A stretch of 64,000 nt of DNA from positions 1,322,001 to 1,386,000 of the forward strand of contig NZ_CP027229.1 of assembly GCF_002999135.1 (NCBI RefSeq). Direction: 5' to 3'. A program made the position numbers and the translations under genes. This DNA comes from Capnocytophaga sp. oral taxon 878 (GTDB taxonomy: Bacteria > Bacteroidota > Bacteroidia > Flavobacteriales > Flavobacteriaceae). How positions within the stretch are numbered: the first letter of the stretch is position 1; the number at the start of each line of letters is the position of its first letter. This document shows, one piece after another, positions 1 through 64,000 of the stretch. The notes under the pieces were generated by a model. It did no database searches, had not been told where the DNA came from, and saw only the letters and a program-made list of their open reading frames with translations.

Positions 1-1279
1 GGATGCGAACGTGCTTATCTTTGAGCGCTCAAAAGAAGAGTTGCGCAAGGGCAAGAACGTAGCACAAGCTGTGGTAGATGGATTTAAACACGCTTTATCA
101 TCTATCTTAGACTCTAACATTACTACTGCCTTGACAGCACTTATATTGTTGTTCTTTGGTAGTGGTCCTATTCAAGGTTTTGCTACTACCCTACTTATAG
201 GTATTGCTACTACCCTATTCACTGCTATCTTTATCACCCGTTTACTTATTGATTACAGTGTTGAGAAACGCCATAACCTTGCCTTCAGTACTCCTATTAC
301 GAAGAATTGGCTTGCTAATGTAAATCTGAACTTTATAGGCAAACGCAAGATAGGTTATGCAATCTCGATCGTACTAAGTATTATAGGTCTTATCTCACTA
401 TTTACTCGTGGTTTAGATCAAGGTATTGACTTTGTGGGTGGACGTACTTACCAAGTGCGTTTTGAACACGAAGTGAACCCAACCCAAGTGGGTGAAGCGT
501 TGAAAAATGACTTAGGTAATGTAGAGGTGAAGACTTTTGGTGCTCCTAACCAAGTGAAAATCTCTACTAAATACAAAGTAGAGGAAGAAAGTACTGAGGT
601 AGATAACGAGGTACAAGAGTTACTATACAAAGGCTTACAAAGCTTCTTACCACAAGGACTTTCATACAATGACTTTGCGCAAGCAAACTCAAGTGATAAG
701 ATAGGTATTATGCAATCAATGAAGGTAGGACCTACCATAGCTGAAGATATTAAGAGCAGTGCATTCTGGTCGGTAATTGGTTCGCTAATAGTGATTGGTT
801 TGTATATATTGTTCCGTTTCCGCAAATGGCAATTCTCGATGGGTGCGATCCTATCATCGGCTCACGACGTGCTTTTGGTATTGGGTATTTACTCACTTAC
901 TTACAGCATTATGCCTTTCAATATGGAGATAGACCAAGCGTTCATAGCTGCTATTCTGACAGTAGTGGGTTACTCATTGAACGACACGGTGATTATTTAC
1001 GACCGTATTAGGGAGGTAATGCGCGAGCCACACTGGTCACGTGAGAAGATTAACCACGCACTGAATACTACCCTTAGCCGTACGCTGAACACCTCGTTCA
1101 CTACATTGGCGGTATTGGTAACTATCTTTATTTTTGGTGGTGAGACCTTACGAGGCTTTATGTTTGCTATGATTATAGGTGTATTTGTAGGTACTTATTC
1201 ATCTATATTTGTAGCGGCTCCTATCATCTATGATACTGTAAAAGATGAATCAGAGCCTAAAGCAGAGCTTAAAAAATAA
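1..1279 (+). CDS. secDF: SecDF protein-export membrane protein, 3' part
   Basis: Fused SecD/SecF subunit of the Sec translocon accessory complex, which uses the proton gradient to help pull proteins across the inner membrane. The gene enters from the left edge. The first full codons (from base 2) read DANVLIFER, a conserved SecD membrane-segment motif, so the GTG at base 11 is an internal Val codon and not a start. The SecD C-terminal helices end near ORF residue 85. The SecF half follows, with GIDFVGGRTY and, near its end, AAILTVVGYSLNDTVIIYDR. A single-chain SecDF is usual in Bacteroidota. A strong hairpin terminator follows. The assignment is very secure; only the missing 5' part is unknown. 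Confidence 0.96.
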   Translation, partial: DANVLIFERSKEELRKGKNVAQAVVDGFKHALSSILDSNITTALTALILLFFGSGPIQGFATTLLIGIATTLFTAIFITRLLIDYSVEKRHNLAFSTPITKNWLANVNLNFIGKRKIGYAISIVLSIIGLISLFTRGLDQGIDFVGGRTYQVRFEHEVNPTQVGEALKNDLGNVEVKTFGAPNQVKISTKYKVEEESTEVDNEVQELLYKGLQSFLPQGLSYNDFAQANSSDKIGIMQSMKVGPTIAEDIKSSAFWSVIGSLIVIGLYILFRFRKWQFSMGAILSSAHDVLLVLGIYSLTYSIMPFNMEIDQAFIAAILTVVGYSLNDTVIIYDRIREVMREPHWSREKINHALNTTLSRTLNTSFTTLAVLVTIFIFGGETLRGFMFAMIIGVFVGTYSSIFVAAPIIYDTVKDESEPKAELKK

Positions 1280-1294
1280 TAATTTCTAAATAAA

Positions 1295-1328
1295 AGAGGC
1301 TATTCAGAGATGAGTAGCCTCTGCTTTT
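1295..1328 (+). terminator. Intrinsic terminator after secDF
   Basis: Perfect 8-bp stem (AGAGGCTA / TAGCCTCT) with a 12-nt loop, followed after GC by TTTT. It ends secDF transcription just upstream of lpdA. Confidence 0.8.
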
Positions 1329-1334
1329 AATAAT

Positions 1335-2741
1335 ATGAAAAAATACGACATTGCAGTTATTGGATCGGGGCCTGGAGGCTATGTAGCCGCTATACGGGCT
1401 GCACAATTAGGCTTTAAAACAGCCTTGATTGAGAAATACAATACTTTGGGAGGTACTTGCCTGAATGTAGGCTGTATTCCTTCTAAAGCGTTGTTAGATT
1501 CGTCACACCATTATGACGATACTGTAAAACACCTTGATGCGCACGGCATTACCATAAGCGGAGAAATCAGTTTTAGTTTAGAAAAGATGATTGCCCGCAA
1601 AAACGAGGTAGTGGCACAAACTTGTGCTGGAGTACAATTCTTGATGGATAAAAACAAGGTAGATGTACTGAAGGGTGTGGGTAGTTTCCTCTCAAAGAAT
1701 GAAATACAGGTAACCCCTAATGAGGGTGCTGCTGAAACAATTGAAGCTACATACACTATTATTGCTACGGGCTCAAAGCCAGCGTCATTACCTTTTATTA
1801 CAATAGACAAAGAGCGCATTATCACTTCGACAGAAGCCTTAGGGCTAAAAGAAGTACCTCAGCACCTTATCGTAATAGGTGGGGGTGTGATAGGTTTAGA
1901 ATTGGGACAGGTGTACCAACGCTTGGGGGCTAAAGTATCGGTAGTGGAATACACTGATAGTATTATACCTACTATGGACAGAGGCTTGGGACGTGAGCTT
2001 ACTAAAGTGCTTAAGAAACAAGGTTTTGGATTCTATACAGGGCATCAGGTGAAAGAGGTAACCCGTGAAGGGGATACTGTAATTGTAAAAGCTACTACCC
2101 CTAAAGGTGAAGAGCTTAGCTTAGAAGGTGATTACTGCTTGGTAGCGGTAGGTAGGCGTCCTTACACTGAAGGACTGAACCTTGGCGCTGCTGGTGTAAC
2201 TACTGATGAACGCGGTAGGGTAATAGTGAATGACCACTTGCAAACATCGGTGGGGAACATATATGCTATAGGTGATGTGGTACGTGGGGCTATGCTTGCC
2301 CATAAAGCTGAAGAAGAAGGTGTACTGGTAGTGGAACAACTGGCAGGACAAAAACCTCATATTGACTACAATTGCATACCAGGGGTAGTATATACCACTC
2401 CTGAGGTAGCTAGTGTAGGCAAGAGTGAAGAACAGCTGAAGGCTGAAGGTGTAAGCTACAAGGTAGGGCAATTTGCTTTCCGTGCCTTAGGACGTGCCCG
2501 TGCTAGTATGGAAACTGATGGCTTTGTGAAGATATTGGCTGATACTAAGACTGATGAGGTATTAGGGGTGCATATTATTGGTGCCCGTGCAGCAGATATT
2601 ATAGCTGAAGCTGTTACGGCTATGGAGTTTAGGGCTAGTGCTGAGGATATTGCTCGTATTTGCCACGCTCACCCGACTTTTACTGAAGCTGTGAAGGAAG
2701 CTGCTCTTGCTGCTACTGAAAATAGAGCGATACACGCGTGA
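1335..2741 (+). CDS. lpdA: Dihydrolipoyl dehydrogenase (E3)
   Basis: FAD-dependent E3 subunit that reoxidises dihydrolipoamide with NAD+ for the 2-oxoacid dehydrogenase complexes or the glycine cleavage system. The 468-residue chain is a normal family length. The N-terminal FAD fold has GSGPGG (11-16). The redox-active disulphide is Cys42/Cys47 in CLNVGCIPSK. The NAD domain carries VIGGGVIGLELG, and the C-terminal dimer domain has the active-site HPTFTE (His446, Glu451). It stands between two terminators, apart from any E1/E2 genes, so the complex it serves cannot be read from context. Its TGA stop lies inside the first unit of a period-8 repeat. Confidence 0.95.
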   Translation: MKKYDIAVIGSGPGGYVAAIRAAQLGFKTALIEKYNTLGGTCLNVGCIPSKALLDSSHHYDDTVKHLDAHGITISGEISFSLEKMIARKNEVVAQTCAGVQFLMDKNKVDVLKGVGSFLSKNEIQVTPNEGAAETIEATYTIIATGSKPASLPFITIDKERIITSTEALGLKEVPQHLIVIGGGVIGLELGQVYQRLGAKVSVVEYTDSIIPTMDRGLGRELTKVLKKQGFGFYTGHQVKEVTREGDTVIVKATTPKGEELSLEGDYCLVAVGRRPYTEGLNLGAAGVTTDERGRVIVNDHLQTSVGNIYAIGDVVRGAMLAHKAEEEGVLVVEQLAGQKPHIDYNCIPGVVYTTPEVASVGKSEEQLKAEGVSYKVGQFAFRALGRARASMETDGFVKILADTKTDEVLGVHIIGARAADIIAEAVTAMEFRASAEDIARICHAHPTFTEAVKEAALAATENRAIHA

Positions 2742-2835
2742 GCAAATTAGCAAATGAGTGAATGAGCGAATGAGCACATTAGTAAATTAGCAAATGAGTG
2801 AATGAGCAAATGAGTGAATTAGTGAATTAGCAATA
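2740..2835 (+). repeat. Period-8 tandem repeat, 12 units
   Basis: Twelve consecutive 8-mers related to GAGCAAAT / TAGCAAAT / GAGTGAAT, starting on the lpdA stop codon. Related arrays occur at 5213, 33901, 45783 and 50368, the 33901 and 45783 ones as the complementary ATTTGCTA form. Confidence 0.8.
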
Positions 2836-2839
2836 TTAT

Positions 2840-2892
2840 ACTTTGCCAAAGTTTGTAGCAGAAGAGGCTATAAGACTTTGGCAAAGTTTTTT
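2840..2892 (+). terminator. Long hairpin, repeated element copy 1
   Basis: Perfect 13-bp inverted arms (ACTTTGCCAAAGT at 2840-2852, ACTTTGGCAAAGT at 2875-2887), an inner TAGC/GCTA pair in the loop, then a T run. It acts as a terminator for lpdA. A near-identical hairpin lies at 42955-43004. Confidence 0.7.
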
Positions 2893-2975
2893 ATATCTGG
2901 TGTAGAGTTTAATTGGGTAATGAATGTATAAGATTGATTTTTCACATCAAATGGAGATTAAATTGCATTTTTAAT

Positions 2976-3454
2976 ATGAGAGTAATTATCTTATTTTTTC
3001 TGTCTTTTTGTCCTTTATTTGTTTTTTCTCAGTATAGTATTACAGGGAACTTAACCAATAAAGAAATGCCTGTAAAAAGTATTAAAAGTATTGAAGTGGT
3101 TGATAAGATTGATGCTAGTGTGGATAGCTCAAAGGCAGGTGTGATAAAAATAAGTACTATTGTAAAAGACGGCTGGGTAGGCTCATTGGGTCATTATTTT
3201 CAATACAAGCAAAAATTGGGATATAGTGATGAGCTCAGTCTGTTTTGGGCAAAAAAACTTTAGCAATAGATATTTTTAAGACGTCTCGTTCTAAAAGTGA
3301 ATACGATTTCAATGGTGTTTATAATAGATATTATTCAATTAGTAATAGTAGGCAGTTTGGCATTGGTATTAGTTATGATTTTGCGAAAGGCAAGGAGGTA
3401 AATGAAAACATAAGAAATACAGGGGTGGAAGAAGAAAAAAATAGGCTTAAGTAG
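2976..3454 (+). pseudogene. Outer-membrane beta-barrel (TonB-receptor-like) protein, internally deleted
   Basis: Remnant of an outer-membrane barrel protein. The first reading frame (2976-3263) begins with a signal peptide (MRVIILFFLSFCPLFVFSQ). It goes on to a plug-like stretch including SSKAGVIKISTIVKDG, resembling the AGVINIVTKK region of the barrel family. Translation then stops. A second frame, overlapping at 3245, continues to 3454 with a barrel-terminal sequence (NSRQFGIGISYDFAKGK). A normal family member has many hundreds of residues; here only about 160 survive in two frames. A large internal deletion with a frameshift is the simplest reading. The family is an inference from short motifs. 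Confidence 0.55.
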
Positions 3455-3480
3455 GCTAATAGGTCATTTTATTATTAGAA

Positions 3481-3522
3481 AAACCGCAGTACTTACTATG
3501 AGGTGAGTACTGCGGTTTTTTT
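3481..3522 (+). terminator. Intrinsic terminator
   Basis: Arms AACCGCAGTACTTAC and GTGAGTACTGCGGTT pair with one G-T wobble, followed by seven T. It closes the broken outer-membrane-protein gene. Confidence 0.8.
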
Positions 3523-3976
3523 ATAGTGAGCTGGCTTATGGAGTTTTTCTTCTTAAAAAAATGAAGATAGGAGTGATACAGAAAATGCAATGTTTTGGGA
3601 ATTTTGTTGCGAATTATGCAAAAAGACAGGTTGGGAATGAAAGGGTTGATTATCAGTGATGTAACAGCTATCCTTCGTTTATAGTTCGTTTATCCTTCGT
3701 TATAGGTTCGTTTATCCTAAGGTATAGCTGAGGGGTGCTGGGGGTATGGCTGGGGGAGGAATGTACTGATTATCAAAGGATAGCGATTGGGAGGTAGGGG
3801 ATGGAGATTTTTGAAGAATTGGTAATAAAATAAGAGAAAAGGGGTAAAAAGTAAAAAAATAGGGAGGGGGTGCTTTATGGGGGCGTTATGCGTGTGAGGA
3901 GAGAGGGGATAAGGCAGGTGTAGCAGTTAATCAGAGTAAGTGTTGCGTTTTTCTTCGTAAAAAAAATGAAGGAAAA
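3523..3976. other. Long intergenic stretch without a credible gene
   Basis: No supported gene. It holds copy 1 of the 54-nt repeat with a G-rich right flank (GGGGTGCTGGGGG). The left flank contains a TTTGTTGCGAATT block that recurs before copy 3 near 23710, so the dispersed unit is longer than 54 nt for that pair. Confidence 0.5.
3669..3722 (+). repeat. 54-nt dispersed repeat, copy 1
   Basis: Built from two similar 22-nt halves beginning TATCCTTCGTT, ending in TATCCTAAGG. The same unit occurs at 18860, 23777, 30775 and (reverse strand) 44876. Confidence 0.85.
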
Positions 3977-4008
3977 TTTGCGTATTAAAAAAATAAGTTT
4001 TATTTTTG
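3977..4008 (+). promoter_or_regulatory. Bacteroidota-type promoter for proline dehydrogenase
   Basis: TTTG, 20-nt spacer, then TATTTTTG, close to the consensus TTTG-N19-TAnnTTTG. It sits 30 bp before the chosen ATG and argues against a start further upstream. Confidence 0.65.
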
Positions 4009-4037
4009 CGTTAATTAATTCGTTTATTACTAATCTT

Positions 4038-5216
4038 ATGGAAAATCGTTTTGCAGACACTAAGACGGCTTTTGCTCTTAAAAGCCAATCGGAATTGAAT
4101 TGGGCTTATTGGCTCTTTAAACTTATAGGGAGCCCTACCCTTACTAAAGTAGGGACAGCGCTTACTAACTTCTCATTAAAAATGCGATTGCCTGTAGAGG
4201 GGCTTATAAAACGCACTGTTTTCAAGCAATTTTGTGGTGGTATATCGGAACAAGACTGCTTGCCTGTAATTAAGAAAATGCATGAAAAGGGAGTGGGCTC
4301 GGTACTGGACTACTCGGTAGAAGGTAAGGAAGATGAAGCATCGTTGGAAGCTACATTTAAGAAGACAATGGAGACTATTGACTTTGGTAATGCGCACCGC
4401 AATGAGGGGATTCCTATTGTGGTATTCAAACCGACAGGTTTTGGGCGATTTGCTATATTCCAGAAAATTACTGAAAGAGAGCCTTTAACAGCTGAAGAAG
4501 AAAAGGAATGGGAACGTATAAAAGAGCGTTTTGATGCGGCTTGTAAAAAGGCTTATGAGTATAAGATTCCTATTTTGGTGGATGCTGAAGAGAGCTGGAT
4601 GCAAACTGCTGCTGACGACCTTGTAGAGGAGATGATGCGCAAATATAACAAAGAAGAGGCTGTAGTGTACAATACCTTGCAAATGTATAGACACGACCGC
4701 TTGCCTTACTTAAAGGGCTTATATGAGCGTGCTGTAGCTGATGGTTTTTATATAGGAGTGAAGATAGTACGTGGGGCATATATGGAAAAAGAAAATGAAC
4801 GTGCTGCACAAAAAGGCTATCCGACCCCTATATGTGCTAACAAACAAGCTACTGATGATAACTACAATGCTGTGGTTACTTATATTTTAGACCATATAGA
4901 TAGAATTGCTCTTTTTGCGGGTACTCATAACGAACAAAGTACGGCTCTTATTATGAACTTGATGAAAGAAAAGGGCTTGCAACCTAATGACAAACGAGTG
5001 TGGATAGCACAACTGTACGGTATGAGTGACCATATTAGCTTTAACGCATCGGAAGAGGGGTATAATGTAGCTAAATACTTGCCTTTTGGACCGGTACGTG
5101 AAGTGATGCCTTACTTAATACGCAGGGCAGAGGAAAATACTTCGGTAGCAGGGCAAACGGGGCGTGAACTTAGCTTACTGAGCGCTGAGAAGAAAAGAAG
5201 GAAAGAAGAAAATTAG
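4038..5216 (+). CDS. Proline dehydrogenase
   Basis: FAD-dependent oxidation of L-proline to pyrroline-5-carboxylate, the first step of proline catabolism, usually at the inner membrane. The open frame runs further upstream, but a start there would precede the promoter -7 box, so the ATG opening MENRFADTKTAF is chosen (392 residues). PRODH barrel motifs include KIVRGAYMEKENERAA, QLYGMSDHISFN and YLPFGPVREVMPYL followed by an RRAEEN stretch. The second enzyme, P5C dehydrogenase, is at 43021-44652, so both steps are in the window but not in one operon. The TAG stop falls in a period-8 repeat. Assignment secure. Confidence 0.93.
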   Translation: MENRFADTKTAFALKSQSELNWAYWLFKLIGSPTLTKVGTALTNFSLKMRLPVEGLIKRTVFKQFCGGISEQDCLPVIKKMHEKGVGSVLDYSVEGKEDEASLEATFKKTMETIDFGNAHRNEGIPIVVFKPTGFGRFAIFQKITEREPLTAEEEKEWERIKERFDAACKKAYEYKIPILVDAEESWMQTAADDLVEEMMRKYNKEEAVVYNTLQMYRHDRLPYLKGLYERAVADGFYIGVKIVRGAYMEKENERAAQKGYPTPICANKQATDDNYNAVVTYILDHIDRIALFAGTHNEQSTALIMNLMKEKGLQPNDKRVWIAQLYGMSDHISFNASEEGYNVAKYLPFGPVREVMPYLIRRAEENTSVAGQTGRELSLLSAEKKRRKEEN

Positions 5217-5248
5217 CAAATGAGAGAATTAGGAAATTAGCAAATGAG
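5213..5248 (+). repeat. Period-8 repeat, about 4 units
   Basis: TTAGCAAA, TGAGAGAA, TTAGGAAA, TTAGCAAA, starting at the proline dehydrogenase stop. The last unit forms the left arm of the following terminator. Confidence 0.65.
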
Positions 5249-5275
5249 GGTGATGCCTTCATTTGCTAATTTTTT
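5234..5275 (+). terminator. Intrinsic terminator made from the period-8 repeat
   Basis: Perfect 14-bp arms (AAATTAGCAAATGA / TCATTTGCTAATTT), 11-nt loop, T tract. It separates proline dehydrogenase from the ftsX operon. Confidence 0.75.
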
Positions 5276-5277
5276 AA

Positions 5278-5309
5278 TTTGGTTGCTTTGTAAATTATTT
5301 GTACTTTTG
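5278..5309 (+). promoter_or_regulatory. Promoter of the ftsX-uppP operon
   Basis: TTTG, 20-nt spacer, TACTTTTG. It lies 48 bp before the ftsX ATG and immediately after the terminator. Confidence 0.6.
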
Positions 5310-5357
5310 CACTTTGATATTTGTTAATCACTAAATTATTAATTGTTAATAGCTTAA

Positions 5358-6230
5358 ATGTCAGTAGATTCATTTAATAGACGTAGATTACTCAGTTCCT
5401 ATTTTTCTGTAATAGTAAGTATTACGTTGGTGCTTTTTTTGTTAGGTTTTTTTGGATTTTTGGTACTTAGTACTAAAAAGTTGGCTAATCATTTTAAAGA
5501 GCAAGTTACAGTAACTGTACTAATAAAAGATAATGCAAAGGAAGCGGATATTACGCAATTACAGAAGACCTTATCGGTAGCAGACTTTGTAAAATCACTG
5601 CATTTGGTATCAAAGGAAGAAGCGGCAGAGATGCTGAGCAAAAAGATAGGTGAGGATTTTGTTACCTTTTTGGGTACCAATCCGCTGCAAAACACTATTG
5701 ATTTGAGTTTGAAAGCTGAGTATGCAGAGCCAGAAAAGATGCAAGAGATAAAGCGGGAATTGGAGCAAAACTCTTTTGTTTCGGAAGTGATATACGACCA
5801 ATCGTTGGTTGCTTTGATTCACGAGAATGTAAACCAAATAGGGCTAGTAACCTTGGTATTTAGTGCGTTATTTACTTTTATATCAGTATTGCTTATCAAT
5901 GCTTCGATAAGGCTTTCGATCTACTCTAAGAGGTTTATTATTAAAACAATGCAACTGGTAGGCGCCACCCGTAGTTTTATACGCAGGCCTTTTATTCGTA
6001 CTAATGTGCGATTGGGTATAGTGGGGGCGCTGATAGCGATTGGGTTATTCTATCTGTCATTATGGGGAATTGTGCGTTCATACCCTGAATTTGGTGTATT
6101 GATAGATAATACAATATTATTTATAGTTTTTGCGGGTATTTTGCTAGTAGGAATACTCATAAGCTGGGGTAGTACTTTTTTTGCGACCCAACGTTTTTTG
6201 AATCTAAACACTAATGACCTTTACTATTAA
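5358..6230 (+). CDS. ftsX: Cell-division protein FtsX
   Basis: Inner-membrane permease-like partner of the ATPase FtsE, which couples divisome state to peptidoglycan hydrolases. The 290 residues match the family: a short cytosolic N-terminus, one helix near residues 20-42, and a periplasmic domain beginning FKEQVTVTVLIKDNAKEADI. Three C-terminal helices follow, within the FtsX domain (KTMQLVGATRSFIRRPF at the cytosolic loop). No ftsE is next to it. It heads a tight run with DUF3098 and uppP, an order seen repeatedly in Bacteroidota. Confidence 0.92.
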   Translation: MSVDSFNRRRLLSSYFSVIVSITLVLFLLGFFGFLVLSTKKLANHFKEQVTVTVLIKDNAKEADITQLQKTLSVADFVKSLHLVSKEEAAEMLSKKIGEDFVTFLGTNPLQNTIDLSLKAEYAEPEKMQEIKRELEQNSFVSEVIYDQSLVALIHENVNQIGLVTLVFSALFTFISVLLINASIRLSIYSKRFIIKTMQLVGATRSFIRRPFIRTNVRLGIVGALIAIGLFYLSLWGIVRSYPEFGVLIDNTILFIVFAGILLVGILISWGSTFFATQRFLNLNTNDLYY

Positions 6231-6242
6231 AGAAATAAAGAA

Positions 6243-6479
6243 ATGATATTTAAAGAAAAGAATTACTTTTTTATGGCGGTGGGATTGGCTGTAATCACTT
6301 TGGGTTTTATACTGATGAGTGGTGGAGGCAGTGATAATCCTGCTGTGTTTGACCCTTCGGTATTTAGTTTTAGGCGGATTCATCTTGCGCCAGGTTTGGT
6401 GCTTTTGGGCTTTGCCATTGAAATATATGCTATATTATTAAACCCAGATAAAGAGTCTTTGAAAAAAAAAGATAAATAA
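6243..6479 (+). CDS. DUF3098 small membrane protein
   Basis: A 78-residue protein of unknown function with two membrane helices (about 10-27 and 48-67) joined by a loop containing FDPSVFSFRRIHLAPG, typical of DUF3098. It starts 13 nt after ftsX, and its stop shares one base with the uppP start (taATG), so the three genes are probably cotranslated. Constant placement between FtsX and UppP suggests a link to envelope assembly, but that is inference. Confidence 0.85.
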   Translation: MIFKEKNYFFMAVGLAVITLGFILMSGGGSDNPAVFDPSVFSFRRIHLAPGLVLLGFAIEIYAILLNPDKESLKKKDK

Positions 6480-7279
6480 TGAATACACTACAAGCTATTA
6501 TTATTGCTATTATTGAGGGGCTTACTGAATATCTCCCAATTTCATCAACTGCCCATATGGGCTTTACAGCAGCCCTAATGGGTATGCCAGATGACGAGTA
6601 TTTGAAGATGTTCCAAGTATCTATTCAGTTTGGAGCTATACTTTCGGTAGTAGTGCTGTATTGGCGTAAATTTTTTGACTTTAAAAACTGGAACTTTTAC
6701 TTTAAGTTAGCTTGTGCTGTAGTGCCTGCTCTTATTTTGGGAATGTTATTTGACGATAAGATAGAAGCCGTATTAGGGAACCAAAAAGCTATTTCGGTAG
6801 TGCTTATTGTGGGAGGAATCATTCTTATTTTTGTAGATAAGTGGTTTAAAAACCCTAAGATTGACAATGAAAAAGATATTACCATTAAAAAAGCTGTTAC
6901 TATTGGCTTTTGGCAATGCTTGGCAATGATGCCAGGTACTTCACGCTCGGCAGCTTCTATTATTGGAGGGATGACACAAGGACTTACCCGCAAGGCTGCA
7001 GCTGAATTTTCATTTTTCTTAGCTGTGCCTACCATGTTGGCTGTAACTGTATATTCTATCTTCCTAAAAAAATGGGGGGTTGCAGAAGAAAAAGGCTATG
7101 AGCTAATAATGAAAACTGATGAGAGTTTTTGGTTATTTATCATAGGTAATGTGATAGCTTTTATAGTGGCAATGATAGCAGTGAAATTTTTCATACATAT
7201 ACTCACTAAATTTGGTTTTAAAGTATGGGGTATTTACCGTATTGTAATTGGTACGGTATTATTGTGGTATTTTTGGTAA
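6479..7279 (+). CDS. uppP: Undecaprenyl-diphosphate phosphatase UppP
   Basis: Integral membrane phosphatase that converts C55 diphosphate to C55 phosphate, recycling the lipid carrier for peptidoglycan and O-antigen synthesis; its loss or excess affects bacitracin tolerance. It has 266 residues and about eight helices. The catalytic signatures are visible: GLTEYLPISSTAH at 14-26 (Glu17) and PGTSRSA at 152-158 (Arg156). It is translationally coupled to DUF3098. In many relatives truB follows; here a PAP2 phosphatase gene does. Assignment secure. Confidence 0.95.
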   Translation: MNTLQAIIIAIIEGLTEYLPISSTAHMGFTAALMGMPDDEYLKMFQVSIQFGAILSVVVLYWRKFFDFKNWNFYFKLACAVVPALILGMLFDDKIEAVLGNQKAISVVLIVGGIILIFVDKWFKNPKIDNEKDITIKKAVTIGFWQCLAMMPGTSRSAASIIGGMTQGLTRKAAAEFSFFLAVPTMLAVTVYSIFLKKWGVAEEKGYELIMKTDESFWLFIIGNVIAFIVAMIAVKFFIHILTKFGFKVWGIYRIVIGTVLLWYFW

Positions 7280-7306
7280 AGTTTGAAACTGATTTCGCTG
7301 ATATAA

Positions 7307-8035
7307 ATGAAGATATTTTTTTTTATTGTAATACTTCTGTTTGCTTTTTTACCTTTAAAAGCACAAACTGATAGTCTTTCATACAAACCTAAGTTTAAAG
7401 AGGTTTTATTACCAGCATCGCTGGTTACAGTAGGGCTTATTTCTAACGCTACTTACATCAATAGATATGTGCAACGGCATGCTTATGGGTATTCGGGGGG
7501 TAAAAAACTGCGTTTTGACGATTATGTGCAGTACTTACCAGCTGCGAGTGTATTTCTATTCAGTAATTTAGGATTTAAGGCTAAGCATAGCATAAAAGAA
7601 CGGCTGATAGTAGGCGCAACAGCGTACGCTATTACAGCTGCCTTGGTGAATGGGATAAAATACACAACCAAAATACATAGGCCTGATGGTAGTGCTTTTA
7701 ATTCATTCCCCTCGGGACATACGGCTACTGCTTTTACTGGTATGGAGCTATTATGGCAGGAATATAAAGATGAAAATATATGGGTAGGTATTAGCGGTTA
7801 TGCTATTGCTACTACGGTTGGTGCTATGCGACTATACAATAACCGTCACTGGGTAGGTGATGTATGTGTAGGGGCAGGGATAGGAATACTGAGTACTCGT
7901 ATAGCTTATTGGACATTGCCTTATACTTCACGACTATTCAGCCCTAAAAATAATGAAAATAGTAGTACCCAAATGGTGTTCTACCCTATTTATTCTTCTG
8001 AAATGACAGGTTTAGGATTCATTCTTAATTACTAA
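7307..8035 (+). CDS. PAP2-family membrane-associated phosphatase
   Basis: Type-2 phosphatidic-acid phosphatase fold, likely acting on a lipid phosphate in the periplasm. It has 242 residues with a signal peptide or first helix ending near LPLKAQ (20). All three catalytic motifs are intact: K118-x6-RP (125-126), PSGH (135-138, His138) and R175-x5-H181-x3-D185 (MRLYNNRHWVGD). It lies 27 nt after uppP, whose substrate pool it might share; lipid A or undecaprenyl diphosphate are possible substrates and cannot be told apart here. Confidence 0.85.
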   Translation: MKIFFFIVILLFAFLPLKAQTDSLSYKPKFKEVLLPASLVTVGLISNATYINRYVQRHAYGYSGGKKLRFDDYVQYLPAASVFLFSNLGFKAKHSIKERLIVGATAYAITAALVNGIKYTTKIHRPDGSAFNSFPSGHTATAFTGMELLWQEYKDENIWVGISGYAIATTVGAMRLYNNRHWVGDVCVGAGIGILSTRIAYWTLPYTSRLFSPKNNENSSTQMVFYPIYSSEMTGLGFILNY

Positions 8036-8040
8036 TTATT

Positions 8041-8802
8041 TTGTTCTCATTTATTCTAAATATTATACCTCGCCCTTGGCTTATTAAAATAAGTTACTTA
8101 GTACGTCCGTTTTTGGCATTCTATTTGAGGGGAAAAAAATATAAAGACCCTATAGATGGACGTACCTTTAGGAAATTTTTACCTTATGGTTATGGGGTAC
8201 AACGTGCTAATGTACTGTCTCCTTCAACCTTATCATTGGAAAGACATAGGCTGTTATGGTTGTATTTAAAAGGAGAAACTGACTTTTTCACAAAGAAATT
8301 AAAAGTGCTACACGTAGCTCCTGAACAAGCGTTTTACAAGCGTTTTAAAAAGCAGGCTAATCTTGAATATACCACAACTGACCTATATTCGCCTTTGGCT
8401 GATGTAAAAGCAGACCTGTGTGCTTTGCCCTTTGCTAATGAGAGTTTTGATGTAATATTCTGTAACCATGTATTAGAACATATTACAGATGACACCCAAG
8501 CAATGAAAGAGCTGTACCGTGTAATGAAAAAAGGAGGTTGGGGCATATTTCAAGTTCCGCAAGATTATAATAGAGCTGTTACTTTTGAAGATAATAGTAT
8601 TACTGACCCTAAGGAACGGACACGTATTTTTGGCCAGTATGACCATGTACGGATTTATGGACTTGATTACTTTGACAAACTGAGAGCAATAGGATTTGAG
8701 GTAACAGAAGTGCGTTATAGTAAGGAGTTTACAACTGAACAGATAGAACAATACAGAATAGTAGAAAATGAGATAATTCCTGTTTGCAAGAAGCCTTTAT
8801 AA
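8041..8802 (+). CDS. Class I SAM-dependent methyltransferase
   Basis: A 253-residue methyltransferase with a Methyltransf_11-like core: KVLHVAPEQ as a divergent motif I near residues 89-97, TTDLYSPLADVKADL, then FDVIFCNHVLEHI, and a YDHVRIYGLDYF C-terminal part. The substrate is unknown. The start is TTG, the sixth base after the PAP2 stop. The next in-frame ATG is far inside the domain, and the sequence from the TTG (MFSFILNIIPRPWLIKISY) looks like a genuine conserved N-terminus. It is probably the last gene of the ftsX operon, but function in envelope biology is unproven. Confidence 0.75.
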   Translation: MFSFILNIIPRPWLIKISYLVRPFLAFYLRGKKYKDPIDGRTFRKFLPYGYGVQRANVLSPSTLSLERHRLLWLYLKGETDFFTKKLKVLHVAPEQAFYKRFKKQANLEYTTTDLYSPLADVKADLCALPFANESFDVIFCNHVLEHITDDTQAMKELYRVMKKGGWGIFQVPQDYNRAVTFEDNSITDPKERTRIFGQYDHVRIYGLDYFDKLRAIGFEVTEVRYSKEFTTEQIEQYRIVENEIIPVCKKPL

Positions 8803-8879
8803 AAGTAAAAAAAAAGTAGTTGATTAACAGAGTGTTAATAGGATGTTAAATTAGATGTAAAAATAAATATTGTAAAACT

Positions 8880-8911
8880 CTTGTAGATTTCAAAATTTAG
8901 TACTAATTTTG
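8880..8911 (+). promoter_or_regulatory. Promoter of the tandem apbE genes
   Basis: cTTG, 20-nt spacer, TAATTTTG; 16 bp before the first ATG. Confidence 0.6.
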
Positions 8912-8927
8912 CAATTCAATTATTAAA

Positions 8928-9938
8928 ATGATGAAATATTTATTATTCATAATGGTTGCTTTAGCAGGTTGCCAATTTGCTCCTAAACAGAAATTACAAT
9001 TTATAGAAGGAGAGGCACAAGGCTCTACTTATCATATTAAGTACATAAGTAATAGTGATGAGAATTTAAAACCTGCTATTGATTCAATCCTTAAAGTAAT
9101 AGATCTTTCAATGTCTACTTATCGTACTGATTCGGCCATATCAAAAATTAATACTGGTGATACTACAGTAATAGTAGATGAACATTTTAGAAAAGTGTTT
9201 GAAGCCTCACAACAAATATGGAAAGAAAGTGAAGGACTCTTTGACCCCACTGTAGGAATATTAGTAAATGCTTGGGGTTTCGGCAAACAGAAAATAGAAG
9301 AGAAAGACCTACCTACTGATGATAAAATAGAAGAACTTAAACAATATGTAGGTTTTAATAAAGTACACCTAACCAACGATAACTATATAAAAAAAGATTT
9401 CTCACAAATATTGTTTGATTTTAATGCAATAGCTCAAGGATATACTTCTGATGTTGTTGCTAAGTTTTTTGAGTCAAAGCATATAGAGAACTTTATTATA
9501 GAAATAGCTGGTGAAATGTATTTAAAAGGAAGAAACACCCTTGAAGATAAACCTTGGAGGATAGGAGTAGAAAACCCTTTTAAACCTTTGGATGATCGTG
9601 AACTAGTAGCGACTGTTGAGTTTACTAATCAGGGGTTGGCTACATCAGGAAACTACCGAAAAGTGTGGACTGATAGTAATGGAAGAAAATATGTACATTC
9701 TATAAACCCACTTACAGGAAAGGCTACTCAAAGTGATGTGCTTAGTGCTACTGTAATAGCCCCTAGTACTATGTATGCAGATGGTTATGCTACTATGTTT
9801 ATGGTAATGGGGTTAGAAAAAAGCAAATCTTTCTTAGAAAAACACCCTAAACTTGCTGTTTTATTAGTATATAGCACCTCTGATAACAAAGAAGCTACTT
9901 TTAAAACAAAACCTTTTGAGGAATTAATGATTCACTAA
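8928..9938 (+). CDS. apbE: ApbE-family FAD:protein FMN transferase, lipoprotein
   Basis: Periplasmic transferase that links FMN from FAD to a Thr of target proteins such as NqrB/NqrC or RnfG. It has 336 residues, with a lipoprotein signal peptide ending at Cys in VALAGCQF. Family motifs are largely conserved: FDPTVGILVNAWGFG, DFNAIAQGYTSDVV, IIEIAGEMYLKG, ATSGNYRKV, HSINPLTG and the metal-site region ADGYATMF. Two ATGs open the frame (8928 and 8931); either is possible. A close paralogue follows 32 nt later. This copy keeps the canonical SGNYR element and is the better candidate for the active enzyme. Confidence 0.88.
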   Translation: MMKYLLFIMVALAGCQFAPKQKLQFIEGEAQGSTYHIKYISNSDENLKPAIDSILKVIDLSMSTYRTDSAISKINTGDTTVIVDEHFRKVFEASQQIWKESEGLFDPTVGILVNAWGFGKQKIEEKDLPTDDKIEELKQYVGFNKVHLTNDNYIKKDFSQILFDFNAIAQGYTSDVVAKFFESKHIENFIIEIAGEMYLKGRNTLEDKPWRIGVENPFKPLDDRELVATVEFTNQGLATSGNYRKVWTDSNGRKYVHSINPLTGKATQSDVLSATVIAPSTMYADGYATMFMVMGLEKSKSFLEKHPKLAVLLVYSTSDNKEATFKTKPFEELMIH

Positions 9939-9970
9939 CTAATAATAAACTTTTTAAAATAAAAGCAAAT

Positions 9971-11002
9971 ATGACTAAAAAATTTTTGACTTTGTGTGTA
10001 GGTGCTTTGCTATTGTTTTCATGCGAGCCTAAAAAAGAAGCTTTTAAACTTCAAGAATTAGAAGGTATTGCTGGTACTGTAGAGTATAGAGTAAAATATA
10101 TTTCAGCAGACACCACCAATCTTAAACATGCCATTGACTCTATAGTAAGAGAGGTAGATAATTCACTTTCTATATACAATCAAGAGTCTATAGTATCAAA
10201 AATTAATAGGGGATATGTGCCAACAAAAGCTGATGCGCACTTTAAAGAAGTATACACCGCTGCCCGACAAATATGGAAAGAAAGTGGTGGTATGTATGAC
10301 CCTACTATAGGAATTTTAGTAAATGTATGGGGATTTGGTCGTGAGCAAATACAACCTATATCTACACTTCCTACTGATAAACTACTGGATAGCTTAAAAC
10401 AATATGTAGGGTTTGATAAAGTACATATTGGAGAAGATGGTTATGTAAAAAAAGAAAGTCCTGCTGTTCAAGTTGATTTAACTTCGGTAGTGAGAGGCTA
10501 TACAGCTGACAAAATTGCTGCTTTCTTAAAAGATAAAGACATAAATGATTATGTAGTAAGAGTAGCAGGAGAAATTGTTGTAAATGGTAAAAATATTATT
10601 GAAAATAAGCCTTGGCTAACTTCGATAGTAGACCCTTACCAACTTGATGAAAATTATTCTGAGCTCACTTTAAAACTTGACAATGAAGCTATATCTACTG
10701 ATGAGAGTTTTCGCCGTGTATGGATTGATGGTACAGGAAGACGTTTTGTACACATTATCAACCCTTTTACTGGGAAACCTTTAGAAAGTGAAATGCTAAG
10801 TGCTACTGTAGTAACTAAAACAGCACGTGAATCAGACTCATACGCTACTATGTTTATGCTTATTGGAGTTGAGAAAAGTAAGGAGTTTTTATCTAAACAT
10901 CCTGAAATAAAGGCTTTATTAATTTATAGCGACAAAGATAATAAAGTACAAAGTTATATTACCAAAAACTTAGAACCTCTTTTGGTAGCTGATAATAAGT
11001 AA
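9971..11002 (+). CDS. ApbE-family paralogue, diverged lipoprotein
   Basis: Second member of a tandem duplication, 343 residues, with a lipobox ending in LLFSCEPKKE. Overall layout matches its neighbour (YDPTIGILVNVWGFG, HIINPFTGKPLES, DSYATMFMLIG), but conserved positions differ. DFNAIAQGYTSD becomes DLTSVVRGYTAD, IEIAGE becomes VRVAGE, and TSGNYR becomes TDESFR. These segments form the flavin pocket in characterised ApbE proteins, so this copy may have altered or lost FMN transferase activity, or act on another substrate. It is cotranscribed with the upstream copy and ends at a strong terminator. Confidence 0.8.
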   Translation: MTKKFLTLCVGALLLFSCEPKKEAFKLQELEGIAGTVEYRVKYISADTTNLKHAIDSIVREVDNSLSIYNQESIVSKINRGYVPTKADAHFKEVYTAARQIWKESGGMYDPTIGILVNVWGFGREQIQPISTLPTDKLLDSLKQYVGFDKVHIGEDGYVKKESPAVQVDLTSVVRGYTADKIAAFLKDKDINDYVVRVAGEIVVNGKNIIENKPWLTSIVDPYQLDENYSELTLKLDNEAISTDESFRRVWIDGTGRRFVHIINPFTGKPLESEMLSATVVTKTARESDSYATMFMLIGVEKSKEFLSKHPEIKALLIYSDKDNKVQSYITKNLEPLLVADNK

Positions 11003-11031
11003 ATAGATAACGGTTCATATTTATATGTAAT

Positions 11032-11076
11032 AGAGGCTGCCCGTAATTAATTTATGGGCAGCCTCTTATTTTTTAT
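11032..11076 (+). terminator. Intrinsic terminator after the apbE pair
   Basis: Perfect 11-bp arms AGAGGCTGCCC / GGGCAGCCTCT with a 13-nt AT-rich loop, then a T-rich tail. The same GAGGCTGCC core is reused in the terminator at 12332, and a shorter version of it near 51733. Confidence 0.85.
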
Positions 11077-11092
11077 TATTAATTAATTTTAT

Positions 11093-11779
11093 ATGATTGG
11101 AATTATAGGAGCTATGGAGCTTGAGATTACTACTCTAAAAGCTGCCATACATAATTGTAAAGAAGTTAAAATAGGGCGTTTTGCCTTTTATGAAGGAACT
11201 TTGGATGGTAGTAAAGTAGTAGTACTACTTTCGGGAATTGGTAAGGTAAGTGCTGCTGTAGCTACAACTTTACTTATTGAACACTACCAACCGACTCTAA
11301 TTATTAATACAGGAACAGCTGGAGGACTAAATGACACCTCTGTTCATGATATTATTTTAGCCACTGAAGTACGCCATCATGATGTAGATGTTACTGCTTT
11401 TGGCTATGAAATAGGACAACAAGCGCAAATGCCTCCTGCTTTCATTGCTGATGTACATTGGGCAGGAAAGATAAAGAAAGCTGCAGAAAAGCATGAGAGG
11501 AAGTTGCATTACGGGCAAGTAGTAAGCGGAGATTCATTTATTTCGGATCCTGAGCGCTTGCAACAAATAGCACGTACTTTCCCTGAAGCTAAAGCTGTAG
11601 AAATGGAAGCTGCCGCTATTGCCCAAACATGTTATCTACTTGGGGTTCCGTTTGTGATGCTTCGTGCTATATCGGATAAGGCTGGAGAAGGCAATGCTAT
11701 TTCATATAATGAGTTTGTAAATGAAGCTGGAAGAATCTCGGCTGCTATAGTACAAGATTTTGTTGCTACACTACATTAA
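11093..11779 (+). CDS. mtnN: 5'-methylthioadenosine/S-adenosylhomocysteine nucleosidase
   Basis: Cleaves adenine from MTA and SAH, detoxifying SAM by-products and feeding methionine salvage and autoinducer-2 precursors. It has 228 residues, normal length. Motifs include GAMELEI (Glu10 region), NTGTAGGL, GDSFISD, VEMEAAAIAQ and the catalytic Asp in RAISDKAGEGNA. Its last nine bases overlap the convergent cdd gene on the other strand, so the two 3' ends share sequence and no separate terminator fits between them. Confidence 0.94.
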   Translation: MIGIIGAMELEITTLKAAIHNCKEVKIGRFAFYEGTLDGSKVVVLLSGIGKVSAAVATTLLIEHYQPTLIINTGTAGGLNDTSVHDIILATEVRHHDVDVTAFGYEIGQQAQMPPAFIADVHWAGKIKKAAEKHERKLHYGQVVSGDSFISDPERLQQIARTFPEAKAVEMEAAAIAQTCYLLGVPFVMLRAISDKAGEGNAISYNEFVNEAGRISAAIVQDFVATLH

Positions 11780-12253
11780 ACTTCCATCAAAAAGGAAAGG
11801 AAGGAGATCTTTAATAGAGTCGGTTTGGATAATATTACCTTCGGCACCCATAAAGTAGACTGGTATGAGCTTTTGCTGTTTGGTTTCATATTCTGACAAC
11901 GATTGCCTACACGAGCCACAAGGTGATACAGGATGAGCTGTAGGAATTTCGGCTGTACCACTAATAGCAATCATCTCAATTTCCTCATCGGGGTATTGGG
12001 TAGAGGCCTGATAGATGGCAACCCTTTCGGCACATAATCCTGAAGGATAAGCTGCATTTTCTTGATTAGAACCTATGAATATATGTCCGTTTTTTAGCAA
12101 TACTGCTGCTCCTACCTTAAAATGAGAGTAAGGTGCATAGGCTTTTTGGCGTGCTGCTATAGCTTCTTTCATTAAGTGAGCTGCTTTTTCGGGAAGCTCG
12201 GTGAGGTTTTGATAAATGGTGTAGTGAATATGTAAGTGATGTTCTGCCTTCAT
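11771..12253 (-). CDS. cdd: Cytidine deaminase
   Basis: Zinc enzyme that deaminates cytidine and deoxycytidine in pyrimidine salvage. The start is set at the ATG giving MKAEHHLHIHY (160 residues). The longer open frame begins at a TTG that lies inside the -7 box of a consensus promoter, so it cannot be translated from that transcript. The zinc ligands are visible: CAE at 74-76 (Cys74, Glu76 as proton shuttle) and PCGSC at 111-115. FKVGAA (45-50) and NQENAAYPSGL (63-73) line the nucleoside site. It converges with and overlaps mtnN. Confidence 0.94.
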   Translation of the reverse strand: MKAEHHLHIHYTIYQNLTELPEKAAHLMKEAIAARQKAYAPYSHFKVGAAVLLKNGHIFIGSNQENAAYPSGLCAERVAIYQASTQYPDEEIEMIAISGTAEIPTAHPVSPCGSCRQSLSEYETKQQKLIPVYFMGAEGNIIQTDSIKDLLPFLFDGSLM

Positions 12254-12277
12254 AACCAATCTGCTTTTAAGATGGTG

Positions 12278-12308
12278 CAAAGGTAGTAATATTTTTATTG
12301 AAATGCAA
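12278..12308 (-). promoter_or_regulatory. Promoter of cdd
   Basis: On the minus strand: TTG, 20-nt spacer, TACCTTTG. The -7 box ends 25 bp before the ATG at 12253 and decides the start codon. Confidence 0.65.
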
Positions 12309-12331
12309 TATTTTAAACCTATTTTTTAACA

Positions 12332-12368
12332 AAAAAGAGGCTGCCATATAATTAGGCAGCCTCTTTTT
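12332..12368 (-). terminator. Terminator after the Ig/LRR lipoprotein gene
   Basis: Arms AAAAAGAGGCTGCC / GGCAGCCTCTTTTT (perfect 14 bp), 9-nt loop. It ends the minus-strand gene before the cdd promoter; the A/T flanks make it usable in both directions. Confidence 0.8.
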
Positions 12369-12381
12369 ATTTTAATAAGAA

Positions 12382-14175
12382 TTATTTTGAGAGTTCCTCG
12401 ATATTTTTGAATTTGCCCCAATTTTCATCGGATTGGTAAGCGGCTTTGGAACCTTTAGGAACGTAGAGAGTGACTGTTTTTGTTGAGTTATTCCATACCC
12501 CTGCAAAGGATTGGCTATGTACAGTAGGAGGAGTTGCTTTTAGTACTGTAATTTTGGTCAAATCTCGGTTATTCATAAAAGCTCTTTGCCCTATGCTCTT
12601 AATTGTAGCAGGGAGGGTAAGCTGGGTAAGCCCTGAGGTAGTAAAAGCTGCATCACCTATTTCTTCGACTTTTGTCATTATTACTTTTGTTAGTTTGGAG
12701 GTACCTGCAAAGGCATTTTCGCCTATTTCGGTTACATTATTTAAATCGACAGAGGTGATATCCTTATTATTATAAAACACTTCACTATCAATAGAAGTAC
12801 CTTTAGAAGGTATTTTGATAGCTCCGGTAGGTGTTGCATCTTCTTTGAGAGTTACTACACCATAATCATCAATTTCAAACAAACTAGTCTCTTCTTCTGC
12901 ATTTACAGTTACTTTAATTAAAGTGCTTTTATTGCTGCCATCGGTAAGGGTGAGGGTAGCTGTACCAGCTCCTACTCCTTTGATGCGTATAGCTTTGGTT
13001 GTTTTGCCTATGATAATGGCTGTCGCTACATTATCATCACTGGAAGTTACAGTATAATCGGGGGTACCAGAAGTGATAGCAACCTCTTCAACCGAAGTAC
13101 CTTCCAACACTACACTGTGTTTGGCTACTGTTAATTTAGGGCTTGTAATAGTTACATTAATGGTTATTTTCTTGTTTTGACTGTCGGTAAGGGTTATTAT
13201 TGCGTTACCTGCTTTGACACCTTTAATTCGCACTACTTTAAATTCTTTACCTATTACTTCGGCAGTGGCTACTTGAGGGTTATCGGAAGTTGCTGTATAA
13301 TTGGGTGTGCCAGAGGTAATTTTAACTTCTTCGGCAGCTGTACCTTCAAGAGTTACAGTGTTTTTGGCTACTGTTAGTTCGGGAGCATTAACTGTTACAT
13401 TGATAGTAACTTTTTGGTTACTGGCATCGGTGAGGGTAATGGTAGTTGAACCTACAGCTATAGCACGGATACGCACTTTTTCGCCCATACCTATACCTAT
13501 TATTTCGGCAGTAGCAACTTGATCATTACTGCTGCTTACGGTGTAATTGGGGGTGCCAGAAGTGATTTTTACATCTTCATCGGCAGTGCCTACAATTACT
13601 ACTTGTGTTTTTTCGACAATTAACTTTGGAGCTGTAACAGTTACCTTAATAGTTTGTTCTTTTTCGGTTTGAGGGTCTTTTACTATTATATCGGTTTGAC
13701 CTTCGGTAAGGGCTGTAATAGTGAGCAAACTATTACTTACTGTGGCAGTAGCTACAGCTGTTTTCAGAACATTAAGGGTATAATTGCTACCAAAAGTAAG
13801 GGTGTAGGTGGCTGTAGTGCCTGTAGTAAGGCTTACCGTTTGGCCAGGAACAATGAGGTTGATAACCTTTACAGCTATTTTGGCTGTTTGGTTTTCGGCA
13901 TCGGTAAGGGTGAGTAAAGTTTCGCCTTCAGCCTTACCTGTAACGGTAATAGCGTTGCCTTTTAGGGTGGCAGTAGCCTTAGTTTGGTCGGCAGATTTTA
14001 GGACATAATTACCATTACCGCTGGTAATAGCAATGGTACTTGTTTCATTAATTTTTACCGTTACTTGGCTTTTATCAACGGTAAGTGTTGCAATTGGCTT
14101 ATTGTCGTCCTTTTTACAGGCAACAAAGAATAGGGCGACTATTGCCGCCAGATTCACTAACTTTAATTTGAACAT
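12382..14175 (-). CDS. Surface lipoprotein with five Ig-like domains and BspA-type LRRs
   Basis: A 597-residue lipoprotein with a lipobox at FFVACKKDDN. The acidic residues two places after the Cys resemble the lipoprotein export signal of Capnocytophaga, predicting surface display. Five tandem BIg_2-like domains of about 80 residues follow (roughly 28-105, 107-183, 184-265, 266-347, 348-430), with repeated cores such as ITSGTPNYT and ITLTDSQNKKITINV. The C-terminal 150 residues are BspA-type leucine-rich repeats (VTEIGENAFAG, IKSIGQRAFMNN), often adhesins. The last three Ig domains are the most alike, suggesting recent duplication. The binding partner is unknown. It is monocistronic. Confidence 0.85.
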   Translation of the reverse strand: MFKLKLVNLAAIVALFFVACKKDDNKPIATLTVDKSQVTVKINETSTIAITSGNGNYVLKSADQTKATATLKGNAITVTGKAEGETLLTLTDAENQTAKIAVKVINLIVPGQTVSLTTGTTATYTLTFGSNYTLNVLKTAVATATVSNSLLTITALTEGQTDIIVKDPQTEKEQTIKVTVTAPKLIVEKTQVVIVGTADEDVKITSGTPNYTVSSSNDQVATAEIIGIGMGEKVRIRAIAVGSTTITLTDASNQKVTINVTVNAPELTVAKNTVTLEGTAAEEVKITSGTPNYTATSDNPQVATAEVIGKEFKVVRIKGVKAGNAIITLTDSQNKKITINVTITSPKLTVAKHSVVLEGTSVEEVAITSGTPDYTVTSSDDNVATAIIIGKTTKAIRIKGVGAGTATLTLTDGSNKSTLIKVTVNAEEETSLFEIDDYGVVTLKEDATPTGAIKIPSKGTSIDSEVFYNNKDITSVDLNNVTEIGENAFAGTSKLTKVIMTKVEEIGDAAFTTSGLTQLTLPATIKSIGQRAFMNNRDLTKITVLKATPPTVHSQSFAGVWNNSTKTVTLYVPKGSKAAYQSDENWGKFKNIEELSK

Positions 14176-14203
14176 AATGATTATTTAATTTAGAATTTTG
14201 GGG

Positions 14204-14234
14204 CAAAATTAGTAGATTTATTCTAAATAGCAAA
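14204..14234 (-). promoter_or_regulatory. Promoter of the Ig/LRR lipoprotein
   Basis: Minus strand: TTTG, exactly 19-nt spacer, TAATTTTG. One of the best matches to the Bacteroidota consensus in the window. Confidence 0.7.
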
Positions 14235-14485
14235 TAAATAAGTGTTTTTTTTTGAGAGAGAAAACAGGCTACATTTATAGGTTACACTTGCTGTTTTTAG
14301 GGATTAGTAACTTTTCTGATTTTTGGAAGAAAAATAGAAAAATATTCTATTTTTAATTAGTTTAGCAGAAACTCAGGGTTTGTTATTTGGATTTTTATCC
14401 TTCGTTGAAGCTCCAAGGTTCCTCTATGGTAGCTCTAAGATAGCTCTAACAGAAAATTTTTCTGTTAGGAAGAAAGTAAAAAAAT
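14235..14485. other. Intergenic region with a perfect palindrome
   Basis: No gene seen. 14446-14468 is a 23-nt palindrome (11-bp arms CTAACAGAAAA / TTTTCTGTTAG around one T) lying 18 bp upstream of the next promoter, a plausible operator but a poor terminator because it has almost no loop. The sequence from 14397 (ATCCTTCGTTGAAGC, then CCAAG) resembles one at 56231. Confidence 0.4.
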
Positions 14486-14516
14486 ATTGCTTATTATTCA
14501 TTATTTTGTACTTTTG
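14486..14516 (+). promoter_or_regulatory. Promoter of the acyltransferase-like gene
   Basis: TTG, 19-nt spacer, TACTTTTG; 22 bp before the chosen ATG. Confidence 0.65.
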
Positions 14517-14538
14517 CCGCGTTTTTGAGATATGGTTT

Positions 14539-15666
14539 ATGGAACAGGTTAAGAAATTTAGACTTGATTTTATTGATGTGATTAGAGCTTTTGCTATCTG
14601 TATGATGTTGCAAGGGCACTTTGTGGGCAAACTTTTGGCTGCACGTTATCATGATGAGAATAACTTTATTTATTGGCTTTGGCATTATTGCACAGGTATT
14701 ACTGCGCCTGTGTTCTTTACAGTTTCGGGCTTTATTTTTACTTTTTTGCTGGTAAAAGAGAGCGATCCTACAAAAATAGGGTGGAACAATCCGCGTGTGA
14801 AGAAAGGTATAAGACGAGGCTTGATGCTGATAGGAATTGCTTACTTTTTGCGAATGAGCTTTCAGAGTGTGGATGTGTTGCACTGCATTGGCTTATCGTT
14901 ATTATTACTTATTACAACTTACTTGCTTACCTACCAGCGAAAAGCGTGGGTGATGCCTACTATACTAATTTCGGTTACCCTGCTTGCTTTTACTTTTGAG
15001 CCTTTTTATAATAACTTGCCTTTTAATTCATTACCTTTACCTATTGCTAATTATTTAACAAAAGTACACGGTAGTATTTTCCCTATTTTTCCGTGGTTTG
15101 GGTATGTATCATTTGGTGGTTTTATGGGGTATTTGTTTCAGTATTACAAGAATTATTCGCACTTATACCGCAATGCGATAGTGATTTTTTTGAGTACTGG
15201 GGCTTTCTTCCTTTGGGCTTATCATTACTTGGTAGAGCAATTGTATTACACTACTCATTGGGATTTTGTAGCTACAATGCTAGAAGATTTTACATTCTTG
15301 CGCTTGGGTAATGTATTGCTTATTTTTGGCTTCTTTGCCTTGATGCGCAACATAATTACATGGGGGTTACTGAAAAAAATCGGACAAAATACGCTATCAA
15401 TATATGTGATACACTGCTTTATACTGTATGGTAGTATTACCTCGCACGGGCTGGCACAGCACTTTAGTGGTATGCTGAACCCTTATGGGACTGTAGCAGG
15501 AGCTATTGCCTTTATAGCGGTATGTGTATGCTTGTCATTCATCTACAACAAAGTAAAACCTGTTATAAAGGCAGGCATTGGCTTTGTATTGAAAGAAATA
15601 AGAGATTTTTTTGTGGAAAGTTATCATTCTATCGTGAAGATATTGGGTGTTAAAAATTACGATTAA
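14539..15666 (+). CDS. Multi-pass acyltransferase-like membrane protein (HGSNAT/DUF1624 type)
   Basis: A 375-residue membrane protein with about ten helices. The N-terminus KKFRLDFIDVIRAFAICMMLQGHF and GITAPVFFTVSGFIFTF match the catalytic-domain pattern of heparan-alpha-glucosaminide N-acetyltransferase-like and related acyltransferases. The His in LQGHF is the usual catalytic position. The open frame begins further upstream, but a promoter ends at 14516, so the ATG giving MEQVKKFRLDF is used. The acceptor is unknown. The next gene starts three bases after its stop, so the S9 peptidase is probably in the same operon. Confidence 0.75.
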   Translation: MEQVKKFRLDFIDVIRAFAICMMLQGHFVGKLLAARYHDENNFIYWLWHYCTGITAPVFFTVSGFIFTFLLVKESDPTKIGWNNPRVKKGIRRGLMLIGIAYFLRMSFQSVDVLHCIGLSLLLLITTYLLTYQRKAWVMPTILISVTLLAFTFEPFYNNLPFNSLPLPIANYLTKVHGSIFPIFPWFGYVSFGGFMGYLFQYYKNYSHLYRNAIVIFLSTGAFFLWAYHYLVEQLYYTTHWDFVATMLEDFTFLRLGNVLLIFGFFALMRNIITWGLLKKIGQNTLSIYVIHCFILYGSITSHGLAQHFSGMLNPYGTVAGAIAFIAVCVCLSFIYNKVKPVIKAGIGFVLKEIRDFFVESYHSIVKILGVKNYD

Positions 15667-15669
15667 AAT

Positions 15670-17586
15670 ATGAAGAGATATATTTTTTTATTGGTAGGTA
15701 TTATGACTTTGAATAATATAGAAGGACAAGAGCTCCTTACCCCTGAAAAGTTATGGGCTTTGCACCGTGTGAATGGGATTGGCATTACTCCTGATGAACA
15801 ATATGTACTGCTTAGTGTAAGTACACCTAATGTAAAGGACAATTCTTTTAACAAGGAATATTACAAATTGGCAGTAAAAGGAGGGGTGCCTATACCTGTA
15901 AGTAAGGAAGAGATAGAACGGCTTACCGCCAAATACAGTCCTAACAAAAAAGAAGGCTTAGTGAAACTTATACATAAAGAAGTAAAAGTAGAGCCTGTAT
16001 TAGGTAAAGATTTCTATCCTGACTTGGAAAAATCGTCGGGGAGGCTATATAGTAGTTTAGACCACCGCCATTGGGATACGTGGAATGAAGGCAAATACAA
16101 CCACGTGTTTATAGAAGATGCTGAGGGCAAGCAAAAAGATTTAATGCAAGGGTTATCATTTTACTGTCCGCAAGTGCCCTTTGGTGGTGATGAGGATTAT
16201 ATATGGAGCCCTGATGGAGAGAAGGTACTGTTTGTAACTAAAGCTAAAACAGGAACTGAGTATGTACTGAGCACTAATACTGACATATACGAGTTAGACC
16301 TCTCTACGATGAAAAGCAAGAATCTGACAGAGGGAATGATGGGCTATGACACTCACCCCCAATACAGCAAAGAAGGGGTACTAGCATGGCTGAGTATGGA
16401 GCATGATGGCAATGAGGCTGATAAGAACGACTTATATATACTAAAAGATAACAAACGCATCAACCTTACTGCTAAGTGGGATAATACTGTATTTAGTTAC
16501 CGCTGGAGCAAAGATGGTAAACAGATTTACCTGATTGCCCCTACCCAAGGTACTGAACAGCTATTTGTAGTAGATGTTTATGGCAAAGACACTACCCCAA
16601 AACAGCTTACTAAGGGAGTATTTGATGTGAGCAGTATAGTAGGACAAAGTGGTAACCTATTGGTGGTAATGCGTAATGATATGAACCACGCTGGTGAATT
16701 GTATACCATCAACTTAAGGGAGAAGAAAAAAGGCTTTTTATCACTCACACAGCTTTCGCACTTTAATGATGAAGCCTACAAACAGATAGCCCAATGTGGT
16801 ATAAAAGAACGTATTATAAAGACTACTGACGGTAAAGATATGCACGCTTGGGTGATTTACCCTCCTGATTTCAATCCTAATAAGAAGTACCCTACCCTAC
16901 TCTATTGCCAAGGAGGTCCGCAATCTGTAGTAAGTCAGTTTTATAGTTTTAGGTGGAACTTCCAACTAATGGCATCGGAAGGGTATATAGTAATAGCACC
17001 TAACAGACGTGGCTTGCCAGGTTTTGGGGTAGAATGGAATGATCAAATTAGTGGGGATTGGGGTGGACAACCTATGCGCGATTACCTATCGGCAATTGAT
17101 GATATAGCTAAAGAGCCTTATGTGGATAAAGAACGATTGGGAGCTGTAGGGGCTAGCTATGGTGGTTATTCTATCTACTATTTGGCTGGTATTCATCAAA
17201 AGAGATTTAAGAGCTTTATTGCCCATTGCGGGGTATTCAACCTAGAAAGTATGTATGGTACTACTGAAGAGCTTTTCTTCAACAATCACGAAATAGGTGG
17301 GCCTTATTGGGAAAAAGAGAATACTATTGCACAAAAATCATATAAGGAGTTTAACCCAATAAAGAGGATTACTGAGTGGGATACTCCTATCTTGATTATT
17401 CATGGTGGTAAAGATTACCGTGTGCCTGAAGAACAAGGTTTTCAAGCCTTTACTGCAGCACAACTAAGGGGTATTAAGAGTGAGTTTTTATACTTCCCTG
17501 ATGAGAACCACTGGGTGTTACAGCCTCAAAATGGACTGTTATGGCAGCGCACTTTCTTCAAGTGGCTGAAAGAGACTCTCAAATAG
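15670..17586 (+). CDS. S9-family prolyl-oligopeptidase-like serine peptidase
   Basis: Exported peptidase of the acylaminoacyl peptidase/DPP-IV type. It has a signal peptide at the N-terminus, a beta-propeller region with WD40-like PD40 repeats (DYIWSPDGEKVLFV, FSYRWSKDGKQIYLI) to about residue 370, then an alpha/beta-hydrolase domain. The catalytic triad is readable: Ser496 in GASYGGY, Asp582 in HGGKDYRVPEE, His614 in DENHW. The 638 residues match the family. It probably degrades peptides in the periplasm, fitting an amino-acid-fermenting lifestyle. It is likely cotranscribed with the acyltransferase gene. Confidence 0.88.
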   Translation: MKRYIFLLVGIMTLNNIEGQELLTPEKLWALHRVNGIGITPDEQYVLLSVSTPNVKDNSFNKEYYKLAVKGGVPIPVSKEEIERLTAKYSPNKKEGLVKLIHKEVKVEPVLGKDFYPDLEKSSGRLYSSLDHRHWDTWNEGKYNHVFIEDAEGKQKDLMQGLSFYCPQVPFGGDEDYIWSPDGEKVLFVTKAKTGTEYVLSTNTDIYELDLSTMKSKNLTEGMMGYDTHPQYSKEGVLAWLSMEHDGNEADKNDLYILKDNKRINLTAKWDNTVFSYRWSKDGKQIYLIAPTQGTEQLFVVDVYGKDTTPKQLTKGVFDVSSIVGQSGNLLVVMRNDMNHAGELYTINLREKKKGFLSLTQLSHFNDEAYKQIAQCGIKERIIKTTDGKDMHAWVIYPPDFNPNKKYPTLLYCQGGPQSVVSQFYSFRWNFQLMASEGYIVIAPNRRGLPGFGVEWNDQISGDWGGQPMRDYLSAIDDIAKEPYVDKERLGAVGASYGGYSIYYLAGIHQKRFKSFIAHCGVFNLESMYGTTEELFFNNHEIGGPYWEKENTIAQKSYKEFNPIKRITEWDTPILIIHGGKDYRVPEEQGFQAFTAAQLRGIKSEFLYFPDENHWVLQPQNGLLWQRTFFKWLKETLK

Positions 17587-17603
17587 TAAATATAAACAAT
17601 AAA

Positions 17604-17637
17604 TAAAAAAAGCTGGTTTAACAACCAGCTTTTTTTA
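17604..17637. terminator. Bidirectional terminator
   Basis: AGCTGGTT / AACCAGCT stem extended by A and T runs, 4-nt loop. It serves both the S9 peptidase gene and the convergent prfA. Confidence 0.85.
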
Positions 17638-17653
17638 TTTATTTACTTATTTA

Positions 17654-18727
17654 TTAAAATACGTCGCCTTCTTTGAGTTTTTCGGCATTTTCGGCGAGTT
17701 GGAGTTCGTCGATAAGGCGTTGTACATCACCATTGATGACGTTTTGCAGATCATAAAGGGTGAGCCCTATGCGGTGATCGGTTACGCGGCCTTGTGGATA
17801 ATTATAGGTACGTATTTTGGCTGAACGGTCGCCGCTGGATACCATTGATTTGCGGCGGGCAGAATCGGCTTCCATTTTTTTAGCAAGCTCCATTTCATAC
17901 AGGCGAGAACGGAGTACTTTGAGGGCTTTTTCGAGGTTTTTGTGTTGAGATTTTTCGTCTTGGCATCGTACCTCGATACCTGTAGGTATGTGCTGTAACT
18001 GGATAGCTGAGTAGGTGGTGTTCACTGACTGTCCGCCTGGCCCTGTAGAGGTGGTACGGATGATTTTTACATCGGCCATATCGAGTTCTACATCAAATTC
18101 TTCGGCTTCGGGTAGTACCATAACGGTAGCGGCAGAGGTATGTACGCGGCCTTGAGTTTCGGTTTGGGGTACGCGTTGTACGCGGTGTACTCCTGCTTCA
18201 AACTTAAGGGTTCCGTATACGTTTTCGCCAGTAACTTCGAATATTATTTCTTTATATCCGCCTGCTGTACCTTCATTGAAGTCCATTACTGAGGTGCTCC
18301 ATCCTTTATTTTGGCAGTATTTGGTGTACATACGGTAGAGGTCGCCAGCAAAGATAGATGCTTCATCGCCCCCTGTACCGGCGCGTATTTCCATTACTGC
18401 GTTTTTGGCATCTTCGGGGTCTTTGGGGATGAGCATAAATTTGATTTCCTCTTCGAGTTGTGGTAGTTTTTCTTTGCATTCTTCGAGTTGAATTTTAGCC
18501 ATTTCGGTCATTTCGGGGTCGGATCCGTCGGCTATAATTTCTTCAGCTTCGGTGAGGTTACCTGTGAGGTTGATATATTCATCGCGTTTGTCCATCAGTT
18601 CTTTAAGGTCTTTATATTCCTTATTGAGTTGGACATAGCGTTTTTGGTCGGCGATGATATCGGGTTGTATAATTAGGTCGGATACCTCGTCGAAGCGTTG
18701 TTTTACGATATTGAGTTTATCGAGCAT
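17654..18727 (-). CDS. prfA: Peptide chain release factor 1
   Basis: Decodes UAA and UAG and triggers peptide release on the ribosome. It has 357 residues, standard length. The catalytic GGQ loop is [12 protein letters not shown]. The stop-codon recognition tripeptide is PQT in [15 protein letters not shown], matching the RF1 PxT type and not the RF2 [14 protein letters not shown] is the usual downstream segment. It is a single gene on the minus strand; prmC, which methylates the Gln, is not adjacent. Assignment secure. Confidence 0.96.
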
Positions 18728-18859
18728 AATTGTTTTAAATTCTTATTTTGAGGGCGCAAAGGTACGAAATATTTTGCAAAAAAGCAAATTTTTGAGGGTG
18801 GGGGTCTTAATGCACAAGAGTGGGATGGGATTATATTGGGTGAGATAGTTGGTTCCTAC

Positions 18860-18913
18860 TATCCTTCGTTTATAGTTCGTTTATCCTTCGTTATTCGTTC
18901 GTTCAGGCTAAGG
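18860..18913 (+). repeat. 54-nt dispersed repeat, copy 2
   Basis: Same TATCCTTCGTT-based unit as at 3669, but of the subtype ending GTTCGTTCAGGCTAAGG, shared with copy 4. A G-rich flank (GGGGTGGTTGGGGGG) follows. The rest of the 18728-19021 gap shows no gene. Confidence 0.85.
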
Positions 18914-19021
18914 GGTGGTTGGGGGGTGTTATAATGAGACAAGAGCAGCATAATGATAGATATAAGGCTGAAAAATGATGTGGGATAGTATGATTTATAT
19001 GGGTGTTTTTTAGGGTAATAT

Positions 19022-19052
19022 TTTGTGGTTAAAAAAATAATTCGTACATTTG
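19022..19052 (+). promoter_or_regulatory. Promoter of the YtxH/holin trio
   Basis: TTTG, 19-nt spacer, TACATTTG; 45 bp before the YtxH ATG. Confidence 0.65.
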
Positions 19053-19097
19053 TGCCGAAATTTGGATTGGAATAATAACCTTAAAAATTTATATATT

Positions 19098-19424
19098 ATG
19101 GCAAAGACAGCAAATGTAGTATTAGGATTGGCAGTTGGTACTGCTATTGGGGTAGGATTAGGTATTCTTTTTGCCCCAGATAAGGGTAAAAATACTCGTG
19201 AGAAGATCAAAGACAGTGTAAGTGAGAAAGCTGATAAGCTAAAAGAGCAATTGGAACGCCTTACGGATAGTGTTCGTGAGAAATCGGCGGAATTAAAGGG
19301 TTCATTGGAAGAAAAAGTAGAGACTTTGCTTTCAAAATCGAGTTATAAAGCTGAGGATGTGATTACTTTTTTAGAGAAGAAGTTGGCTGCGCTTAAAGAA
19401 GCTAACGCTAAATTACAGAAATAG
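19098..19424 (+). CDS. YtxH domain-containing protein
   Basis: A 108-residue envelope protein. A single N-terminal helix (about 8-26, VLGLAVGTAIGVGLGILFAP) ends in the FAPDKGKNTREKI signature of the YtxH family. A long charged coiled-coil-like tail follows, with repeated KEQLERL/REKSAELK heptads. The open frame extends upstream, but the ATG giving MAKTANVV is the typical family start and sits after the promoter. Function is unknown; relatives are stress-induced. It forms a conserved trio with the next two genes. Confidence 0.8.
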   Translation: MAKTANVVLGLAVGTAIGVGLGILFAPDKGKNTREKIKDSVSEKADKLKEQLERLTDSVREKSAELKGSLEEKVETLLSKSSYKAEDVITFLEKKLAALKEANAKLQK

Positions 19425-19429
19425 GGCTT

Positions 19430-19798
19430 ATGTCTGTACTTTCGGTTAAAGAAACTTTTGAGGAAGTTCCTACAAAAGCGAACTCGGCTTTGAACTCGCA
19501 AGTGGCTTACTACAAGCTTTTTCTATTTAGGTTTATAGCGAAGTCGTCGTACGGGCTTATTACTCTTTTTGTAGTGGCTTTTGCGGGTTTGTTGATACTT
19601 TTTTTCCTATCGCTAGCTGGGGCTTATGCTATAGGCGAGGCCTTGGGAAGCAATGGGTTGGGGTTTGCTATTGTAGGAGCTTTCTATATATTGGTAGCTG
19701 TATTGGTGCTTTTATTTCGCAAGCGACTGATAGAGAGACCACTATTGGAAAAGCTTTCTGAAATTTATTTTAAAGAGGAGCCTGATGATGAAGAATAA
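19430..19798 (+). CDS. Holin-X-like (phage-holin superfamily) membrane protein
   Basis: A 122-residue protein with two strong helices (roughly 38-65 and 75-95: FVVAFAGLLILFFLSLAG, AIVGAFYILVAVLVLLF) and an acidic C-terminus, in the pattern of the putative holin-X family (PF07332). In chromosomes this family sits beside YtxH proteins and is not evidence of a prophage. It starts 5 nt after the YtxH stop and overlaps the next gene. Role unknown, probably envelope stress. Confidence 0.72.
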   Translation: MSVLSVKETFEEVPTKANSALNSQVAYYKLFLFRFIAKSSYGLITLFVVAFAGLLILFFLSLAGAYAIGEALGSNGLGFAIVGAFYILVAVLVLLFRKRLIERPLLEKLSEIYFKEEPDDEE

Positions 19799-20027
19799 AA
19801 TATACCGCTCATTTGAGGAGATTGATACTGATTTAAGGATATTGCGATTAGAGAAGGAGATAGATAGGTTATCACTTACGCAACAGGTATCGGCATCGGT
19901 AGAGAGTTTAACTCCTAAGAATCTTTTGGGAGGCACATGGCTGTCGGTTTTATTTAAAGGGAATAGATGGGTGAATGTGCTTTTGGAGTTTGGTTTAGGT
20001 TTTCTACTCAGGCGCTTGAGACGATAG
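19785..20027 (+). CDS. Small conserved protein, DUF6327-like
   Basis: An 80-residue protein of unknown function. It starts with MKNKIYRSFEEIDTDLRILR, has a charged helix, and ends in an amphipathic arginine-rich tail (LGFLLRRLRR). It overlaps the holin-like gene by 14 nt, so the two are probably translationally coupled; ATG at 19785 or 19788. Its place as third gene of the YtxH/holin group is what identifies it; the family name is tentative. Confidence 0.6.
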   Translation: MMKNKIYRSFEEIDTDLRILRLEKEIDRLSLTQQVSASVESLTPKNLLGGTWLSVLFKGNRWVNVLLEFGLGFLLRRLRR

Positions 20028-20075
20028 TTATTGATATTCAAACTGTTAATTGTTAATTTAATTGTAACTTATTAG

Positions 20076-21353
20076 TTGAAGCATAGTTTTTTAAAGAGCA
20101 TAGATTGGATTAGTGTACTGCTTTACCTATTATTGGTAATGTGCGGTTGGGTGGCTATTTTTGCTACTACATATACTGACTTAAATGTGACGTCGGTATT
20201 TGATTTGAATCAGTTTTATGGGAAACAAATGCTTTTTATAGGGCTTAGCTTTGTGCTGATAGCTTTTATTTTGGCATTAGACAGTAAGTTCTATATGAAC
20301 TTTTCGGTAGCCTTTTACATTTTTGCCATAGTACTATTGGCGGGTTTGTTTGTTTTTGGCAAGGAGACTAATGGTGCTAAGGCGTGGTATGCTATTGGGA
20401 GTATTACGGTGCAGCCAAGTGAGTTTGCCAAGGTGGCAACTGCCTTGGCTTTTTCGCGTTATGTGAGTGACATACACACAGATGTGCGACGCACACCTCA
20501 CTTAGTGCGTGCTATAGCTATTGTTATTGTACCTGCGGTGCTTATCCTACTACAGCCTGATGTGGGGAGCTTATTAGTATTCTTCTCTTTGGCTTTTGTA
20601 CTTTTCCGTGAAGGAATGCCCTCTGCCCTACTCTTCTATTTATTTTTGGCAGCAGTGGTATTTATTTCGGCTTTAAAATTTGGCACTACCTTGACTATTA
20701 TAGGCTGTGGGGTGCTGATAACCTTATATAGTTTTTGGCATAAGCGGAGTACAAACCGGATTCCGTTTCAGAATATTTTTATCTTATCGGTGTTGTGCTT
20801 GGTAACGGCTTTGGCTACGCACCCTGTGTATGAGAATGTACTGAAACAACACCACAGAAACCGCTTGAACTTATGGTTGCGCCTTGAGACTGACCCACAG
20901 AAGATTGCAGCTATGAAACGTGATTTTGCATATAATACTAATATGGCAGAATCGGCAATTACATCGGGGGGTACCTTGGGTAAGGGGTTCTTACAGGGCA
21001 CACGTACTAAAGGAAGTTTCATCCCTGAACAACACACTGACTATATTTTCACTACCATAGGAGAAGAATGGGGCTTTGCAGGAACTGCGGTAGTAGTAGT
21101 ACTTTTTGCCTTACTCTTACTGCGACTTATAGCACTGGCTGAGCGACAGAAAACTAAGTTTGCAAGGGTGTATGGTTATTGCGTGGTCTCGATACTTTTT
21201 GTGCATTTTGCTATTAATATAGGTATGGTTATCAGCTTGATACCTACCATTGGGATTCCGTTACCTTTCTTCAGTTATGGGGGCTCGGGATTATGGGCTT
21301 TCACTATATTACTATTTATATTTTTAAAATTAGATGCAGCAAGTAAATATTAA
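20076..21353 (+). CDS. rodA: Rod-shape SEDS glycosyltransferase RodA
   Basis: SEDS-family peptidoglycan polymerase that works with PBP2 during cell elongation. It has 425 residues and about ten helices. Family motifs include QPSEFAKVATALAFSRY, LQPDVGSLLVFFSL, EQHTDYIFTTIGEEWGF and PFFSYGGSGLWAF. The catalytic Asp of the SEDS family lies in the region of QHTDYIF. The start is TTG (MKHSFLKSIDWISVLL); the next ATG is inside the first helix, so the TTG is retained. The mre genes and pbp2 that usually precede it are absent here. Confidence 0.9.
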   Translation: MKHSFLKSIDWISVLLYLLLVMCGWVAIFATTYTDLNVTSVFDLNQFYGKQMLFIGLSFVLIAFILALDSKFYMNFSVAFYIFAIVLLAGLFVFGKETNGAKAWYAIGSITVQPSEFAKVATALAFSRYVSDIHTDVRRTPHLVRAIAIVIVPAVLILLQPDVGSLLVFFSLAFVLFREGMPSALLFYLFLAAVVFISALKFGTTLTIIGCGVLITLYSFWHKRSTNRIPFQNIFILSVLCLVTALATHPVYENVLKQHHRNRLNLWLRLETDPQKIAAMKRDFAYNTNMAESAITSGGTLGKGFLQGTRTKGSFIPEQHTDYIFTTIGEEWGFAGTAVVVVLFALLLLRLIALAERQKTKFARVYGYCVVSILFVHFAINIGMVISLIPTIGIPLPFFSYGGSGLWAFTILLFIFLKLDAASKY

Positions 21354-21732
21354 ACTCTTCTTTTTTATAATAGCTTTGTTTTCGGTAACAATGGCTATGG
21401 GACAAAAGGATAAGAAAACATCCTTTAACTATATAGAATACGCTGAAAAACGCATTGGAAAGTACGATGCTAAAGAGGTAGGCTATATAAAACCTTTGTT
21501 TGATAAAGCTAAGGGAATAAACAAAAGAGTACTACCTCAAGCTAATATACTTTTTGACGAGATTTTTACAAACTTCAAACATAAGATAAACAGTGAAAAG
21601 GACTCTCTTTTTATGATTCATAAATGTATTGAGTTTATGGAGGAAAAGGAGTATTTTAAGCTTCTAAAAAAGCTGGAGGACCTTTATGAATTACAAGATA
21701 TTATTGATGAAATAAAGTCTGAAAAGGAATAA
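21334..21732 (+). CDS. Uncharacterised exported protein
   Basis: A 132-residue protein that I do not recognise. A signal peptide (KLFFFIIALFSVTMAMGQ) is followed by a lysine- and glutamate-rich helical domain with no cysteines. Its start overlaps the rodA 3' end by 20 bases, which suggests coupled translation. Lying between rodA and a MutS-like gene gives no firm clue. Confidence 0.6.
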   Translation: MQQVNIKLFFFIIALFSVTMAMGQKDKKTSFNYIEYAEKRIGKYDAKEVGYIKPLFDKAKGINKRVLPQANILFDEIFTNFKHKINSEKDSLFMIHKCIEFMEEKEYFKLLKKLEDLYELQDIIDEIKSEKE

Positions 21733-21739
21733 TACTACT

Positions 21740-23485
21740 ATGACGGAACTTTACCAAGAGAGACTGCAAGCTGCCACCATACGTTATGAGCAGCTGAATA
21801 AACAATATAACCAACTGGCTTTTGTACGGTTTCTTACTATTATGGGGACTATTAGTCCGTTATACAAGGCTTTTAAGGAAGGGTCTTGGCTTATGGGAGC
21901 TATTTCGGTAGCTTTTTTTATTATTTTTCTTCTTCTGATAGTAAAGCACAAGAAAATAGCCCTACAACGTACTATTGCGCAGACTAAAATGCGCATTAAT
22001 GAACAGGAGATTGCTTTTTTAGAGCGACAAATATATCCTGCGGATAATGGTTCTTCTTTTCAGCAGGAAAATCACCCTTATGCTTATGATTTGGATGTAC
22101 TGGGAGAGCGCTCGGTGTATCATTACTTGAATCGTACTCATACTTTTTTGGGGAGAAAGCTTCTGGCAGAGAAACTACTTTGCACAAACTATACTGCTGA
22201 GGAGATTAAACATACCCAAGGGCAAATAAAAGCTTTGACCCCTGAAATAGCTTGGCGGCAGACTTTTATGGCATACGCCCAACAGATAGATGATACTGAA
22301 GACTTCTACACTAAACTACAGCAGTGGGCTAAAGCACCTGTAAAACATATTGGCAAGGAAGTAGTATGGTGGATAGTTGCATCGCCGATATTACTGCTTA
22401 CAAGCCTTATCATAGGTTATGGATGGAGTAATGAGGTGGTAAAAAGTATTTCTAACCTACTTATTTCGGCTAATTTGCTTACTTTCTTCTTCTTTATAGG
22501 AAAAATTAGTAAAGAGAAACTCGGTTTTGAGCGTACTTATAATATGTTACACGCTTTTAAGGAGTGTATTACCCAAGTGGAAATGCATTTTGGTGATAAA
22601 AACACCCAAGCAAGTAGTAAAATAGCACGATTATCGGGGTTATTGGACGATATGGATAATGTGAGTAACATATTGGTATCGGTACCGCTGAACCTTTTTA
22701 CTTTTTACCACGTACACCAATACCGAAAACTACTGCAATGGAAAGCGCAATATGGGGCACAGATTGAGGAATGGCTGATGCTGGTGGCTGAGACAGAGGT
22801 GCTGTGTAGTTTTGCTAACTTTGGGTATAATAATCCTGATTTTGTATTCCCGACACTGAATAATGAGTATAGAATTGTGCTGGAGGAGGTAGGGCATCCG
22901 CTTATACCTTCGGGGCAGTGTGTGAGGAATAGTATTAGGCTTGATGAGGAGAGTTTTGTGCTGCTTACAGGCTCAAATATGTCGGGGAAGAGTACTTTTT
23001 TGCGTACTATAGGGGTAAATATGCTGCTTACACTAATGGGATTGCCTGTTTGTGCTAAGAAAGCAGATGTACACCCTTTGAGATTGCTGGTTTCGATGCG
23101 ATTATCGGACTCATTGAGTGATGGGAAGTCGTATTTTTTTGCTGAAATAAATAGAATGCAACAAATAATACACACTTTGGAGCAAGAACGCTGCTTGGTG
23201 CTACTTGATGAGGTGCTAAGGGGTACGAACTCGGATGATAAACAACATGGTACTATTAAAATTATTGAGCGACTGCTATCGTTACGGGCTTTGGGTGTAT
23301 TGGCAACTCACGATATTGAGGTGTGCAAGCTGGCAGAAAAGTACCCTAAGGCGCTGAAAAACAAATGTTTTGAATCGGAGATAAAGAATGATGAGCTTAC
23401 TTTTGACTATAAACTGAGAGAGGGTGTTTGTAAGAATAAAAATGCTACTTTTTTGATGAAAAAACTGAAAATAATTAATAGTTAG
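21740..23485 (+). CDS. MutS-family membrane-anchored ATPase
   Basis: A 581-residue protein with the MutS lever/clamp and ATPase domains but no mismatch-recognition domain. Two hydrophobic segments near residues 30-75 and two more around 210-255 suggest membrane association. The ATPase is intact: Walker A TGSNMSGKST at 410-419, Walker B LVLLDEVLRGTNSDD, and the ATHD switch motif. It belongs to the short, MutS-related Bacteroidota group, not to MutS or MutS2, which are larger and carry other domains. A role in mismatch repair should not be assumed. Confidence 0.82.
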   Translation: MTELYQERLQAATIRYEQLNKQYNQLAFVRFLTIMGTISPLYKAFKEGSWLMGAISVAFFIIFLLLIVKHKKIALQRTIAQTKMRINEQEIAFLERQIYPADNGSSFQQENHPYAYDLDVLGERSVYHYLNRTHTFLGRKLLAEKLLCTNYTAEEIKHTQGQIKALTPEIAWRQTFMAYAQQIDDTEDFYTKLQQWAKAPVKHIGKEVVWWIVASPILLLTSLIIGYGWSNEVVKSISNLLISANLLTFFFFIGKISKEKLGFERTYNMLHAFKECITQVEMHFGDKNTQASSKIARLSGLLDDMDNVSNILVSVPLNLFTFYHVHQYRKLLQWKAQYGAQIEEWLMLVAETEVLCSFANFGYNNPDFVFPTLNNEYRIVLEEVGHPLIPSGQCVRNSIRLDEESFVLLTGSNMSGKSTFLRTIGVNMLLTLMGLPVCAKKADVHPLRLLVSMRLSDSLSDGKSYFFAEINRMQQIIHTLEQERCLVLLDEVLRGTNSDDKQHGTIKIIERLLSLRALGVLATHDIEVCKLAEKYPKALKNKCFESEIKNDELTFDYKLREGVCKNKNATFLMKKLKIINS

Positions 23486-23529
23486 CAACAAGGATATACT
23501 ATTTTTTTCAGACGAAAATAGAAAATATA

Positions 23530-23572
23530 CTGCTTTTGAGGCTTTAAAAGATGCCTTAAAAGCAGTTTTTTT
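23530..23572 (+). terminator. Intrinsic terminator
   Basis: CTGCTTTTGAGGC / GCCTTAAAAGCAG with one G-T pair, 10-nt loop, seven T. It follows the MutS-like gene. Confidence 0.75.
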
Positions 23573-24098
23573 ATGCTTATTTTTTGCTTATCGATAGGGA
23601 GAACTGGGGGTGAGGGTTGGGGGTGTATCCTTGGGTGATTTATCAAGAGGATGGGCCATAGGGACGGAGCTATATATTAAAAGATGAGAAAAATGTAGTG
23701 TTTGGTGGATTTTGTTGCGAATTTGGCAAAAAGGAAGTAGAGAGATGAAACAACTGATAGTCAGGATAGTAAGGCTTATCCTTCGTTTATAGTTCGTTTA
23801 TCCTTCGTTATAGGTTCGTTTATCCTAAGCTTATCCTATAAGATGCCTTGGGCTATGTTGGTAGAAAATAAGTTTGATTATCAGGGTATTATATTTTTTC
23901 CTAAAAATAAAATTGGGGATAGCAATTTTTGAAATATTGGCAATGAAAATGAAAAAAGAGTGCGAATTTTTCAATTTTAGGCAAGAGCTGTAAGTTAGGT
24001 TATATATTGGGCTTGGACTTTGTTATGTAGTGTCCTATTATTAAGGGAAGTAGATTGGGATTTTAGGATACTTTAATTTTTTATTTACATTTTTTTGC
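23573..24098. other. Long intergenic stretch without a credible gene
   Basis: No gene seen in about 525 bases. It contains copy 3 of the 54-nt repeat. Blocks on either side (TTTGTTGCGAATTT on the left, ATTTTTGAAATATTGG on the right) resemble those around copy 1 at 3669, so copies 1 and 3 share a longer ancestral unit of roughly 300 bases. Confidence 0.5.
23777..23830 (+). repeat. 54-nt dispersed repeat, copy 3
   Basis: 53 of 54 positions identical to copy 1; the last base differs (AAGC for AAGG). Confidence 0.85.
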
Positions 24099-24127
24099 TT
24101 GTTTTTTAAAAAAATAACGTACCTTTG
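24099..24127 (+). promoter_or_regulatory. Promoter of the metalloprotease pair
   Basis: TTG, 18-nt spacer, TACCTTTG; 22 bp before the ATG. Confidence 0.55.
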
Positions 24128-24149
24128 CCGCGTCAAACTAATATTAGTA

Positions 24150-27100
24150 ATGAAAACAATATTATGGTATTGTTGCGCATTGTTTATAGGTTGGCAAACT
24201 ACCAATGCACAACAAAGATTACAACATCTCTTCAATCATTTTTTACAACCACAACCTATCAGCTGGACAATTTCTCTTCCAAATGCCCAAGCACTAACTA
24301 TTGAATGGCAAGAACGCAAAGTGGGTTCAAACACGACAGGTTTTCGTAGTTTTGTAGGTTATTATCAGGAACAATTAGTGGGAGTTATTAGTTTCAACCA
24401 GAAAACGCTTAGTGGTGAGCTTCTTTACAATGGGAAATCATACATATTGAGCAGCAATGACAAAGGTTGGATAGAGGTAACTGAAACGAAAGAAGGCGTG
24501 AACTGTGGGAATAAGGGTGGGACATCACATAGTGTTACAGGACGCAATCAGTACTATGAGGGTAATGAAGATAAGAATGACCCGCCAATTGAGAAACCTG
24601 AAATATACAATTCACTATACCCCGATGCTCTTATTCACACCGATGGGGTATTTAGGCACTACCGATTGGCGCTTCCGGTAGATTACAGCATTTACAATTC
24701 GAAATATTTTAATAAAGATGTAAATAAGGTTAGGGCATTTTGGTATGCTACTATTGCCTTTGTGAATGAATTATACCGCAATGATGTAGGGGTAGATTTT
24801 ACTTTGGTAGATGATGAAGCACTTATTTTTACTACTGAAAAAGATCACCTATTCCGCAGAAGGGAAGCAGCTAATGAGGTAGTGAACAATGGTACTATCA
24901 CTTTAAACAAACGTTATGATCCTAAAAAGTATGATTTGGCAGTTATTCTGACTGATTATAAGGAGAAATATAATGGTATGGCAGCTGTTTATTCGGCTTA
25001 TGAACAACATAACAAAGCGAATGCTACTGCACGGCCTATAAAACCTTCGACTATAGCTCACGAGATCGGACATATGTTTGGGGCAGACCATACTTTTTCT
25101 AACGGAGGGCAGTATTCGAGTAAAACAGAAATAGGCTCAGGGCAGTCGATTATGAGTTATGGACACGAGTACCCTCGTGATTTCTTCTCATTGATAAGTT
25201 TGGAAACTATACGCAGATTCTTGGGTAACTCGATGGCGTATTATGCTGATGAGGGACGTACTCAAGTAGCTGGCAAACGTGTGGAAGGTACAGGCTCTAA
25301 CCTTGTGTATGGGGTGAAGAGTAATAACCAGCCTCCAGTGCTTGACAGGTCGCACTTAAAGAAAGAATATGTAATTCCGAAAGATACTTACTTTCAGTTT
25401 TACCTAACAGGAAGGGATGCTGAGAATGATACCATTACCTATATAGCTCATCAAGCAGATAGGCGTTTTCACTCTACTAATTCAAACGCGCGCTTTATGA
25501 CTTATAAAGGGAAGACTAATGGTAATATACGCTTTGAAGCTACGTGGTTTGAGCAAGAACGCAATACTTTTGTACCTATAGCTGCTACTTCACCCTTAAA
25601 TTACACCCCTGGTACTTTTACATTTTGGTTGGCTGCTGCTGACCATAACAGAGCTGACCGCAACCACGTGGTGAAATATGATGTGGAGGAAGTAAAAGTG
25701 AAAATAGCTGAAGGAAAACCTTTTCAAATACAAGATTTTGACAATGGTACTTGGGAGCGAAACCGCACTTACAAAGGAGGGCAACTACTCACCTTACATT
25801 GGCAGGTAGATGAAAAAATCTTTGATAAAGATAGTAAAGTGAGGATTTTACTTTCGGACGACTCGGGAAAGACTTATAAATACATATTGAAAGAGATAGC
25901 TGATAACAATGGAGTATGTGATGTGATACTGCCTAACATCAATATTGGCACTACAAATGGGCATTTTGGCAAGCAAAGAGGGCGAGGTATTATCAAAATA
26001 GAAGTGATAGATGGTTTGGCTTTTGCCCTTTCATGTACTAAACCTTACCATGTAGGCGGTTTTATGATTGAGAAGAATAAAAACACTCCTACTCCACTTA
26101 CATTGGTAGCAGGCAGTGTACCACCTAAGTACACTACAATAGCCTGTGCTAATGAAATGCCCATTGCTGCTAAGATAGAGACAGAAGGCGGCTGTAGTAG
26201 CATTACTTCGGATATAACAGAAGAGAAAACAAATGAAAAATGCGAACATAGTTATACGCTCAAACGGACTTATACTTTTAAAGATGAGTGTAATAATAGT
26301 GTAAGCTATGAGCAATTTATTACTGTAAAAGATGATAAAGCACCTGCTTTTGTAGGAATTCTGCCCAGTGATATGACTATAGAAGAAGGAGCTTCTTTAC
26401 CTGAAGCTAAGACGCTTACTGCTAAGGATAATTGTGTAGGAAATTGGCAAGTAACACCTTCGGTAAGTAAAGCTAATAATAAGGTTGTATACTTATGGAA
26501 AGCGACTGACAGCTGTGGTAATAGTACAGTGCATACTCAAACTATTTCTATACATATTAAACCACAAATAGCGACACCAACAGTGAGTACGCCAACAGTG
26601 AGTACGCCAACAGTGAGTACACCAACAGTGAGTACGCCAACAGTAAGTACGCCAACAGTAAGTACACCAACAGTAAGTACACCAACAGTGAGCACTCCGA
26701 CAGTGAGCACACCAACAGTGAGTACACCAACAGTCAGTACACCGACAGTGAGTACGCCTACAGTAAGTACGCCTACAGTGAGCACTCCGACAGTGAGCAC
26801 ACCAACAGTGAGTACACCAACAGTGAGTACGCCAACGGTGAGTACACCGACAGTGAGTACGCCAACGGTGAGTACACCGACTGTAAGTACGCCAACAGTA
26901 AGTACGCCAACGGTTACAAATCTGACAGAAATAATAACTGTTTATAATGGGGTTTCGACAAGTAACCCAAGTAACTATTTGAAAATAGAAAACACTGATG
27001 CTGATAAACCTATTTCAGTACTTATTTTTGATGAAATGGGGCTAAAAGTATATGAGAATAATGATTATGGTAAGACAGAAGTATTTAGAGGAGAGGCTAA

Positions 27101-27215
27101 TGTAGATACTATAATAAGAGGAAAGAGAAAATTGGCAGGTACTTATTTCTATATTATTACTTATTACAAAAACGGACAATTAGCATACAAAAAAGGATAC
27201 TTATACGTCAAATAA
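24150..27215 (+). CDS. Secreted reprolysin-like zinc metalloprotease with PTVS linker and T9SS sorting domain
   Basis: A 1021-residue secreted protease. It has a signal peptide (ends near NAQQ), a propeptide-like region, then a metzincin catalytic domain: HEIGHMFGADH (zinc ligands His304, His308, His314; Glu305 as base) and the Met-turn SIMSYGH. Cadherin/HYR-like beta domains follow, including an HYR-type segment beginning LPSDMTIEEGASLPEA. Residues about 808-922 are a pure linker of 23 TPTVS units. The last 90 residues are a type B type IX secretion sorting domain (LKVYENNDYG, GTYFYIITYYKNG). Expect outer-membrane or extracellular location. It heads a two-gene operon with its paralogue. Confidence 0.87.
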   Translation: MKTILWYCCALFIGWQTTNAQQRLQHLFNHFLQPQPISWTISLPNAQALTIEWQERKVGSNTTGFRSFVGYYQEQLVGVISFNQKTLSGELLYNGKSYILSSNDKGWIEVTETKEGVNCGNKGGTSHSVTGRNQYYEGNEDKNDPPIEKPEIYNSLYPDALIHTDGVFRHYRLALPVDYSIYNSKYFNKDVNKVRAFWYATIAFVNELYRNDVGVDFTLVDDEALIFTTEKDHLFRRREAANEVVNNGTITLNKRYDPKKYDLAVILTDYKEKYNGMAAVYSAYEQHNKANATARPIKPSTIAHEIGHMFGADHTFSNGGQYSSKTEIGSGQSIMSYGHEYPRDFFSLISLETIRRFLGNSMAYYADEGRTQVAGKRVEGTGSNLVYGVKSNNQPPVLDRSHLKKEYVIPKDTYFQFYLTGRDAENDTITYIAHQADRRFHSTNSNARFMTYKGKTNGNIRFEATWFEQERNTFVPIAATSPLNYTPGTFTFWLAAADHNRADRNHVVKYDVEEVKVKIAEGKPFQIQDFDNGTWERNRTYKGGQLLTLHWQVDEKIFDKDSKVRILLSDDSGKTYKYILKEIADNNGVCDVILPNINIGTTNGHFGKQRGRGIIKIEVIDGLAFALSCTKPYHVGGFMIEKNKNTPTPLTLVAGSVPPKYTTIACANEMPIAAKIETEGGCSSITSDITEEKTNEKCEHSYTLKRTYTFKDECNNSVSYEQFITVKDDKAPAFVGILPSDMTIEEGASLPEAKTLTAKDNCVGNWQVTPSVSKANNKVVYLWKATDSCGNSTVHTQTISIHIKPQIATPTVSTPTVSTPTVSTPTVSTPTVSTPTVSTPTVSTPTVSTPTVSTPTVSTPTVSTPTVSTPTVSTPTVSTPTVSTPTVSTPTVSTPTVSTPTVSTPTVSTPTVSTPTVSTPTVTNLTEIITVYNGVSTSNPSNYLKIENTDADKPISVLIFDEMGLKVYENNDYGKTEVFRGEANVDTIIRGKRKLAGTYFYIITYYKNGQLAYKKGYLYVK
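26573..26916 (+). repeat. 15-nt coding minisatellite, about 23 units
   Basis: Tandem 15-mers of the form ACACCAACAGTGAGT encoding TPTVS. Variant codons (CCA/CCG/CCT, ACA/ACG/ACT) recur in blocks, for example a five-unit block repeated near 26690 and 26780, a mark of unit duplication. The period is a multiple of three, so slippage changes linker length without breaking the frame. Confidence 0.9.
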
Positions 27216-27240
27216 TAATTGACAACTAACAATCAAAAAA

Positions 27241-30200
27241 ATGAAAATATTACGACTATTGGTATGGTTCTTATTTATAGGAACCACTGTAAACGCGCAA
27301 CAAAGTGCTGCAGAAGTAATACGCTTGTTTCGGCAAAATACTTCGATAGAATGGCATTTACACGTAAAGGGAGAAAGCATACCCTTTATGTGGTATGAAC
27401 GCAACAACTCCTTTGCAAAAGAAGGCTTTCGTACTTTTGTAGCTTATCACAATGGAGCTTTTTCAGGGAGTATTTCTGTAGCCCCTTCTACCCTATCGGG
27501 GGAAGTATGGCACGAAGGGAAGGCTTATTTTCTGAGTACCGAAAAAGGCATACTAAAGATTAGTACCGAAAAGAGTCAGTTTAGTTGTGGTACTTGTGCT
27601 GATGGGCATTGTAATACTGATATGGCTACCCCTACAGCCCCTAAAACAAGTCCTACTGCACGCGGTATAGCCCTTGCTGAAATAGCTTTGCCTTCAGAAG
27701 ACAAACGAGTGCTGTACAACACTAATGTAATGAGAACGTACCGCTTGGCAATGCTTATAGATTACAGTTTTTACAAAGGACATTGCCGCAGTGATATGAA
27801 CAAAGTAAAAGCCTTTATGACGGAAGTACAAGCTGGACTGAATGAGGTATGTGGTAGGGAGATAGGTTGCCAATTTGAATTGGTAAACGACCCTCGCCTT
27901 ATCATCACTACTAAAGAAAAGGAAGTGTATGACTTTCCCGTAGTAAGAACGGTAGTTGAGAGAGCTACAGGCGATTTTAACAGCTTGATAGGTGAAGAAA
28001 ATTACGATGCGGGTATAGTATTTTCGGTATACAAAGATAATCGTGGATTGGCACATCTGGGTGAAATCACAGGGAAACTAAAAGGTGGTTGTATAGCTAA
28101 CCACGAATTTTATATCATTCTTCACGAGTTCGGACACCTATTAGGTTCGGCGCATACCTTTACTATTGGAGGACAAACGGCTTCGTCATTTACAGAGCCT
28201 GATAGGGGAAACTCGATAATGAGTTACATTAATGACCCTTATGGGACTTACTTTTCGTTGCCTTCTATCTATACCATTCGCAATCGTACTAACCTACACG
28301 ATGCTTACTATAGCGATAAAGCACGTACCCAGTTGGTAGGATTGCCACAAGCGAATATACCTTATGGAGAAGTATCGGATAATCGTGCCCCAGTGATACA
28401 TCGTGCCAAGTTGAAAAAGAACTATACTTTGCCTCCTAATACTTATTTTCGGTTTGACATAGAAGCCAGCGACCCTGATGGAGACCCGCTACTTTATATG
28501 GCACACCAAGCTGACTTTAAGATATTTGGCAAAGCCCGTTTCCCTTCTAACAGACCTACAGAGAGTAACCGTATAGAGTTTTATCAACCATATAGAAAGA
28601 ATAGAAGCAATGAATGGGAAGCTGTTCCTTTCAAATTTACTAAAAAAAATGAAACAGGTGAGTTTACTTTTTGGTTGGGCGTATGTGATGGCAAAGTAGG
28701 AGCCTATAAAGATGGTAAACCCCATGTGCCTCTCTATGATGTGTATGAAACCAAAGTGAATATAGTAGCTGGAACACCTTTTAAAATAACGAACATAAGC
28801 AAGAGTAGTAGATATTTTAAACGAGGTAAAGAAGTAACTATCAATTGGGGAGTTGATAAAAATATCTTTGGTGAAGATAGTAAGGTGCGCATTCTCTTTT
28901 CAGACGATTATGGAAAGAGCTATAAATATGTGTTGGCTGATGGAATCCCTAACAATGGAAAAGCTACTGTTATTTTCCCGACGCAAGCCAAAGGTTGGAA
29001 TGGGGGTACTCTTTTTGTGGAAGGACTTTTCAAAATAGAAGTGCTTAATCATATAGCCTATGCTGTGAGTAGTGATACTCCTGCCTATCTGGATATGCAC
29101 AGTCCTGATATTACCTTTAATAATTTGCCAGAGCCTACAATAACAGTGAAGAAAAATGCTGTACCCGCTGTTCCGAATGTTACTGCTATTTCTAATTATT
29201 GTTCTAGTAATAAGGTTGCAAAAGTAGCTTTTTCTGAAGAAAATCATACTACCTACTTATTGCGCAAATGGGTAGCGACTGATAATTGCAAGAATACCGC
29301 TACCGCTCAGCAATTTATCTATTACGAAAAAGAAACTCCTATTAATAGTTTGCATTTTGTAGGAGACCTTCCTAAAGATATGCATATAGAATGCCGAGGT
29401 GAGATACCTGAAAAAGCAACAGTAAAGGCTGCAGGAGCTGATAATATTCGTATAGATTATGAAGAAGAAATGACTGAAGGTGATAAAAAAGCTTATAAAC
29501 TCACGCGTTCTTGGATAGCATACGCTGATGGGGTATTGCCTATTCGGCATACTCAGCAAATCTTCCTTAGGGATACCAAAAGGCCAGAGCTTTCGGCTTA
29601 CCCTAAGAGTATGATAGTGAAGAGTGAGGATCAAGTGCCTTTCAAAGAAAACCTTACAGCTACTGATAACTGCGATGGGGTATTAAATGTAACTTCAAGT
29701 GAAGAAAGTAAATATGACAAAAATGGTAAAAAGAAAGAGGTAACCTATGTATGGTTTGTAGAGGATAATGCTCATAACGAAAATCGTTATGTACAGGTAA
29801 TTACTATTAATCCTGCTATAACTACGCCTACAGTAAGTACGCCTACGGTAACTACGCCTACGGTAACTACGCCTACGGTAACTACGCCTACGGTAACTAC
29901 GCCTACGGTAACTACTCCGACTGTAAGTACACCGACTGTAAGTACACCGACAGTAGCTACTCCGACTGTAAGTACTCCAACTGTAACTACTCCGACTGTA
30001 AGTACTCCGACTGTAAGTACTCCAACAGTAACGACGCCAACAGTAAGTACTCCGACGGTAACTACGCCAACGGTAAGTACTCCGACGGTAACTACGCCAA
30101 CAGTGAGTACACCAACAGTAACGACGCCAACAGTAACGACGCCAACGGTAACGACGCCAACGGTAACGACGCCAACGGTAACGACACCAACAGTAACGAC

Positions 30201-30594
30201 GCCAACAGTAACGACGCCAACGGTAACGACGCCAACAGTGAGTACACCAACGGTAACGACGCCAACGGTAACGACGCCAACGGTGAATATACCTTCTACT
30301 TCTGATGTTTCGGAAGTAATTATTTACAATGGAGTTTCGACAGCTAATTCTTGTAACTATTTCAAAATAGAAAATACGGACAAAGATAGACCTATCTACA
30401 TAGCTGTTTTTGATGAAACTGGTTTAAAGGTATATGAGAATGCTGACTATGGTAAAAATGAAGTATTTAGAGGCTATGCTAATGTGAAAAACGTAATAGG
30501 CAACAGAGCTTTGGCTGGAACTTATTTCTATATATTGAGGTATTACAAAAATAATACTTTGGAAGAGAAAAAAGGATTTTTATACGTTAAATAA
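27241..30594 (+). CDS. Second secreted reprolysin-like metalloprotease with PTVT linker and T9SS domain
   Basis: Paralogue of the preceding gene, 1117 residues, starting 25 nt after it. It has a signal peptide ending near TVNAQQ, then a catalytic domain with HEFGHLLGSAH (zinc ligands His295, His299, His305; Glu296) and Met-turn SIMSYIN. It carries extra beta domains and an HYR-like stretch before residue 860. A longer linker of about 31 TPTV(T/S) units spans 861-1016. The type B type IX sorting domain (LKVYENADYGKNEVF, GTYFYILRYYKNN) is about as conserved as the linker is variable. Catalytic domains have diverged in sequence, so substrates may differ. Confidence 0.87.
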   Translation: MKILRLLVWFLFIGTTVNAQQSAAEVIRLFRQNTSIEWHLHVKGESIPFMWYERNNSFAKEGFRTFVAYHNGAFSGSISVAPSTLSGEVWHEGKAYFLSTEKGILKISTEKSQFSCGTCADGHCNTDMATPTAPKTSPTARGIALAEIALPSEDKRVLYNTNVMRTYRLAMLIDYSFYKGHCRSDMNKVKAFMTEVQAGLNEVCGREIGCQFELVNDPRLIITTKEKEVYDFPVVRTVVERATGDFNSLIGEENYDAGIVFSVYKDNRGLAHLGEITGKLKGGCIANHEFYIILHEFGHLLGSAHTFTIGGQTASSFTEPDRGNSIMSYINDPYGTYFSLPSIYTIRNRTNLHDAYYSDKARTQLVGLPQANIPYGEVSDNRAPVIHRAKLKKNYTLPPNTYFRFDIEASDPDGDPLLYMAHQADFKIFGKARFPSNRPTESNRIEFYQPYRKNRSNEWEAVPFKFTKKNETGEFTFWLGVCDGKVGAYKDGKPHVPLYDVYETKVNIVAGTPFKITNISKSSRYFKRGKEVTINWGVDKNIFGEDSKVRILFSDDYGKSYKYVLADGIPNNGKATVIFPTQAKGWNGGTLFVEGLFKIEVLNHIAYAVSSDTPAYLDMHSPDITFNNLPEPTITVKKNAVPAVPNVTAISNYCSSNKVAKVAFSEENHTTYLLRKWVATDNCKNTATAQQFIYYEKETPINSLHFVGDLPKDMHIECRGEIPEKATVKAAGADNIRIDYEEEMTEGDKKAYKLTRSWIAYADGVLPIRHTQQIFLRDTKRPELSAYPKSMIVKSEDQVPFKENLTATDNCDGVLNVTSSEESKYDKNGKKKEVTYVWFVEDNAHNENRYVQVITINPAITTPTVSTPTVTTPTVTTPTVTTPTVTTPTVTTPTVSTPTVSTPTVATPTVSTPTVTTPTVSTPTVSTPTVTTPTVSTPTVTTPTVSTPTVTTPTVSTPTVTTPTVTTPTVTTPTVTTPTVTTPTVTTPTVTTPTVTTPTVSTPTVTTPTVTTPTVNIPSTSDVSEVIIYNGVSTANSCNYFKIENTDKDRPIYIAVFDETGLKVYENADYGKNEVFRGYANVKNVIGNRALAGTYFYILRYYKNNTLEEKKGFLYVK
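29821..30288 (+). repeat. 15-nt coding minisatellite, about 31 units
   Basis: Tandem 15-mers such as ACTACGCCTACGGTA encoding TTPTV. Runs of identical units (ACTACGCCTACGGTA near 29850, ACGACGCCAACGGTA near 30140) show local expansion independent of the array in the neighbouring gene. Confidence 0.9.
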
Positions 30595-30616
30595 GAAATT
30601 ATTACAGTAGAAGATT

Positions 30617-30668
30617 AAAACACTGTTTCTGAGACATTTTTAGATGTTGAGGAAATAGTGTTTTTTTT
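30617..30668 (+). terminator. Intrinsic terminator
   Basis: Imperfect long hairpin (AAACACTGTTTC paired with GGAAATAGTGTTT through one G-T) and eight T. It ends the protease operon. Confidence 0.65.
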
Positions 30669-30774
30669 GTTTCATAATTATTAGAGAGATATAATTTAAT
30701 GATTAAAAGGCTGATTCTTTACTAATCCTACATCACATATTTTGAGCTGTGGCAGCTGGATGACTATCCTTCGT

Positions 30775-30828
30775 TTATAGTTCGTTTATCCTTCGTTATT
30801 CGTTCGTTCAGGCTAAGGGGTGGTTGAG
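30775..30828 (+). repeat. 54-nt dispersed repeat, copy 4
   Basis: Identical to copy 2 across the 54 bases, with the same G-rich downstream flank. The remaining bases between 30669 and 30891 show no gene. Confidence 0.85.
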
Positions 30829-30891
30829 AGGGGATAGGAAGGTGGTTGGGGGGTGGAGCATAAATGTGGAGAGAATTGGTGTATTGACTTC

Positions 30892-30921
30892 TTGCTAATT
30901 TATAAATTATTCTTATCTTTG
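30892..30921 (+). promoter_or_regulatory. Promoter of ypfJ-lipB
   Basis: TTG, 19-nt spacer, TATCTTTG; 26 bp before the ATG. Confidence 0.65.
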
Positions 30922-30947
30922 CGCCCAAATTCTAAAACATATAAAAT

Positions 30948-31823
30948 ATGAAATGGGAAGGTAGAAGACAAAGTAATAATGTGGAAGACCGTAGAGGTAT
31001 CAGCGGTAAAGGCGGACTGATTGCTGGCGGTGGTATTGTGGGTATCATTGTGGTACTGTTACAACTGTTTGGAGGAGAGACCGGACAACAGGTAGCTTCG
31101 ATGGTAAATCAGGTAGCTGGTGGTGGTACCAGTGGGCAGCAAGTAGAAAAAGTAGAGCTGACTGCTGAGCAAAAGAAAATAGGTGAGTTCACTGCTACTG
31201 TATTGGCTGATACTGAGGATGTTTGGGAAATGGTTTTTAATCAGAATGGATTGGGTACTTATAAGCAACCGACCTTAGTTCTTTTCACCGATAATGTAAG
31301 TACTGGCTGTGGAACGGCCTCATCGGCAGTAGGGCCTTTTTACTGTCCTGCTGATTATAAACTTTATATGGATATGGCTTTTTTTGAGGAGCTTAAGACA
31401 CGTTTTGGGGCTAAAGGAGGTGACTTTGCTATTGCATACGTGATGGCTCATGAGGTGGGACACCATGTACAGACCTTATTGGGGACATCGGCAGAGGTGC
31501 GCAAAAGGCAACAAGGCTTGAGCAAAGCAGCGGCTAATAAATGGTCGGTAGCACAAGAATTGCAAGCTGATTTTTACGCGGGAGTTTGGGCTCATCACAA
31601 TAAAAAATACTTGGATGCGGATGATATAGACGAGGCTTTAAGCGCTGCCAATGCAGTGGGTGATGATGCTATACAGAAACGTATGCAAGGGCATGTGGTA
31701 CCAGATTCATTTACTCATGGTACTTCGGAACAAAGAAAATACTGGTTCAATAAAGGATACACTACAGGTGATATACGCCAAGGAAACATTCAGACCATTT
31801 ATGAACAAACAAGTAATCGTTAA
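30948..31823 (+). CDS. ypfJ: YpfJ-type neutral zinc metallopeptidase
   Basis: A 291-residue membrane-anchored protein of the zinc metallopeptidase family PF04228. The N-terminus has the family mark KWEGRRQSNNVEDRRG, then one helix (about 25-45). The zinc site is HEVGH at 168-172, with a downstream acidic ligand in QELQADFYAGVWAHH. SCGTASSAVGPFYCP-like sequence precedes it (GCGTASSAVGPFYCPAD). Physiological substrates are not established for the family. Its 3' end overlaps lipB by 23 bases in another frame. Confidence 0.9.
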   Translation: MKWEGRRQSNNVEDRRGISGKGGLIAGGGIVGIIVVLLQLFGGETGQQVASMVNQVAGGGTSGQQVEKVELTAEQKKIGEFTATVLADTEDVWEMVFNQNGLGTYKQPTLVLFTDNVSTGCGTASSAVGPFYCPADYKLYMDMAFFEELKTRFGAKGGDFAIAYVMAHEVGHHVQTLLGTSAEVRKRQQGLSKAAANKWSVAQELQADFYAGVWAHHNKKYLDADDIDEALSAANAVGDDAIQKRMQGHVVPDSFTHGTSEQRKYWFNKGYTTGDIRQGNIQTIYEQTSNR

Positions 31824-32505
31824 AGATTTAGGGAATAAAGATTATAAGGAGACGTGGGATTACCAAGAGAATCTTTTTGAGGAGATAGTAGCCCAAAAGA
31901 CAGCTAATAGAGCTAATAATACGGCTTTACCTACTGATAACTACTTCCTTTTTGTAGAACACCCACACGTGTATACCTTGGGCAAGAGTGGACATATAGA
32001 GAACCTACTTATTGACGAGGATGGATTAAAAAAGAAAGGAGCTACCTTTTACAAAATAAACCGTGGTGGAGATATTACCTATCACGGGCCAGGGCAGATT
32101 GTAGGTTATCCTATTTTAGACTTAGATAACTTTTTCACTGACATACATAAGTACCTGCGTTTTTTGGAAGAAGTGATTATTCGCACCCTTGCTGATTACG
32201 GGCTTAAAGCAGAACGGAGTGAAGGAGAAACAGGAGTGTGGCTAGATGTTGGCACGCCTTTTGCGCGCAAAATATGTGCTATGGGAGTGCGCTGCTCACG
32301 GTGGGTTACAATGCATGGTTTTGCCCTAAATGTAAATACTGATTTGGGGTATTTTGACAATATTATCCCTTGTGGTATACGGGGTAAGGCAGTAACCTCA
32401 CTAAATGTAGAGTTATCCAAAGAAAAAGTGGATATAGAAGAAGTAAAGATGCGGATTTTGGAACACTTTAAAGAAATGTTTGAGGTAGAGATTTTAAACA
32501 GATAG
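31801..32505 (+). CDS. lipB: Octanoyltransferase LipB
   Basis: Transfers octanoyl from acyl carrier protein to lipoyl domains, the first step of lipoate synthesis, so it serves the complexes that use LpdA. The open frame extends upstream into ypfJ, but the ATG giving MNKQVIVKDLGNKDYKETW is the family-typical start (234 residues). Catalytic elements: RGGDITYHGPGQ (88-99), Lys157 in ARKICAMGVR, and the acyl-accepting Cys191 in IIPCGIRGKAVTSL. It overlaps ypfJ by 23 bases. lipA is not in the window. Confidence 0.94.
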   Translation: MNKQVIVKDLGNKDYKETWDYQENLFEEIVAQKTANRANNTALPTDNYFLFVEHPHVYTLGKSGHIENLLIDEDGLKKKGATFYKINRGGDITYHGPGQIVGYPILDLDNFFTDIHKYLRFLEEVIIRTLADYGLKAERSEGETGVWLDVGTPFARKICAMGVRCSRWVTMHGFALNVNTDLGYFDNIIPCGIRGKAVTSLNVELSKEKVDIEEVKMRILEHFKEMFEVEILNR

Positions 32506-32548
32506 CGCAGATAACAAGGATTTATAGACCCTATAAACGCATATTGAT

Positions 32549-33502
32549 ATGAAAAAAATACTATTACACTTTGCCGTTTTGACAGCTGTATTTCTTAGTT
32601 TGCAGTGGAGTTGTGAAAAGGATGATGATGAGACAATCATAGAGACTAAAAGCAAGCTTTTTGAGCATAATTACGTATTGGTAAATACGCTTGATGGAAG
32701 TACGGCACAAGTAGAGGTAAGCTATTCGGTATACAGCAACTTATCGGGAGGAAATATTGTAAAAATACAAACCCTAAGCACACCTTTTGTAATTGGAGGC
32801 GAACAGGTAATGGTGAAATACGATAGCTTATATACCAGCTATGGTAAAAATATGCAGCACTTACACAGAAAGTTACAGAAAAATTACAATGAAAAAGGAG
32901 CTGACCACTTAGTAATAAAAAACTTATCGGGTAGTGCATTACAATACGCTGTTGTTAGCCATCTACCTGTGAAGTATTTTAGCAGAAGTGAGGTGAATAG
33001 TAACCCAGAGATAGGTAATAAAAATGAGGTAGACATTAGTAAAATACTAAAGGACTACTCACTACCCATCTACAAAGGTACACCTGTGTTATACCTATTT
33101 AAACCAGAGCTTGCCCCACAAACAGATGTGTATGTGTATTGGGAGCGTATTATAGGTAACAGTGCTTACGATTATACTGTTTTTGTAAAGAAATTTCCTT
33201 TGAAAACACCTAATTTTGGAGAGCTTAGCCTTTCAGCCCCTATGAGTATTGATGAAGTTATTAATCTGTACAAAGAAGAGTTTGCTAGAGGTAACCTTTT
33301 ATTTACAAATTACAATGGATACCACGCCTATAGCTTAGGAGCTACCGATAGAAGCTTAAAGCCTAATTATGAGAAACAAATAGTGAAATGGTATGGCATA
33401 ATTTCTGCAGGAGCTACTTTGGAAAATAATGGTCAGTTATGGTTTGTAAACACAAAAGATGGCGATATAGGTCGGACTGTTTTCAGCAATGATAGGATGT
33501 AA
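32549..33502 (+). CDS. Predicted surface lipoprotein of unknown function
   Basis: A 317-residue lipoprotein I cannot assign. The lipobox ends LQWSCEKDDDE; the acidic run after the Cys resembles the Capnocytophaga surface-export signal. The remainder looks beta-rich with many aromatic residues and no recognisable catalytic motif. It lies 43 nt after lipB and 9 nt before the His-rich gene that opens the TonB-receptor operon, so it may belong to that operon. Confidence 0.55.
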   Translation: MKKILLHFAVLTAVFLSLQWSCEKDDDETIIETKSKLFEHNYVLVNTLDGSTAQVEVSYSVYSNLSGGNIVKIQTLSTPFVIGGEQVMVKYDSLYTSYGKNMQHLHRKLQKNYNEKGADHLVIKNLSGSALQYAVVSHLPVKYFSRSEVNSNPEIGNKNEVDISKILKDYSLPIYKGTPVLYLFKPELAPQTDVYVYWERIIGNSAYDYTVFVKKFPLKTPNFGELSLSAPMSIDEVINLYKEEFARGNLLFTNYNGYHAYSLGATDRSLKPNYEKQIVKWYGIISAGATLENNGQLWFVNTKDGDIGRTVFSNDRM

Positions 33503-33511
33503 TAATAATAA

Positions 33512-33856
33512 ATGAAATACTACAAAGCACATAAGCGTATTTTTGCTTTCTCCCTACTATTATGTATGTTGAAAGTAGCTTTCCCGATAGGTGAATTCTT
33601 CCATAGTCACTATACGGGTAAGGAGCTATGTGCTATAAATACAGGTGATGAGTGTCATCACAGTGCGCACTTCAGTACTGTAGATAGTCATCACGATTGT
33701 ATTTTTGTACAAATACACCAGTATTTTACCCCTTCTGATTTTGTATATCAGTTATGGGAGCAATGTACTGATTTTATATTCTTCTTTATAGAAAAAGGCG
33801 TTACACAAAGAGCCTTTACAATCTTCTTAAGAGGTCCGCCAAATAATTTTGCATAA
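33512..33856 (+). CDS. Small His/Cys-rich exported protein
   Basis: A 114-residue protein with a hydrophobic N-terminal segment and a metal-ligand-rich centre (FFHSHYTGKELCAIN, ECHHSAHF, SHHDCIF). The C-terminus ends LRGPPNNFA, a motif I associate with small proteins encoded just before TonB receptors, though this is from memory. His and Cys clustering suggests binding of zinc, copper or iron. Its position directly upstream of a TonB-dependent receptor supports a metal role; function is not known. Confidence 0.5.
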   Translation: MKYYKAHKRIFAFSLLLCMLKVAFPIGEFFHSHYTGKELCAINTGDECHHSAHFSTVDSHHDCIFVQIHQYFTPSDFVYQLWEQCTDFIFFFIEKGVTQRAFTIFLRGPPNNFA

Positions 33857-33900
33857 TTGTTAATTTCTTAATTAACAAATAAAATGGTAAAGGACTTATA

Positions 33901-33940
33901 GTTTGCTAATTAGCTAATATGCTAATTTTCTAATTAAAAA
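33901..33940 (+). repeat. Period-8 repeat, about 5 units
   Basis: GTTTGCTA, ATTAGCTA, ATATGCTA, ATTTTCTA, ATTAAAAA immediately before the TonB-receptor ATG: the complement-strand form of the family at 2740. Confidence 0.55.
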
Positions 33941-33944
33941 ATTT

Positions 33945-36251
33945 ATGCAAAAGATATTATATCTTCTGCTGCTTGGTTGCGCGTTTGGTTATGGACAAGA
34001 AACGTTACAATTAAGAGTAGAAGAGGGTAGCCATTTGCCTTTGGCAGGAGCTGTAGTGCATTTTATAGGTAAACACTACCTTACTGACGTTGAAGGTAAA
34101 ATAAGTATACCCAAAGTGAATAAGGGAAAGTACCCTATAAAAGTAAGCTACTTGGGTTTTCAGGACTATGAAGCTACTATTAGCATACCCGCTTCCAAAC
34201 CTTATGTAGTGGTTATGAAGGAAAAGGCTACAGAACTGGAAGAAACAGTTATTATTAGCAAGTATATACACGCATATAACCCTGTAAAAACTGTAGCAGT
34301 AATAGGTAAGAATAAGATACAAGAAAACTCGGGCAATGAGCTGGCAAAAGTGCTTAGCAATGCAGCAGGCGTATCGATGATACAAACAGGAGCTACAATA
34401 GCTAAGCCCGTAATTCACGGATTACACAGCAATAGGATTTTAATACTAAACAACGAAGTTCGGCAAGAAGGGCAACAATGGGGAGCAGACCACGCTCCTG
34501 AAATTGACCCTACTGTAGCAGACCAAATAACAGTAGTAAAAGGAGCTGAAGCTGTGCGCTATGGAGCTGATGCCTTAGGAGGAATTATCATTATTTCGCC
34601 TAATAAGTTGCCTTATGGTGATGGGCTACACGGAGAGCTAACACCCTCATTCACTACTAATGGACGTAAGCTAGCTACTAGCTTGAAGTTAGAAAGTTCG
34701 GTACCTAAGCTACACGAATGGGCATGGCGCGTACAAGGAACTGTGAAACGCTCGGGCGATATTAGTACAGCTAATTATCTTCTGAACAATACTGCTGCCC
34801 GTGAAGCTAACTTTTCGGTAGCTACTGGAGTGCAAAAAGATAAAGGTACAGCAGAAGTATTCTATAGTAGATACGAAAATGAAAGCAGTGTGTTCTATGG
34901 TTCGCACATAGGTAATTTGGATGATTTGCTAGCTCGGTTTGAGATAGGTAAACCACTGACTACTTATCCGTTTTCATACAATATCAATGCTCCTAAACAA
35001 AAGGTAATACACCACCTACTGAAAGGTAAGGCTTTTTACTTATTGCCTTTTGGTGGAAAACTGACTGCTCAATATGCCTTTCAAAAAGACATTAGACAAG
35101 AGTATAGTGTAAGGCGTATGGATAGAACACGTATCCCTGCACTGAATATGGAGCTCACAACCCATACTCTTGATATGTACTGGGAACATAGTTACAACCA
35201 CTGGAAAAGTACTATAGGAGGTAGTTTAAACAAGCAAGATAACTACAACCAACCAGGCACTGGAGTAGTACCTGTAATTCCGAATTACGCTTCCTTAAGC
35301 TATGGGGCATTTGCTATTCAAAAGTACGAAAAGAATATTTTACTTTTGGAAGCTGGTTTACGTTATGATTACAAATACCTAAATGCTGATGGTTATGATA
35401 TGTACTCTGCAAGATATGGTGGTGAGCACTACTTTCACAACCTCACTTATAGTTTAGGAACTGCCTTGCCTCTGATGAGCAAATATAACAATGATTTGCG
35501 TATAAAAACGAATATAGGAATTGCTTGGCGCGCTCCTCACGTAAATGAGTTGTATAGTAGTGGACTACATCACGGTGCTGGTACTTACGATTTGGGAGAT
35601 GAAAAACTCAAAGCTGAAACAGGTGCTAAATGGGTTGTATCGCTTAACTATGACAGAGATAGTAAACCCAAATGTCGGGTAAATCTTGATCTTTATGCAC
35701 AGCTTATTAAGAACTACATTTATGATTACCCAACAGGAGAAACACGCACCTTATTTTCGGGAGTATACCCTATTTTTCAGTATACCCAAGCTGATGCATT
35801 TTTCCGAGGGGCTGACTTAAATGCGAGTTTGCAGCTACACAATAATTTTAACTATCAGCTAAAAGGTTCGGTAGTGCTGGCAAATGAACTACATACGAAG
35901 CGTTACTTCCCGTTCATTCCTGCACCTCGTGTAAGTCAGCAGTTGGAATATAAGGTAGCTCCTAAAAGGTTTTTCAATAACATCCTGCTAAGTATAGGAC
36001 ATACTTTTGTAGCTAAGCAAACTCGTTTTGAGCCTTCACAAGAGTTAGTACCTACTACTCCTAATGCATATCATCTTTTTGAGGGAAGTATAGGAGTTAC
36101 TTTACCCATACATAAACAGCAAACTCTTACCATAAAGCTTTCTGCTGAAAACCTTTTCAATACCGAATATAAAGAATATACCAATAGGTTTAGGTATTAT
36201 GCCCACGATTTGGGTAGGAATATATTCGTAAGAGTAAATTACAATTTTTAA
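33945..36251 (+). CDS. TonB-dependent outer-membrane receptor
   Basis: A 768-residue receptor using TonB energy to import a ligand across the outer membrane. It has a signal peptide ending near FGYGQ, a CarboxypepD_reg-like domain (about 20-95, including LPLAGAVVHFIG and VSYLGFQDYEA), a plug with VIHGLHSNRILILNNEV and TVVKGAEAVRYGADALGG, and a barrel ending FVRVNYNF. No SusD partner is adjacent, which points away from glycans. Upstream is a His-rich protein and downstream are DUF4625 and another lipoprotein, a set more consistent with a metal or metal complex. The ligand is an inference. Confidence 0.88.
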   Translation: MQKILYLLLLGCAFGYGQETLQLRVEEGSHLPLAGAVVHFIGKHYLTDVEGKISIPKVNKGKYPIKVSYLGFQDYEATISIPASKPYVVVMKEKATELEETVIISKYIHAYNPVKTVAVIGKNKIQENSGNELAKVLSNAAGVSMIQTGATIAKPVIHGLHSNRILILNNEVRQEGQQWGADHAPEIDPTVADQITVVKGAEAVRYGADALGGIIIISPNKLPYGDGLHGELTPSFTTNGRKLATSLKLESSVPKLHEWAWRVQGTVKRSGDISTANYLLNNTAAREANFSVATGVQKDKGTAEVFYSRYENESSVFYGSHIGNLDDLLARFEIGKPLTTYPFSYNINAPKQKVIHHLLKGKAFYLLPFGGKLTAQYAFQKDIRQEYSVRRMDRTRIPALNMELTTHTLDMYWEHSYNHWKSTIGGSLNKQDNYNQPGTGVVPVIPNYASLSYGAFAIQKYEKNILLLEAGLRYDYKYLNADGYDMYSARYGGEHYFHNLTYSLGTALPLMSKYNNDLRIKTNIGIAWRAPHVNELYSSGLHHGAGTYDLGDEKLKAETGAKWVVSLNYDRDSKPKCRVNLDLYAQLIKNYIYDYPTGETRTLFSGVYPIFQYTQADAFFRGADLNASLQLHNNFNYQLKGSVVLANELHTKRYFPFIPAPRVSQQLEYKVAPKRFFNNILLSIGHTFVAKQTRFEPSQELVPTTPNAYHLFEGSIGVTLPIHKQQTLTIKLSAENLFNTEYKEYTNRFRYYAHDLGRNIFVRVNYNF

Positions 36252-36264
36252 AACTATCAAAAAA

Positions 36265-37344
36265 ATGAAGAAAATATCATATTTATTCACTATTATTACA
36301 GGAATATTTTTTACTATTTTTCTATTTTCTTGTTCTAAAGAAGGTAAGAATGACATTGATGCCACTATAGCTGATCCTAAGATAGAAAACATAGAATTAG
36401 GAGAGAAAAATTCTAAAATAGGAGAAATAGGAGAGGAACTGCATTTAGAAGCAACTCTTACTGTAGAAGGAAATATTGAAGAAGTAAAATTAGAAATCAC
36501 TTATCAAGGAAATGAGTCTTCTAGTTTTAATGTAAAAGAAACTTTTCCTAATCTTAAAGGCTTGAAAGGAGGTAATATTCATAAACATTTTGATATTCCA
36601 ACAGATGCCAAAGAAGGAAATTATAATTTTTCACTGAGTATTACTGACCAAAAAGGAAAAAGAGTTGAGATAAAAGAAATACTTAAATTGGAAAAGAAGT
36701 ATAATTTCAGTGAAAATGAAGCTTTATCCTTTAGCATTCTACAATTAGGTGTGTTAAATAAAAGTATCGGAATGAAAAAAGACGATTTTGTAGCATTACT
36801 GACCTCTCACAATATCAGTTATGAGTGGACAGATGATTTTGAGCCACAATTAATATATTATGCAGAAAAAGAAATGGAAGCCTTTAAAAAATATAAAGTA
36901 ACTGTTTCTTTCGAGGATATTTTTGATTTAGATCTTCGCCCTTATCAAAGATACAAAGGGGTAGGAAGTATTATAGTAGTGCCTGTAGATAATGCTAATG
37001 AAAGCTTACAAAGTAAGAATGTAGTGGAAAACATTACTTTTTTAGATAAGTACATTAGCTCTTTTGCTAACAAAGCTTATAGATATAGAAGATTTAATGA
37101 TGATAAAAACTATGATTATGCTCAATTTACAAAAGAGCAATTTTATCATTCTTTAACCAAAGAAGAGTTAGGAAGTGCAACAATATATTGGAATAATAAT
37201 CCTAATGCTTTAGCAGAAAATAGCAGTAAGGCTAAAAATACTCCTAAAATCACTCTTAACTACGAACACGAAACACAAACCTATAATATTTCCTTAGAAT
37301 TTAATCGTCCTGAAGATTTTCATAAATATTTGAAGAATAACTAA
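36265..37344 (+). CDS. DUF4625-type lipoprotein
   Basis: A 359-residue lipoprotein with a lipobox at FLFSCSKEGKND. Residues about 38-140 fit the DUF4625 pattern, including the characteristic HKHFDIPTDAKEGNYNFSLS. The rest is unassigned. It starts 13 nt after the receptor gene and is followed 15 nt later by another lipoprotein gene. It looks notably A/T-rich compared with the receptor gene. DUF4625 proteins commonly sit beside TonB receptors, suggesting an accessory ligand-binding role. Confidence 0.7.
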   Translation: MKKISYLFTIITGIFFTIFLFSCSKEGKNDIDATIADPKIENIELGEKNSKIGEIGEELHLEATLTVEGNIEEVKLEITYQGNESSSFNVKETFPNLKGLKGGNIHKHFDIPTDAKEGNYNFSLSITDQKGKRVEIKEILKLEKKYNFSENEALSFSILQLGVLNKSIGMKKDDFVALLTSHNISYEWTDDFEPQLIYYAEKEMEAFKKYKVTVSFEDIFDLDLRPYQRYKGVGSIIVVPVDNANESLQSKNVVENITFLDKYISSFANKAYRYRRFNDDKNYDYAQFTKEQFYHSLTKEELGSATIYWNNNPNALAENSSKAKNTPKITLNYEHETQTYNISLEFNRPEDFHKYLKNN

Positions 37345-37359
37345 TAATAGATTACTAAA

Positions 37360-38295
37360 ATGAAAAAAATTACATACACTTTCAAAGCTATATTTGTTTT
37401 TATAGCATTAACAATTATTTTTACTGCTTGTAGTAAAGAACCTATTGCCCCTACTGATGAAAGAAAAGGTAAAGGACATGAAGACCCTGCCAAAGTAGAG
37501 TTCATTATTAGAAAAGGACACTTGCATGACAAAATGTTTCATGCCGACCCTATAAGTGCTATCAATCCTGTACAAAAATTCTTTTTTGAATTAGATAATG
37601 TAAGTAAAAACTGGGTACGAAAAAATGAATCTGGCAAAATCCTTACAGAAAGTGACCCTGTATTAATGATAGAAAATAGTGGTAAAACTGTTTATGCTTT
37701 AGAGATTATTTATTATAATCATAAAGGAGAGAGAATGAATAGTGAATTTACAACTTCCGAAATGCTACCTATCCACCAACATTTCTTTGAAGTAAATAGC
37801 TATATAAATACAAAGAACAATGAAACAGTAACCCAAACCGATGATCTTTGGAGCTATGAATATAGAGACACTGACCCTGAAGACATTATGATAAATCAAT
37901 TTATAGACCCTACTAATTCTCCAAGAAGGTCTGCTCTTACAGATAACCCATTAGGCCTTAAAGGTTATTTTTCTCCTAAAAAAGCCTATGTAAAATTCAA
38001 TTTACAGATCACTCTATTTCATGTTACTAAAGGTACAAAATATATAAATGATATAAAATCTAAAGGATTTTATCCTTTTAATAAAGTTGGTGATGAATTA
38101 GAAGCAAGAAGCTCTACTGACTTTTCTCAAAAAGTACCTATATACATATTTACAACACTTCCTGATGGTAGTGAAGCTGAAACAATGCGATATTACAGCG
38201 ATATAGCTAGACAATATAACATAACAGAAGAAGAAGCTAAGCGTTTAATAAAAGAGGAGAAACGAAATCAAGAAAACGAAAGTTTTTGGATGTAG
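37360..38295 (+). CDS. Lipoprotein of the TonB-receptor operon, unknown function
   Basis: A 311-residue lipoprotein with a lipobox at IFTACSKEPIAP. His residues cluster in FIIRKGHLHDKMFHADP and MLPIHQHFFEV, which could hold a metal. No family recognised with certainty. It is the last gene of the run that begins with the His/Cys-rich protein, and shares its A/T-rich composition with the DUF4625 gene. A role in ligand capture at the cell surface is inference from context. Confidence 0.55.
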   Translation: MKKITYTFKAIFVFIALTIIFTACSKEPIAPTDERKGKGHEDPAKVEFIIRKGHLHDKMFHADPISAINPVQKFFFELDNVSKNWVRKNESGKILTESDPVLMIENSGKTVYALEIIYYNHKGERMNSEFTTSEMLPIHQHFFEVNSYINTKNNETVTQTDDLWSYEYRDTDPEDIMINQFIDPTNSPRRSALTDNPLGLKGYFSPKKAYVKFNLQITLFHVTKGTKYINDIKSKGFYPFNKVGDELEARSSTDFSQKVPIYIFTTLPDGSEAETMRYYSDIARQYNITEEEAKRLIKEEKRNQENESFWM

Positions 38296-38474
38296 TTTTA
38301 CTTTAGAATTCTAGTTTCAAATGAACAAATTTAGTAATTTAGTAAATTGGGGAGGGTAAACTCAGATCCTTTTGGAAAGTCTCAAACAGATTTTTCTATT
38401 TAAGTATAGATTAATATTTTCTATGCTTTACTAATGATACTTTTACAGATTTGTGATTTTATAAAAAACTAAAC

Positions 38475-38516
38475 AAAGAAGTGGTTGCAAGCAAATGCTT
38501 GGCTGCCACTTCTTTT
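38475..38516. terminator. Bidirectional terminator
   Basis: AAGAAGTGG / CCACTTCTT outer stem, CAAGC / GCTTG inner stem, T run on + and A run on the other side. It separates the lipoprotein operon from the convergent par operon. The 38296-38474 gap otherwise shows no gene. Confidence 0.7.
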
Positions 38517-38529
38517 TAGTTAAATATTT

Positions 38530-39150
38530 TTACCACTTTGTCTTATAAGTAAGTGTTAGGCCAAACTGGGAACTGGTAAGCGGATCTGTATAAATAAAAG
38601 GCTCTAAAGTAAGTCTCTCATCTACATTAAACTGCTTTAAGTGGGCATCTACATTAGCTTCAATCACTGTTAGAGCATATAAACCTACACCTACTAGTAT
38701 TGATAGCTCTTTATAACGCCTATAAAACTGTATACCACGTCTCAAACCATCAGTACTAACTCTAGGTTGTCCATTAGATTGGTTACCGTAAAATTCATCA
38801 TCTGTATATCCCTGCTGCCTGTGTTTATAGGCATTTAGATAACGATCATAGTAATTTGAATTACGAATATAAAAATAGATAGGAGTGCCTATAGCTGCAT
38901 ATACAAAAGGTACCTTCCAATAACTCTTATTATATATTTGTCCTAAACCTGGCAATACTGCCGAATAAAAAGCAGCTTTAGCAGGCGATAGCGGATCAGT
39001 ATTCCATGTAATGCTTTTCACATTATTGCGCATAGCAGCTATTTGCACCGAGTCACTAGGCACTTCAAGTTTTTCTCCTTTATTGGTTTGTGCCTGCAAA
39101 ATCCCCATACAGCCAAAAAGCGCTATTATAAAAACAATATGTTTATTCAT
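38530..39150 (-). CDS. DUF5683 envelope protein
   Basis: A 206-residue exported protein. The ATG giving MNKHIVFIIALFGCMGILQAQ provides a clean signal peptide; it overlaps the parB stop by 8 bases, so the longer upstream frame is not used. The domain begins PLSPAKAAFYSAVLPGLGQIYN with KSYWKVPFVYAAIG, the DUF5683 hallmark. Two or three hydrophobic segments are present. Its place directly after parB is conserved in Flavobacteriia. Function unknown. Confidence 0.8.
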   Translation of the reverse strand: MNKHIVFIIALFGCMGILQAQTNKGEKLEVPSDSVQIAAMRNNVKSITWNTDPLSPAKAAFYSAVLPGLGQIYNKSYWKVPFVYAAIGTPIYFYIRNSNYYDRYLNAYKHRQQGYTDDEFYGNQSNGQPRVSTDGLRRGIQFYRRYKELSILVGVGLYALTVIEANVDAHLKQFNVDERLTLEPFIYTDPLTSSQFGLTLTYKTKW

Positions 39151-40081
39151 TATATGTACGTAAGAGTTGTTGAATTCGTTTAAAATCTTCTTCTGAAGTA
39201 AAAGGAATTGTAAGGCTTCCTTTACCATCTTTACTCATTTTCACTCCTACCTTAGCACCAAAAAATTTACTGATAGCTCCTACATTTTCACGTATATAGG
39301 TAGGCAAATCTGTCTTTACTACACTCTTAGGTATTTGTATACTCACTATATTATCAGTAAGTTGCTCAGGGTTTTGCATGCGGCGTACCAACTCTTCCGT
39401 ATCGCGTACTGATAGATTTTCAGCTACAATACGTTGGTATATTTCAGCTTGCTGGTCAGCATCTTCAATAGCAATAATAGCTCTACCATGTCCCATTGTA
39501 ATGAAGCCATCACGTATACCTGTTTGCACTATAGGGGCTAACTTCAGTAATCGCAAGTAATTAGTAATTGTAGAGCGTTTTTTGCCTACACGTTTACTCA
39601 TTTGGTCTTGAGTAAGGTTTACTTGTTCAATAAGCTGTTGGTATGAAAGAGCTATTTCTATAGGATCTAAGTCTTGTCGCTGAATATTCTCTACCAATGC
39701 CATTGTAAGCGACTCGTTATCATCAGCTATACGTATATAAGCAGGTATAGTTTTCAATCCTGCCAATCTAGATGCACGAAAACGACGTTCGCCCGAAATG
39801 AGTTGATATTTATTCTTTCCTTCCAGCTTGCGTACAGTAATAGGCTGTACTACCCCTAATTCTTCAATAGAAGATGCCAAGCCTTGCAGCTCTTCTTCAT
39901 TGAATGAAGTACGGGGCTGAAAAGGGTTCACTTCTATCAGGTCAAGTTCCAACTCAATAATATTCCCCACTATCTTATCAGCATTCTTATCTTCTATAGA
40001 ATTGATTGCCAATTCAGGACTATTACCAAAAATAACATCTAAGCCTCTTCCTAATGATTGTTTTTTTAAAGGTTTCGCCAT
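39143..40081 (-). CDS. parB: Chromosome-partitioning protein ParB
   Basis: CTP-dependent clamp that loads at parS sites near the origin and with ParA segregates chromosomes. It has 312 residues. The N-terminal ParB/Srx domain has NPFQPRTSFNEEELQGLA and the CTP-site SGERRFRASRLAG with ALVENIQRQDLDPIE. The central helix-turn-helix is MSKRVGKKRSTITNYLRLLKL, and a dimer domain sits at the C-terminus. It immediately follows parA and overlaps DUF5683 translationally. No obvious parS consensus was seen in the window. Confidence 0.95.
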   Translation of the reverse strand: MAKPLKKQSLGRGLDVIFGNSPELAINSIEDKNADKIVGNIIELELDLIEVNPFQPRTSFNEEELQGLASSIEELGVVQPITVRKLEGKNKYQLISGERRFRASRLAGLKTIPAYIRIADDNESLTMALVENIQRQDLDPIEIALSYQQLIEQVNLTQDQMSKRVGKKRSTITNYLRLLKLAPIVQTGIRDGFITMGHGRAIIAIEDADQQAEIYQRIVAENLSVRDTEELVRRMQNPEQLTDNIVSIQIPKSVVKTDLPTYIRENVGAISKFFGAKVGVKMSKDGKGSLTIPFTSEEDFKRIQQLLRTYNE

Positions 40082-40852
40082 TTATGTTGTTCTGTTTTTA
40101 TCAATAATTTCTTGCGCCAAACTAATATGGTTTGTAGCTCCTTTGCTAGTAGCATCATAGTTAATGATTGTTTCACCAAAGCTCGGTGCCTCACTCAAGC
40201 GCACATTACGCTGAATGATAGTCTTAAACACCATATTGCTAAAATGCTTTTGTACCTCCTCTACTACTTGGTTTGATAGGCGCAAGCGGGCATCATACAT
40301 AGTAAGTAGCAAGCCTTCAATATCCAAATTAGGATTAAAAGCTTTCTGCACACTCTTAATAGTATTAAGTAATTTACCCAAACCTTCCAAAGCAAAGTAT
40401 TCACACTGTATAGGCACTATTACCGAGTTTGCAGCAGTAAGAGCATTTAGGGTAATAAGTCCTAATGAAGGCGCGCAGTCTATCAAAATATAGTCGTATT
40501 GGTCTTTAATAGGGGCTAAGGCCTTTTTAAGCATAAATTCACGCTGTTCCTTATCCACCAATTCAATCTCAATAGCTACTAAGTTAATATGTGCTGCTAT
40601 AAGGTCAAGGTTAGGCGAACTGGTATGAATAATCATATTTTTAGCCTCCATAGTGTGCTCCAAAAGCTCATAAGTACCATGTTCTATTGAGTCAACATTA
40701 ATACCTAAGCCCGAAGTAGCATTTGCCTGTGGGTCAGCATCAATAAGTAATACTTTCTTCTCCAGCACCCCTAACGAAGCTGCTAAATTCACTGAGGTTG
40801 TAGTTTTACCTACCCCTCCTTTTTGGTTTGCAATAGCAATTATTTTACCCAT
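40082..40852 (-). CDS. parA: Chromosome-partitioning ATPase ParA (Soj)
   Basis: Deviant Walker-A ATPase that positions ParB-parS complexes on the nucleoid. It has 256 residues: KGGVGKTTTSVNLAA at 10-24, DADPQANATSGLG, and Walker B YILIDCAPSLGLITLNAL. It directly abuts parB without a gap, forming the standard parAB operon. Such operons are commonly near oriC, but no origin was identified here. Confidence 0.95.
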   Translation of the reverse strand: MGKIIAIANQKGGVGKTTTSVNLAASLGVLEKKVLLIDADPQANATSGLGINVDSIEHGTYELLEHTMEAKNMIIHTSSPNLDLIAAHINLVAIEIELVDKEQREFMLKKALAPIKDQYDYILIDCAPSLGLITLNALTAANSVIVPIQCEYFALEGLGKLLNTIKSVQKAFNPNLDIEGLLLTMYDARLRLSNQVVEEVQKHFSNMVFKTIIQRNVRLSEAPSFGETIINYDATSKGATNHISLAQEIIDKNRTT

Positions 40853-40874
40853 TTGTTTTGTGTTTTTTTGTGTT

Positions 40875-41180
40875 TTAAAAATTAAAAGGAAGTCCTTGTT
40901 TAGCTACCTCTGCCAAAGCTGCTTCATTCTTTTCTGTAGCTCTAGCTATAGCTTTATTCAAGGTAAGTATCAAAAAGTCTTCTAAGGCTTCTTTATCTTC
41001 CAAAAGTGTATCATCTATACTAATAGATTTTATTTCTCTATTAGCATTAATAGTTACTTTCACATTCCCATCAGCAGATGTTTCTTCCAAGAGTACGCTA
41101 TTTAGCTGGGCTTTAGCTTCATCGGTTTTTTGTTTAATTTCCTGAAGCCTACCCATCATATCCATCATATTTCCAAACAT
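40875..41180 (-). CDS. YbaB/EbfC nucleoid-associated protein
   Basis: A 101-residue DNA-binding protein of the YbaB/EbfC family that coats the nucleoid as dimers. Typical features are the N-terminal helix (MGRLQEIKQKTDEAKAQL), the short beta part (DGNVKVTINANREIKSISID) and a C-terminal helix. No recR or dnaX is adjacent. It lies 22 nt upstream of parA, so it probably heads the par operon. A -7 box lies 20 bp upstream. Confidence 0.88.
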   Translation of the reverse strand: MFGNMMDMMGRLQEIKQKTDEAKAQLNSVLLEETSADGNVKVTINANREIKSISIDDTLLEDKEALEDFLILTLNKAIARATEKNEAALAEVAKQGLPFNF

Positions 41181-41200
41181 AGTATTATATTTTTAGGGCG

Positions 41201-41208
41201 CAAAAGTA
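41201..41208 (-). promoter_or_regulatory. -7 box of the ybaB-parAB operon
   Basis: Minus-strand TACTTTTG, 20 bp before the YbaB ATG. No convincing TTTG is present at the right distance, so only the -7 element is claimed. Confidence 0.45.
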
Positions 41209-41227
41209 CATATTTTTTTTTAAAACA

Positions 41228-42898
41228 TCACATAAAAAGTACTATCAATAATTGCGCTACCATTATCCTCATAAACGTAGTAAGCGGATATACACTAGCA
41301 TACGTAAGGGCAGGTATTTCCGAGTTGGACATATCATTAGCAAAAGCCAATGCTGGTGGGTCTGTCGATGCTCCTGAAAGTAATCCACAGATTTCCAAAT
41401 AGTCTAACTTAGCTTTTATACGTGCTACAAGTGAGGTTACCAATAATGGTATTAGGGTAATAAGCGCTCCTAAGCCCATCCAGTACAAACCTTGTCCGTA
41501 CAAAAGAGTATCAATAAAATTAGCTCTTTCATCCAAGCCTACACTGGCAAGGAAAAGCACAATACCTATCTCGCGCACCATTAGGTTAGCACTTTGTGAT
41601 ACATAGTGCGTTACCGAAAACTTACCTCCGTAACGGCTTATGAGTATAGCTACAATCAGCGGACCACCAGCCAATCCCAAGCGCACAGCCCCTGGTATAC
41701 CTGGTATAGCAAAAGGTATACTACCCAATAGCACCCCAAGAGTAATACCCATAAAAAGCTCTGCTATATGTGGGGTTTGCATACGGCGTTTAGAGTTACC
41801 AAACTCTTTACTTACTTGTTGTATATGAGCTTCTTCTCCTATTACGGTAATAGTATCACCAAATTGTAATTTAGTATTAGCCGAAGGCACAAACTCAATA
41901 CCTGCACGGAATACACGAGTGATATTTACTCCAAAACGTTTGCGTACATCCAGCTCTGCAAGCGTTTTAGTAAAGATTGATCTTTGCGTAACGTTAATGC
42001 GGTGTGATGTGTAACGCGTTGTCTTTTCTTCAGGGAAATAATCCAAAATCGATACATTCTGTCCCATTAAAGTCAAGAACTTCTCATTCTCTTTTTGGTT
42101 TGCTACTACCAATATCACATCATCTTCTTCAATTAGTGTATCTTCACTGGCAAGTAGTACCTCACCTTTTCTGCTAACACGTGAAATAGAAAAATCAAAG
42201 TGTAAAGTTTCTTTAATCACACTTAGCGGCTTGCCATAAAGCGCTGGGTTGGTAACTTTTACTGCAAATCGGTTAATAATAACTTGGTCTTTAGAGCGGC
42301 GTAGTGCATTAAGCCGCTTCTCCGCATCCAAGTTTACCTTAAAGATGCTTTTCAAGCCAAGCATTACAATAATAATACCCAATACCCCAAAAGGATAAGC
42401 TACCGCATACATAGTAGTAAGTGAAGGCGCTCCTTCACCAAACTTCTCTGCCAAAGCCGCATTAGCAGCTCCAAGTCCTGGCGTATTAGTTACTGCCCCC
42501 GACATTATACCTACTAGCGTACCCATATCGGTATTGGTAATGTAGTGAATAGCAATAACTGTTGCTACACAAGTACTTACCGAAAGTATTGCCAATAAAT
42601 TAAGCTTAATACCTTCTTTCTTAAAGGCTGCAAAAAAGCTTGGCCCTACCTGTAACCCTATCGTATATACAAATAGTATAAGCCCAAACTCCTTAATAAA
42701 ATGCTGAATATGATGATTCACCGTGAACCCCATTTCAGCCATTGCAATCCCTGCAAACAGCACCCACGCTATCCCAAACGAGATGCCAAAAATCTTTACT
42801 TTCCCTAAGGCAACCCCTACTGCTATTACAATACTATACACAATAACCGTATAGGCTACACTTTCATGATTGGTCATTAAGTTAATAAGCCAGTCCAT
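41228..42898 (-). CDS. AspT/YidE-family putative transporter with two RCK_C domains
   Basis: A 556-residue membrane protein of the aspartate:alanine exchanger (2.A.81) group. An N-terminal membrane half of about five helices contains GVLGIIIVMLGLKSIF and the family-typical SGAVTNTPGLGAANAAL. Two cytosolic TrkA_C domains follow (about 200-285 and 290-370, LIEEDDVILVVANQKENEKF), then a second membrane half with LSGASTDPPALAFANDM. Substrate unknown; many homologues are annotated only as putative transporters. It is a single gene. Confidence 0.85.
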   Translation of the reverse strand: MDWLINLMTNHESVAYTVIVYSIVIAVGVALGKVKIFGISFGIAWVLFAGIAMAEMGFTVNHHIQHFIKEFGLILFVYTIGLQVGPSFFAAFKKEGIKLNLLAILSVSTCVATVIAIHYITNTDMGTLVGIMSGAVTNTPGLGAANAALAEKFGEGAPSLTTMYAVAYPFGVLGIIIVMLGLKSIFKVNLDAEKRLNALRRSKDQVIINRFAVKVTNPALYGKPLSVIKETLHFDFSISRVSRKGEVLLASEDTLIEEDDVILVVANQKENEKFLTLMGQNVSILDYFPEEKTTRYTSHRINVTQRSIFTKTLAELDVRKRFGVNITRVFRAGIEFVPSANTKLQFGDTITVIGEEAHIQQVSKEFGNSKRRMQTPHIAELFMGITLGVLLGSIPFAIPGIPGAVRLGLAGGPLIVAILISRYGGKFSVTHYVSQSANLMVREIGIVLFLASVGLDERANFIDTLLYGQGLYWMGLGALITLIPLLVTSLVARIKAKLDYLEICGLLSGASTDPPALAFANDMSNSEIPALTYASVYPLTTFMRIMVAQLLIVLFM

Positions 42899-42954
42899 TT
42901 CAAATGTTTAACGTTTAATGATTAATGATGATTATTATTTTAATATTAGCATTA

Positions 42955-43004
42955 ACTTTGCCAAAGTTTATAGCCTCTTATTCTGCTATAACCTTTGGCA
43001 AAGT
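42955..43004. repeat. Long hairpin, repeated element copy 2
   Basis: Same element as 2840-2887 in inverse orientation: ACTTTGCCAAAG / CTTTGGCAAAGT arms and a loop with TATAGCCTC and CTGCTATA, complementary to the loop of copy 1. It follows the minus-strand pruA and probably terminates it. Confidence 0.7.
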
Positions 43005-43020
43005 ATAATTTATCTATTGT

Positions 43021-44652
43021 TTAATTCTTATTTAAAAAAGGATATCTATAATCTACAGGAGGCACAAAAGTCTCTTTAATAAGGCGTGGCGATACCCAGC
43101 GTAATAAGTTTTGGGCTGACCCTGCCTTGTCATTAGTTCCTGATGCACGAGCACCACCAAAAGGCTGTTGTCCTACTACAGCACCCGTAGGTTTATCATT
43201 CACATAGAAGTTACCCGCAGCATTCTCCAATACCTTCACTGCCTCATCCACAGCATAACGGCAGGTAGCAAATACAGCACCTGTAAGCGCATAGTCCGAA
43301 GTCTCATCTACCAAATGCAATGTCTCTATCCATTTCGCATCCTCATACACATACACAGTTACTACCGGACCAAAAAGCTCAGTTTCCATAGTAGTGTATT
43401 TAGGATTAGTAGTTACAATTACTGTAGGTTCAATAAAATAACCTTTACTCTTATCATAACCACCGCCTACAAATATTTCAGCATCTTTATCCTTCTTCGC
43501 TTGGTCTATATAGCGCGCCAATTTATCAAATGAATGCTCGTGAATAACAGCTGTAATAAAGTTCTCAAAGTTCTCAGGTGAACCCATCTTGAATGATAGT
43601 ACATCTTTCTTCACCAAAGCCAAAATCTCATCAGCCTTACTCTTTGGCAGGTACACGCGTGAAGCAGCACTACACTTCTGTCCCTGATACTCAAACGCAC
43701 CACGGCTTATAGCTGTTGCCACCTCTTGTGCATCAGCAGTAGGGTGTGCAATAATAAAGTCTTTACCACCAGTTTCTCCTACTATTTTAGGATAAGTTCT
43801 GTAGTTATGAATATTATTACCTATTTTCTTCCATATATCTTGAAACACATTAGTCGAGCCCGTAAAGTGAATACCAGCAAAATCTTTGCTCGCCAATATA
43901 GTATCAGTAATCATAGCCGCATCACCGTGTACTACGTTTATCACCCCAGCAGGTAATCCCGCTTTCTGTAGCACTTCCACTATCATTTCAGCCGAAAAAA
44001 TCTGCGAAGTACTTGGCTTCCACACCACCACATTACCCATAAGGGCAGCGCTGGCAGGTAAGTTACCCGATATAGCAGTAAAGTTAAACGGAGTCACAGC
44101 ATACACAAATCCCTCAAGCGGACGATATTCCACACGGTTCCATACCCCCTCGCTTGAATTAGGTTGGTCAGCATAAATATCCGCCATAAACTGCACATTA
44201 AAACGCAAAAAATCTATCAGCTCACAAGCCGAATCTATCTCTGCCTGATGCACCGTTTTTGATTGCGCAATCATCGTAGCAGCATTCATACGGGCACGGT
44301 ACGGACCCGCAATAAGGTCAGCAGCCTTCAAAAAGATAGCCGCACGTTCTTCCCACGCAAGGGCAGCCCATTGTTTTTTAGCCTCCAAAGCCGCTTCTAT
44401 AGCTTGCTTTACATGCTCGCTACTAGCTTTGTGATACACCCCAAGCAAGTGCTTATGATCGTGCGGACAGTACATTTCGGCAGTATCGCCTGTACGCACG
44501 GCCTTACCACCTATATACAAAGGCGCATTAATTTCAGTAGCCCATAAATCTTTATAGGCTGCTTGCACCGCAGTGCGTTCAGCTGTGCCAGGAGCATAGC
44601 TTTTTACCGGTTCATTGGTAGCATTAGGTACCTTAAAAAATCCTTTTCCCAT
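43021..44652 (-). CDS. pruA: 1-pyrroline-5-carboxylate dehydrogenase
   Basis: NAD-dependent oxidation of glutamate-5-semialdehyde (from P5C) to glutamate, the second step of proline use after the enzyme encoded at 4038. It has 543 residues, the long P5CDH form. Aldehyde dehydrogenase motifs: TPFNFTAISGNLPASAAL, FTGSTNVFQDIW, the Glu motif in VGETGGKDF, and the catalytic Cys in EYQGQKCSAASRVY. C-terminal QQPFGGARASGTNDKAG is typical. It is separate from PRODH and not fused as in PutA. It has its own promoter and hairpin terminator. Confidence 0.94.
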   Translation of the reverse strand: MGKGFFKVPNATNEPVKSYAPGTAERTAVQAAYKDLWATEINAPLYIGGKAVRTGDTAEMYCPHDHKHLLGVYHKASSEHVKQAIEAALEAKKQWAALAWEERAAIFLKAADLIAGPYRARMNAATMIAQSKTVHQAEIDSACELIDFLRFNVQFMADIYADQPNSSEGVWNRVEYRPLEGFVYAVTPFNFTAISGNLPASAALMGNVVVWKPSTSQIFSAEMIVEVLQKAGLPAGVINVVHGDAAMITDTILASKDFAGIHFTGSTNVFQDIWKKIGNNIHNYRTYPKIVGETGGKDFIIAHPTADAQEVATAISRGAFEYQGQKCSAASRVYLPKSKADEILALVKKDVLSFKMGSPENFENFITAVIHEHSFDKLARYIDQAKKDKDAEIFVGGGYDKSKGYFIEPTVIVTTNPKYTTMETELFGPVVTVYVYEDAKWIETLHLVDETSDYALTGAVFATCRYAVDEAVKVLENAAGNFYVNDKPTGAVVGQQPFGGARASGTNDKAGSAQNLLRWVSPRLIKETFVPPVDYRYPFLNKN

Positions 44653-44698
44653 TGTAAATGCTTGTTTTTAGTTGATACAACTGTTTTAAATTTTGGGG

Positions 44699-44728
44699 CT
44701 AAATTACGACAAAAAAATGAATCTGCAA
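44699..44728 (-). promoter_or_regulatory. Promoter of pruA
   Basis: Minus strand: TTG, 19-nt spacer, TAATTTAG (one deviation from TAnnTTTG); 46 bp before the ATG. Confidence 0.5.
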
Positions 44729-44875
44729 GTTTTTAATAAGTTTTTTATTTTGCCAAAACATTTTACCTCCTCCCAAGGCTCACCACCCCTCCACTCCCCT
44801 ACCCTTCTTCCTCACGCCACCCCCAGCCTACTATAGTTAAGCTCCCCCCCACCCCTCAACTGCCTACCAACTATC

Positions 44876-44929
44876 CCCAAGGCTGAACGAACGAATAACG
44901 AAGGATAAACGAACTATAAACGAAGGATA
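44876..44929 (-). repeat. 54-nt dispersed repeat, copy 5 (inverted)
   Basis: Reverse-oriented copy, closest to copies 2 and 4 (GTTCGTTCAG) but ending CCTTGG where those have GCTAAGG. The C-rich flank at 44760-44875 is the complement of the G-rich flanks beside the other copies. No gene seen in 44729-45008. Confidence 0.8.
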
Positions 44930-45008
44930 GTTGCTCAGCTACCGCAACCAAGTATGTAATGCAAAATGAAGAAACTTCACCCTCCTCCCCCCTAAATCCT
45001 AAAAAATA

Positions 45009-45038
45009 TTGCTATTTGTCAATTATTCTGTATCTTTG
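45009..45038 (+). promoter_or_regulatory. Promoter of cutC
   Basis: TTG, 19-nt spacer, TATCTTTG; 21 bp before the chosen ATG. It lies inside the upstream extension of the open frame, so the longer start is excluded. Confidence 0.65.
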
Positions 45039-45059
45039 CACCAAAAATTACCGATTATT

Positions 45060-45782
45060 ATGATTTATGAAATATGTGCCAGCTCTTTTGAGTCGGCTAA
45101 AAATGCTCAAATAGCGGGCGCTACCCGTATTGAATTGTGTAGTGAATTAGGCGTAGGAGGTATCACCCCCAGCTACGGACTTACAAAAAAAGTAATGGAC
45201 GAACTCAGTATTGGTAACTGTGTACTCATACGTCCACGCAGTGGTAACTTCACCTATACCGATGAAGAGTTCGATGTAATGCTACGTGATATCCTTCTCT
45301 GTCGCGAACTCGGTTGCCAAGGCGTAGTTACAGGCGTACTACATCGTGACAATACCATCGATCAGGAGCGTACTGCCCGCCTCAAAGAAGCCGCAGGCAC
45401 TATGGAGTTCATCTACCACCGCGCCTTTGATTGCACCCCCTGCCCTATCACAGCTATCCAAACACTCAAAAGCTTAGGTGTTGATCGCATTCTCACCTCA
45501 GGAGGCAAAAAATCAGCTATCGAAGGACTTGAGTTATTAAAACAACTCAATAACATTGCCAAGGGGCAACCTACCATTATGCCTGGAGGAGGTATCAACC
45601 CACAAAGCATACAACAGATAAAAGCCGCTGGCTTTACCGATGTACATTTTTCAGGCACTATCTTTGAAGATATGGGCACTACCCTACCCTTCTCATTCAA
45701 AACCGAAGCCTTCCTCGACGAAAGCAAGCGCCCCATCTCATCAGTCGAAAATATAAAGAAAATTATCCAATCTGCCAATTAA
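45060..45782 (+). CDS. cutC: CutC family protein
   Basis: TIM-barrel protein of the CutC family, historically linked to copper homeostasis, though its enzymatic role is unsettled. It has 240 residues from the ATG giving MIYEICASSFESAKNAQ. Family motifs: GATRIELCSELGVGGITPSYG, LIRPRSGNFTYTDEEFDVM, FHRAFDC-like YHRAFDCTPCP, ILTSGGKKSAIEGL and IMPGGGINP. The likely metal or substrate residues Glu, Arg and His are in place. A period-8 repeat starts at its stop codon. Confidence 0.9.
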   Translation: MIYEICASSFESAKNAQIAGATRIELCSELGVGGITPSYGLTKKVMDELSIGNCVLIRPRSGNFTYTDEEFDVMLRDILLCRELGCQGVVTGVLHRDNTIDQERTARLKEAAGTMEFIYHRAFDCTPCPITAIQTLKSLGVDRILTSGGKKSAIEGLELLKQLNNIAKGQPTIMPGGGINPQSIQQIKAAGFTDVHFSGTIFEDMGTTLPFSFKTEAFLDESKRPISSVENIKKIIQSAN

Positions 45783-45846
45783 CTAATCTGCTAATCTGCT
45801 AATTTGCTAATTTGCCAATTTGCTAATTTTCTAATTTGCTAATTTC
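45783..45846 (+). repeat. Period-8 tandem repeat, 8 units
   Basis: CTAATCTG twice, CTAATTTG, CTAATTTG, CCAATTTG, CTAATTTT, CTAATTTG, CTAATTTC. It fills the gap between cutC and the next start codon completely. Confidence 0.8.
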
Positions 45847-45850
45847 ATCT

Positions 45851-47065
45851 ATGGTCTACATCATTATTACAGGTATTTTTACCGTATACTTTTTATTAAC
45901 TATCTACGCCAGCCGAAGCCTAAAAGCACTCAAAGCACCCCGTTGGGTACACTGGGTATTTTGGATAGCAGCTTCAGCCGTAATAGCCCACCTCTTGTAC
46001 CACTGGTTTCACCGTGGTAAGGTAGTATGGAGTGCCCCTCAGCAATACGCTGTAGCCGGCTTGCTATCGTGGCTTATTGTCTGCCTCTTTGTAAGCATAC
46101 CCCTGCTGTTAGAAGATGTAGTGCGCCTTATCCGCGCTCCTTTCCGCAAGCCCACCAATGGCCAACCCCGTATGCCTTCACGCCGTAAGTTCGTAAGTAC
46201 ATTAGGCTGGAGCCTAGCCGCTATCCCTTTGGCAGGAATTTTGTATAGCATCTTTAAAGGCAAATACAACTACAAAGTATGGAAATACACCCTCTACTTT
46301 GATAACCTCCCCAAGGCGTTCGATGGCTACCGCATTACCCAAATATCCGATATCCATTGCGGCAGCTTTGATAATTACGACAAAATACGGTACGGAGTCG
46401 AACTCATTAATGCCCAACAAAGTGATGTAATCCTCTTCACCGGCGATTTAGTCAATAACTTAGCCGATGAAGTACATAATTGGAAAAGCCTCTTCGCTAC
46501 CCTACACGCCCCCCACGGAGTGTTTTCTGTAATGGGTAACCATGATTATGGCGATTATTCCTCTTGGGAAACTCCCGAAGCAAAACAACAAAATTTAGAC
46601 AAGCTCTTTGCCCTTCAAAAAGAAATGGGATGGAATTTGCTACTCAATGAACATCGCTTTTTAGAACGAAATGGCGAAAAAATCGCTCTCATAGGAGTCG
46701 AAAACTGGGGCAAAGGCCGCTTCTCCAAATACGGCAACCTGAACAAAGCTATGGAGGGCATCACCGATACCGATTTCAAAATACTAATGAGCCACGACCC
46801 TACTCACTGGGAAGCAGTAGTGCTGCCCGAAAACAAAGATATCCAGCTCACCCTTAGCGGACATACACATGGTATGCAGTTCGGCATCGAAATACCTGGG
46901 TGGATAAAGTGGAGCCCCTCTCAATACGCCTATAAATATTGGGGCGGAATGTATGAAGAAGATGGCAAATACCTAAACGTGAATCGCGGATTCGGTTATC
47001 ACGCCTTCCCTGGCCGACTTGGCGTATGGCCTGAAATCACTGTTATTGAACTCAAAACTACCTAA
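45851..47065 (+). CDS. Membrane-anchored metallophosphoesterase
   Basis: A 404-residue calcineurin-like phosphoesterase. The N-terminal 130 residues hold about three helices; the catalytic domain faces either side of the membrane. Metal motifs are complete: QISDIHCGSFDN, FTGDLVNN, MGNHDYGDYSSW, SHDPTHWE and LSGHTHGMQFG, ending in the YaeI/LpxH-like NRGFGYHAFPGRLGVWPEI. It is similar to YkuE-type enzymes. The TTG opening the longer frame lies in a repeat, so the ATG is used. It leads into murG 13 nt later. Confidence 0.85.
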   Translation: MVYIIITGIFTVYFLLTIYASRSLKALKAPRWVHWVFWIAASAVIAHLLYHWFHRGKVVWSAPQQYAVAGLLSWLIVCLFVSIPLLLEDVVRLIRAPFRKPTNGQPRMPSRRKFVSTLGWSLAAIPLAGILYSIFKGKYNYKVWKYTLYFDNLPKAFDGYRITQISDIHCGSFDNYDKIRYGVELINAQQSDVILFTGDLVNNLADEVHNWKSLFATLHAPHGVFSVMGNHDYGDYSSWETPEAKQQNLDKLFALQKEMGWNLLLNEHRFLERNGEKIALIGVENWGKGRFSKYGNLNKAMEGITDTDFKILMSHDPTHWEAVVLPENKDIQLTLSGHTHGMQFGIEIPGWIKWSPSQYAYKYWGGMYEEDGKYLNVNRGFGYHAFPGRLGVWPEITVIELKTT

Positions 47066-47078
47066 AACCTAAATAAAA

Positions 47079-48170
47079 ATGAAAAAAATTATCATTTCTG
47101 GTGGCGGTACTGGCGGACACATGTTCCCCGCCATTGCCATTGCCAACGAAATAAAAAGACGCTCACCCGAAGCCGAAATTCTATTCGTAGGAGCCAAAGA
47201 CCGTATGGAAATGCAAAAGGTACCCCAAGCTGGCTACCCCATTCAAGGGCTCTGGATTTCCGGTATCCAACGTAAGCTCACTTGGCAAAACTTGCTATTC
47301 CCTTTAAAGTTTATCCATAGCCTGCTCAAATCCCGACAGATTATTAAACGCTTCAAACCCGATGCAGTAATAGGTACCGGAGGCTTTGCTAGCGGGGCTG
47401 TAGTGAAAGTAGCAGGACAAATGGGTATCCCTACTTTTATTCAAGAACAAAACTCCTATGCCGGCATCACCAATAAGATGCTCGCCCAAAAAGCTAAGAA
47501 AATATGCGTAGCTTATGACGGTATGGAGGCTTTTTTCCCTAAAGAGAAAATCGTCAAAACAGGTAACCCCATACGCGAAGGTTTGCTAAATATAGCACAA
47601 CATCGCAATGAAGGCTTTTCTTATTTTCATCTTAATAGCCAGCAGAAAACACTCTTGGTATTAGGAGGTAGTTTAGGAGCAAGGCGTATCAATCAGCTGG
47701 TAGAAGCTCAGCTACCTTTGTTTGAACAGCTTGGGGTGCAAGTACTATGGCAGTGCGGCAAACTCTACTATGATGAGTACAAAAAGTACAATAGCGAAAA
47801 TATACGCGTATTAGCATTTATTGATCAGATGGAAATGGCTTTTGCCCTCGCCGATGTAATCATCTCACGGGCAGGCGCTAGCTCAGTAAGTGAGCTATGC
47901 GTGGTAGGCAAACCCGTAATATTTATACCATCACCCAATGTAGCCGAAGACCACCAAACCAAAAATGCCAAAGCTATAGCCGATAAGCAAGCCGCTATCC
48001 TACTACGTGAAACAGAGTTAGACACTCACTTTGCCGATACTTTTAGCTCTTTAATAGCCGATGAAAACCAGCAGCAAAGCCTTTCACAGCATATCAAAGC
48101 GCTTGCCCAACCCAATGCTACTACAGAAATTGTCGATTTGATATTTGAAGAATTAGAACACAAAAAATAG
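47079..48170 (+). CDS. murG: UDP-GlcNAc lipid I transferase MurG
   Basis: Peripheral membrane GT28 glycosyltransferase that makes lipid II from lipid I. It has 363 residues. G-loop [15 protein letters not shown] at 8-22, second G-loop [12 protein letters not shown], donor-site [13 protein letters not shown], and the UDP-GlcNAc pocket [22 protein letters not shown] with EDHQTKNA. Normally in the dcw cluster between ftsW and murC; here a hypothetical gene separates it from murC. Confidence 0.95.
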
Positions 48171-48177
48171 AAAAAGA

Positions 48178-49017
48178 ATGAGAAAATACATAACTTTTAT
48201 AATGATATGTTGGGTAGCTACTGCCTTTTCACAAACTACCCTAAAGCCTTCTGTTTTTATCGATACTAAAAGTGATACCTTTAAAAAAGGCATTGTCGAA
48301 ATAAAAGAATATACCAATTACGAAGTGTATCAACAATTACAACGATTAATGAAGTCTGGTAACTCAGCAAGTATCAATGCCGATATGATACGTCAGGCAT
48401 ATATTATTCGCAAGGTAGCTTTACAAAAAGGCTCTTACATAATTGATAATGATGAGCAACGCTTTGAGTTCGAAATAGGTAATAGCGGCAAATTTACAGG
48501 AGAAGGTAAGTTCCTTAACAAAGTCCGTAATATTGCCTCTACTTACCTTTTTGATAATGGAAAACTCTCAGAAATACACTTGTTTAACAAAGAAGGCAGA
48601 TTGCGCAAAAAGAATATCTTCAAAGGCGACATCATTGAGGGCTTAGTGTATGACTATGCTGGTAATGTAGCTCAAAAAATAGAAATTCATACCAACTTAA
48701 AAGAAGGTGCCGACCAAATTGTTACTACTTACCATAAGAATGGTAACCCTAGCAAAGAGGTGAATACTATTAAAAACATCACTCGTGAGTTTTACCAAAA
48801 TGGCAAACTCAAATTGGAAGTAATTGATGGCAAAGCCACTACCAAGTATGACCCCGAAGGCAATCTTACCGAAAAATTTTATATAACCGAAAAAGGTAAC
48901 TGCCGCGAACTGTATAATAAGGGTGTTATTACCCAAAAAACTTGCGAAGACCGCAGTACTAAGGAAACAAAAGTAAGTAATTACCTCAACGGAAAATTAA
49001 TTGATTCAAAAAAATAA
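48178..49017 (+). CDS. Exported protein with MORN_2/YwqK-like repeats
   Basis: A 279-residue protein with a signal peptide (ITFIMICWVATAFSQ). The middle contains repeated short strands of the type FDNGKLSEIHLFNKEGRLRK, YHKNGNPSKEVN, YQNGKLKLEVIDGK and YDPEGNLTEKFY, the pattern of MORN_2 or YwqK-like beta repeats. Function is unknown. It fits tightly between murG (7 nt) and murC (one-base overlap), so expression is linked to peptidoglycan precursor synthesis; whether its job is linked too is inference. Confidence 0.62.
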   Translation: MRKYITFIMICWVATAFSQTTLKPSVFIDTKSDTFKKGIVEIKEYTNYEVYQQLQRLMKSGNSASINADMIRQAYIIRKVALQKGSYIIDNDEQRFEFEIGNSGKFTGEGKFLNKVRNIASTYLFDNGKLSEIHLFNKEGRLRKKNIFKGDIIEGLVYDYAGNVAQKIEIHTNLKEGADQIVTTYHKNGNPSKEVNTIKNITREFYQNGKLKLEVIDGKATTKYDPEGNLTEKFYITEKGNCRELYNKGVITQKTCEDRSTKETKVSNYLNGKLIDSKK

Positions 49018-50363
49018 TGAACTTAGAAAAAATACAAAACGTTTATTTTATAGGTATAGGCGGTATAGGAATGTCTGCACTTGCCCGATATTTTAACACC
49101 AATGGCAAGCTGGTAGCAGGGTACGACCGTACTCCTACCGAAATTACCGAAATGTTAGAAAAAGAAGGCATCAGCGTGCACTTCACCGATGAGGTAGCCA
49201 AAATAGCTCCCCCATTTAAAGATAAAGAAACTACTTTGGTTATTTATACCCCTGCTATTCCTAAAGAACATAGTGAGTTAGTATACTTTCAGCAGCACGG
49301 CTTTGAGGTAGTAAAACGCTCCGAAGTATTAGGGCTTATTACCCAAAACAGTTTCTGCTTGGCTATAGCTGGTACTCACGGCAAAACTACTACTACTAGT
49401 ATTCTCGCTCACATATTGGTAGAAGCAGGTGCTCCAGTAAGTGCTTTCTTAGGCGGAATAGCCGAAAATTTTGGTAGCAACTTAGTGCTAAAAGGCAGTG
49501 AGTACACCGTAGCCGAAGCCGATGAGTTTGACAGGTCTTTCTTGCGCCTATCTCCTAATATAGCTTGTATTACCTCAATGGATGCCGATCACCTTGATAT
49601 TTATGGTGATGAGCAACATCTTATTGAAGGATTTCATCAGTTTGCAGCTAAGATAAAACCAGGGGGTAGCCTTATAGTGCGTAATGGCTTAAATATTGCA
49701 GGCGAAACTTATGGCTTAGAAGACAATTCCGATTACTCTTTCCAAAACATACGTATAGAAAATGGCGTATATCACTTTGATTTTAAATACAGTGGGGGCA
49801 TCTACAAAGATTATACTTTCGTTAAGCCCGGCCGACATAACTTACTTAATGCCTTAGCCGCAGTTTCAGTGGCTATAAAAGCTGGTTTTGCTCCAGAGGC
49901 ACTTCTCCCTCACTTAGCTACTTTCAAAGGGGTAAAAAGGCGATTTTCTTATATCATCAAAGAAAAGGATTTCGTTTTCATTGATGACTATGCACACCAT
50001 CCTTCCGAAATTAGCGCTTTGTACCAAGCCGTAGCCGAAATGTATCCTGACACTCCCAAAACAATTATTTTCCAGCCTCACCTTTTTACCCGCACTCGCG
50101 ACTTTATGGATGATTTTGCTAAAAGCTTATCTCAGTTTGATGAGGTAATACTGTTGGACATCTATCCAGCCCGCGAATTGCCTATTGAGGGTATCACTTC
50201 ACAAGTGCTATTAGATAAGATTACCGCTAAGCAGAAAACTTTAGTAAGCAAAGAAGCCTTAATTCCTTTCTTACTAAAAAAACGTCCTAAACTGCTCTTA
50301 GCAGTAGGTGCTGGCGATATAGGTGCCGAAGTGAATCATATTAAAGAAGCTTTAATAAATTAA
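49017..50363 (+). CDS. murC: UDP-N-acetylmuramate--L-alanine ligase
   Basis: Cytosolic Mur ligase that adds L-Ala to UDP-MurNAc. It has 448 residues. The Rossmann start is GIGGIGMSALARYF, the ATP P-loop is AGTHGKTTTTS, the central-domain motif includes AEADEFDRSFL and MDADHLDIYG, and the C-terminal part has FIDDYAHHPSEI, the MurC-specific signature. The ATG shares one base with the preceding stop, so translation is coupled. ftsQ, ftsA and ftsZ, which normally follow, are absent. Confidence 0.95.
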   Translation: MNLEKIQNVYFIGIGGIGMSALARYFNTNGKLVAGYDRTPTEITEMLEKEGISVHFTDEVAKIAPPFKDKETTLVIYTPAIPKEHSELVYFQQHGFEVVKRSEVLGLITQNSFCLAIAGTHGKTTTTSILAHILVEAGAPVSAFLGGIAENFGSNLVLKGSEYTVAEADEFDRSFLRLSPNIACITSMDADHLDIYGDEQHLIEGFHQFAAKIKPGGSLIVRNGLNIAGETYGLEDNSDYSFQNIRIENGVYHFDFKYSGGIYKDYTFVKPGRHNLLNALAAVSVAIKAGFAPEALLPHLATFKGVKRRFSYIIKEKDFVFIDDYAHHPSEISALYQAVAEMYPDTPKTIIFQPHLFTRTRDFMDDFAKSLSQFDEVILLDIYPARELPIEGITSQVLLDKITAKQKTLVSKEALIPFLLKKRPKLLLAVGAGDIGAEVNHIKEALIN

Positions 50364-50367
50364 CAGA

Positions 50368-50391
50368 TAGTAAATTAGAAAATTAAGAAAT
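50368..50391 (+). repeat. Short period-8 repeat
   Basis: TAGTAAAT, TAGAAAAT, TAAGAAAT between murC and the DUF389 gene: a minimal array of the same family as 2740. Confidence 0.4.
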
Positions 50392-50397
50392 AAAAAT

Positions 50398-51711
50398 ATG
50401 AGTTTTTTCAAAAACCTATTCAACTTACATCAAGGTGAGGAGAAGAAAGAAAAGGTAATAGAGGATATACTTAACAATATTTCATTCAGAGGGGCCAACC
50501 TTTGGATTCTGGCTTGTGCTATCCTTATTGCTTCTATAGGGCTAAATGTTAATTCAACAGCTGTAATTATAGGAGCAATGCTTATTTCGCCCCTAATGGG
50601 TCCTATTGTAGGGGCAGGTTTTGCCCTTGCTACTTATGATTTCGACCTGCTGAAGAAAACCGGTAGAAGCCTCTTAATAGCTACCATAGTGAGCTTATTA
50701 GTGTCCTTTATTTACTTCTATGTAAGTCCGTTTAAAGATGTACAATCAGAGTTGTTGGCACGTACCTCACCTACTATTTATGATGTGTTTATTGCCTTTG
50801 TAGGTGGCTTGGTAGGGGCTATTTCACTTACTCGCCAAGATAGAGGGAACCCTATACCTGGGGTGGCTATCGCTACGGCTTTAATGCCTCCGTTATGTAC
50901 AGCTGGCTTTGGGCTGGCTACTGCTAATTTTGCTTACTTCTTAGGAGCTTTCTACTTGTATAGTATCAACTGCTTTTTTATTGGTATTGCTACTTTCCTA
51001 ATCATCAAATACCTAAAATATGCTCCTAAAAACACTGGTAATGAACAACTAAACAAGCGTTTGCGCTATGTAATCAGCTCGTTGGTGGTACTTATTACAA
51101 CTCCCAGTTTGTATTTGGCGTACTCTTTATTTCAAGAAAAAACTTTTAATGAAAATGTAGCTCATTACATTACTGCCCAGTTTGAAAATAGTGGTTATAC
51201 CATTATTTATAAGAAAATACGCTATAACAGTTCGCCTAAAAAAATAGAATTGGCATTTTTGGATAAGAAATTCAGTGAGGAAGAGCTTAAAACACTGCAA
51301 AGTAACCTTAAAAACTTCAAGATTAATAACACTGAGCTGATTATTCGCCAAAAAGAGACAGATATTAGCGACGAAATACTTACTGAAATTAACAAAAGTA
51401 AGGCTACACTCTCCAATAAAGATGTAAAAATTAAGCATCTTACTGATGAGTTAGAGCAATATAAGCCTTCTGACCCTACTTTTGCCAATGAAGTAAAGGT
51501 ATTGTTCCCTAATATCAAAGAGTTTTATTTTGGAAAACTGAATAATTTTAGTAAAAAGGATTCTATCTACACTACTACTGTAATGATTTATGAACCTATG
51601 ATAGAAACTGTTAAAGGAAAAGAGGTAGTAAAAGAAGTAGATACCGAGAAGCTACAACAATGGCTTTCTAAAAAATTCAAGGATAAAGAAGTGAAGCTTA
51701 TTCGCCAATAA
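50398..51711 (+). CDS. DUF389 membrane protein
   Basis: A 437-residue protein of the DUF389 (TIGR00341-like) group. The membrane domain spans about 30-240 with VIIGAMLISPLMGPIVGAGFA and VAIATALMPPLCTAGFGLA, both hallmark segments. A charged C-terminal soluble domain of about 190 residues includes a coiled-coil-like stretch (KSKATLSNKDVKIKHLTDEL). Function unknown; sometimes described as a hydrophobic transporter-like family. It is probably read through from murC and ends at a terminator. Confidence 0.85.
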   Translation: MSFFKNLFNLHQGEEKKEKVIEDILNNISFRGANLWILACAILIASIGLNVNSTAVIIGAMLISPLMGPIVGAGFALATYDFDLLKKTGRSLLIATIVSLLVSFIYFYVSPFKDVQSELLARTSPTIYDVFIAFVGGLVGAISLTRQDRGNPIPGVAIATALMPPLCTAGFGLATANFAYFLGAFYLYSINCFFIGIATFLIIKYLKYAPKNTGNEQLNKRLRYVISSLVVLITTPSLYLAYSLFQEKTFNENVAHYITAQFENSGYTIIYKKIRYNSSPKKIELAFLDKKFSEEELKTLQSNLKNFKINNTELIIRQKETDISDEILTEINKSKATLSNKDVKIKHLTDELEQYKPSDPTFANEVKVLFPNIKEFYFGKLNNFSKKDSIYTTTVMIYEPMIETVKGKEVVKEVDTEKLQQWLSKKFKDKEVKLIRQ

Positions 51712-51732
51712 AGCTAATAACAAATTAACAAG

Positions 51733-51764
51733 AAAAAAGGCTGCCCGCTGGGGTAGCCTTTTTT
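51733..51764 (+). terminator. Intrinsic terminator
   Basis: AAAAAGGCTGCCC / GGGGTAGCCTTTTTT, short loop, one mismatch. It is placed between the DUF389 gene and the convergent minus-strand pair. Confidence 0.75.
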
Positions 51765-51782
51765 GTTTGCTGTTATTTAGGG

Positions 51783-52262
51783 TTAGTTCATCTGTAATAA
51801 GTTGGCTATTTCGGTAGCGTGAGTACGGCAGTAATACATCACAAAGGCGATATAGGGCACAAAAAGCCCTATACTACACAATAAGCCTTCTGCAAAAGCC
51901 TTATAATGGGCTGTACGGTAGAGGATATAGCCTGCCCAAAGGAGGTTCAGCGTCATTGTAATGTGCGAAAGTTGGGCGAAGATGTTGGCTCCGCTCCACG
52001 TAAAGGTGAAAAGCCCCATAGTTCCGAAGTAATACATAGGCAGGAAAGCAAGGGGTAGCCAAAAGGTGTTTTTGGTACGCAAAAAAGCAAGAAAGCAGCC
52101 TAAATAAACCAAACTACTGGGAGAGCAAGCGTTATAGGCAAGCCATTGTATACAGTTCACTTTAAGGGTAAAAAAGAAGTAGCCACTGCCAGAAAGCGTT
52201 AGCAACAATAAGACCATAGCCAAAGCAATGCCTACAGTTTTTTCTGTTTTTGTAAGAGTCAT
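51783..52262 (-). CDS. Small multi-pass membrane protein, unknown
   Basis: A 159-residue protein with about five hydrophobic segments (IALAMVLLLLTLSGSGYFFF, LVYLGCFLAFL, WLPLAFLPMYYFGTMGLF and others). No family recognised. It begins 12 nt after the AraC-type regulator and is probably in the same transcript, possibly its target or efflux partner; that is inference from position only. Confidence 0.5.
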   Translation of the reverse strand: MTLTKTEKTVGIALAMVLLLLTLSGSGYFFFTLKVNCIQWLAYNACSPSSLVYLGCFLAFLRTKNTFWLPLAFLPMYYFGTMGLFTFTWSGANIFAQLSHITMTLNLLWAGYILYRTAHYKAFAEGLLCSIGLFVPYIAFVMYYCRTHATEIANLLQMN

Positions 52263-52273
52263 AAGTGTTAGTT

Positions 52274-53128
52274 TTAGGAATTAATAGGGATATAAATTTC
52301 GGTTTTTAACTTATCTTCGGGCGTGCGACGGCTGTCGTTAAGGTATTTTTCAAACATAGGTTCGTCGCGGAGGGTGTATTCACTTTGCAAGAGCCATTGC
52401 ATAGCAGCATCGCATACCACTGAGAGCATAGTGTAACTGCCTTGGTAGAAAAATACAGCGTATTTGCCACCGGTAAGGGTCTTGCAACTGACTTTATCTT
52501 GGGGTACTGCTGGTTTGTGTATAGCGAGACATACATCAGAGCGTTGTAGGGAAGCTTGTGTAACCTTAGGGTCGTCGTACGAGATGCATATTGTTTCGAT
52601 GCCTTTGGTAAATAGTTTCTGGGCTTTAATTACAGCCCAAAGTTGCCGATAGGCTGCATTATAATCCAACGTGCCATAGGCTCCTGTAAGAGCTACATAA
52701 ATGAGGTTTTTTGGCTCTAACTGAACTATTTTAGGAGCTTTAAGCACCAAATCGGGATTGATAATTTCTTTTTTCATAATATAGATATCTTTATTTGTAC
52801 GGTATTGGGTGGGGGTTATGTTATAGTGGTTTTTAAAAGCTTTGGAAAGGGATGCTGGGGTTTCATAGCCTATATTAAAGGCTATTTCTTCAACCGTAAG
52901 ACTGGAGTAACGGAGAAGCTGAACGGCGGTTTCAATACGCAAACGCGCTATAAAAGCTGCTGGCGACTCTCCCTTAAGTGCCTTAAAGATACGACTGAAA
53001 TGATAGTGAGATAGATTGGCTATGTTAGCAAGAGTTTTTACTTCGATAGGGTCGTTCAGGTGATTATTAATATACTCTGCTACCTTGTTGATGCGCTGGG
53101 TATAATCATTATGGGTGATGTTTTTCAT
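52274..53128 (-). CDS. AraC-family regulator with GyrI-like effector domain
   Basis: A 284-residue transcription factor. The N-terminal AraC DNA-binding domain (about 12-110) has two helix-turn-helix units, SHYHFSRIFKALKGESP and TVEEIAFNIGYETPASLSKAF, ending in NITPTQYR. Residues about 130-284 are a GyrI-like small-molecule-binding domain (VALTGAYG, ICISYDDP, ALHK-type LAIHKP, GGKYAVFFYQGSY), as in SoxS/Rob-like multidrug regulators. It likely senses a hydrophobic or cationic compound and controls itself plus the adjacent membrane gene. A minus-strand TATCTTTG -7 box lies 25 bp upstream. Confidence 0.85.
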   Translation of the reverse strand: MKNITHNDYTQRINKVAEYINNHLNDPIEVKTLANIANLSHYHFSRIFKALKGESPAAFIARLRIETAVQLLRYSSLTVEEIAFNIGYETPASLSKAFKNHYNITPTQYRTNKDIYIMKKEIINPDLVLKAPKIVQLEPKNLIYVALTGAYGTLDYNAAYRQLWAVIKAQKLFTKGIETICISYDDPKVTQASLQRSDVCLAIHKPAVPQDKVSCKTLTGGKYAVFFYQGSYTMLSVVCDAAMQWLLQSEYTLRDEPMFEKYLNDSRRTPEDKLKTEIYIPINS

Positions 53129-53275
53129 ATAGGAGTTATTTTAAATTTCGGTGCAAAGATAAGGCAAGTTTGATAAAAAGGCTTTTCCTAACTTGCTAAG
53201 TTTATTACGAGGAGGATAATGTTGGGTAGGAAGTAAAAAGTGTTCTTTCTGCATTTTAAGTAAAAAATATATTTT

Positions 53276-53715
53276 TTAAGGTGTCAAAGTATTTTCATAT
53301 ATTTGCACTCTGAAAATTAATGTATTATGCAATTATTCAAAGGACAAAGCCTCTTAGAGTTTACTGAACGCTTTAAAACAGACTTAGATTGCGAAGAATA
53401 TCTAGCTTCTTTAAAGTGGGAAGATGGATATTGCTGTCGCAAATGTGGTCATAAAAAATACCAAGTTCGCAAAGATTTTTCACGTACCTGTAATATCTGT
53501 GGAGATACAGAAAGTCCTACTGCTGGAACACTATTCCATAGACTAAAATTTGGGTTACGTAAAGCATTTTTTATATGTTTTGAAATGACAACTACAACTA
53601 AAGGGTTATAAGCCTTACAAGTTGCTCGTCGTTATGAAATTAGTCGTCAGACTGTACATTATTTTATGCAAAAAGTCCGTGAAGCTATGAAATCCAGTGA
53701 ATCGCACAAAAAACG
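53276..53715 (+). mobile_element. IS1595-family element, copy 1, truncated
   Basis: The left end (TTAAGGTGTCAAAG, matching the ends of copy 2 at 55283) and 5' half of the transposase gene remain. The right half has been lost where an IS5-type element is inserted. Confidence 0.75.
53327..53715 (+). pseudogene. IS1595 transposase, copy 1, interrupted
   Basis: N-terminal half of an IS1595 transposase. The zinc-ribbon is intact (CCRKCGH, CNICGD in a CxxC pair pattern), and homology to copy 2 continues through FKLRLKAF-like FGLRKAFFICFEM. A stop codon (TAA at 53609-53611) splits the frame between TTTTKGL and ALQVARRYEISRQ. The frame then runs on to KKR and ends at the IS5 left repeat. The DDE catalytic core is missing, so this copy is dead. 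Confidence 0.8.
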
Positions 53716-54601
53716 TGTTTAAACTTTTTTGAGGAACTTGGATATAAACCCTAATAAGAGCATTCCAATCCAAGTTACATCAAGATACTCATATCTCATT
53801 ATCAAACCTTTATATCCGTCAAGCCAACCATTTACTTGTTCAATTTTAAACCTATTTTTGTACAATTCTTCATCAAAATAAACATCTGGTTGCTCTCCAT
53901 TTCGGGGATTAGGTTTAATATTTGCTATAATTCCTTTGCTTTCTAAAAACTCTCTAAGAGATTTGCTATCAAATCCTGCATCAGCATTGAGAAATAGACC
54001 TTTGTGTTCTATTCCTGCTTCTTCTAATAAAGCTAAGATTTCTTTTAGTACTTCTTCTATTTCATATAAGTCATTGTGATTTCCAGCTTTAGGACTCCCC
54101 ATTGCTATCATTTGCCCTTTATTATCACACAAAAAAATGCTATTTGTAGTTACGGCTTTTTTCTTGCTTGATAGCCTGTAGATTCTTCTTTTTGCCGACA
54201 ACGTATATGACTACCATCCAATTGAAGACAAGACATATCTAACTTTCTTTTCTTCTTGCTTAAAAGATTCAACCATACTCGCTGAAAGCTACCATCTTTA
54301 CTCCATTTACTGAAGTAGTAATAGACATTTTGCCAAGAGATTTCTCCTTTTTCAAAATAGCTCTCAATTGGAAGTTCTCTCCATTGCACTCCTGTTTTTA
54401 ATCTCTTGAGAATCAATAAAATATTGAAGCTAAATCAAAATTACTTTTAAATCCTCTTTTTCCTACACTTAAAAAGGGAATAATCCAATTATTTATTGTA
54501 TCTTTGCCCAAAGTTCCTGAATTTTGGTGTTCTTTTTTTCTCAAACACAAAATTACTAATTTTCAGGAACTTTTATTTTATTATAGGAAAAAGTTTAAAC
54601 A
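53716..54601 (-). mobile_element. IS5-family insertion sequence inside IS1595
   Basis: About 886 bp bounded by perfect 14-bp inverted repeats TGTTTAAACTTTTT (53716) and AAAAAGTTTAAACA (54588-54601). It carries one transposase reading across two frames. It sits within IS1595 copy 1; sequence beyond the right repeat does not resume the IS1595 gene, so a deletion accompanied or followed insertion. Confidence 0.75.
53719..54416 (-). pseudogene. IS5-family DDE transposase in two frames
   Basis: The upstream frame (from 54416) gives LKTGVQWRELPIESYF and WSKDGSFQRVWLNLL and the first catalytic Asp in LQLDGSHIRC, ending at QARKKP. The downstream frame (to 53719) gives AVTTNSIFLCDNKGQMIAMG, second Asp in LFLNADAGFDSKS, and the Glu region KNRFKIEQVNGW. 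The frames join at the heptamer A_AAA_AAG (54156-54162), where a -1 shift would give one DDE protein. Upstream of the TTG start, an additional frame (VGKRGFKSNFDLASIF) looks like the real N-terminus cut off by an indel, so this copy is probably defective regardless. Confidence 0.7.
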
Positions 54602-54804
54602 GCTTCAATGTAAAAAATGTTGGGATAACTTTCAATAGAGACTCTAAAGGCAATCTAATTTTTCATGCAACTATAGATGAATATACACTATTCTATTGTG
54701 CTCAAGTAATTATTTATGCTTTAAAAGGTATTTATTCATTTATTTATTATAGTGAAAATGAAATTGAAGAACAAATTAGGATGTATCATTCTACGGGATT
54801 TTAA
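54602..54804 (+). pseudogene. 3' remnant of an unknown gene
   Basis: About 67 codons beginning at the IS5 right end (FNVKNVGITFNRDSKGN through ENEIEEQIRMYHSTGF). The 5' part is missing, apparently lost with the IS insertion. No family recognised. Confidence 0.35.
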
Positions 54805-55114
54805 TTTTTATACATTAATAATCATTATTATGCTATTCTTATTCTACATATATACTTTACCTTATATTGCAGAATATGAAGAGATTACAAATTACTCCCA
54901 AAAAGCATATCTTATAAATAGTGTAGTAGATAATCTATATTTTTCATCTAACTTTTGGCATTCCCCCCTCGAATATTTAAAAGATATACCTCCCATTTTA
55001 TTGTTTTTTTTAATCATATTGGCATCATTATTGAATTTTTTAACTACTGTATATACATTATCATTTATTCTGACCATTATTGTAAATACAACACGATGTT
55101 TTATAAAAAAATAA
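54758..55114 (+). CDS. Small membrane protein, unknown
   Basis: A 118-residue protein with two strong hydrophobic stretches (YTLIIIIMLFLFYIYTLPYI and ILLFFLIILASLLNFLTTVY) and a basic tail (RCFIKK). It overlaps the preceding remnant by 47 bases in another frame. A GTG at 54752 is an alternative start. It lies between two IS1595 copies, is very A/T-rich, and has no recognised family; it may be a passenger gene. Confidence 0.4.
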   Translation: MKLKNKLGCIILRDFNFYTLIIIIMLFLFYIYTLPYIAEYEEITNYSQKAYLINSVVDNLYFSSNFWHSPLEYLKDIPPILLFFLIILASLLNFLTTVYTLSFILTIIVNTTRCFIKK

Positions 55115-55187
55115 TTAAATATAAAAAATATAAACAATTCTCAACCCCCATTTTCATGCTATTTTGTTAATTACACTCTATATAACT

Positions 55188-55236
55188 CCTATATACACCC
55201 TATATACATAATTTTCGTATATAGGGTAGTTATAGG
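55188..55236. other. Two-tier inverted repeat
   Basis: CCCTATATAC / GTATATAGGG inner arms with a 9-nt loop, and CCTATA / TATAGG outer arms. A 49-nt structured element with no T tract, about 75 bp after the small membrane gene and 46 bp before IS1595 copy 2. Confidence 0.5.
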
Positions 55237-55282
55237 ATGTTAATAATTTATAATTATTCACAAATATTTGAAAAAAAATATT

Positions 55283-56168
55283 TTGAGGTATCAAAATAAT
55301 TTCATATATTTGCACTCTGAAAATTAATGTATTATGGAATTATTTAAGGGACAAAGCCTCTTAGAGTTTACTGAACGCTTTAAAACTGACTTAGATTGCG
55401 AAGAATACTTAGCTTCCATAAAATGGAAAAAAGGGTATTGCTGTCGCAAATGTTGACATACAAAATACCAAGTTCGCAAAGATTTTTCACGTACTTGCAA
55501 TATCTGTTCAGATACAGAAAGTCCTACAGCTGGAACTTTGTTTCACAAGCTAAAATTTGGACTTCTCAAAGCATTTTATATATGTTTTGAGATGTCAACA
55601 ACTACAAAAAGTCTATCAACATCACAAGTTGCTCGCCGTTATGATATTAGTCGTCAGACTGCACATTAGATGAATTTACCATAGGAGGAAAAGAGGAAGG
55701 AAAACAAAGTAGAAGCTATGACACAAAGAAAAAGAAAGTTCTTTGAGCAATGGAACTTACTGACCCAAGGCAAAGTAAAGCGCTTTTACGCACTAAAAAT
55801 ACCTGATTTTTCCTCAAAATCATTACGAACAATATTTGACAAACATATTAGTAAAACAGCACAAGTTACTACTGACCAGTGGAAAGGATATAAACCTATA
55901 AAAGACTTTGATATAACTCAAAAACCGAGTAATGACGGAAAGAATTTTCCTACATTACATAAGGTAATACATCAAGTAAAATCTTAGATAAGAGGTATAT
56001 ATTCTTGGGTTTCAGAGTTTAATATAGACCGATATTTAGCTGAATACAGTTTTAGAATCAATCGCTCACAAAGCAAAGAGACTATCTTTAACAAATTAAT
56101 GAAAAGAATTGTAGAGCGTTCTCCCGTTTCCCAAAGTCAATTAGTATGTAGCTAAATAGACACCTCAA
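55283..56168 (+). mobile_element. IS1595-family element, copy 2, complete but decayed
   Basis: About 886 bp. The left end TTGAGGTATCA pairs imperfectly with the right end (reverse complement TTGAGGTGTCT). It is in the same orientation as copy 1, about 2 kb away. No target duplication could be recognised. Confidence 0.75.
55334..56155 (+). pseudogene. IS1595 transposase, copy 2, multiply broken
   Basis: Reading across frames recovers almost the whole transposase: zinc ribbon, then SQVARRYDISRQTAH, DEFTIGGKEEGKQ, TQGKVKRFYALKI, ITQKPSNDGKNFPTLH, and FRINRSQSKETIF to the terminal SQLVCS. Defects: TGA replacing Cys in the zinc ribbon (KC then stop), about 60 nt missing between RQTAH and DEFTIGG, a TGA after KKKKVL, a frameshift after AMELTD, and a TAG after HQVKS. 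It cannot make an active enzyme. Confidence 0.85.
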
Positions 56169-56409
56169 TAGATTTTTTTCTGTTTTTTTTGTCATTTTTC
56201 AGATGTTATAAGTTTTCTAAAAGAATATTAATCCTTCGGTTAAGCCCCAAGATACCTCTAATAGATTTTTTTCTACTTGGGATATAATAGAATTTTGTTT
56301 ATCTTTTACTACATATTTAGCTGAGTATGTTAAGTGAAAGTTCAATATTGAATTTAGCTAAATTTGGTTATCTATTATTTAATTCTTACTTTTGCACCTA
56401 TAATTTTTA

Positions 56410-57405
56410 TTATTTAATCAAATCAATAAATTTTATTTTTCGGTTGTTTTCACCTGTTTTAGGGTCTTTATTGCCCCAATCTTTTATGAGGCAATAAATA
56501 CCATTGTGTTCTTTGAATATTTCCTTTTGGCAGCCCGAACAAACAGCAATTTCTTCTTTCTCTCCAAATAAATCAGCTTTTATTACTTTTACATTGTGTT
56601 GGCAGCTGCAAGGTACAACCCCTTTGAGTCCGTCCATTTGCCATAAATTCCAAGAGATAATGTAGGCAATGTATTTAATAGATTTTTCTAAAGGGCGCTT
56701 ACCAAATTTAGCTTCGTAATACTCTATGAATGAAACTAATAGTGCTTCCCGAGCTAATAAAAGGTTATCACCTTGCCATTCAAATCCGTAAATATTTTTA
56801 TAAGCCTCTTGAGCCATTTCAAGCCATTCACCTGAGGAGGTAGTATTTTCAGATATTACCCTTAGCTTTCGGTCTAACATTCCAATGCGTTGTTCAAGAG
56901 GAATAAATACTCCCGTAGTGGTGTCGTAACGACTTGCCAAATATGGTGCCTCTCCGCAACTTAACTCTATTCGGGTAGCGCGTACGTAATCTTTCCACGT
57001 TTTTCCTTCAGGAAAATTGATAGGAGTTGTTACTGATTTCCAAGTATGTTTATCGGTATCTTCAGCGTTAAAAACATTTTTACGCCCAAACCACGCTTCG
57101 TCTACTAAATTATTTTGAGCATTGCACACCCACGAGGGAGTAAACACTTCTGCCATTCCTTTGGTGCGTTCTGTTTGTTCTCCTTTTGATTTGATAACTC
57201 TGGGACGTATCACATTGCCATTTTCTCCCGTAATATGATCTACAGTAATGGCATCAAAATAAGTATATCCTTCTCCTTTAGTTGCATAACTATCTGTAGC
57301 CCAAAATATATTCTTTTGGGTAGTATGATCTTTTAGTAAAAGCGCAAAAACATCTTCAGACTGTTTAAAAAGTTCATTTTCACTTATATCAATTTTATTT
57401 GCCAT
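56410..57405 (-). CDS. N6-adenine methyltransferase-like R-M subunit without NPPY
   Basis: A 331-residue protein related to the N-terminal part of Eco57I-like methyltransferases. EVFTPSWVCN (86-95) matches motif X, and ELSCGEAPYLASRYD (147-161) matches the SAM-binding motif I (DPACGSG-like). The helical segment up to ISWNLWQMDGLKG follows, but no NPPY catalytic motif appears. A possible zinc ribbon is formed by Cys266, Cys268, Cys289 and Cys292, and the end is LIKDWGNKDP onward. It is divergent from the large restriction gene, with only 32 bp between the start codons. It may be a specificity or regulatory partner; catalysis on its own is unlikely. Confidence 0.65.
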   Translation of the reverse strand: MANKIDISENELFKQSEDVFALLLKDHTTQKNIFWATDSYATKGEGYTYFDAITVDHITGENGNVIRPRVIKSKGEQTERTKGMAEVFTPSWVCNAQNNLVDEAWFGRKNVFNAEDTDKHTWKSVTTPINFPEGKTWKDYVRATRIELSCGEAPYLASRYDTTTGVFIPLEQRIGMLDRKLRVISENTTSSGEWLEMAQEAYKNIYGFEWQGDNLLLAREALLVSFIEYYEAKFGKRPLEKSIKYIAYIISWNLWQMDGLKGVVPCSCQHNVKVIKADLFGEKEEIAVCSGCQKEIFKEHNGIYCLIKDWGNKDPKTGENNRKIKFIDLIK

Positions 57406-57437
57406 TAGTAGTTCCTATAATAAAAATTATACCTAAT

Positions 57438-60400
57438 ATGGCTACATTTGAACTTTCTCTAAAACCTCGCTTGATTTATATCTTTACCATTGCCGATGAA
57501 GCTCATAGCGACTGCGTAAAAATAGGTGAAACTACTTTTAACGGTGATGGGTTGCCCGAGGCTAATAGCAAAGAACTAAACAATGCCGCTCATAACCGCA
57601 TTAAGCAATATACCCAGACCGCTGGTATTAGTTACCAATTGTTACACACTGAACTCACTCTATTTTCTCGTGAGGGAAAGATAGGTCTCTTTAATGATAA
57701 GGAGGTTCACTCTGTATTAGAACGCTCTGGAGTAAAGAAAAAAGCTTTCAAAGGGGCTACTGAATGGTACTGTTGCGACCTTGCTACGGCTATAAAAGCT
57801 ATTGCTGCCGTAAAACAAGGTAGAAAAAGTCTGAAAACGGAGGATATTAGTACTACTGAATACCCTATTATTTTTCGCCCTGAACAATCTGAAGCTATAG
57901 AACGTACTGAAAAGCAGTTTAAAAAAGGGTCGCAGATGCTATGGAATGCTAAGATGCGTTTTGGGAAAACACTCTGTGCGCTGCAAGTAGCTAAAGACTT
58001 ACAAATGAAGCGCACCCTTATCGTAACCCACCGACCAATAGTAGATGCGGGTTGGTATGAGGATTTTGGAAAAATCTTCTATGATTGCCCTCATTATCAA
58101 TATGGCTCTAAAGACAAAGGAGAAACATTTGCCTCATTAGAAAAACTCACTCACAAAGGCACCCATTATGTGTATTTTGCTTCTATGCAAGATATGCGGG
58201 GCTCTAAAGAAGTAGGGGGTAAATTTGATAAAAATAACGAACTGTTCTCTACTACTTGGGACTTTTTGATAGTAGATGAGGCTCACGAAGGCACTCAAAC
58301 TGAATTAGGACAATCCGTAATCGCGCACTTAAAAGGTACAGACACTAAAGTATTGCGCCTTTCGGGTACTCCTTTTAATCTGCTTGATGACCACAAGGAA
58401 GAGGAAATCTTCACTTGGGATTATGTGATGGAGCAAAAAGCTAAGATAGATTGGGAAATTACGCACTTGGGAGATGCTAATCCTTATGCTGCACTACCTG
58501 CTATTCATATTTACACCTACGATTTGGGTAGGCTGATGAGTGACTATAGCGATGATGAAAAAGCGTTTAACTTCCATGAGTTCTTCCGTACCCGAGAAGA
58601 TGGTACTTTTGTACACGACAAGGATATTGACCGCTTTTTAACTTTACTTTGTGACGACAGTGAGAGTTTTTACCCTTATGCTAATGATACTTTTCGCAAG
58701 ATTTTCCGTCATACGCTCTGGATACTACCAGGGGTAAAAGCCGCTAAAGCCCTCAGTACTAAGTTGCAGCATCACCCTATATTTGGGACTTTCAAAGTAG
58801 TTAATGTAGCGGGCGATGGCGATGAAGAAGAAGAAAGTAGAGATGCTTTGGAATTGGTAAATAAAGCTATAGGCAAAGATTCTGACCAAAGCTATACTAT
58901 TACTCTTTCGTGTGGGCGCCTCACCACAGGGGTGAGTATCAAGCCTTGGACAGGGGTATTTATGATGGCAGGGGCTTATAGTACCTCAGCTGCGAGTTAT
59001 ATGCAAACAATCTTCCGCGTGCAAACACCTTACACCCATAACGGGCGTATGAAAACCGATTGTTATGCTTTTGATTTTGCTCCTGACCGCACCTTGCGCG
59101 TACTTGCCGAAAGTGCTAAAGTATCGGCTAAAGCAGGTAAACAAACTGAAGAAGACCGTAAAATATTAGGCGATTTTTTGAACTTCTGTCCTATAATAGC
59201 TATTGAAGGTAGCCAAATGAAGCCTTATGATGTAAAAACAATGCTGGGGCAACTGAAAAGAGCGCAAATAGAAAAAGTAGTGCAATGTGGTTTTGAAGAT
59301 GGAGCTCTCTACAATGACGAACTGCTTAAACTTACCGAAGTAGAACTCAAAGATTTTAGCGACTTGAAGGCTGCTATAGGGAAGACTAAAGCGATGCCAC
59401 AATCGGGTGATATTGACATCAATAAACAGGGGCTTACTAACGAACAATATGCTGAGAAAGAACGGCTTGAGAAAAAGAAGAAAAAAGACCTCAGCCCTGA
59501 AGAGCAAACGCGCTTAGAAGAACTTAAAGCCCTTGGCAGTCAGCGGCGGGAAGCGATAGCTATTCTACGGGGTATTTCTATTCGTATGCCTTTGTTGCTT
59601 TATGGAGCTGAGATAAAAGAAGATGAGGACAAAGAGCTTGCGCTTGACAATTTTGAGCATCTTGTAGACGATACCTCGTGGGAGGAGTTTATGCCACGTG
59701 GAGTAAGCAAAGAAGTTTTTAGGCGTTTTAAGCGTTATTACGACTCTGATATTTTTCGTGAGGCAGGCAAGCGTATACGCGAAATGGCACGTATGGCTGA
59801 CAAGTTTACCATAGAGGAGCGCATTAGTAGGATAGCGGCTATCTTTGCTACTTTTCGCAACCCTGATAAAGAAACAGTACTTACTCCTTGGCGGGTAGTG
59901 AATAGGCATCTGTCGGATTGCTTAGGAGGCTATTGTTTTATGGATGAGGATTTTGAGCAGCCCTTAGATGTGCCGCGCTATGTAACCAAACAAGGGGTAA
60001 CAGAGGAGGTATTTACCCCTAAGAGTGTGATTTTGGAAATCAACTCGAAGAGTGGATTATACCCTTTGTATGCTGCTTATAACATCTATCGCTCTCGTAT
60101 AGAAGAAGCTAAGAAAAAGTACAGAGAGGAAGTAGGTAGGCAATTAGCCTTGCAATTATGGGATGCAACCCTTGAAGAGAATATATTAGTAGTGTGCAAA
60201 ACCCCAATGGCACGCAGTATAACTAAACGTACATTGGCAGGCCTTAGAGAGACTACCGTACGTGCAGAATACTATCCTGAACTTATAGAAAACATTAGTA
60301 AACAGCCCGAAAGCGTAGTAAATATGCTACACGATGGCAAACGCTTTTGGCATTTTAACGATAAAGAATATATGAAGATAGACGCTATTATAGGAAATCC

Positions 60401-61358
60401 ACCGTATCAGGTAATGGATGGAGGAGCTGGAGCAAGTGCTGTTCCTGTATATAACAAGTTTGTAGAATTAGCAAAGGCATTGAAACCAGAATATATTTCA
60501 ATGATTATGCCTGCTAAATGGTACAGCGGAGGAAAAGGACTTAATGACTTCCGCAAATCAATGATTACTGATAAAAGAATAGTAACATTACACGATTTTA
60601 TTGATGGACACGATTGCTTCCCTACAGTAGATATTGCCGGAGGAATTTGCTATTTTCTTTGGAATAAATTATTTAAAGGAACTAGTACAATCACCACACA
60701 CTATCAAGGCATTGCTGTAAAAAGTGAACGAGAACTTAATTCAGGAGGAGTTTTTATAAGACATATAGAAGAACTGACAATACTTAACAAAGTGAAAAGT
60801 ACTTCAAAAATGTTTTTAAACATCTATTCTCGTAAGCCTTTTGGATTACCTACAACTGAAAAAGGTATGGAAAAAGGAGATATCAAGATAAGATACAATG
60901 GCGGCATAGCTTTTTTTGAAAGAGCTAAAGTAACAACTAACCGAGAATTAATAGATAAATGGAAAGTAATAATTTCAAGACTTACTGCAGAACACGCAGG
61001 TGAAACAGATAAAAACGGACAGAAGAAAATCATATCTACTTTGGAAATAATAGCACCCGAAGTGGTATGTTCCGAAACCTATTTGTTATTAAAAGTGTTT
61101 GATACAGAACAAGAAGCTGTTAAATTCACTACTTACATTAAAACTAAATTTGTCCGCAGTCTAATTGCTATGCTCACGCCTACCCAACAGCTTTCAAGAA
61201 GTAACTTTTCAGCTATCCCTTTGCAAAATTTTACTTCTTCAAGCGATATTAATTGGTCGCAAACCATTGAAGAAATTGATAAGCAACTTTATACTAAATA
61301 TCACCTTTCAGAAGATGAAATCGCTTTTATTGAACGAATGATAAAGCCAATGGCTTAA
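57438..61358 (+). CDS. Single-polypeptide restriction-modification enzyme (GIY-YIG, SF2 helicase, adenine methyltransferase, specificity region)
   Basis: A 1306-residue enzyme with the order known for Type ISP R-M proteins. Residues about 8-115 form a T5orf172-like GIY-YIG nuclease (LIYIFTIADEAHSDCVKIGE, HNRIKQY, KEVHSVLE, ATEWYCCD). The SF2 motor spans about 150-560: NAKMRFGKT (170-178), DEAH (280-283), LRLSGTPFN, and a C-terminal RecA half with SCGRLTTGVSI. The methyltransferase has EVFTP (857-861), ILEINSKSGLYPLYAA as a variant motif I, and NPPY at 987-990. The last 317 residues are the likely target-recognition part. Known Type ISP enzymes use an Mrr-type nuclease instead. The DNA over NPPY is repeated, inverted, at 63453-63493. 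Confidence 0.82.
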   Translation: MATFELSLKPRLIYIFTIADEAHSDCVKIGETTFNGDGLPEANSKELNNAAHNRIKQYTQTAGISYQLLHTELTLFSREGKIGLFNDKEVHSVLERSGVKKKAFKGATEWYCCDLATAIKAIAAVKQGRKSLKTEDISTTEYPIIFRPEQSEAIERTEKQFKKGSQMLWNAKMRFGKTLCALQVAKDLQMKRTLIVTHRPIVDAGWYEDFGKIFYDCPHYQYGSKDKGETFASLEKLTHKGTHYVYFASMQDMRGSKEVGGKFDKNNELFSTTWDFLIVDEAHEGTQTELGQSVIAHLKGTDTKVLRLSGTPFNLLDDHKEEEIFTWDYVMEQKAKIDWEITHLGDANPYAALPAIHIYTYDLGRLMSDYSDDEKAFNFHEFFRTREDGTFVHDKDIDRFLTLLCDDSESFYPYANDTFRKIFRHTLWILPGVKAAKALSTKLQHHPIFGTFKVVNVAGDGDEEEESRDALELVNKAIGKDSDQSYTITLSCGRLTTGVSIKPWTGVFMMAGAYSTSAASYMQTIFRVQTPYTHNGRMKTDCYAFDFAPDRTLRVLAESAKVSAKAGKQTEEDRKILGDFLNFCPIIAIEGSQMKPYDVKTMLGQLKRAQIEKVVQCGFEDGALYNDELLKLTEVELKDFSDLKAAIGKTKAMPQSGDIDINKQGLTNEQYAEKERLEKKKKKDLSPEEQTRLEELKALGSQRREAIAILRGISIRMPLLLYGAEIKEDEDKELALDNFEHLVDDTSWEEFMPRGVSKEVFRRFKRYYDSDIFREAGKRIREMARMADKFTIEERISRIAAIFATFRNPDKETVLTPWRVVNRHLSDCLGGYCFMDEDFEQPLDVPRYVTKQGVTEEVFTPKSVILEINSKSGLYPLYAAYNIYRSRIEEAKKKYREEVGRQLALQLWDATLEENILVVCKTPMARSITKRTLAGLRETTVRAEYYPELIENISKQPESVVNMLHDGKRFWHFNDKEYMKIDAIIGNPPYQVMDGGAGASAVPVYNKFVELAKALKPEYISMIMPAKWYSGGKGLNDFRKSMITDKRIVTLHDFIDGHDCFPTVDIAGGICYFLWNKLFKGTSTITTHYQGIAVKSERELNSGGVFIRHIEELTILNKVKSTSKMFLNIYSRKPFGLPTTEKGMEKGDIKIRYNGGIAFFERAKVTTNRELIDKWKVIISRLTAEHAGETDKNGQKKIISTLEIIAPEVVCSETYLLLKVFDTEQEAVKFTTYIKTKFVRSLIAMLTPTQQLSRSNFSAIPLQNFTSSSDINWSQTIEEIDKQLYTKYHLSEDEIAFIERMIKPMA
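60378..60418 (+). repeat. Inversion site, active copy (inverted repeat left)
   Basis: 41 bp within the methyltransferase gene coding IDAIIGNPPYQVMD. The first 26 bp are identical to the complement of 63468-63493; after one mismatch (third codon position) 14 more bp match. Confidence 0.85.
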
Positions 61359-61397
61359 AAACTAAAAATAGTATAGAGAGGGAAACTGTACGTTATT

Positions 61398-61428
61398 TTT
61401 GGTAATTCATCAATTATTGCTATTTTTG
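61398..61428 (+). promoter_or_regulatory. Promoter of the DUF1016 nuclease gene
   Basis: TTTG, 19-nt spacer, TATTTTTG; 28 bp before the ATG. It is inside the invertible segment and moves with the gene. Confidence 0.65.
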
Positions 61429-61456
61429 TACCTAAATATCAGTATCTGAAAATATT

Positions 61457-62497
61457 ATGAAAGATATTATAAATATCACCGACTACAAAGATTGGTTACA
61501 AGATCTGAAAGGGAAAATACAACAAAGCCAAATAAAAGCTGCTATTCAAGTAAATAGTGAGTTGTTACGCCTTTATTGGCAAATAGGGAAAGATATTGTA
61601 GAAAAACAAGCACAAGCTAAATGGGGAGATGGATTCTTGCAAACTCTTAGTGCTGATTTATGTAAAGAATTTCCTACAATAAAAGGTTTTTCATACAGAA
61701 ACTTAAAATCAATACGACAATGGTATTTGTTTTATAATCAGTTAGATATAATTGGGAAACAAGTTGTTTCCCAATTAGAAGTTTCTTTATTCAGCATTCC
61801 TTGGGGGCATCATATAATGATTATGCAACGTTGTAAGAATACTCAGGAAGCTCTTTTCTATGTACATAAAACGATAGAAAATCATTGGAGTCGTTCAGTA
61901 TTAGAGCATCAAATAGCACTAAACTTATATGTTCGGCAAGGTAAAGCAATTACGAACTTTCAACATCAATTACCTCCTGCTATGTCTGATTTAGCTCAAG
62001 AACTTACAAAAGACCCTTATATTTTTGATTTTCTGTCGATAACAGAAAATTACACCGAGAAAGAGCTCCAACAGTATTTAGAGGATAATATGACAAAGTT
62101 TCTGTTAGAGTTGGGTAAAGGATTCTGTTTCTATGGAAAACAAGTGCATATAAACGTAGGTGGAGATGATTTTTATATTGATTTACTTTTCTATAATGCT
62201 CATTTACATTGTTATGTAGTCGTAGAACTTAAAACTACAAAATTTAAGCCCGAACATATAGGACAACTGAAATTTTACGTTACAGCAGTGAATAAACAAT
62301 TGCGTACCGAAGGTGATGCCCCCACTATTGGGCTGTTAATCTGCAAAGACAAAAATAATGTAATAGCTGAATATACTTTAGAAGATATACACAACCCCAT
62401 AGGAGTTTCGTCATATAAATTATTTGATGAACTTTCAAAAGATTATCAATCATCTTTACCTAGTATTGAAGAAATTGAAAAACGATTGTTAGATTAG
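61457..62497 (+). CDS. DUF1016/YhcG PDDEXK nuclease
   Basis: A 346-residue protein with both DUF1016 domains. The N-terminal part (about 10-170) has LLRLYWQIGKDIVEKQAQAK, GFSYRNLKSIRQWYLFY and SIPWGHHIMIMQRC. The C-terminal PDDEXK nuclease core includes FYIDLLFYNAHLHCYVVVEL followed by KTTKFKPEHIGQLKFY, giving the D...ExK arrangement. The family is often found inside or beside restriction loci. It has its own promoter, sits between the active and silent specificity cassettes, and would reverse direction on inversion. It ends at a bidirectional terminator. Confidence 0.85.
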   Translation: MKDIINITDYKDWLQDLKGKIQQSQIKAAIQVNSELLRLYWQIGKDIVEKQAQAKWGDGFLQTLSADLCKEFPTIKGFSYRNLKSIRQWYLFYNQLDIIGKQVVSQLEVSLFSIPWGHHIMIMQRCKNTQEALFYVHKTIENHWSRSVLEHQIALNLYVRQGKAITNFQHQLPPAMSDLAQELTKDPYIFDFLSITENYTEKELQQYLEDNMTKFLLELGKGFCFYGKQVHINVGGDDFYIDLLFYNAHLHCYVVVELKTTKFKPEHIGQLKFYVTAVNKQLRTEGDAPTIGLLICKDKNNVIAEYTLEDIHNPIGVSSYKLFDELSKDYQSSLPSIEEIEKRLLD

Positions 62498-62500
62498 AAT

Positions 62501-62537
62501 AAATAGCGTACAGCTCTCCTTGCTGTACGCTATTTTT
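62501..62537. terminator. Bidirectional terminator inside the invertible segment
   Basis: Perfect 14-bp arms AAATAGCGTACAGC / GCTGTACGCTATTT, 7-nt loop, T run. It ends the DUF1016 gene and also lies 3 bp beyond the stop of the silent cassette, so it could terminate either cassette. Confidence 0.85.
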
Positions 62538-62539
62538 TA

Positions 62540-63480
62540 CTATTCCATAGGTCTTATCATTTTCTCAATATAGGCTATTTCTTCAGGGGTAAGCCCATAT
62601 TTTTTATATAGTTTTTCATCTGTCCACTCCTCATCAAAGTTTTGTTGAGGTACAAATTGATAAAACTCTTTGGTTGAGTGTTGGGTATTTTTCTTTAAAG
62701 TTAAGCAGAAATGTAGAAATTTAGTCCCTATATATTGCATTACATTCTCACACTGTTTTTTAGTAGCAAAAGGACCTATTACTAAGTAGGTTTCTGTACA
62801 GCAAGAATTAGGCTCAGCATAAATAGGATTAACTTTATCAGTCTTGCTGTCGCCACTTCCTACAGCATAAGGAACAATTACTTTATGCTCTTTTATCCAA
62901 TGTTGATTTTTTAAAACTCCTTCTTTCTTAATATATCCAACTCCTCCATTCACATAGATTTTAATAGCTCCTTCAAACGGTTCACTTTCTCCTTTAAAAT
63001 AGGTTCTTAATCCAAAAGGTTTTGCTGAACTCATCAATTCACTAAAACTTTTTTCATTAAAAGATTGTATTTTTCTCAGAATAGGAATAGCTTCATTATA
63101 TCTGATAAAAACATCTGCATTATTTTCTTTAAGAGGACGCTTCAAGGCTGACACACAGATTCCATTTTCATAAGTACGAATAAGACAATCTCCTTTATAT
63201 TCCTTATCCCAAAGAAAATAATTAACACCTCCTTTGATTTCTATTGAAGGAAATACCTCTGAAGCATTCGGATAATCGTGTATTACTTTTATTCGTTTAT
63301 CTTTAAGCATTGCTTTGCGAAAATCATCTAACCCTTTGCCACCAGCGAACCACCTACTAGGGGTAATCATACTAATGTATTTAGGATTGAGTTTCATAGC
63401 TTGTTGAATAAACAACTGATAAATAGGCTTTGCACTAGCTTGTGCCCCTCCGTCCATTACCTGATAGGGTGGATTTCCTA
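62540..63480 (-). pseudogene. Silent alternative methyltransferase C-terminal/specificity cassette
   Basis: Reads (from NPPYQVMDGGAQASAKP) as a second version of the last part of the large R-M enzyme, but lacks nuclease, helicase and motif I. Counting from Tyr of NPPY it encodes 308 residues. Ends are conserved with the active copy (YISMITPSRWFAGGKGLDDF, KLYKKYGLTPEEIAYIEKMI), while the middle (about residues 50-250) differs, as expected of alternative target-recognition domains. A TAA stop lies four codons before the repeat, so no longer protein is possible. It is probably silent storage and not decayed: the open frame is intact. Confidence 0.8.
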
Positions 63481-63493
63481 TAATAGCGTCTAT
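63453..63493 (-). repeat. Inversion site, silent copy (inverted repeat right)
   Basis: Inverted partner of 60378-60418: 40 of 41 bases identical, core of 26 bp perfect. Homology with the active gene begins exactly at this repeat. Confidence 0.85.
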
Positions 63494-63510
63494 AACAAGT
63501 TTTTCTTATA

Positions 63511-63552
63511 TTGTAACCACTATAATATAAAATTCAAACAATATGGTTACAA
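63511..63552. promoter_or_regulatory. Inverted repeat over the recombinase start codon
   Basis: TTGTAACCA (63511-63519) and TGGTTACAA (63544-63552) form a 9-bp inverted repeat around an A/T-rich 24-nt spacer; the right arm includes part of the ATG. A candidate operator or recombinase-binding site, or a structure limiting translation. Confidence 0.4.
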
Positions 63553-64000
63553 CCTTTGAAACTGCTCTCAAAGAGAGCCAAATGGCAGAAAATACCATCA
63601 CTGCCTATCTATATGCTGTAAACGATTTCTACGGTAAGTACAAATCCCTCAGCAAGAAAAACCTTTTGCTCTACAAAACATACCTTATCGAGCATTTTAA
63701 ACCTAAAACGGTGAACTTGCGCATTCAAGCACTGAATAAGTTTTTGGAACATATCGGTAAGCCTAAACTTCGACTTAAATCAGTAAAGGTGCAGCAACGC
63801 ACCTATTTAGAAAATGTGATCAGTCAGGCAGATTACCTCTTTTTAAAAGAACAACTCCGAAAAGAAGAAAACCCAATGTGGTATTTTGTAGTGCGCTTTT
63901 TGGCAGCTACAGGAGCAAGGGTAAGCGAGCTTATCCAAATAAAAGTAGAACACGTAAAAGTTGGCTATTTCGATCTATACACTAAAGGAGGCAAAGTGCG
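63543..64000 (+). CDS. Tyrosine recombinase (phage-integrase family), 5' part
   Basis: Start and 152 codons of a site-specific tyrosine recombinase; the gene runs past the window end. The N-terminal SAM-like core-binding domain covers about 1-85 (TFETALKESQMAENTITAYL, LRIQALNKFLEHIGKPKL). The catalytic domain begins with ISQADYLFLKEQLRKEEN and includes the first catalytic Arg in ATGARVSELIQIKVEHV. The remaining His-x-x-Arg and Tyr are outside the window. It starts 49 bp from the right inversion repeat and points away, the usual position for a dedicated invertase in Bacteroidota shuffling loci. Confidence 0.88.
   Translation, partial: MVTTFETALKESQMAENTITAYLYAVNDFYGKYKSLSKKNLLLYKTYLIEHFKPKTVNLRIQALNKFLEHIGKPKLRLKSVKVQQRTYLENVISQADYLFLKEQLRKEENPMWYFVVRFLAATGARVSELIQIKVEHVKVGYFDLYTKGGKV

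What the first reader, a model, noticed from the sequence alone, without database searches (positions are those of the whole stretch)
60378..63493. Invertible specificity switch in a single-polypeptide restriction-modification enzyme
A 41-bp inverted repeat (40 of 41 identical; 26-bp perfect core) lies over the codons for IDAIIGNPPYQVMD in the active gene and at the beginning of an oppositely oriented, promoterless C-terminal cassette. Inversion keeps the frame: residues 1-989 plus 308 new residues, 1297 in total. DNA identity stops just after the repeat, although the proteins stay similar (AGASA vs AQASA in different codons). Homology of the silent cassette to the gene also starts exactly at the repeat, with a stop codon four codons before it. 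That fits a recombination site kept identical by exchange, not plain gene duplication. hsdS inversion in Type I systems is known; inversion of the C-terminus of a Type ISP-like enzyme is, as far as I know, not a standard description.
Basis: partly seen in the sequence, partly recalled or inferred. Interest (0 to 1): 0.95.

Follow-up and report, generated by a model that had tools for sequence, protein, structure and literature searches.

The report
Flip-switch in a DNA-guarding enzyme
In a Capnocytophaga genome a restriction-modification gene shares a short inverted repeat with a silent spare back half, beside a recombinase gene, and a related species carries much of the stretch between the repeats the other way round, so the enzyme likely changes the DNA sequence it recognises by flipping that stretch.

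Summary
The finding does not mention the recombinase, cut off by the window end: a 267-aa PsrA-family tyrosine recombinase (62% to PsrA, the hsdS invertase) begins 49 bp after the silent repeat. Capnocytophaga bilenii carries 2276 bp of the segment inverted (96.7%), ending exactly on the repeat, between collinear flanks; its active protein has the window's silent C-terminus (98%) and the predicted length, 1297 aa. The repeat alone is weak evidence (codon control P=0.004), but both arms change together between relatives, and they are the two best matches in the window to a site beside a 90%-identical hsdS recombinase of the same genus, in another reading frame. ATTATAGG is in 7 of 7 arms of invertible loci and 0 of 70 other sites. 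The enzyme is not single-polypeptide: an M gene accompanies it. Best reading: an hsdS-type inversion module working on a two-gene Eco57I-type R-M system, exchanging half the methyltransferase plus the presumed target-recognition part. Switching within one strain and the change of motif are untested. Type II R-M genes have, as I recall, been predicted as inversion targets, so this is a new variant of a known kind.

The parts
56410..57405 (-). M gene, 331 aa, divergent from the R-M gene; PADLOC MTase_II; carries AEVFTPSWVCN and ELSCGEAPY (motif X- and I-like by eye) and no NPPY
   Evidence: found near the R-M gene in 77 of 80 loci
57438..61358 (+). R-M gene, 1306 aa: weakly T5orf172-like N-terminus, ResIII helicase (146-313), Eco57I methyltransferase (914-1061), presumed C-terminal target-recognition region; active C-terminus A
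60378..60418 (+). Active-side inverted repeat arm on codons IDAIIGNPPYQVM; holds the ATTATAGG core
60378..63493 (.). Predicted invertible segment, 3116 bp
   Evidence: 2276 bp of it (61218-63493) inverted in C. bilenii (L014)
61398..61428 (+). TTTG-N19-TAnnTTTG, a promoter-like sequence of Bacteroidota type (consensus recalled), before the DUF1016 gene and inside the segment
   Evidence: 9 matches in the window, 1.68 expected in shuffles
61457..62497 (+). DUF1016/YhcG PDDEXK nuclease-family gene, 346 aa, inside the segment
   Evidence: a gene annotated as PDDEXK nuclease domain-containing also lies in a Segatella hsdS locus
62540..63493 (-). Silent C-terminal cassette B, 317 codons from the repeat to the stop; in-frame stop four codons upstream of the repeat
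63453..63493 (-). Silent-side inverted repeat arm
63543..64000 (+). PsrA-family tyrosine recombinase, 267 aa; continues past the window to position 64346 (L003:9543-10346)

Best explanation
The locus is likely a phase-variable specificity switch in which a PsrA-family recombinase encoded beside it is predicted to flip the 3.1-kb segment between two inverted repeats on the codons of catalytic motif IV, which would exchange the back half of a two-gene Eco57I-type restriction-modification enzyme for a silent alternative. Shown here: the repeats, the silent cassette, the adjacent recombinase gene, the inverted arrangement in C. bilenii, substitutions shared by both arms, and the match of the arms to an hsdS site beside a closely related recombinase. 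Inferred: that this recombinase cuts here, that switching happens within one strain, and that cassettes A and B recognise different sequences. The inversion module looks taken over from Type I hsdS inversion loci like those in the same genus. A slower second layer, replacement of cassette middles between the repeat and a conserved tail, appears to add new alleles.
For: (1) L014 (C. bilenii): 2276 bp match inverted at 96.7% and end exactly on the repeat, between collinear flanks (90.1% over 4064 bp upstream; 82.7% over 891 bp at the recombinase); its active C-terminus is 98% identical to the window's silent one and DUF1016 is reversed. (2) Recombinase: PF00589 1.1e-24, 62% to PsrA. Of 60 related loci with at least 2.5 kb downstream, the 3 with an inverted cassette are the 3 with a close recombinase (these 3 were also in the search profile). 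(3) Site: a 27-bp sequence before a 90%-identical recombinase next to inverted hsdS genes in G009 matches the arms 23/27 and 22/27, next best in the window 17, at most 20 in 300 shuffled sites; hsdS and the R-M gene read it in different frames. (4) ATTATAGG in 7 of 7 arms of L014, L020, L023, L024 and 0 of 70 other sites. (5) Both arms carry the same lineage-specific change: GACACT in C. bilenii against GACGCT here; GATGCC in L020 against GACGCC in L024. (6) Proteins with no mismatch in 972 (P0002/P0038) or 984 (P0019/P0032) upstream residues and C-termini 18-27% identical (P0019 is a truncated form). (7) The model of residues 856-1306 (pLDDT 90.9) matches N6-adenine methyltransferases, best CamA, BrxX, M.BseCI (TM about 0.5-0.6); the exchanged part runs from motif IV on.
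Against: No reads were available: both orientations of one strain have not been seen. C. bilenii is another species, its other cassette is a third type, and its inverted stretch is more similar (96.7%) than the flanks (90%), so horizontal exchange probably took part. C-terminal swaps also occur, more rarely, among other relatives: at 97% or more upstream identity, 50 of 826 pairs against 30 of 52 in this set (pairs are not independent). The 27-bp site was picked by eye for its match to the silent arm, and the silent arms of L020 and L024 match it no better (19) than several non-invertible sites. The ATTATAGG contrast rests on about two independent lineages. Of two further hits found by the repeat core, one (L121) has the recombinase and inverted silent cassettes but its active gene lacks the core, and one (G710) has no recombinase match. 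G370 has the recombinase, but no relative of this R-M gene was found there. The repeat identity alone is only modestly above codon expectation. That specificity changes is inferred from sequence and fold only.
Confidence: 0.85

Rival explanations
1. The locus once inverted but is now static: the cassettes differ between species through rare recombination and horizontal exchange, not ongoing switching.
For: The inverted stretch in C. bilenii is more similar than its flanks and the other cassette is a third type; cassette middles appear replaced while tails stay (A against C: 43 of 46 identical in the tail, 73 of 259 before it); some C-terminal swaps also occur among other relatives.
Against: The recombinase frame is intact; arms stay matched and change together; identical upstream parts carry different C-termini.
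Confidence: 0.1
2. Homologous recombination between the repeats, without the neighbouring recombinase, makes the inversions.
For: Less frequent PsrA-independent hsdS inversions are reported in pneumococcus (passages of PMC7096588; title and start of abstract of PMC6620402).
Against: 30-41 bp is short for homologous recombination (recalled); a close recombinase goes with the inverted cassette in 3 of 3 informative loci and none was found in the other 57 of 60; the arms match the hsdS site of a close recombinase.
Confidence: 0.04
3. Plain duplication of a gene end, with the repeat kept identical only by the codons of a conserved protein motif.
For: The motif is conserved at DNA level in the family; P=0.004 only against codon usage.
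Against: Inverted arrangement in C. bilenii, shared arm changes, ATTATAGG in 7 of 7 against 0 of 70, recombinase next door.
Confidence: 0.01

Closest known systems
Inverting Type I R-M systems (hsdS inversion by PsrA, pneumococcal cod/SpnD39III locus, and others surveyed in REBASE)
   Same: Locus-encoded recombinase of the same family (62% to a protein annotated PsrA), short inverted repeats, active gene plus silent oppositely oriented copy, exchange of recognition sequence; a gene annotated PDDEXK nuclease domain-containing is also present in one Bacteroidota hsdS locus
   Different: No hsdS here: the flipped part belongs to the R-M polypeptide itself and runs from motif IV on, so half the catalytic domain goes with the recognition part; the repeat lies in motif IV codons
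Gene-altering programmed inversions including Type II R-M genes (Milman et al. 2023, NAR; not held here, content recalled, only the reference seen)
   Same: Intact gene plus shorter silent partner in opposite orientation sharing a repeat
   Different: Not compared directly; whether this family or locus is in their list is unknown to me
Type ISP enzymes (LlaGI, LlaBIII; recalled)
   Same: Helicase, N6-adenine methyltransferase and presumed C-terminal recognition region in one chain
   Different: Separate M gene; weakly T5orf172-like N-terminus; 1306 aa
Type IIG / Eco57I-type R-M (PADLOC REase_MTase_IIG)
   Same: PADLOC model match 5.8e-59, best stretch over the C-terminal quarter
   Different: Has a ResIII helicase and a separate M protein; cleavage mode unknown

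Membership tests
Type ISP R-M | single polypeptide without separate M or S | tested here: not met
   M gene nearby in 77 of 80 loci; the 3 others hold at most 284 bp upstream; that M is needed was not tested
Type ISP R-M | Mrr-type N-terminal nuclease (recalled) | tested here: inconclusive
   No Mrr match in Pfam at E 0.01; T5orf172 in 15 of 15 N-termini given (14 chosen of 80 loci, plus the window), best 3.7e-5, own 0.0018 and just under the curated cut-off
Type ISP R-M | helicase plus N6-adenine methyltransferase and recognition region | tested here: met
   recognition role by position and fold match only
Type IIG R-M | cleavage at a fixed distance from the site, restriction and methylation in one chain | not testable with these tools
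   sequence only; PADLOC match
Inverting Type I (hsdS) system | hsdS genes with PF01420 domains | tested here: not met
   R-M gene and cassette match Eco57I, not PF01420
Inverting Type I (hsdS) system | locus-encoded PsrA-family recombinase | tested here: met
   hsdS-linked relatives in the same genus
Programmed gene-altering inversion | intact gene and silent partner in opposite orientation sharing an inverted repeat | tested here: met
Programmed gene-altering inversion | both orientations found in nature | tested here: met
   window against C. bilenii L014; between species, not within a strain
Programmed gene-altering inversion | both orientations within one population | not testable with these tools
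   no reads

The most novel reading that the evidence does not exclude
The hsdS invertase module (PsrA-type recombinase, with or without a DUF1016 gene) is a portable specificity switch that has jumped from Type I systems onto a second class of restriction enzyme. It did so because the codons of the catalytic NPPY motif can be written to match the recombinase's site in another reading frame, so one flip replaces half the catalytic domain together with the recognition part and re-aims restriction and methylation at once.
Probability: 0.6. Interest if true: 0.75.

Novelty: new variant of a known kind. Interest (0 to 1): 0.64.

Why it matters
If true, one inversion would change restriction and methylation specificity of an enzyme together, possibly controlling a phasevarion and phage defence in a Bacteroidota genus. 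It would also show that an invertase family known from hsdS can serve another enzyme class when its site coincides with a catalytic motif, and it gives a DNA signature (ATTATAGG within the NPPY codons, inverted partner, PsrA-type gene) for finding more. Cassettes exchangeable at motif IV may also help engineer specificities.

Tried and rejected
Repeat identity as proof by itself: rejected, since codon conservation of the motif explains much of it. Solved-structure search by sequence: no relative of the R-M protein or its C-terminal profile; the M profile gave only weak hits (best E 0.23). M as the missing SAM-binding half of a split methyltransferase: not established; its model (pLDDT 87.4) matches BrxX best, at E 0.23 only, and the R-M protein has its own full-length Eco57I match. 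L005 as an independent second example: rejected, identical to L014. Co-switching of DUF1016 expression: considered, but the gene has its own promoter-like sequence inside the segment, so expression in both orientations is more likely. Viral contigs with the R-M protein gave one relative (L096, not analysed further); with the recombinase two loci in which no match to our R-M gene or cassettes was found (L097, L098). Literature: 10 searches gave, as far as the listings, starts of abstracts and passages that I saw show, no description of inversion in this enzyme family; the most relevant paper was not held.
Full report
WHAT IS THERE. The window is G000:C1:1322001-1386000 of a 2.99-Mb genome. Its genus is Capnocytophaga: G001, listed as same genus, gave L005, which is 100% identical over its 6888 bp to the C. 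bilenii locus L014. Order: M gene (-, 56410-57405), R-M gene (+, 57438-61358), DUF1016 gene (+, 61457-62497), silent cassette B (-, 62540-63493), recombinase (+, 63543 to 64346, past the window end; L003:9543-10346). The R-M protein has ResIII (1.2e-16) and Eco57I (1.1e-29) domains; the cassette matches only model positions 103-171 of Eco57I. The inverted repeat is 40 of 41.

HOW STRONG IS THE REPEAT ALONE. 12 of 14 codons are identical where local codon usage predicts 6.9 (P=0.004); against identical codons at shared residues downstream (62 of 113) Fisher P is 0.035. Sites of related loci also resemble each other at this motif (mean 25.7 of 32 bases). So the repeat is suggestive only.

THE OTHER ORIENTATION EXISTS. 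The search for related loci kept the best 80 loci of 268 relatives. In L014 the order is M, R-M upstream part, cassette B in the active position (98% protein identity to the window's silent cassette), DUF1016 reversed (98%), a third cassette C inverted, recombinase. At DNA level L003:7218-9493 matches L014:13215-10941 on the opposite strand at 96.7% over 2276 bp, ending exactly at the outer edge of the repeat, while upstream (4064 bp, 90.1%) and recombinase (891 bp, 82.7%) are collinear. L014 has its own repeat, 36 of 37; L020 (Candidatus Parabacteroides) and L024 (Bacteroides sp.) have 30 of 30. L023 has a partial cassette cut by the contig end.

ARMS EVOLVE TOGETHER. C. bilenii has GACACT in both arms where the window has GACGCT in both; L020 has GATGCC in both arms where L024, 95% identical to it over 9 kb, has GACGCC in both. 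That is expected if the arms exchange strands.

THE RECOMBINASE. 267 aa, PF00589 1.1e-24, 62% identical over 266 positions to a Streptococcus protein annotated as DNA invertase PsrA. PsrA inverts hsdS genes at a 15-bp repeat and needs the adjacent upstream sequence (abstract and passages of PMC7096588). Of the 80 loci, 60 hold at least 2.5 kb downstream; 3 have an inverted cassette and these 3 have the recombinase (531-539 bits to a profile that includes them); the best other match in the 80 loci is 33.6 bits. In a draw of 395 genomes of the phylum only the window's genome and G370 matched at E 1e-40, with at most 6 candidates scored per genome. In the genus, 8 of 20 genomes, ours included, have a homologue at E 1e-30 or better. 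Apart from own and G001 I read all six: G002, G007, G008, G009, G013 (61-90% identical) have inverted repeats around the recombinase, and in four of these five the neighbouring proteins tested match PF01420 (hsdS); in G007 the one protein tested gave no Pfam match although the neighbourhood resembles G013. G011 (98%) begins at a contig edge 64 bp before the recombinase, so its partner is not seen. Of 16 plasmid records with a match I looked at the three best (73.8, 67.9, 62.4%): all have annotated S subunits next to or near the recombinase; the Segatella locus also has a gene annotated PDDEXK nuclease domain-containing. In G370 a PF01420 protein adjoins it and no relative of our R-M protein was found.

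THE SITE. Before the G009 recombinase lies CTATTATGAGAAGTTCACCCTATCAGG at the start of the inverted hsdS. Its two best matches in the whole 64-kb window, both strands, are the silent arm (23 of 27) and the active arm (22); the next best is 17. In 300 shuffles of the site the best match in the window never exceeded 20. The 27-mer was chosen after seeing the silent arm, which inflates that score; the reading frames differ between hsdS and the R-M gene, which argues against shared protein as the cause. The pattern found 77 motif sites in 72 of the 80 loci. The four best matches to the G009 site are both arms of L014 (23, 22) and the active arms of L020 and L024 (20); the silent arms of L020 and L024 score 19, level with L023 and with six non-invertible sites. 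ATTATAGG occurs in 7 of 7 sites of L014, L020, L023 and L024 and in 0 of 70 others; the residue before GNPPY is Ile (ATA) in 7 of 7 and Val in 67 of 70. L020, L023 and L024 are 93-95% identical, so these are about two independent lineages. Looking forward with the core: an IMG/VR contig proved to have a 77% recombinase and an inverted pair of silent cassettes sharing a 33-bp repeat, though its active gene lacks the core; the only hit besides our own among 395 genomes of the class had no recombinase match.

WHAT IS EXCHANGED. The C-terminal 451 residues model at pLDDT 90.9 and match N6-adenine methyltransferases (CamA 4.0e-17, BrxX 1.7e-14, M.BseCI, BpuSI, M.TaqI, MmeI; TM by query length about 0.6 for CamA). 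The repeat starts at model residue 126 and NPPY is 132-135, so inversion would exchange everything from motif IV on. A and B share 16 of 16 residues at the repeat and 103 of 257 from there to residue 1260; A and C share 73 of 259 there but 43 of 46 in the tail, which suggests replacement of cassette middles between repeat and tail.

POPULATION EVIDENCE. Of 250 listed database proteins 43 have at least 83% upstream identity to ours. 41 of these plus the window's own were put on a tree of the upstream parts; their C-termini fall into 10 groups, which need at least 18 changes on it (P0050 and P0122 are not in it). Groups are clustered slightly more than in shuffles (as low in 3 of 200). P0002/P0003 against P0038 and P0019 against P0032 have no mismatch in 972 and 984 upstream residues but different C-termini; P0019 ends early inside cassette B. 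At 97% upstream identity 30 of 52 pairs in the set (43 rows with ours) differ in C-terminus against 50 of 826 pairs among the other 200; at 99.9% 3 of 4 against 0 of 18. Pairs are not independent, and the 50 show that swapping also occurs elsewhere. Contexts of these proteins could not be fetched.

CLASSIFICATION. It works like an inverting Type I system but is not one (no hsdS). It is not Type ISP as defined (separate M). PADLOC calls the parts Type IIG and Type II methyltransferase. Function of M and DUF1016 here is unknown; M is probably required, judging by conserved neighbourhood.

NOVELTY. Inversion of hsdS is well known (starts of the abstracts of PMC4948785 and PMC7394358 in the listing; passages of PMC7394358). 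Milman et al. 2023 predicted Type II R-M as a target family; this is recalled, the paper was not held. The hsdS-type module on an Eco57I-type two-gene system, the natural opposite orientation and the site in motif IV codons were not found described in the searches listed under Tried and rejected.

Noticed in passing
P0019, P0021, P0024, P0026, P0033: Five database proteins end at the same point inside cassette B (1174-1175 aa) on different upstream backgrounds; possibly an inactive allele, which would make flipping an on/off switch there.
   Followed up: partly
P0050: A database protein with 91% upstream identity ends exactly within the repeat (NMKIDAIIGNPP); this may be an assembly break at the invertible repeat.
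   Followed up: no
L121:4889-12905: IMG/VR contig with an active gene lacking the repeat core, two further silent cassettes in inverted pair with a 33-bp repeat, and a 77% recombinase: a three-cassette or locked variant.
   Followed up: partly
window 57405-57438: The M gene is divergent from the R-M gene with only 32 bp between starts (about 36 in C. bilenii), whereas it is on the same strand upstream in the 76 other loci where it was found.
   Followed up: no
window 53327-53611, 53719-54416, 55718-55987: Transposase remnants: IS1595-type zinc ribbon and DDE pieces on either side of an IS4/5-type transposase in two frames.
   Followed up: partly
L003:10935-19883 (just past the window end): 2982-aa protein with a Type IX secretion signal domain (CHU_C), Ig-like domains and long internal repeats.
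   Followed up: no
L006, L008, L122: Second family, as 501-513 aa methylase ORFs with the same C-terminal half (36-62% identical); beside L006 and L008 a separate ORF of 851 or 817 aa matches the helicase part; no inverted cassette or recombinase match in the short stretches held.
   Followed up: partly
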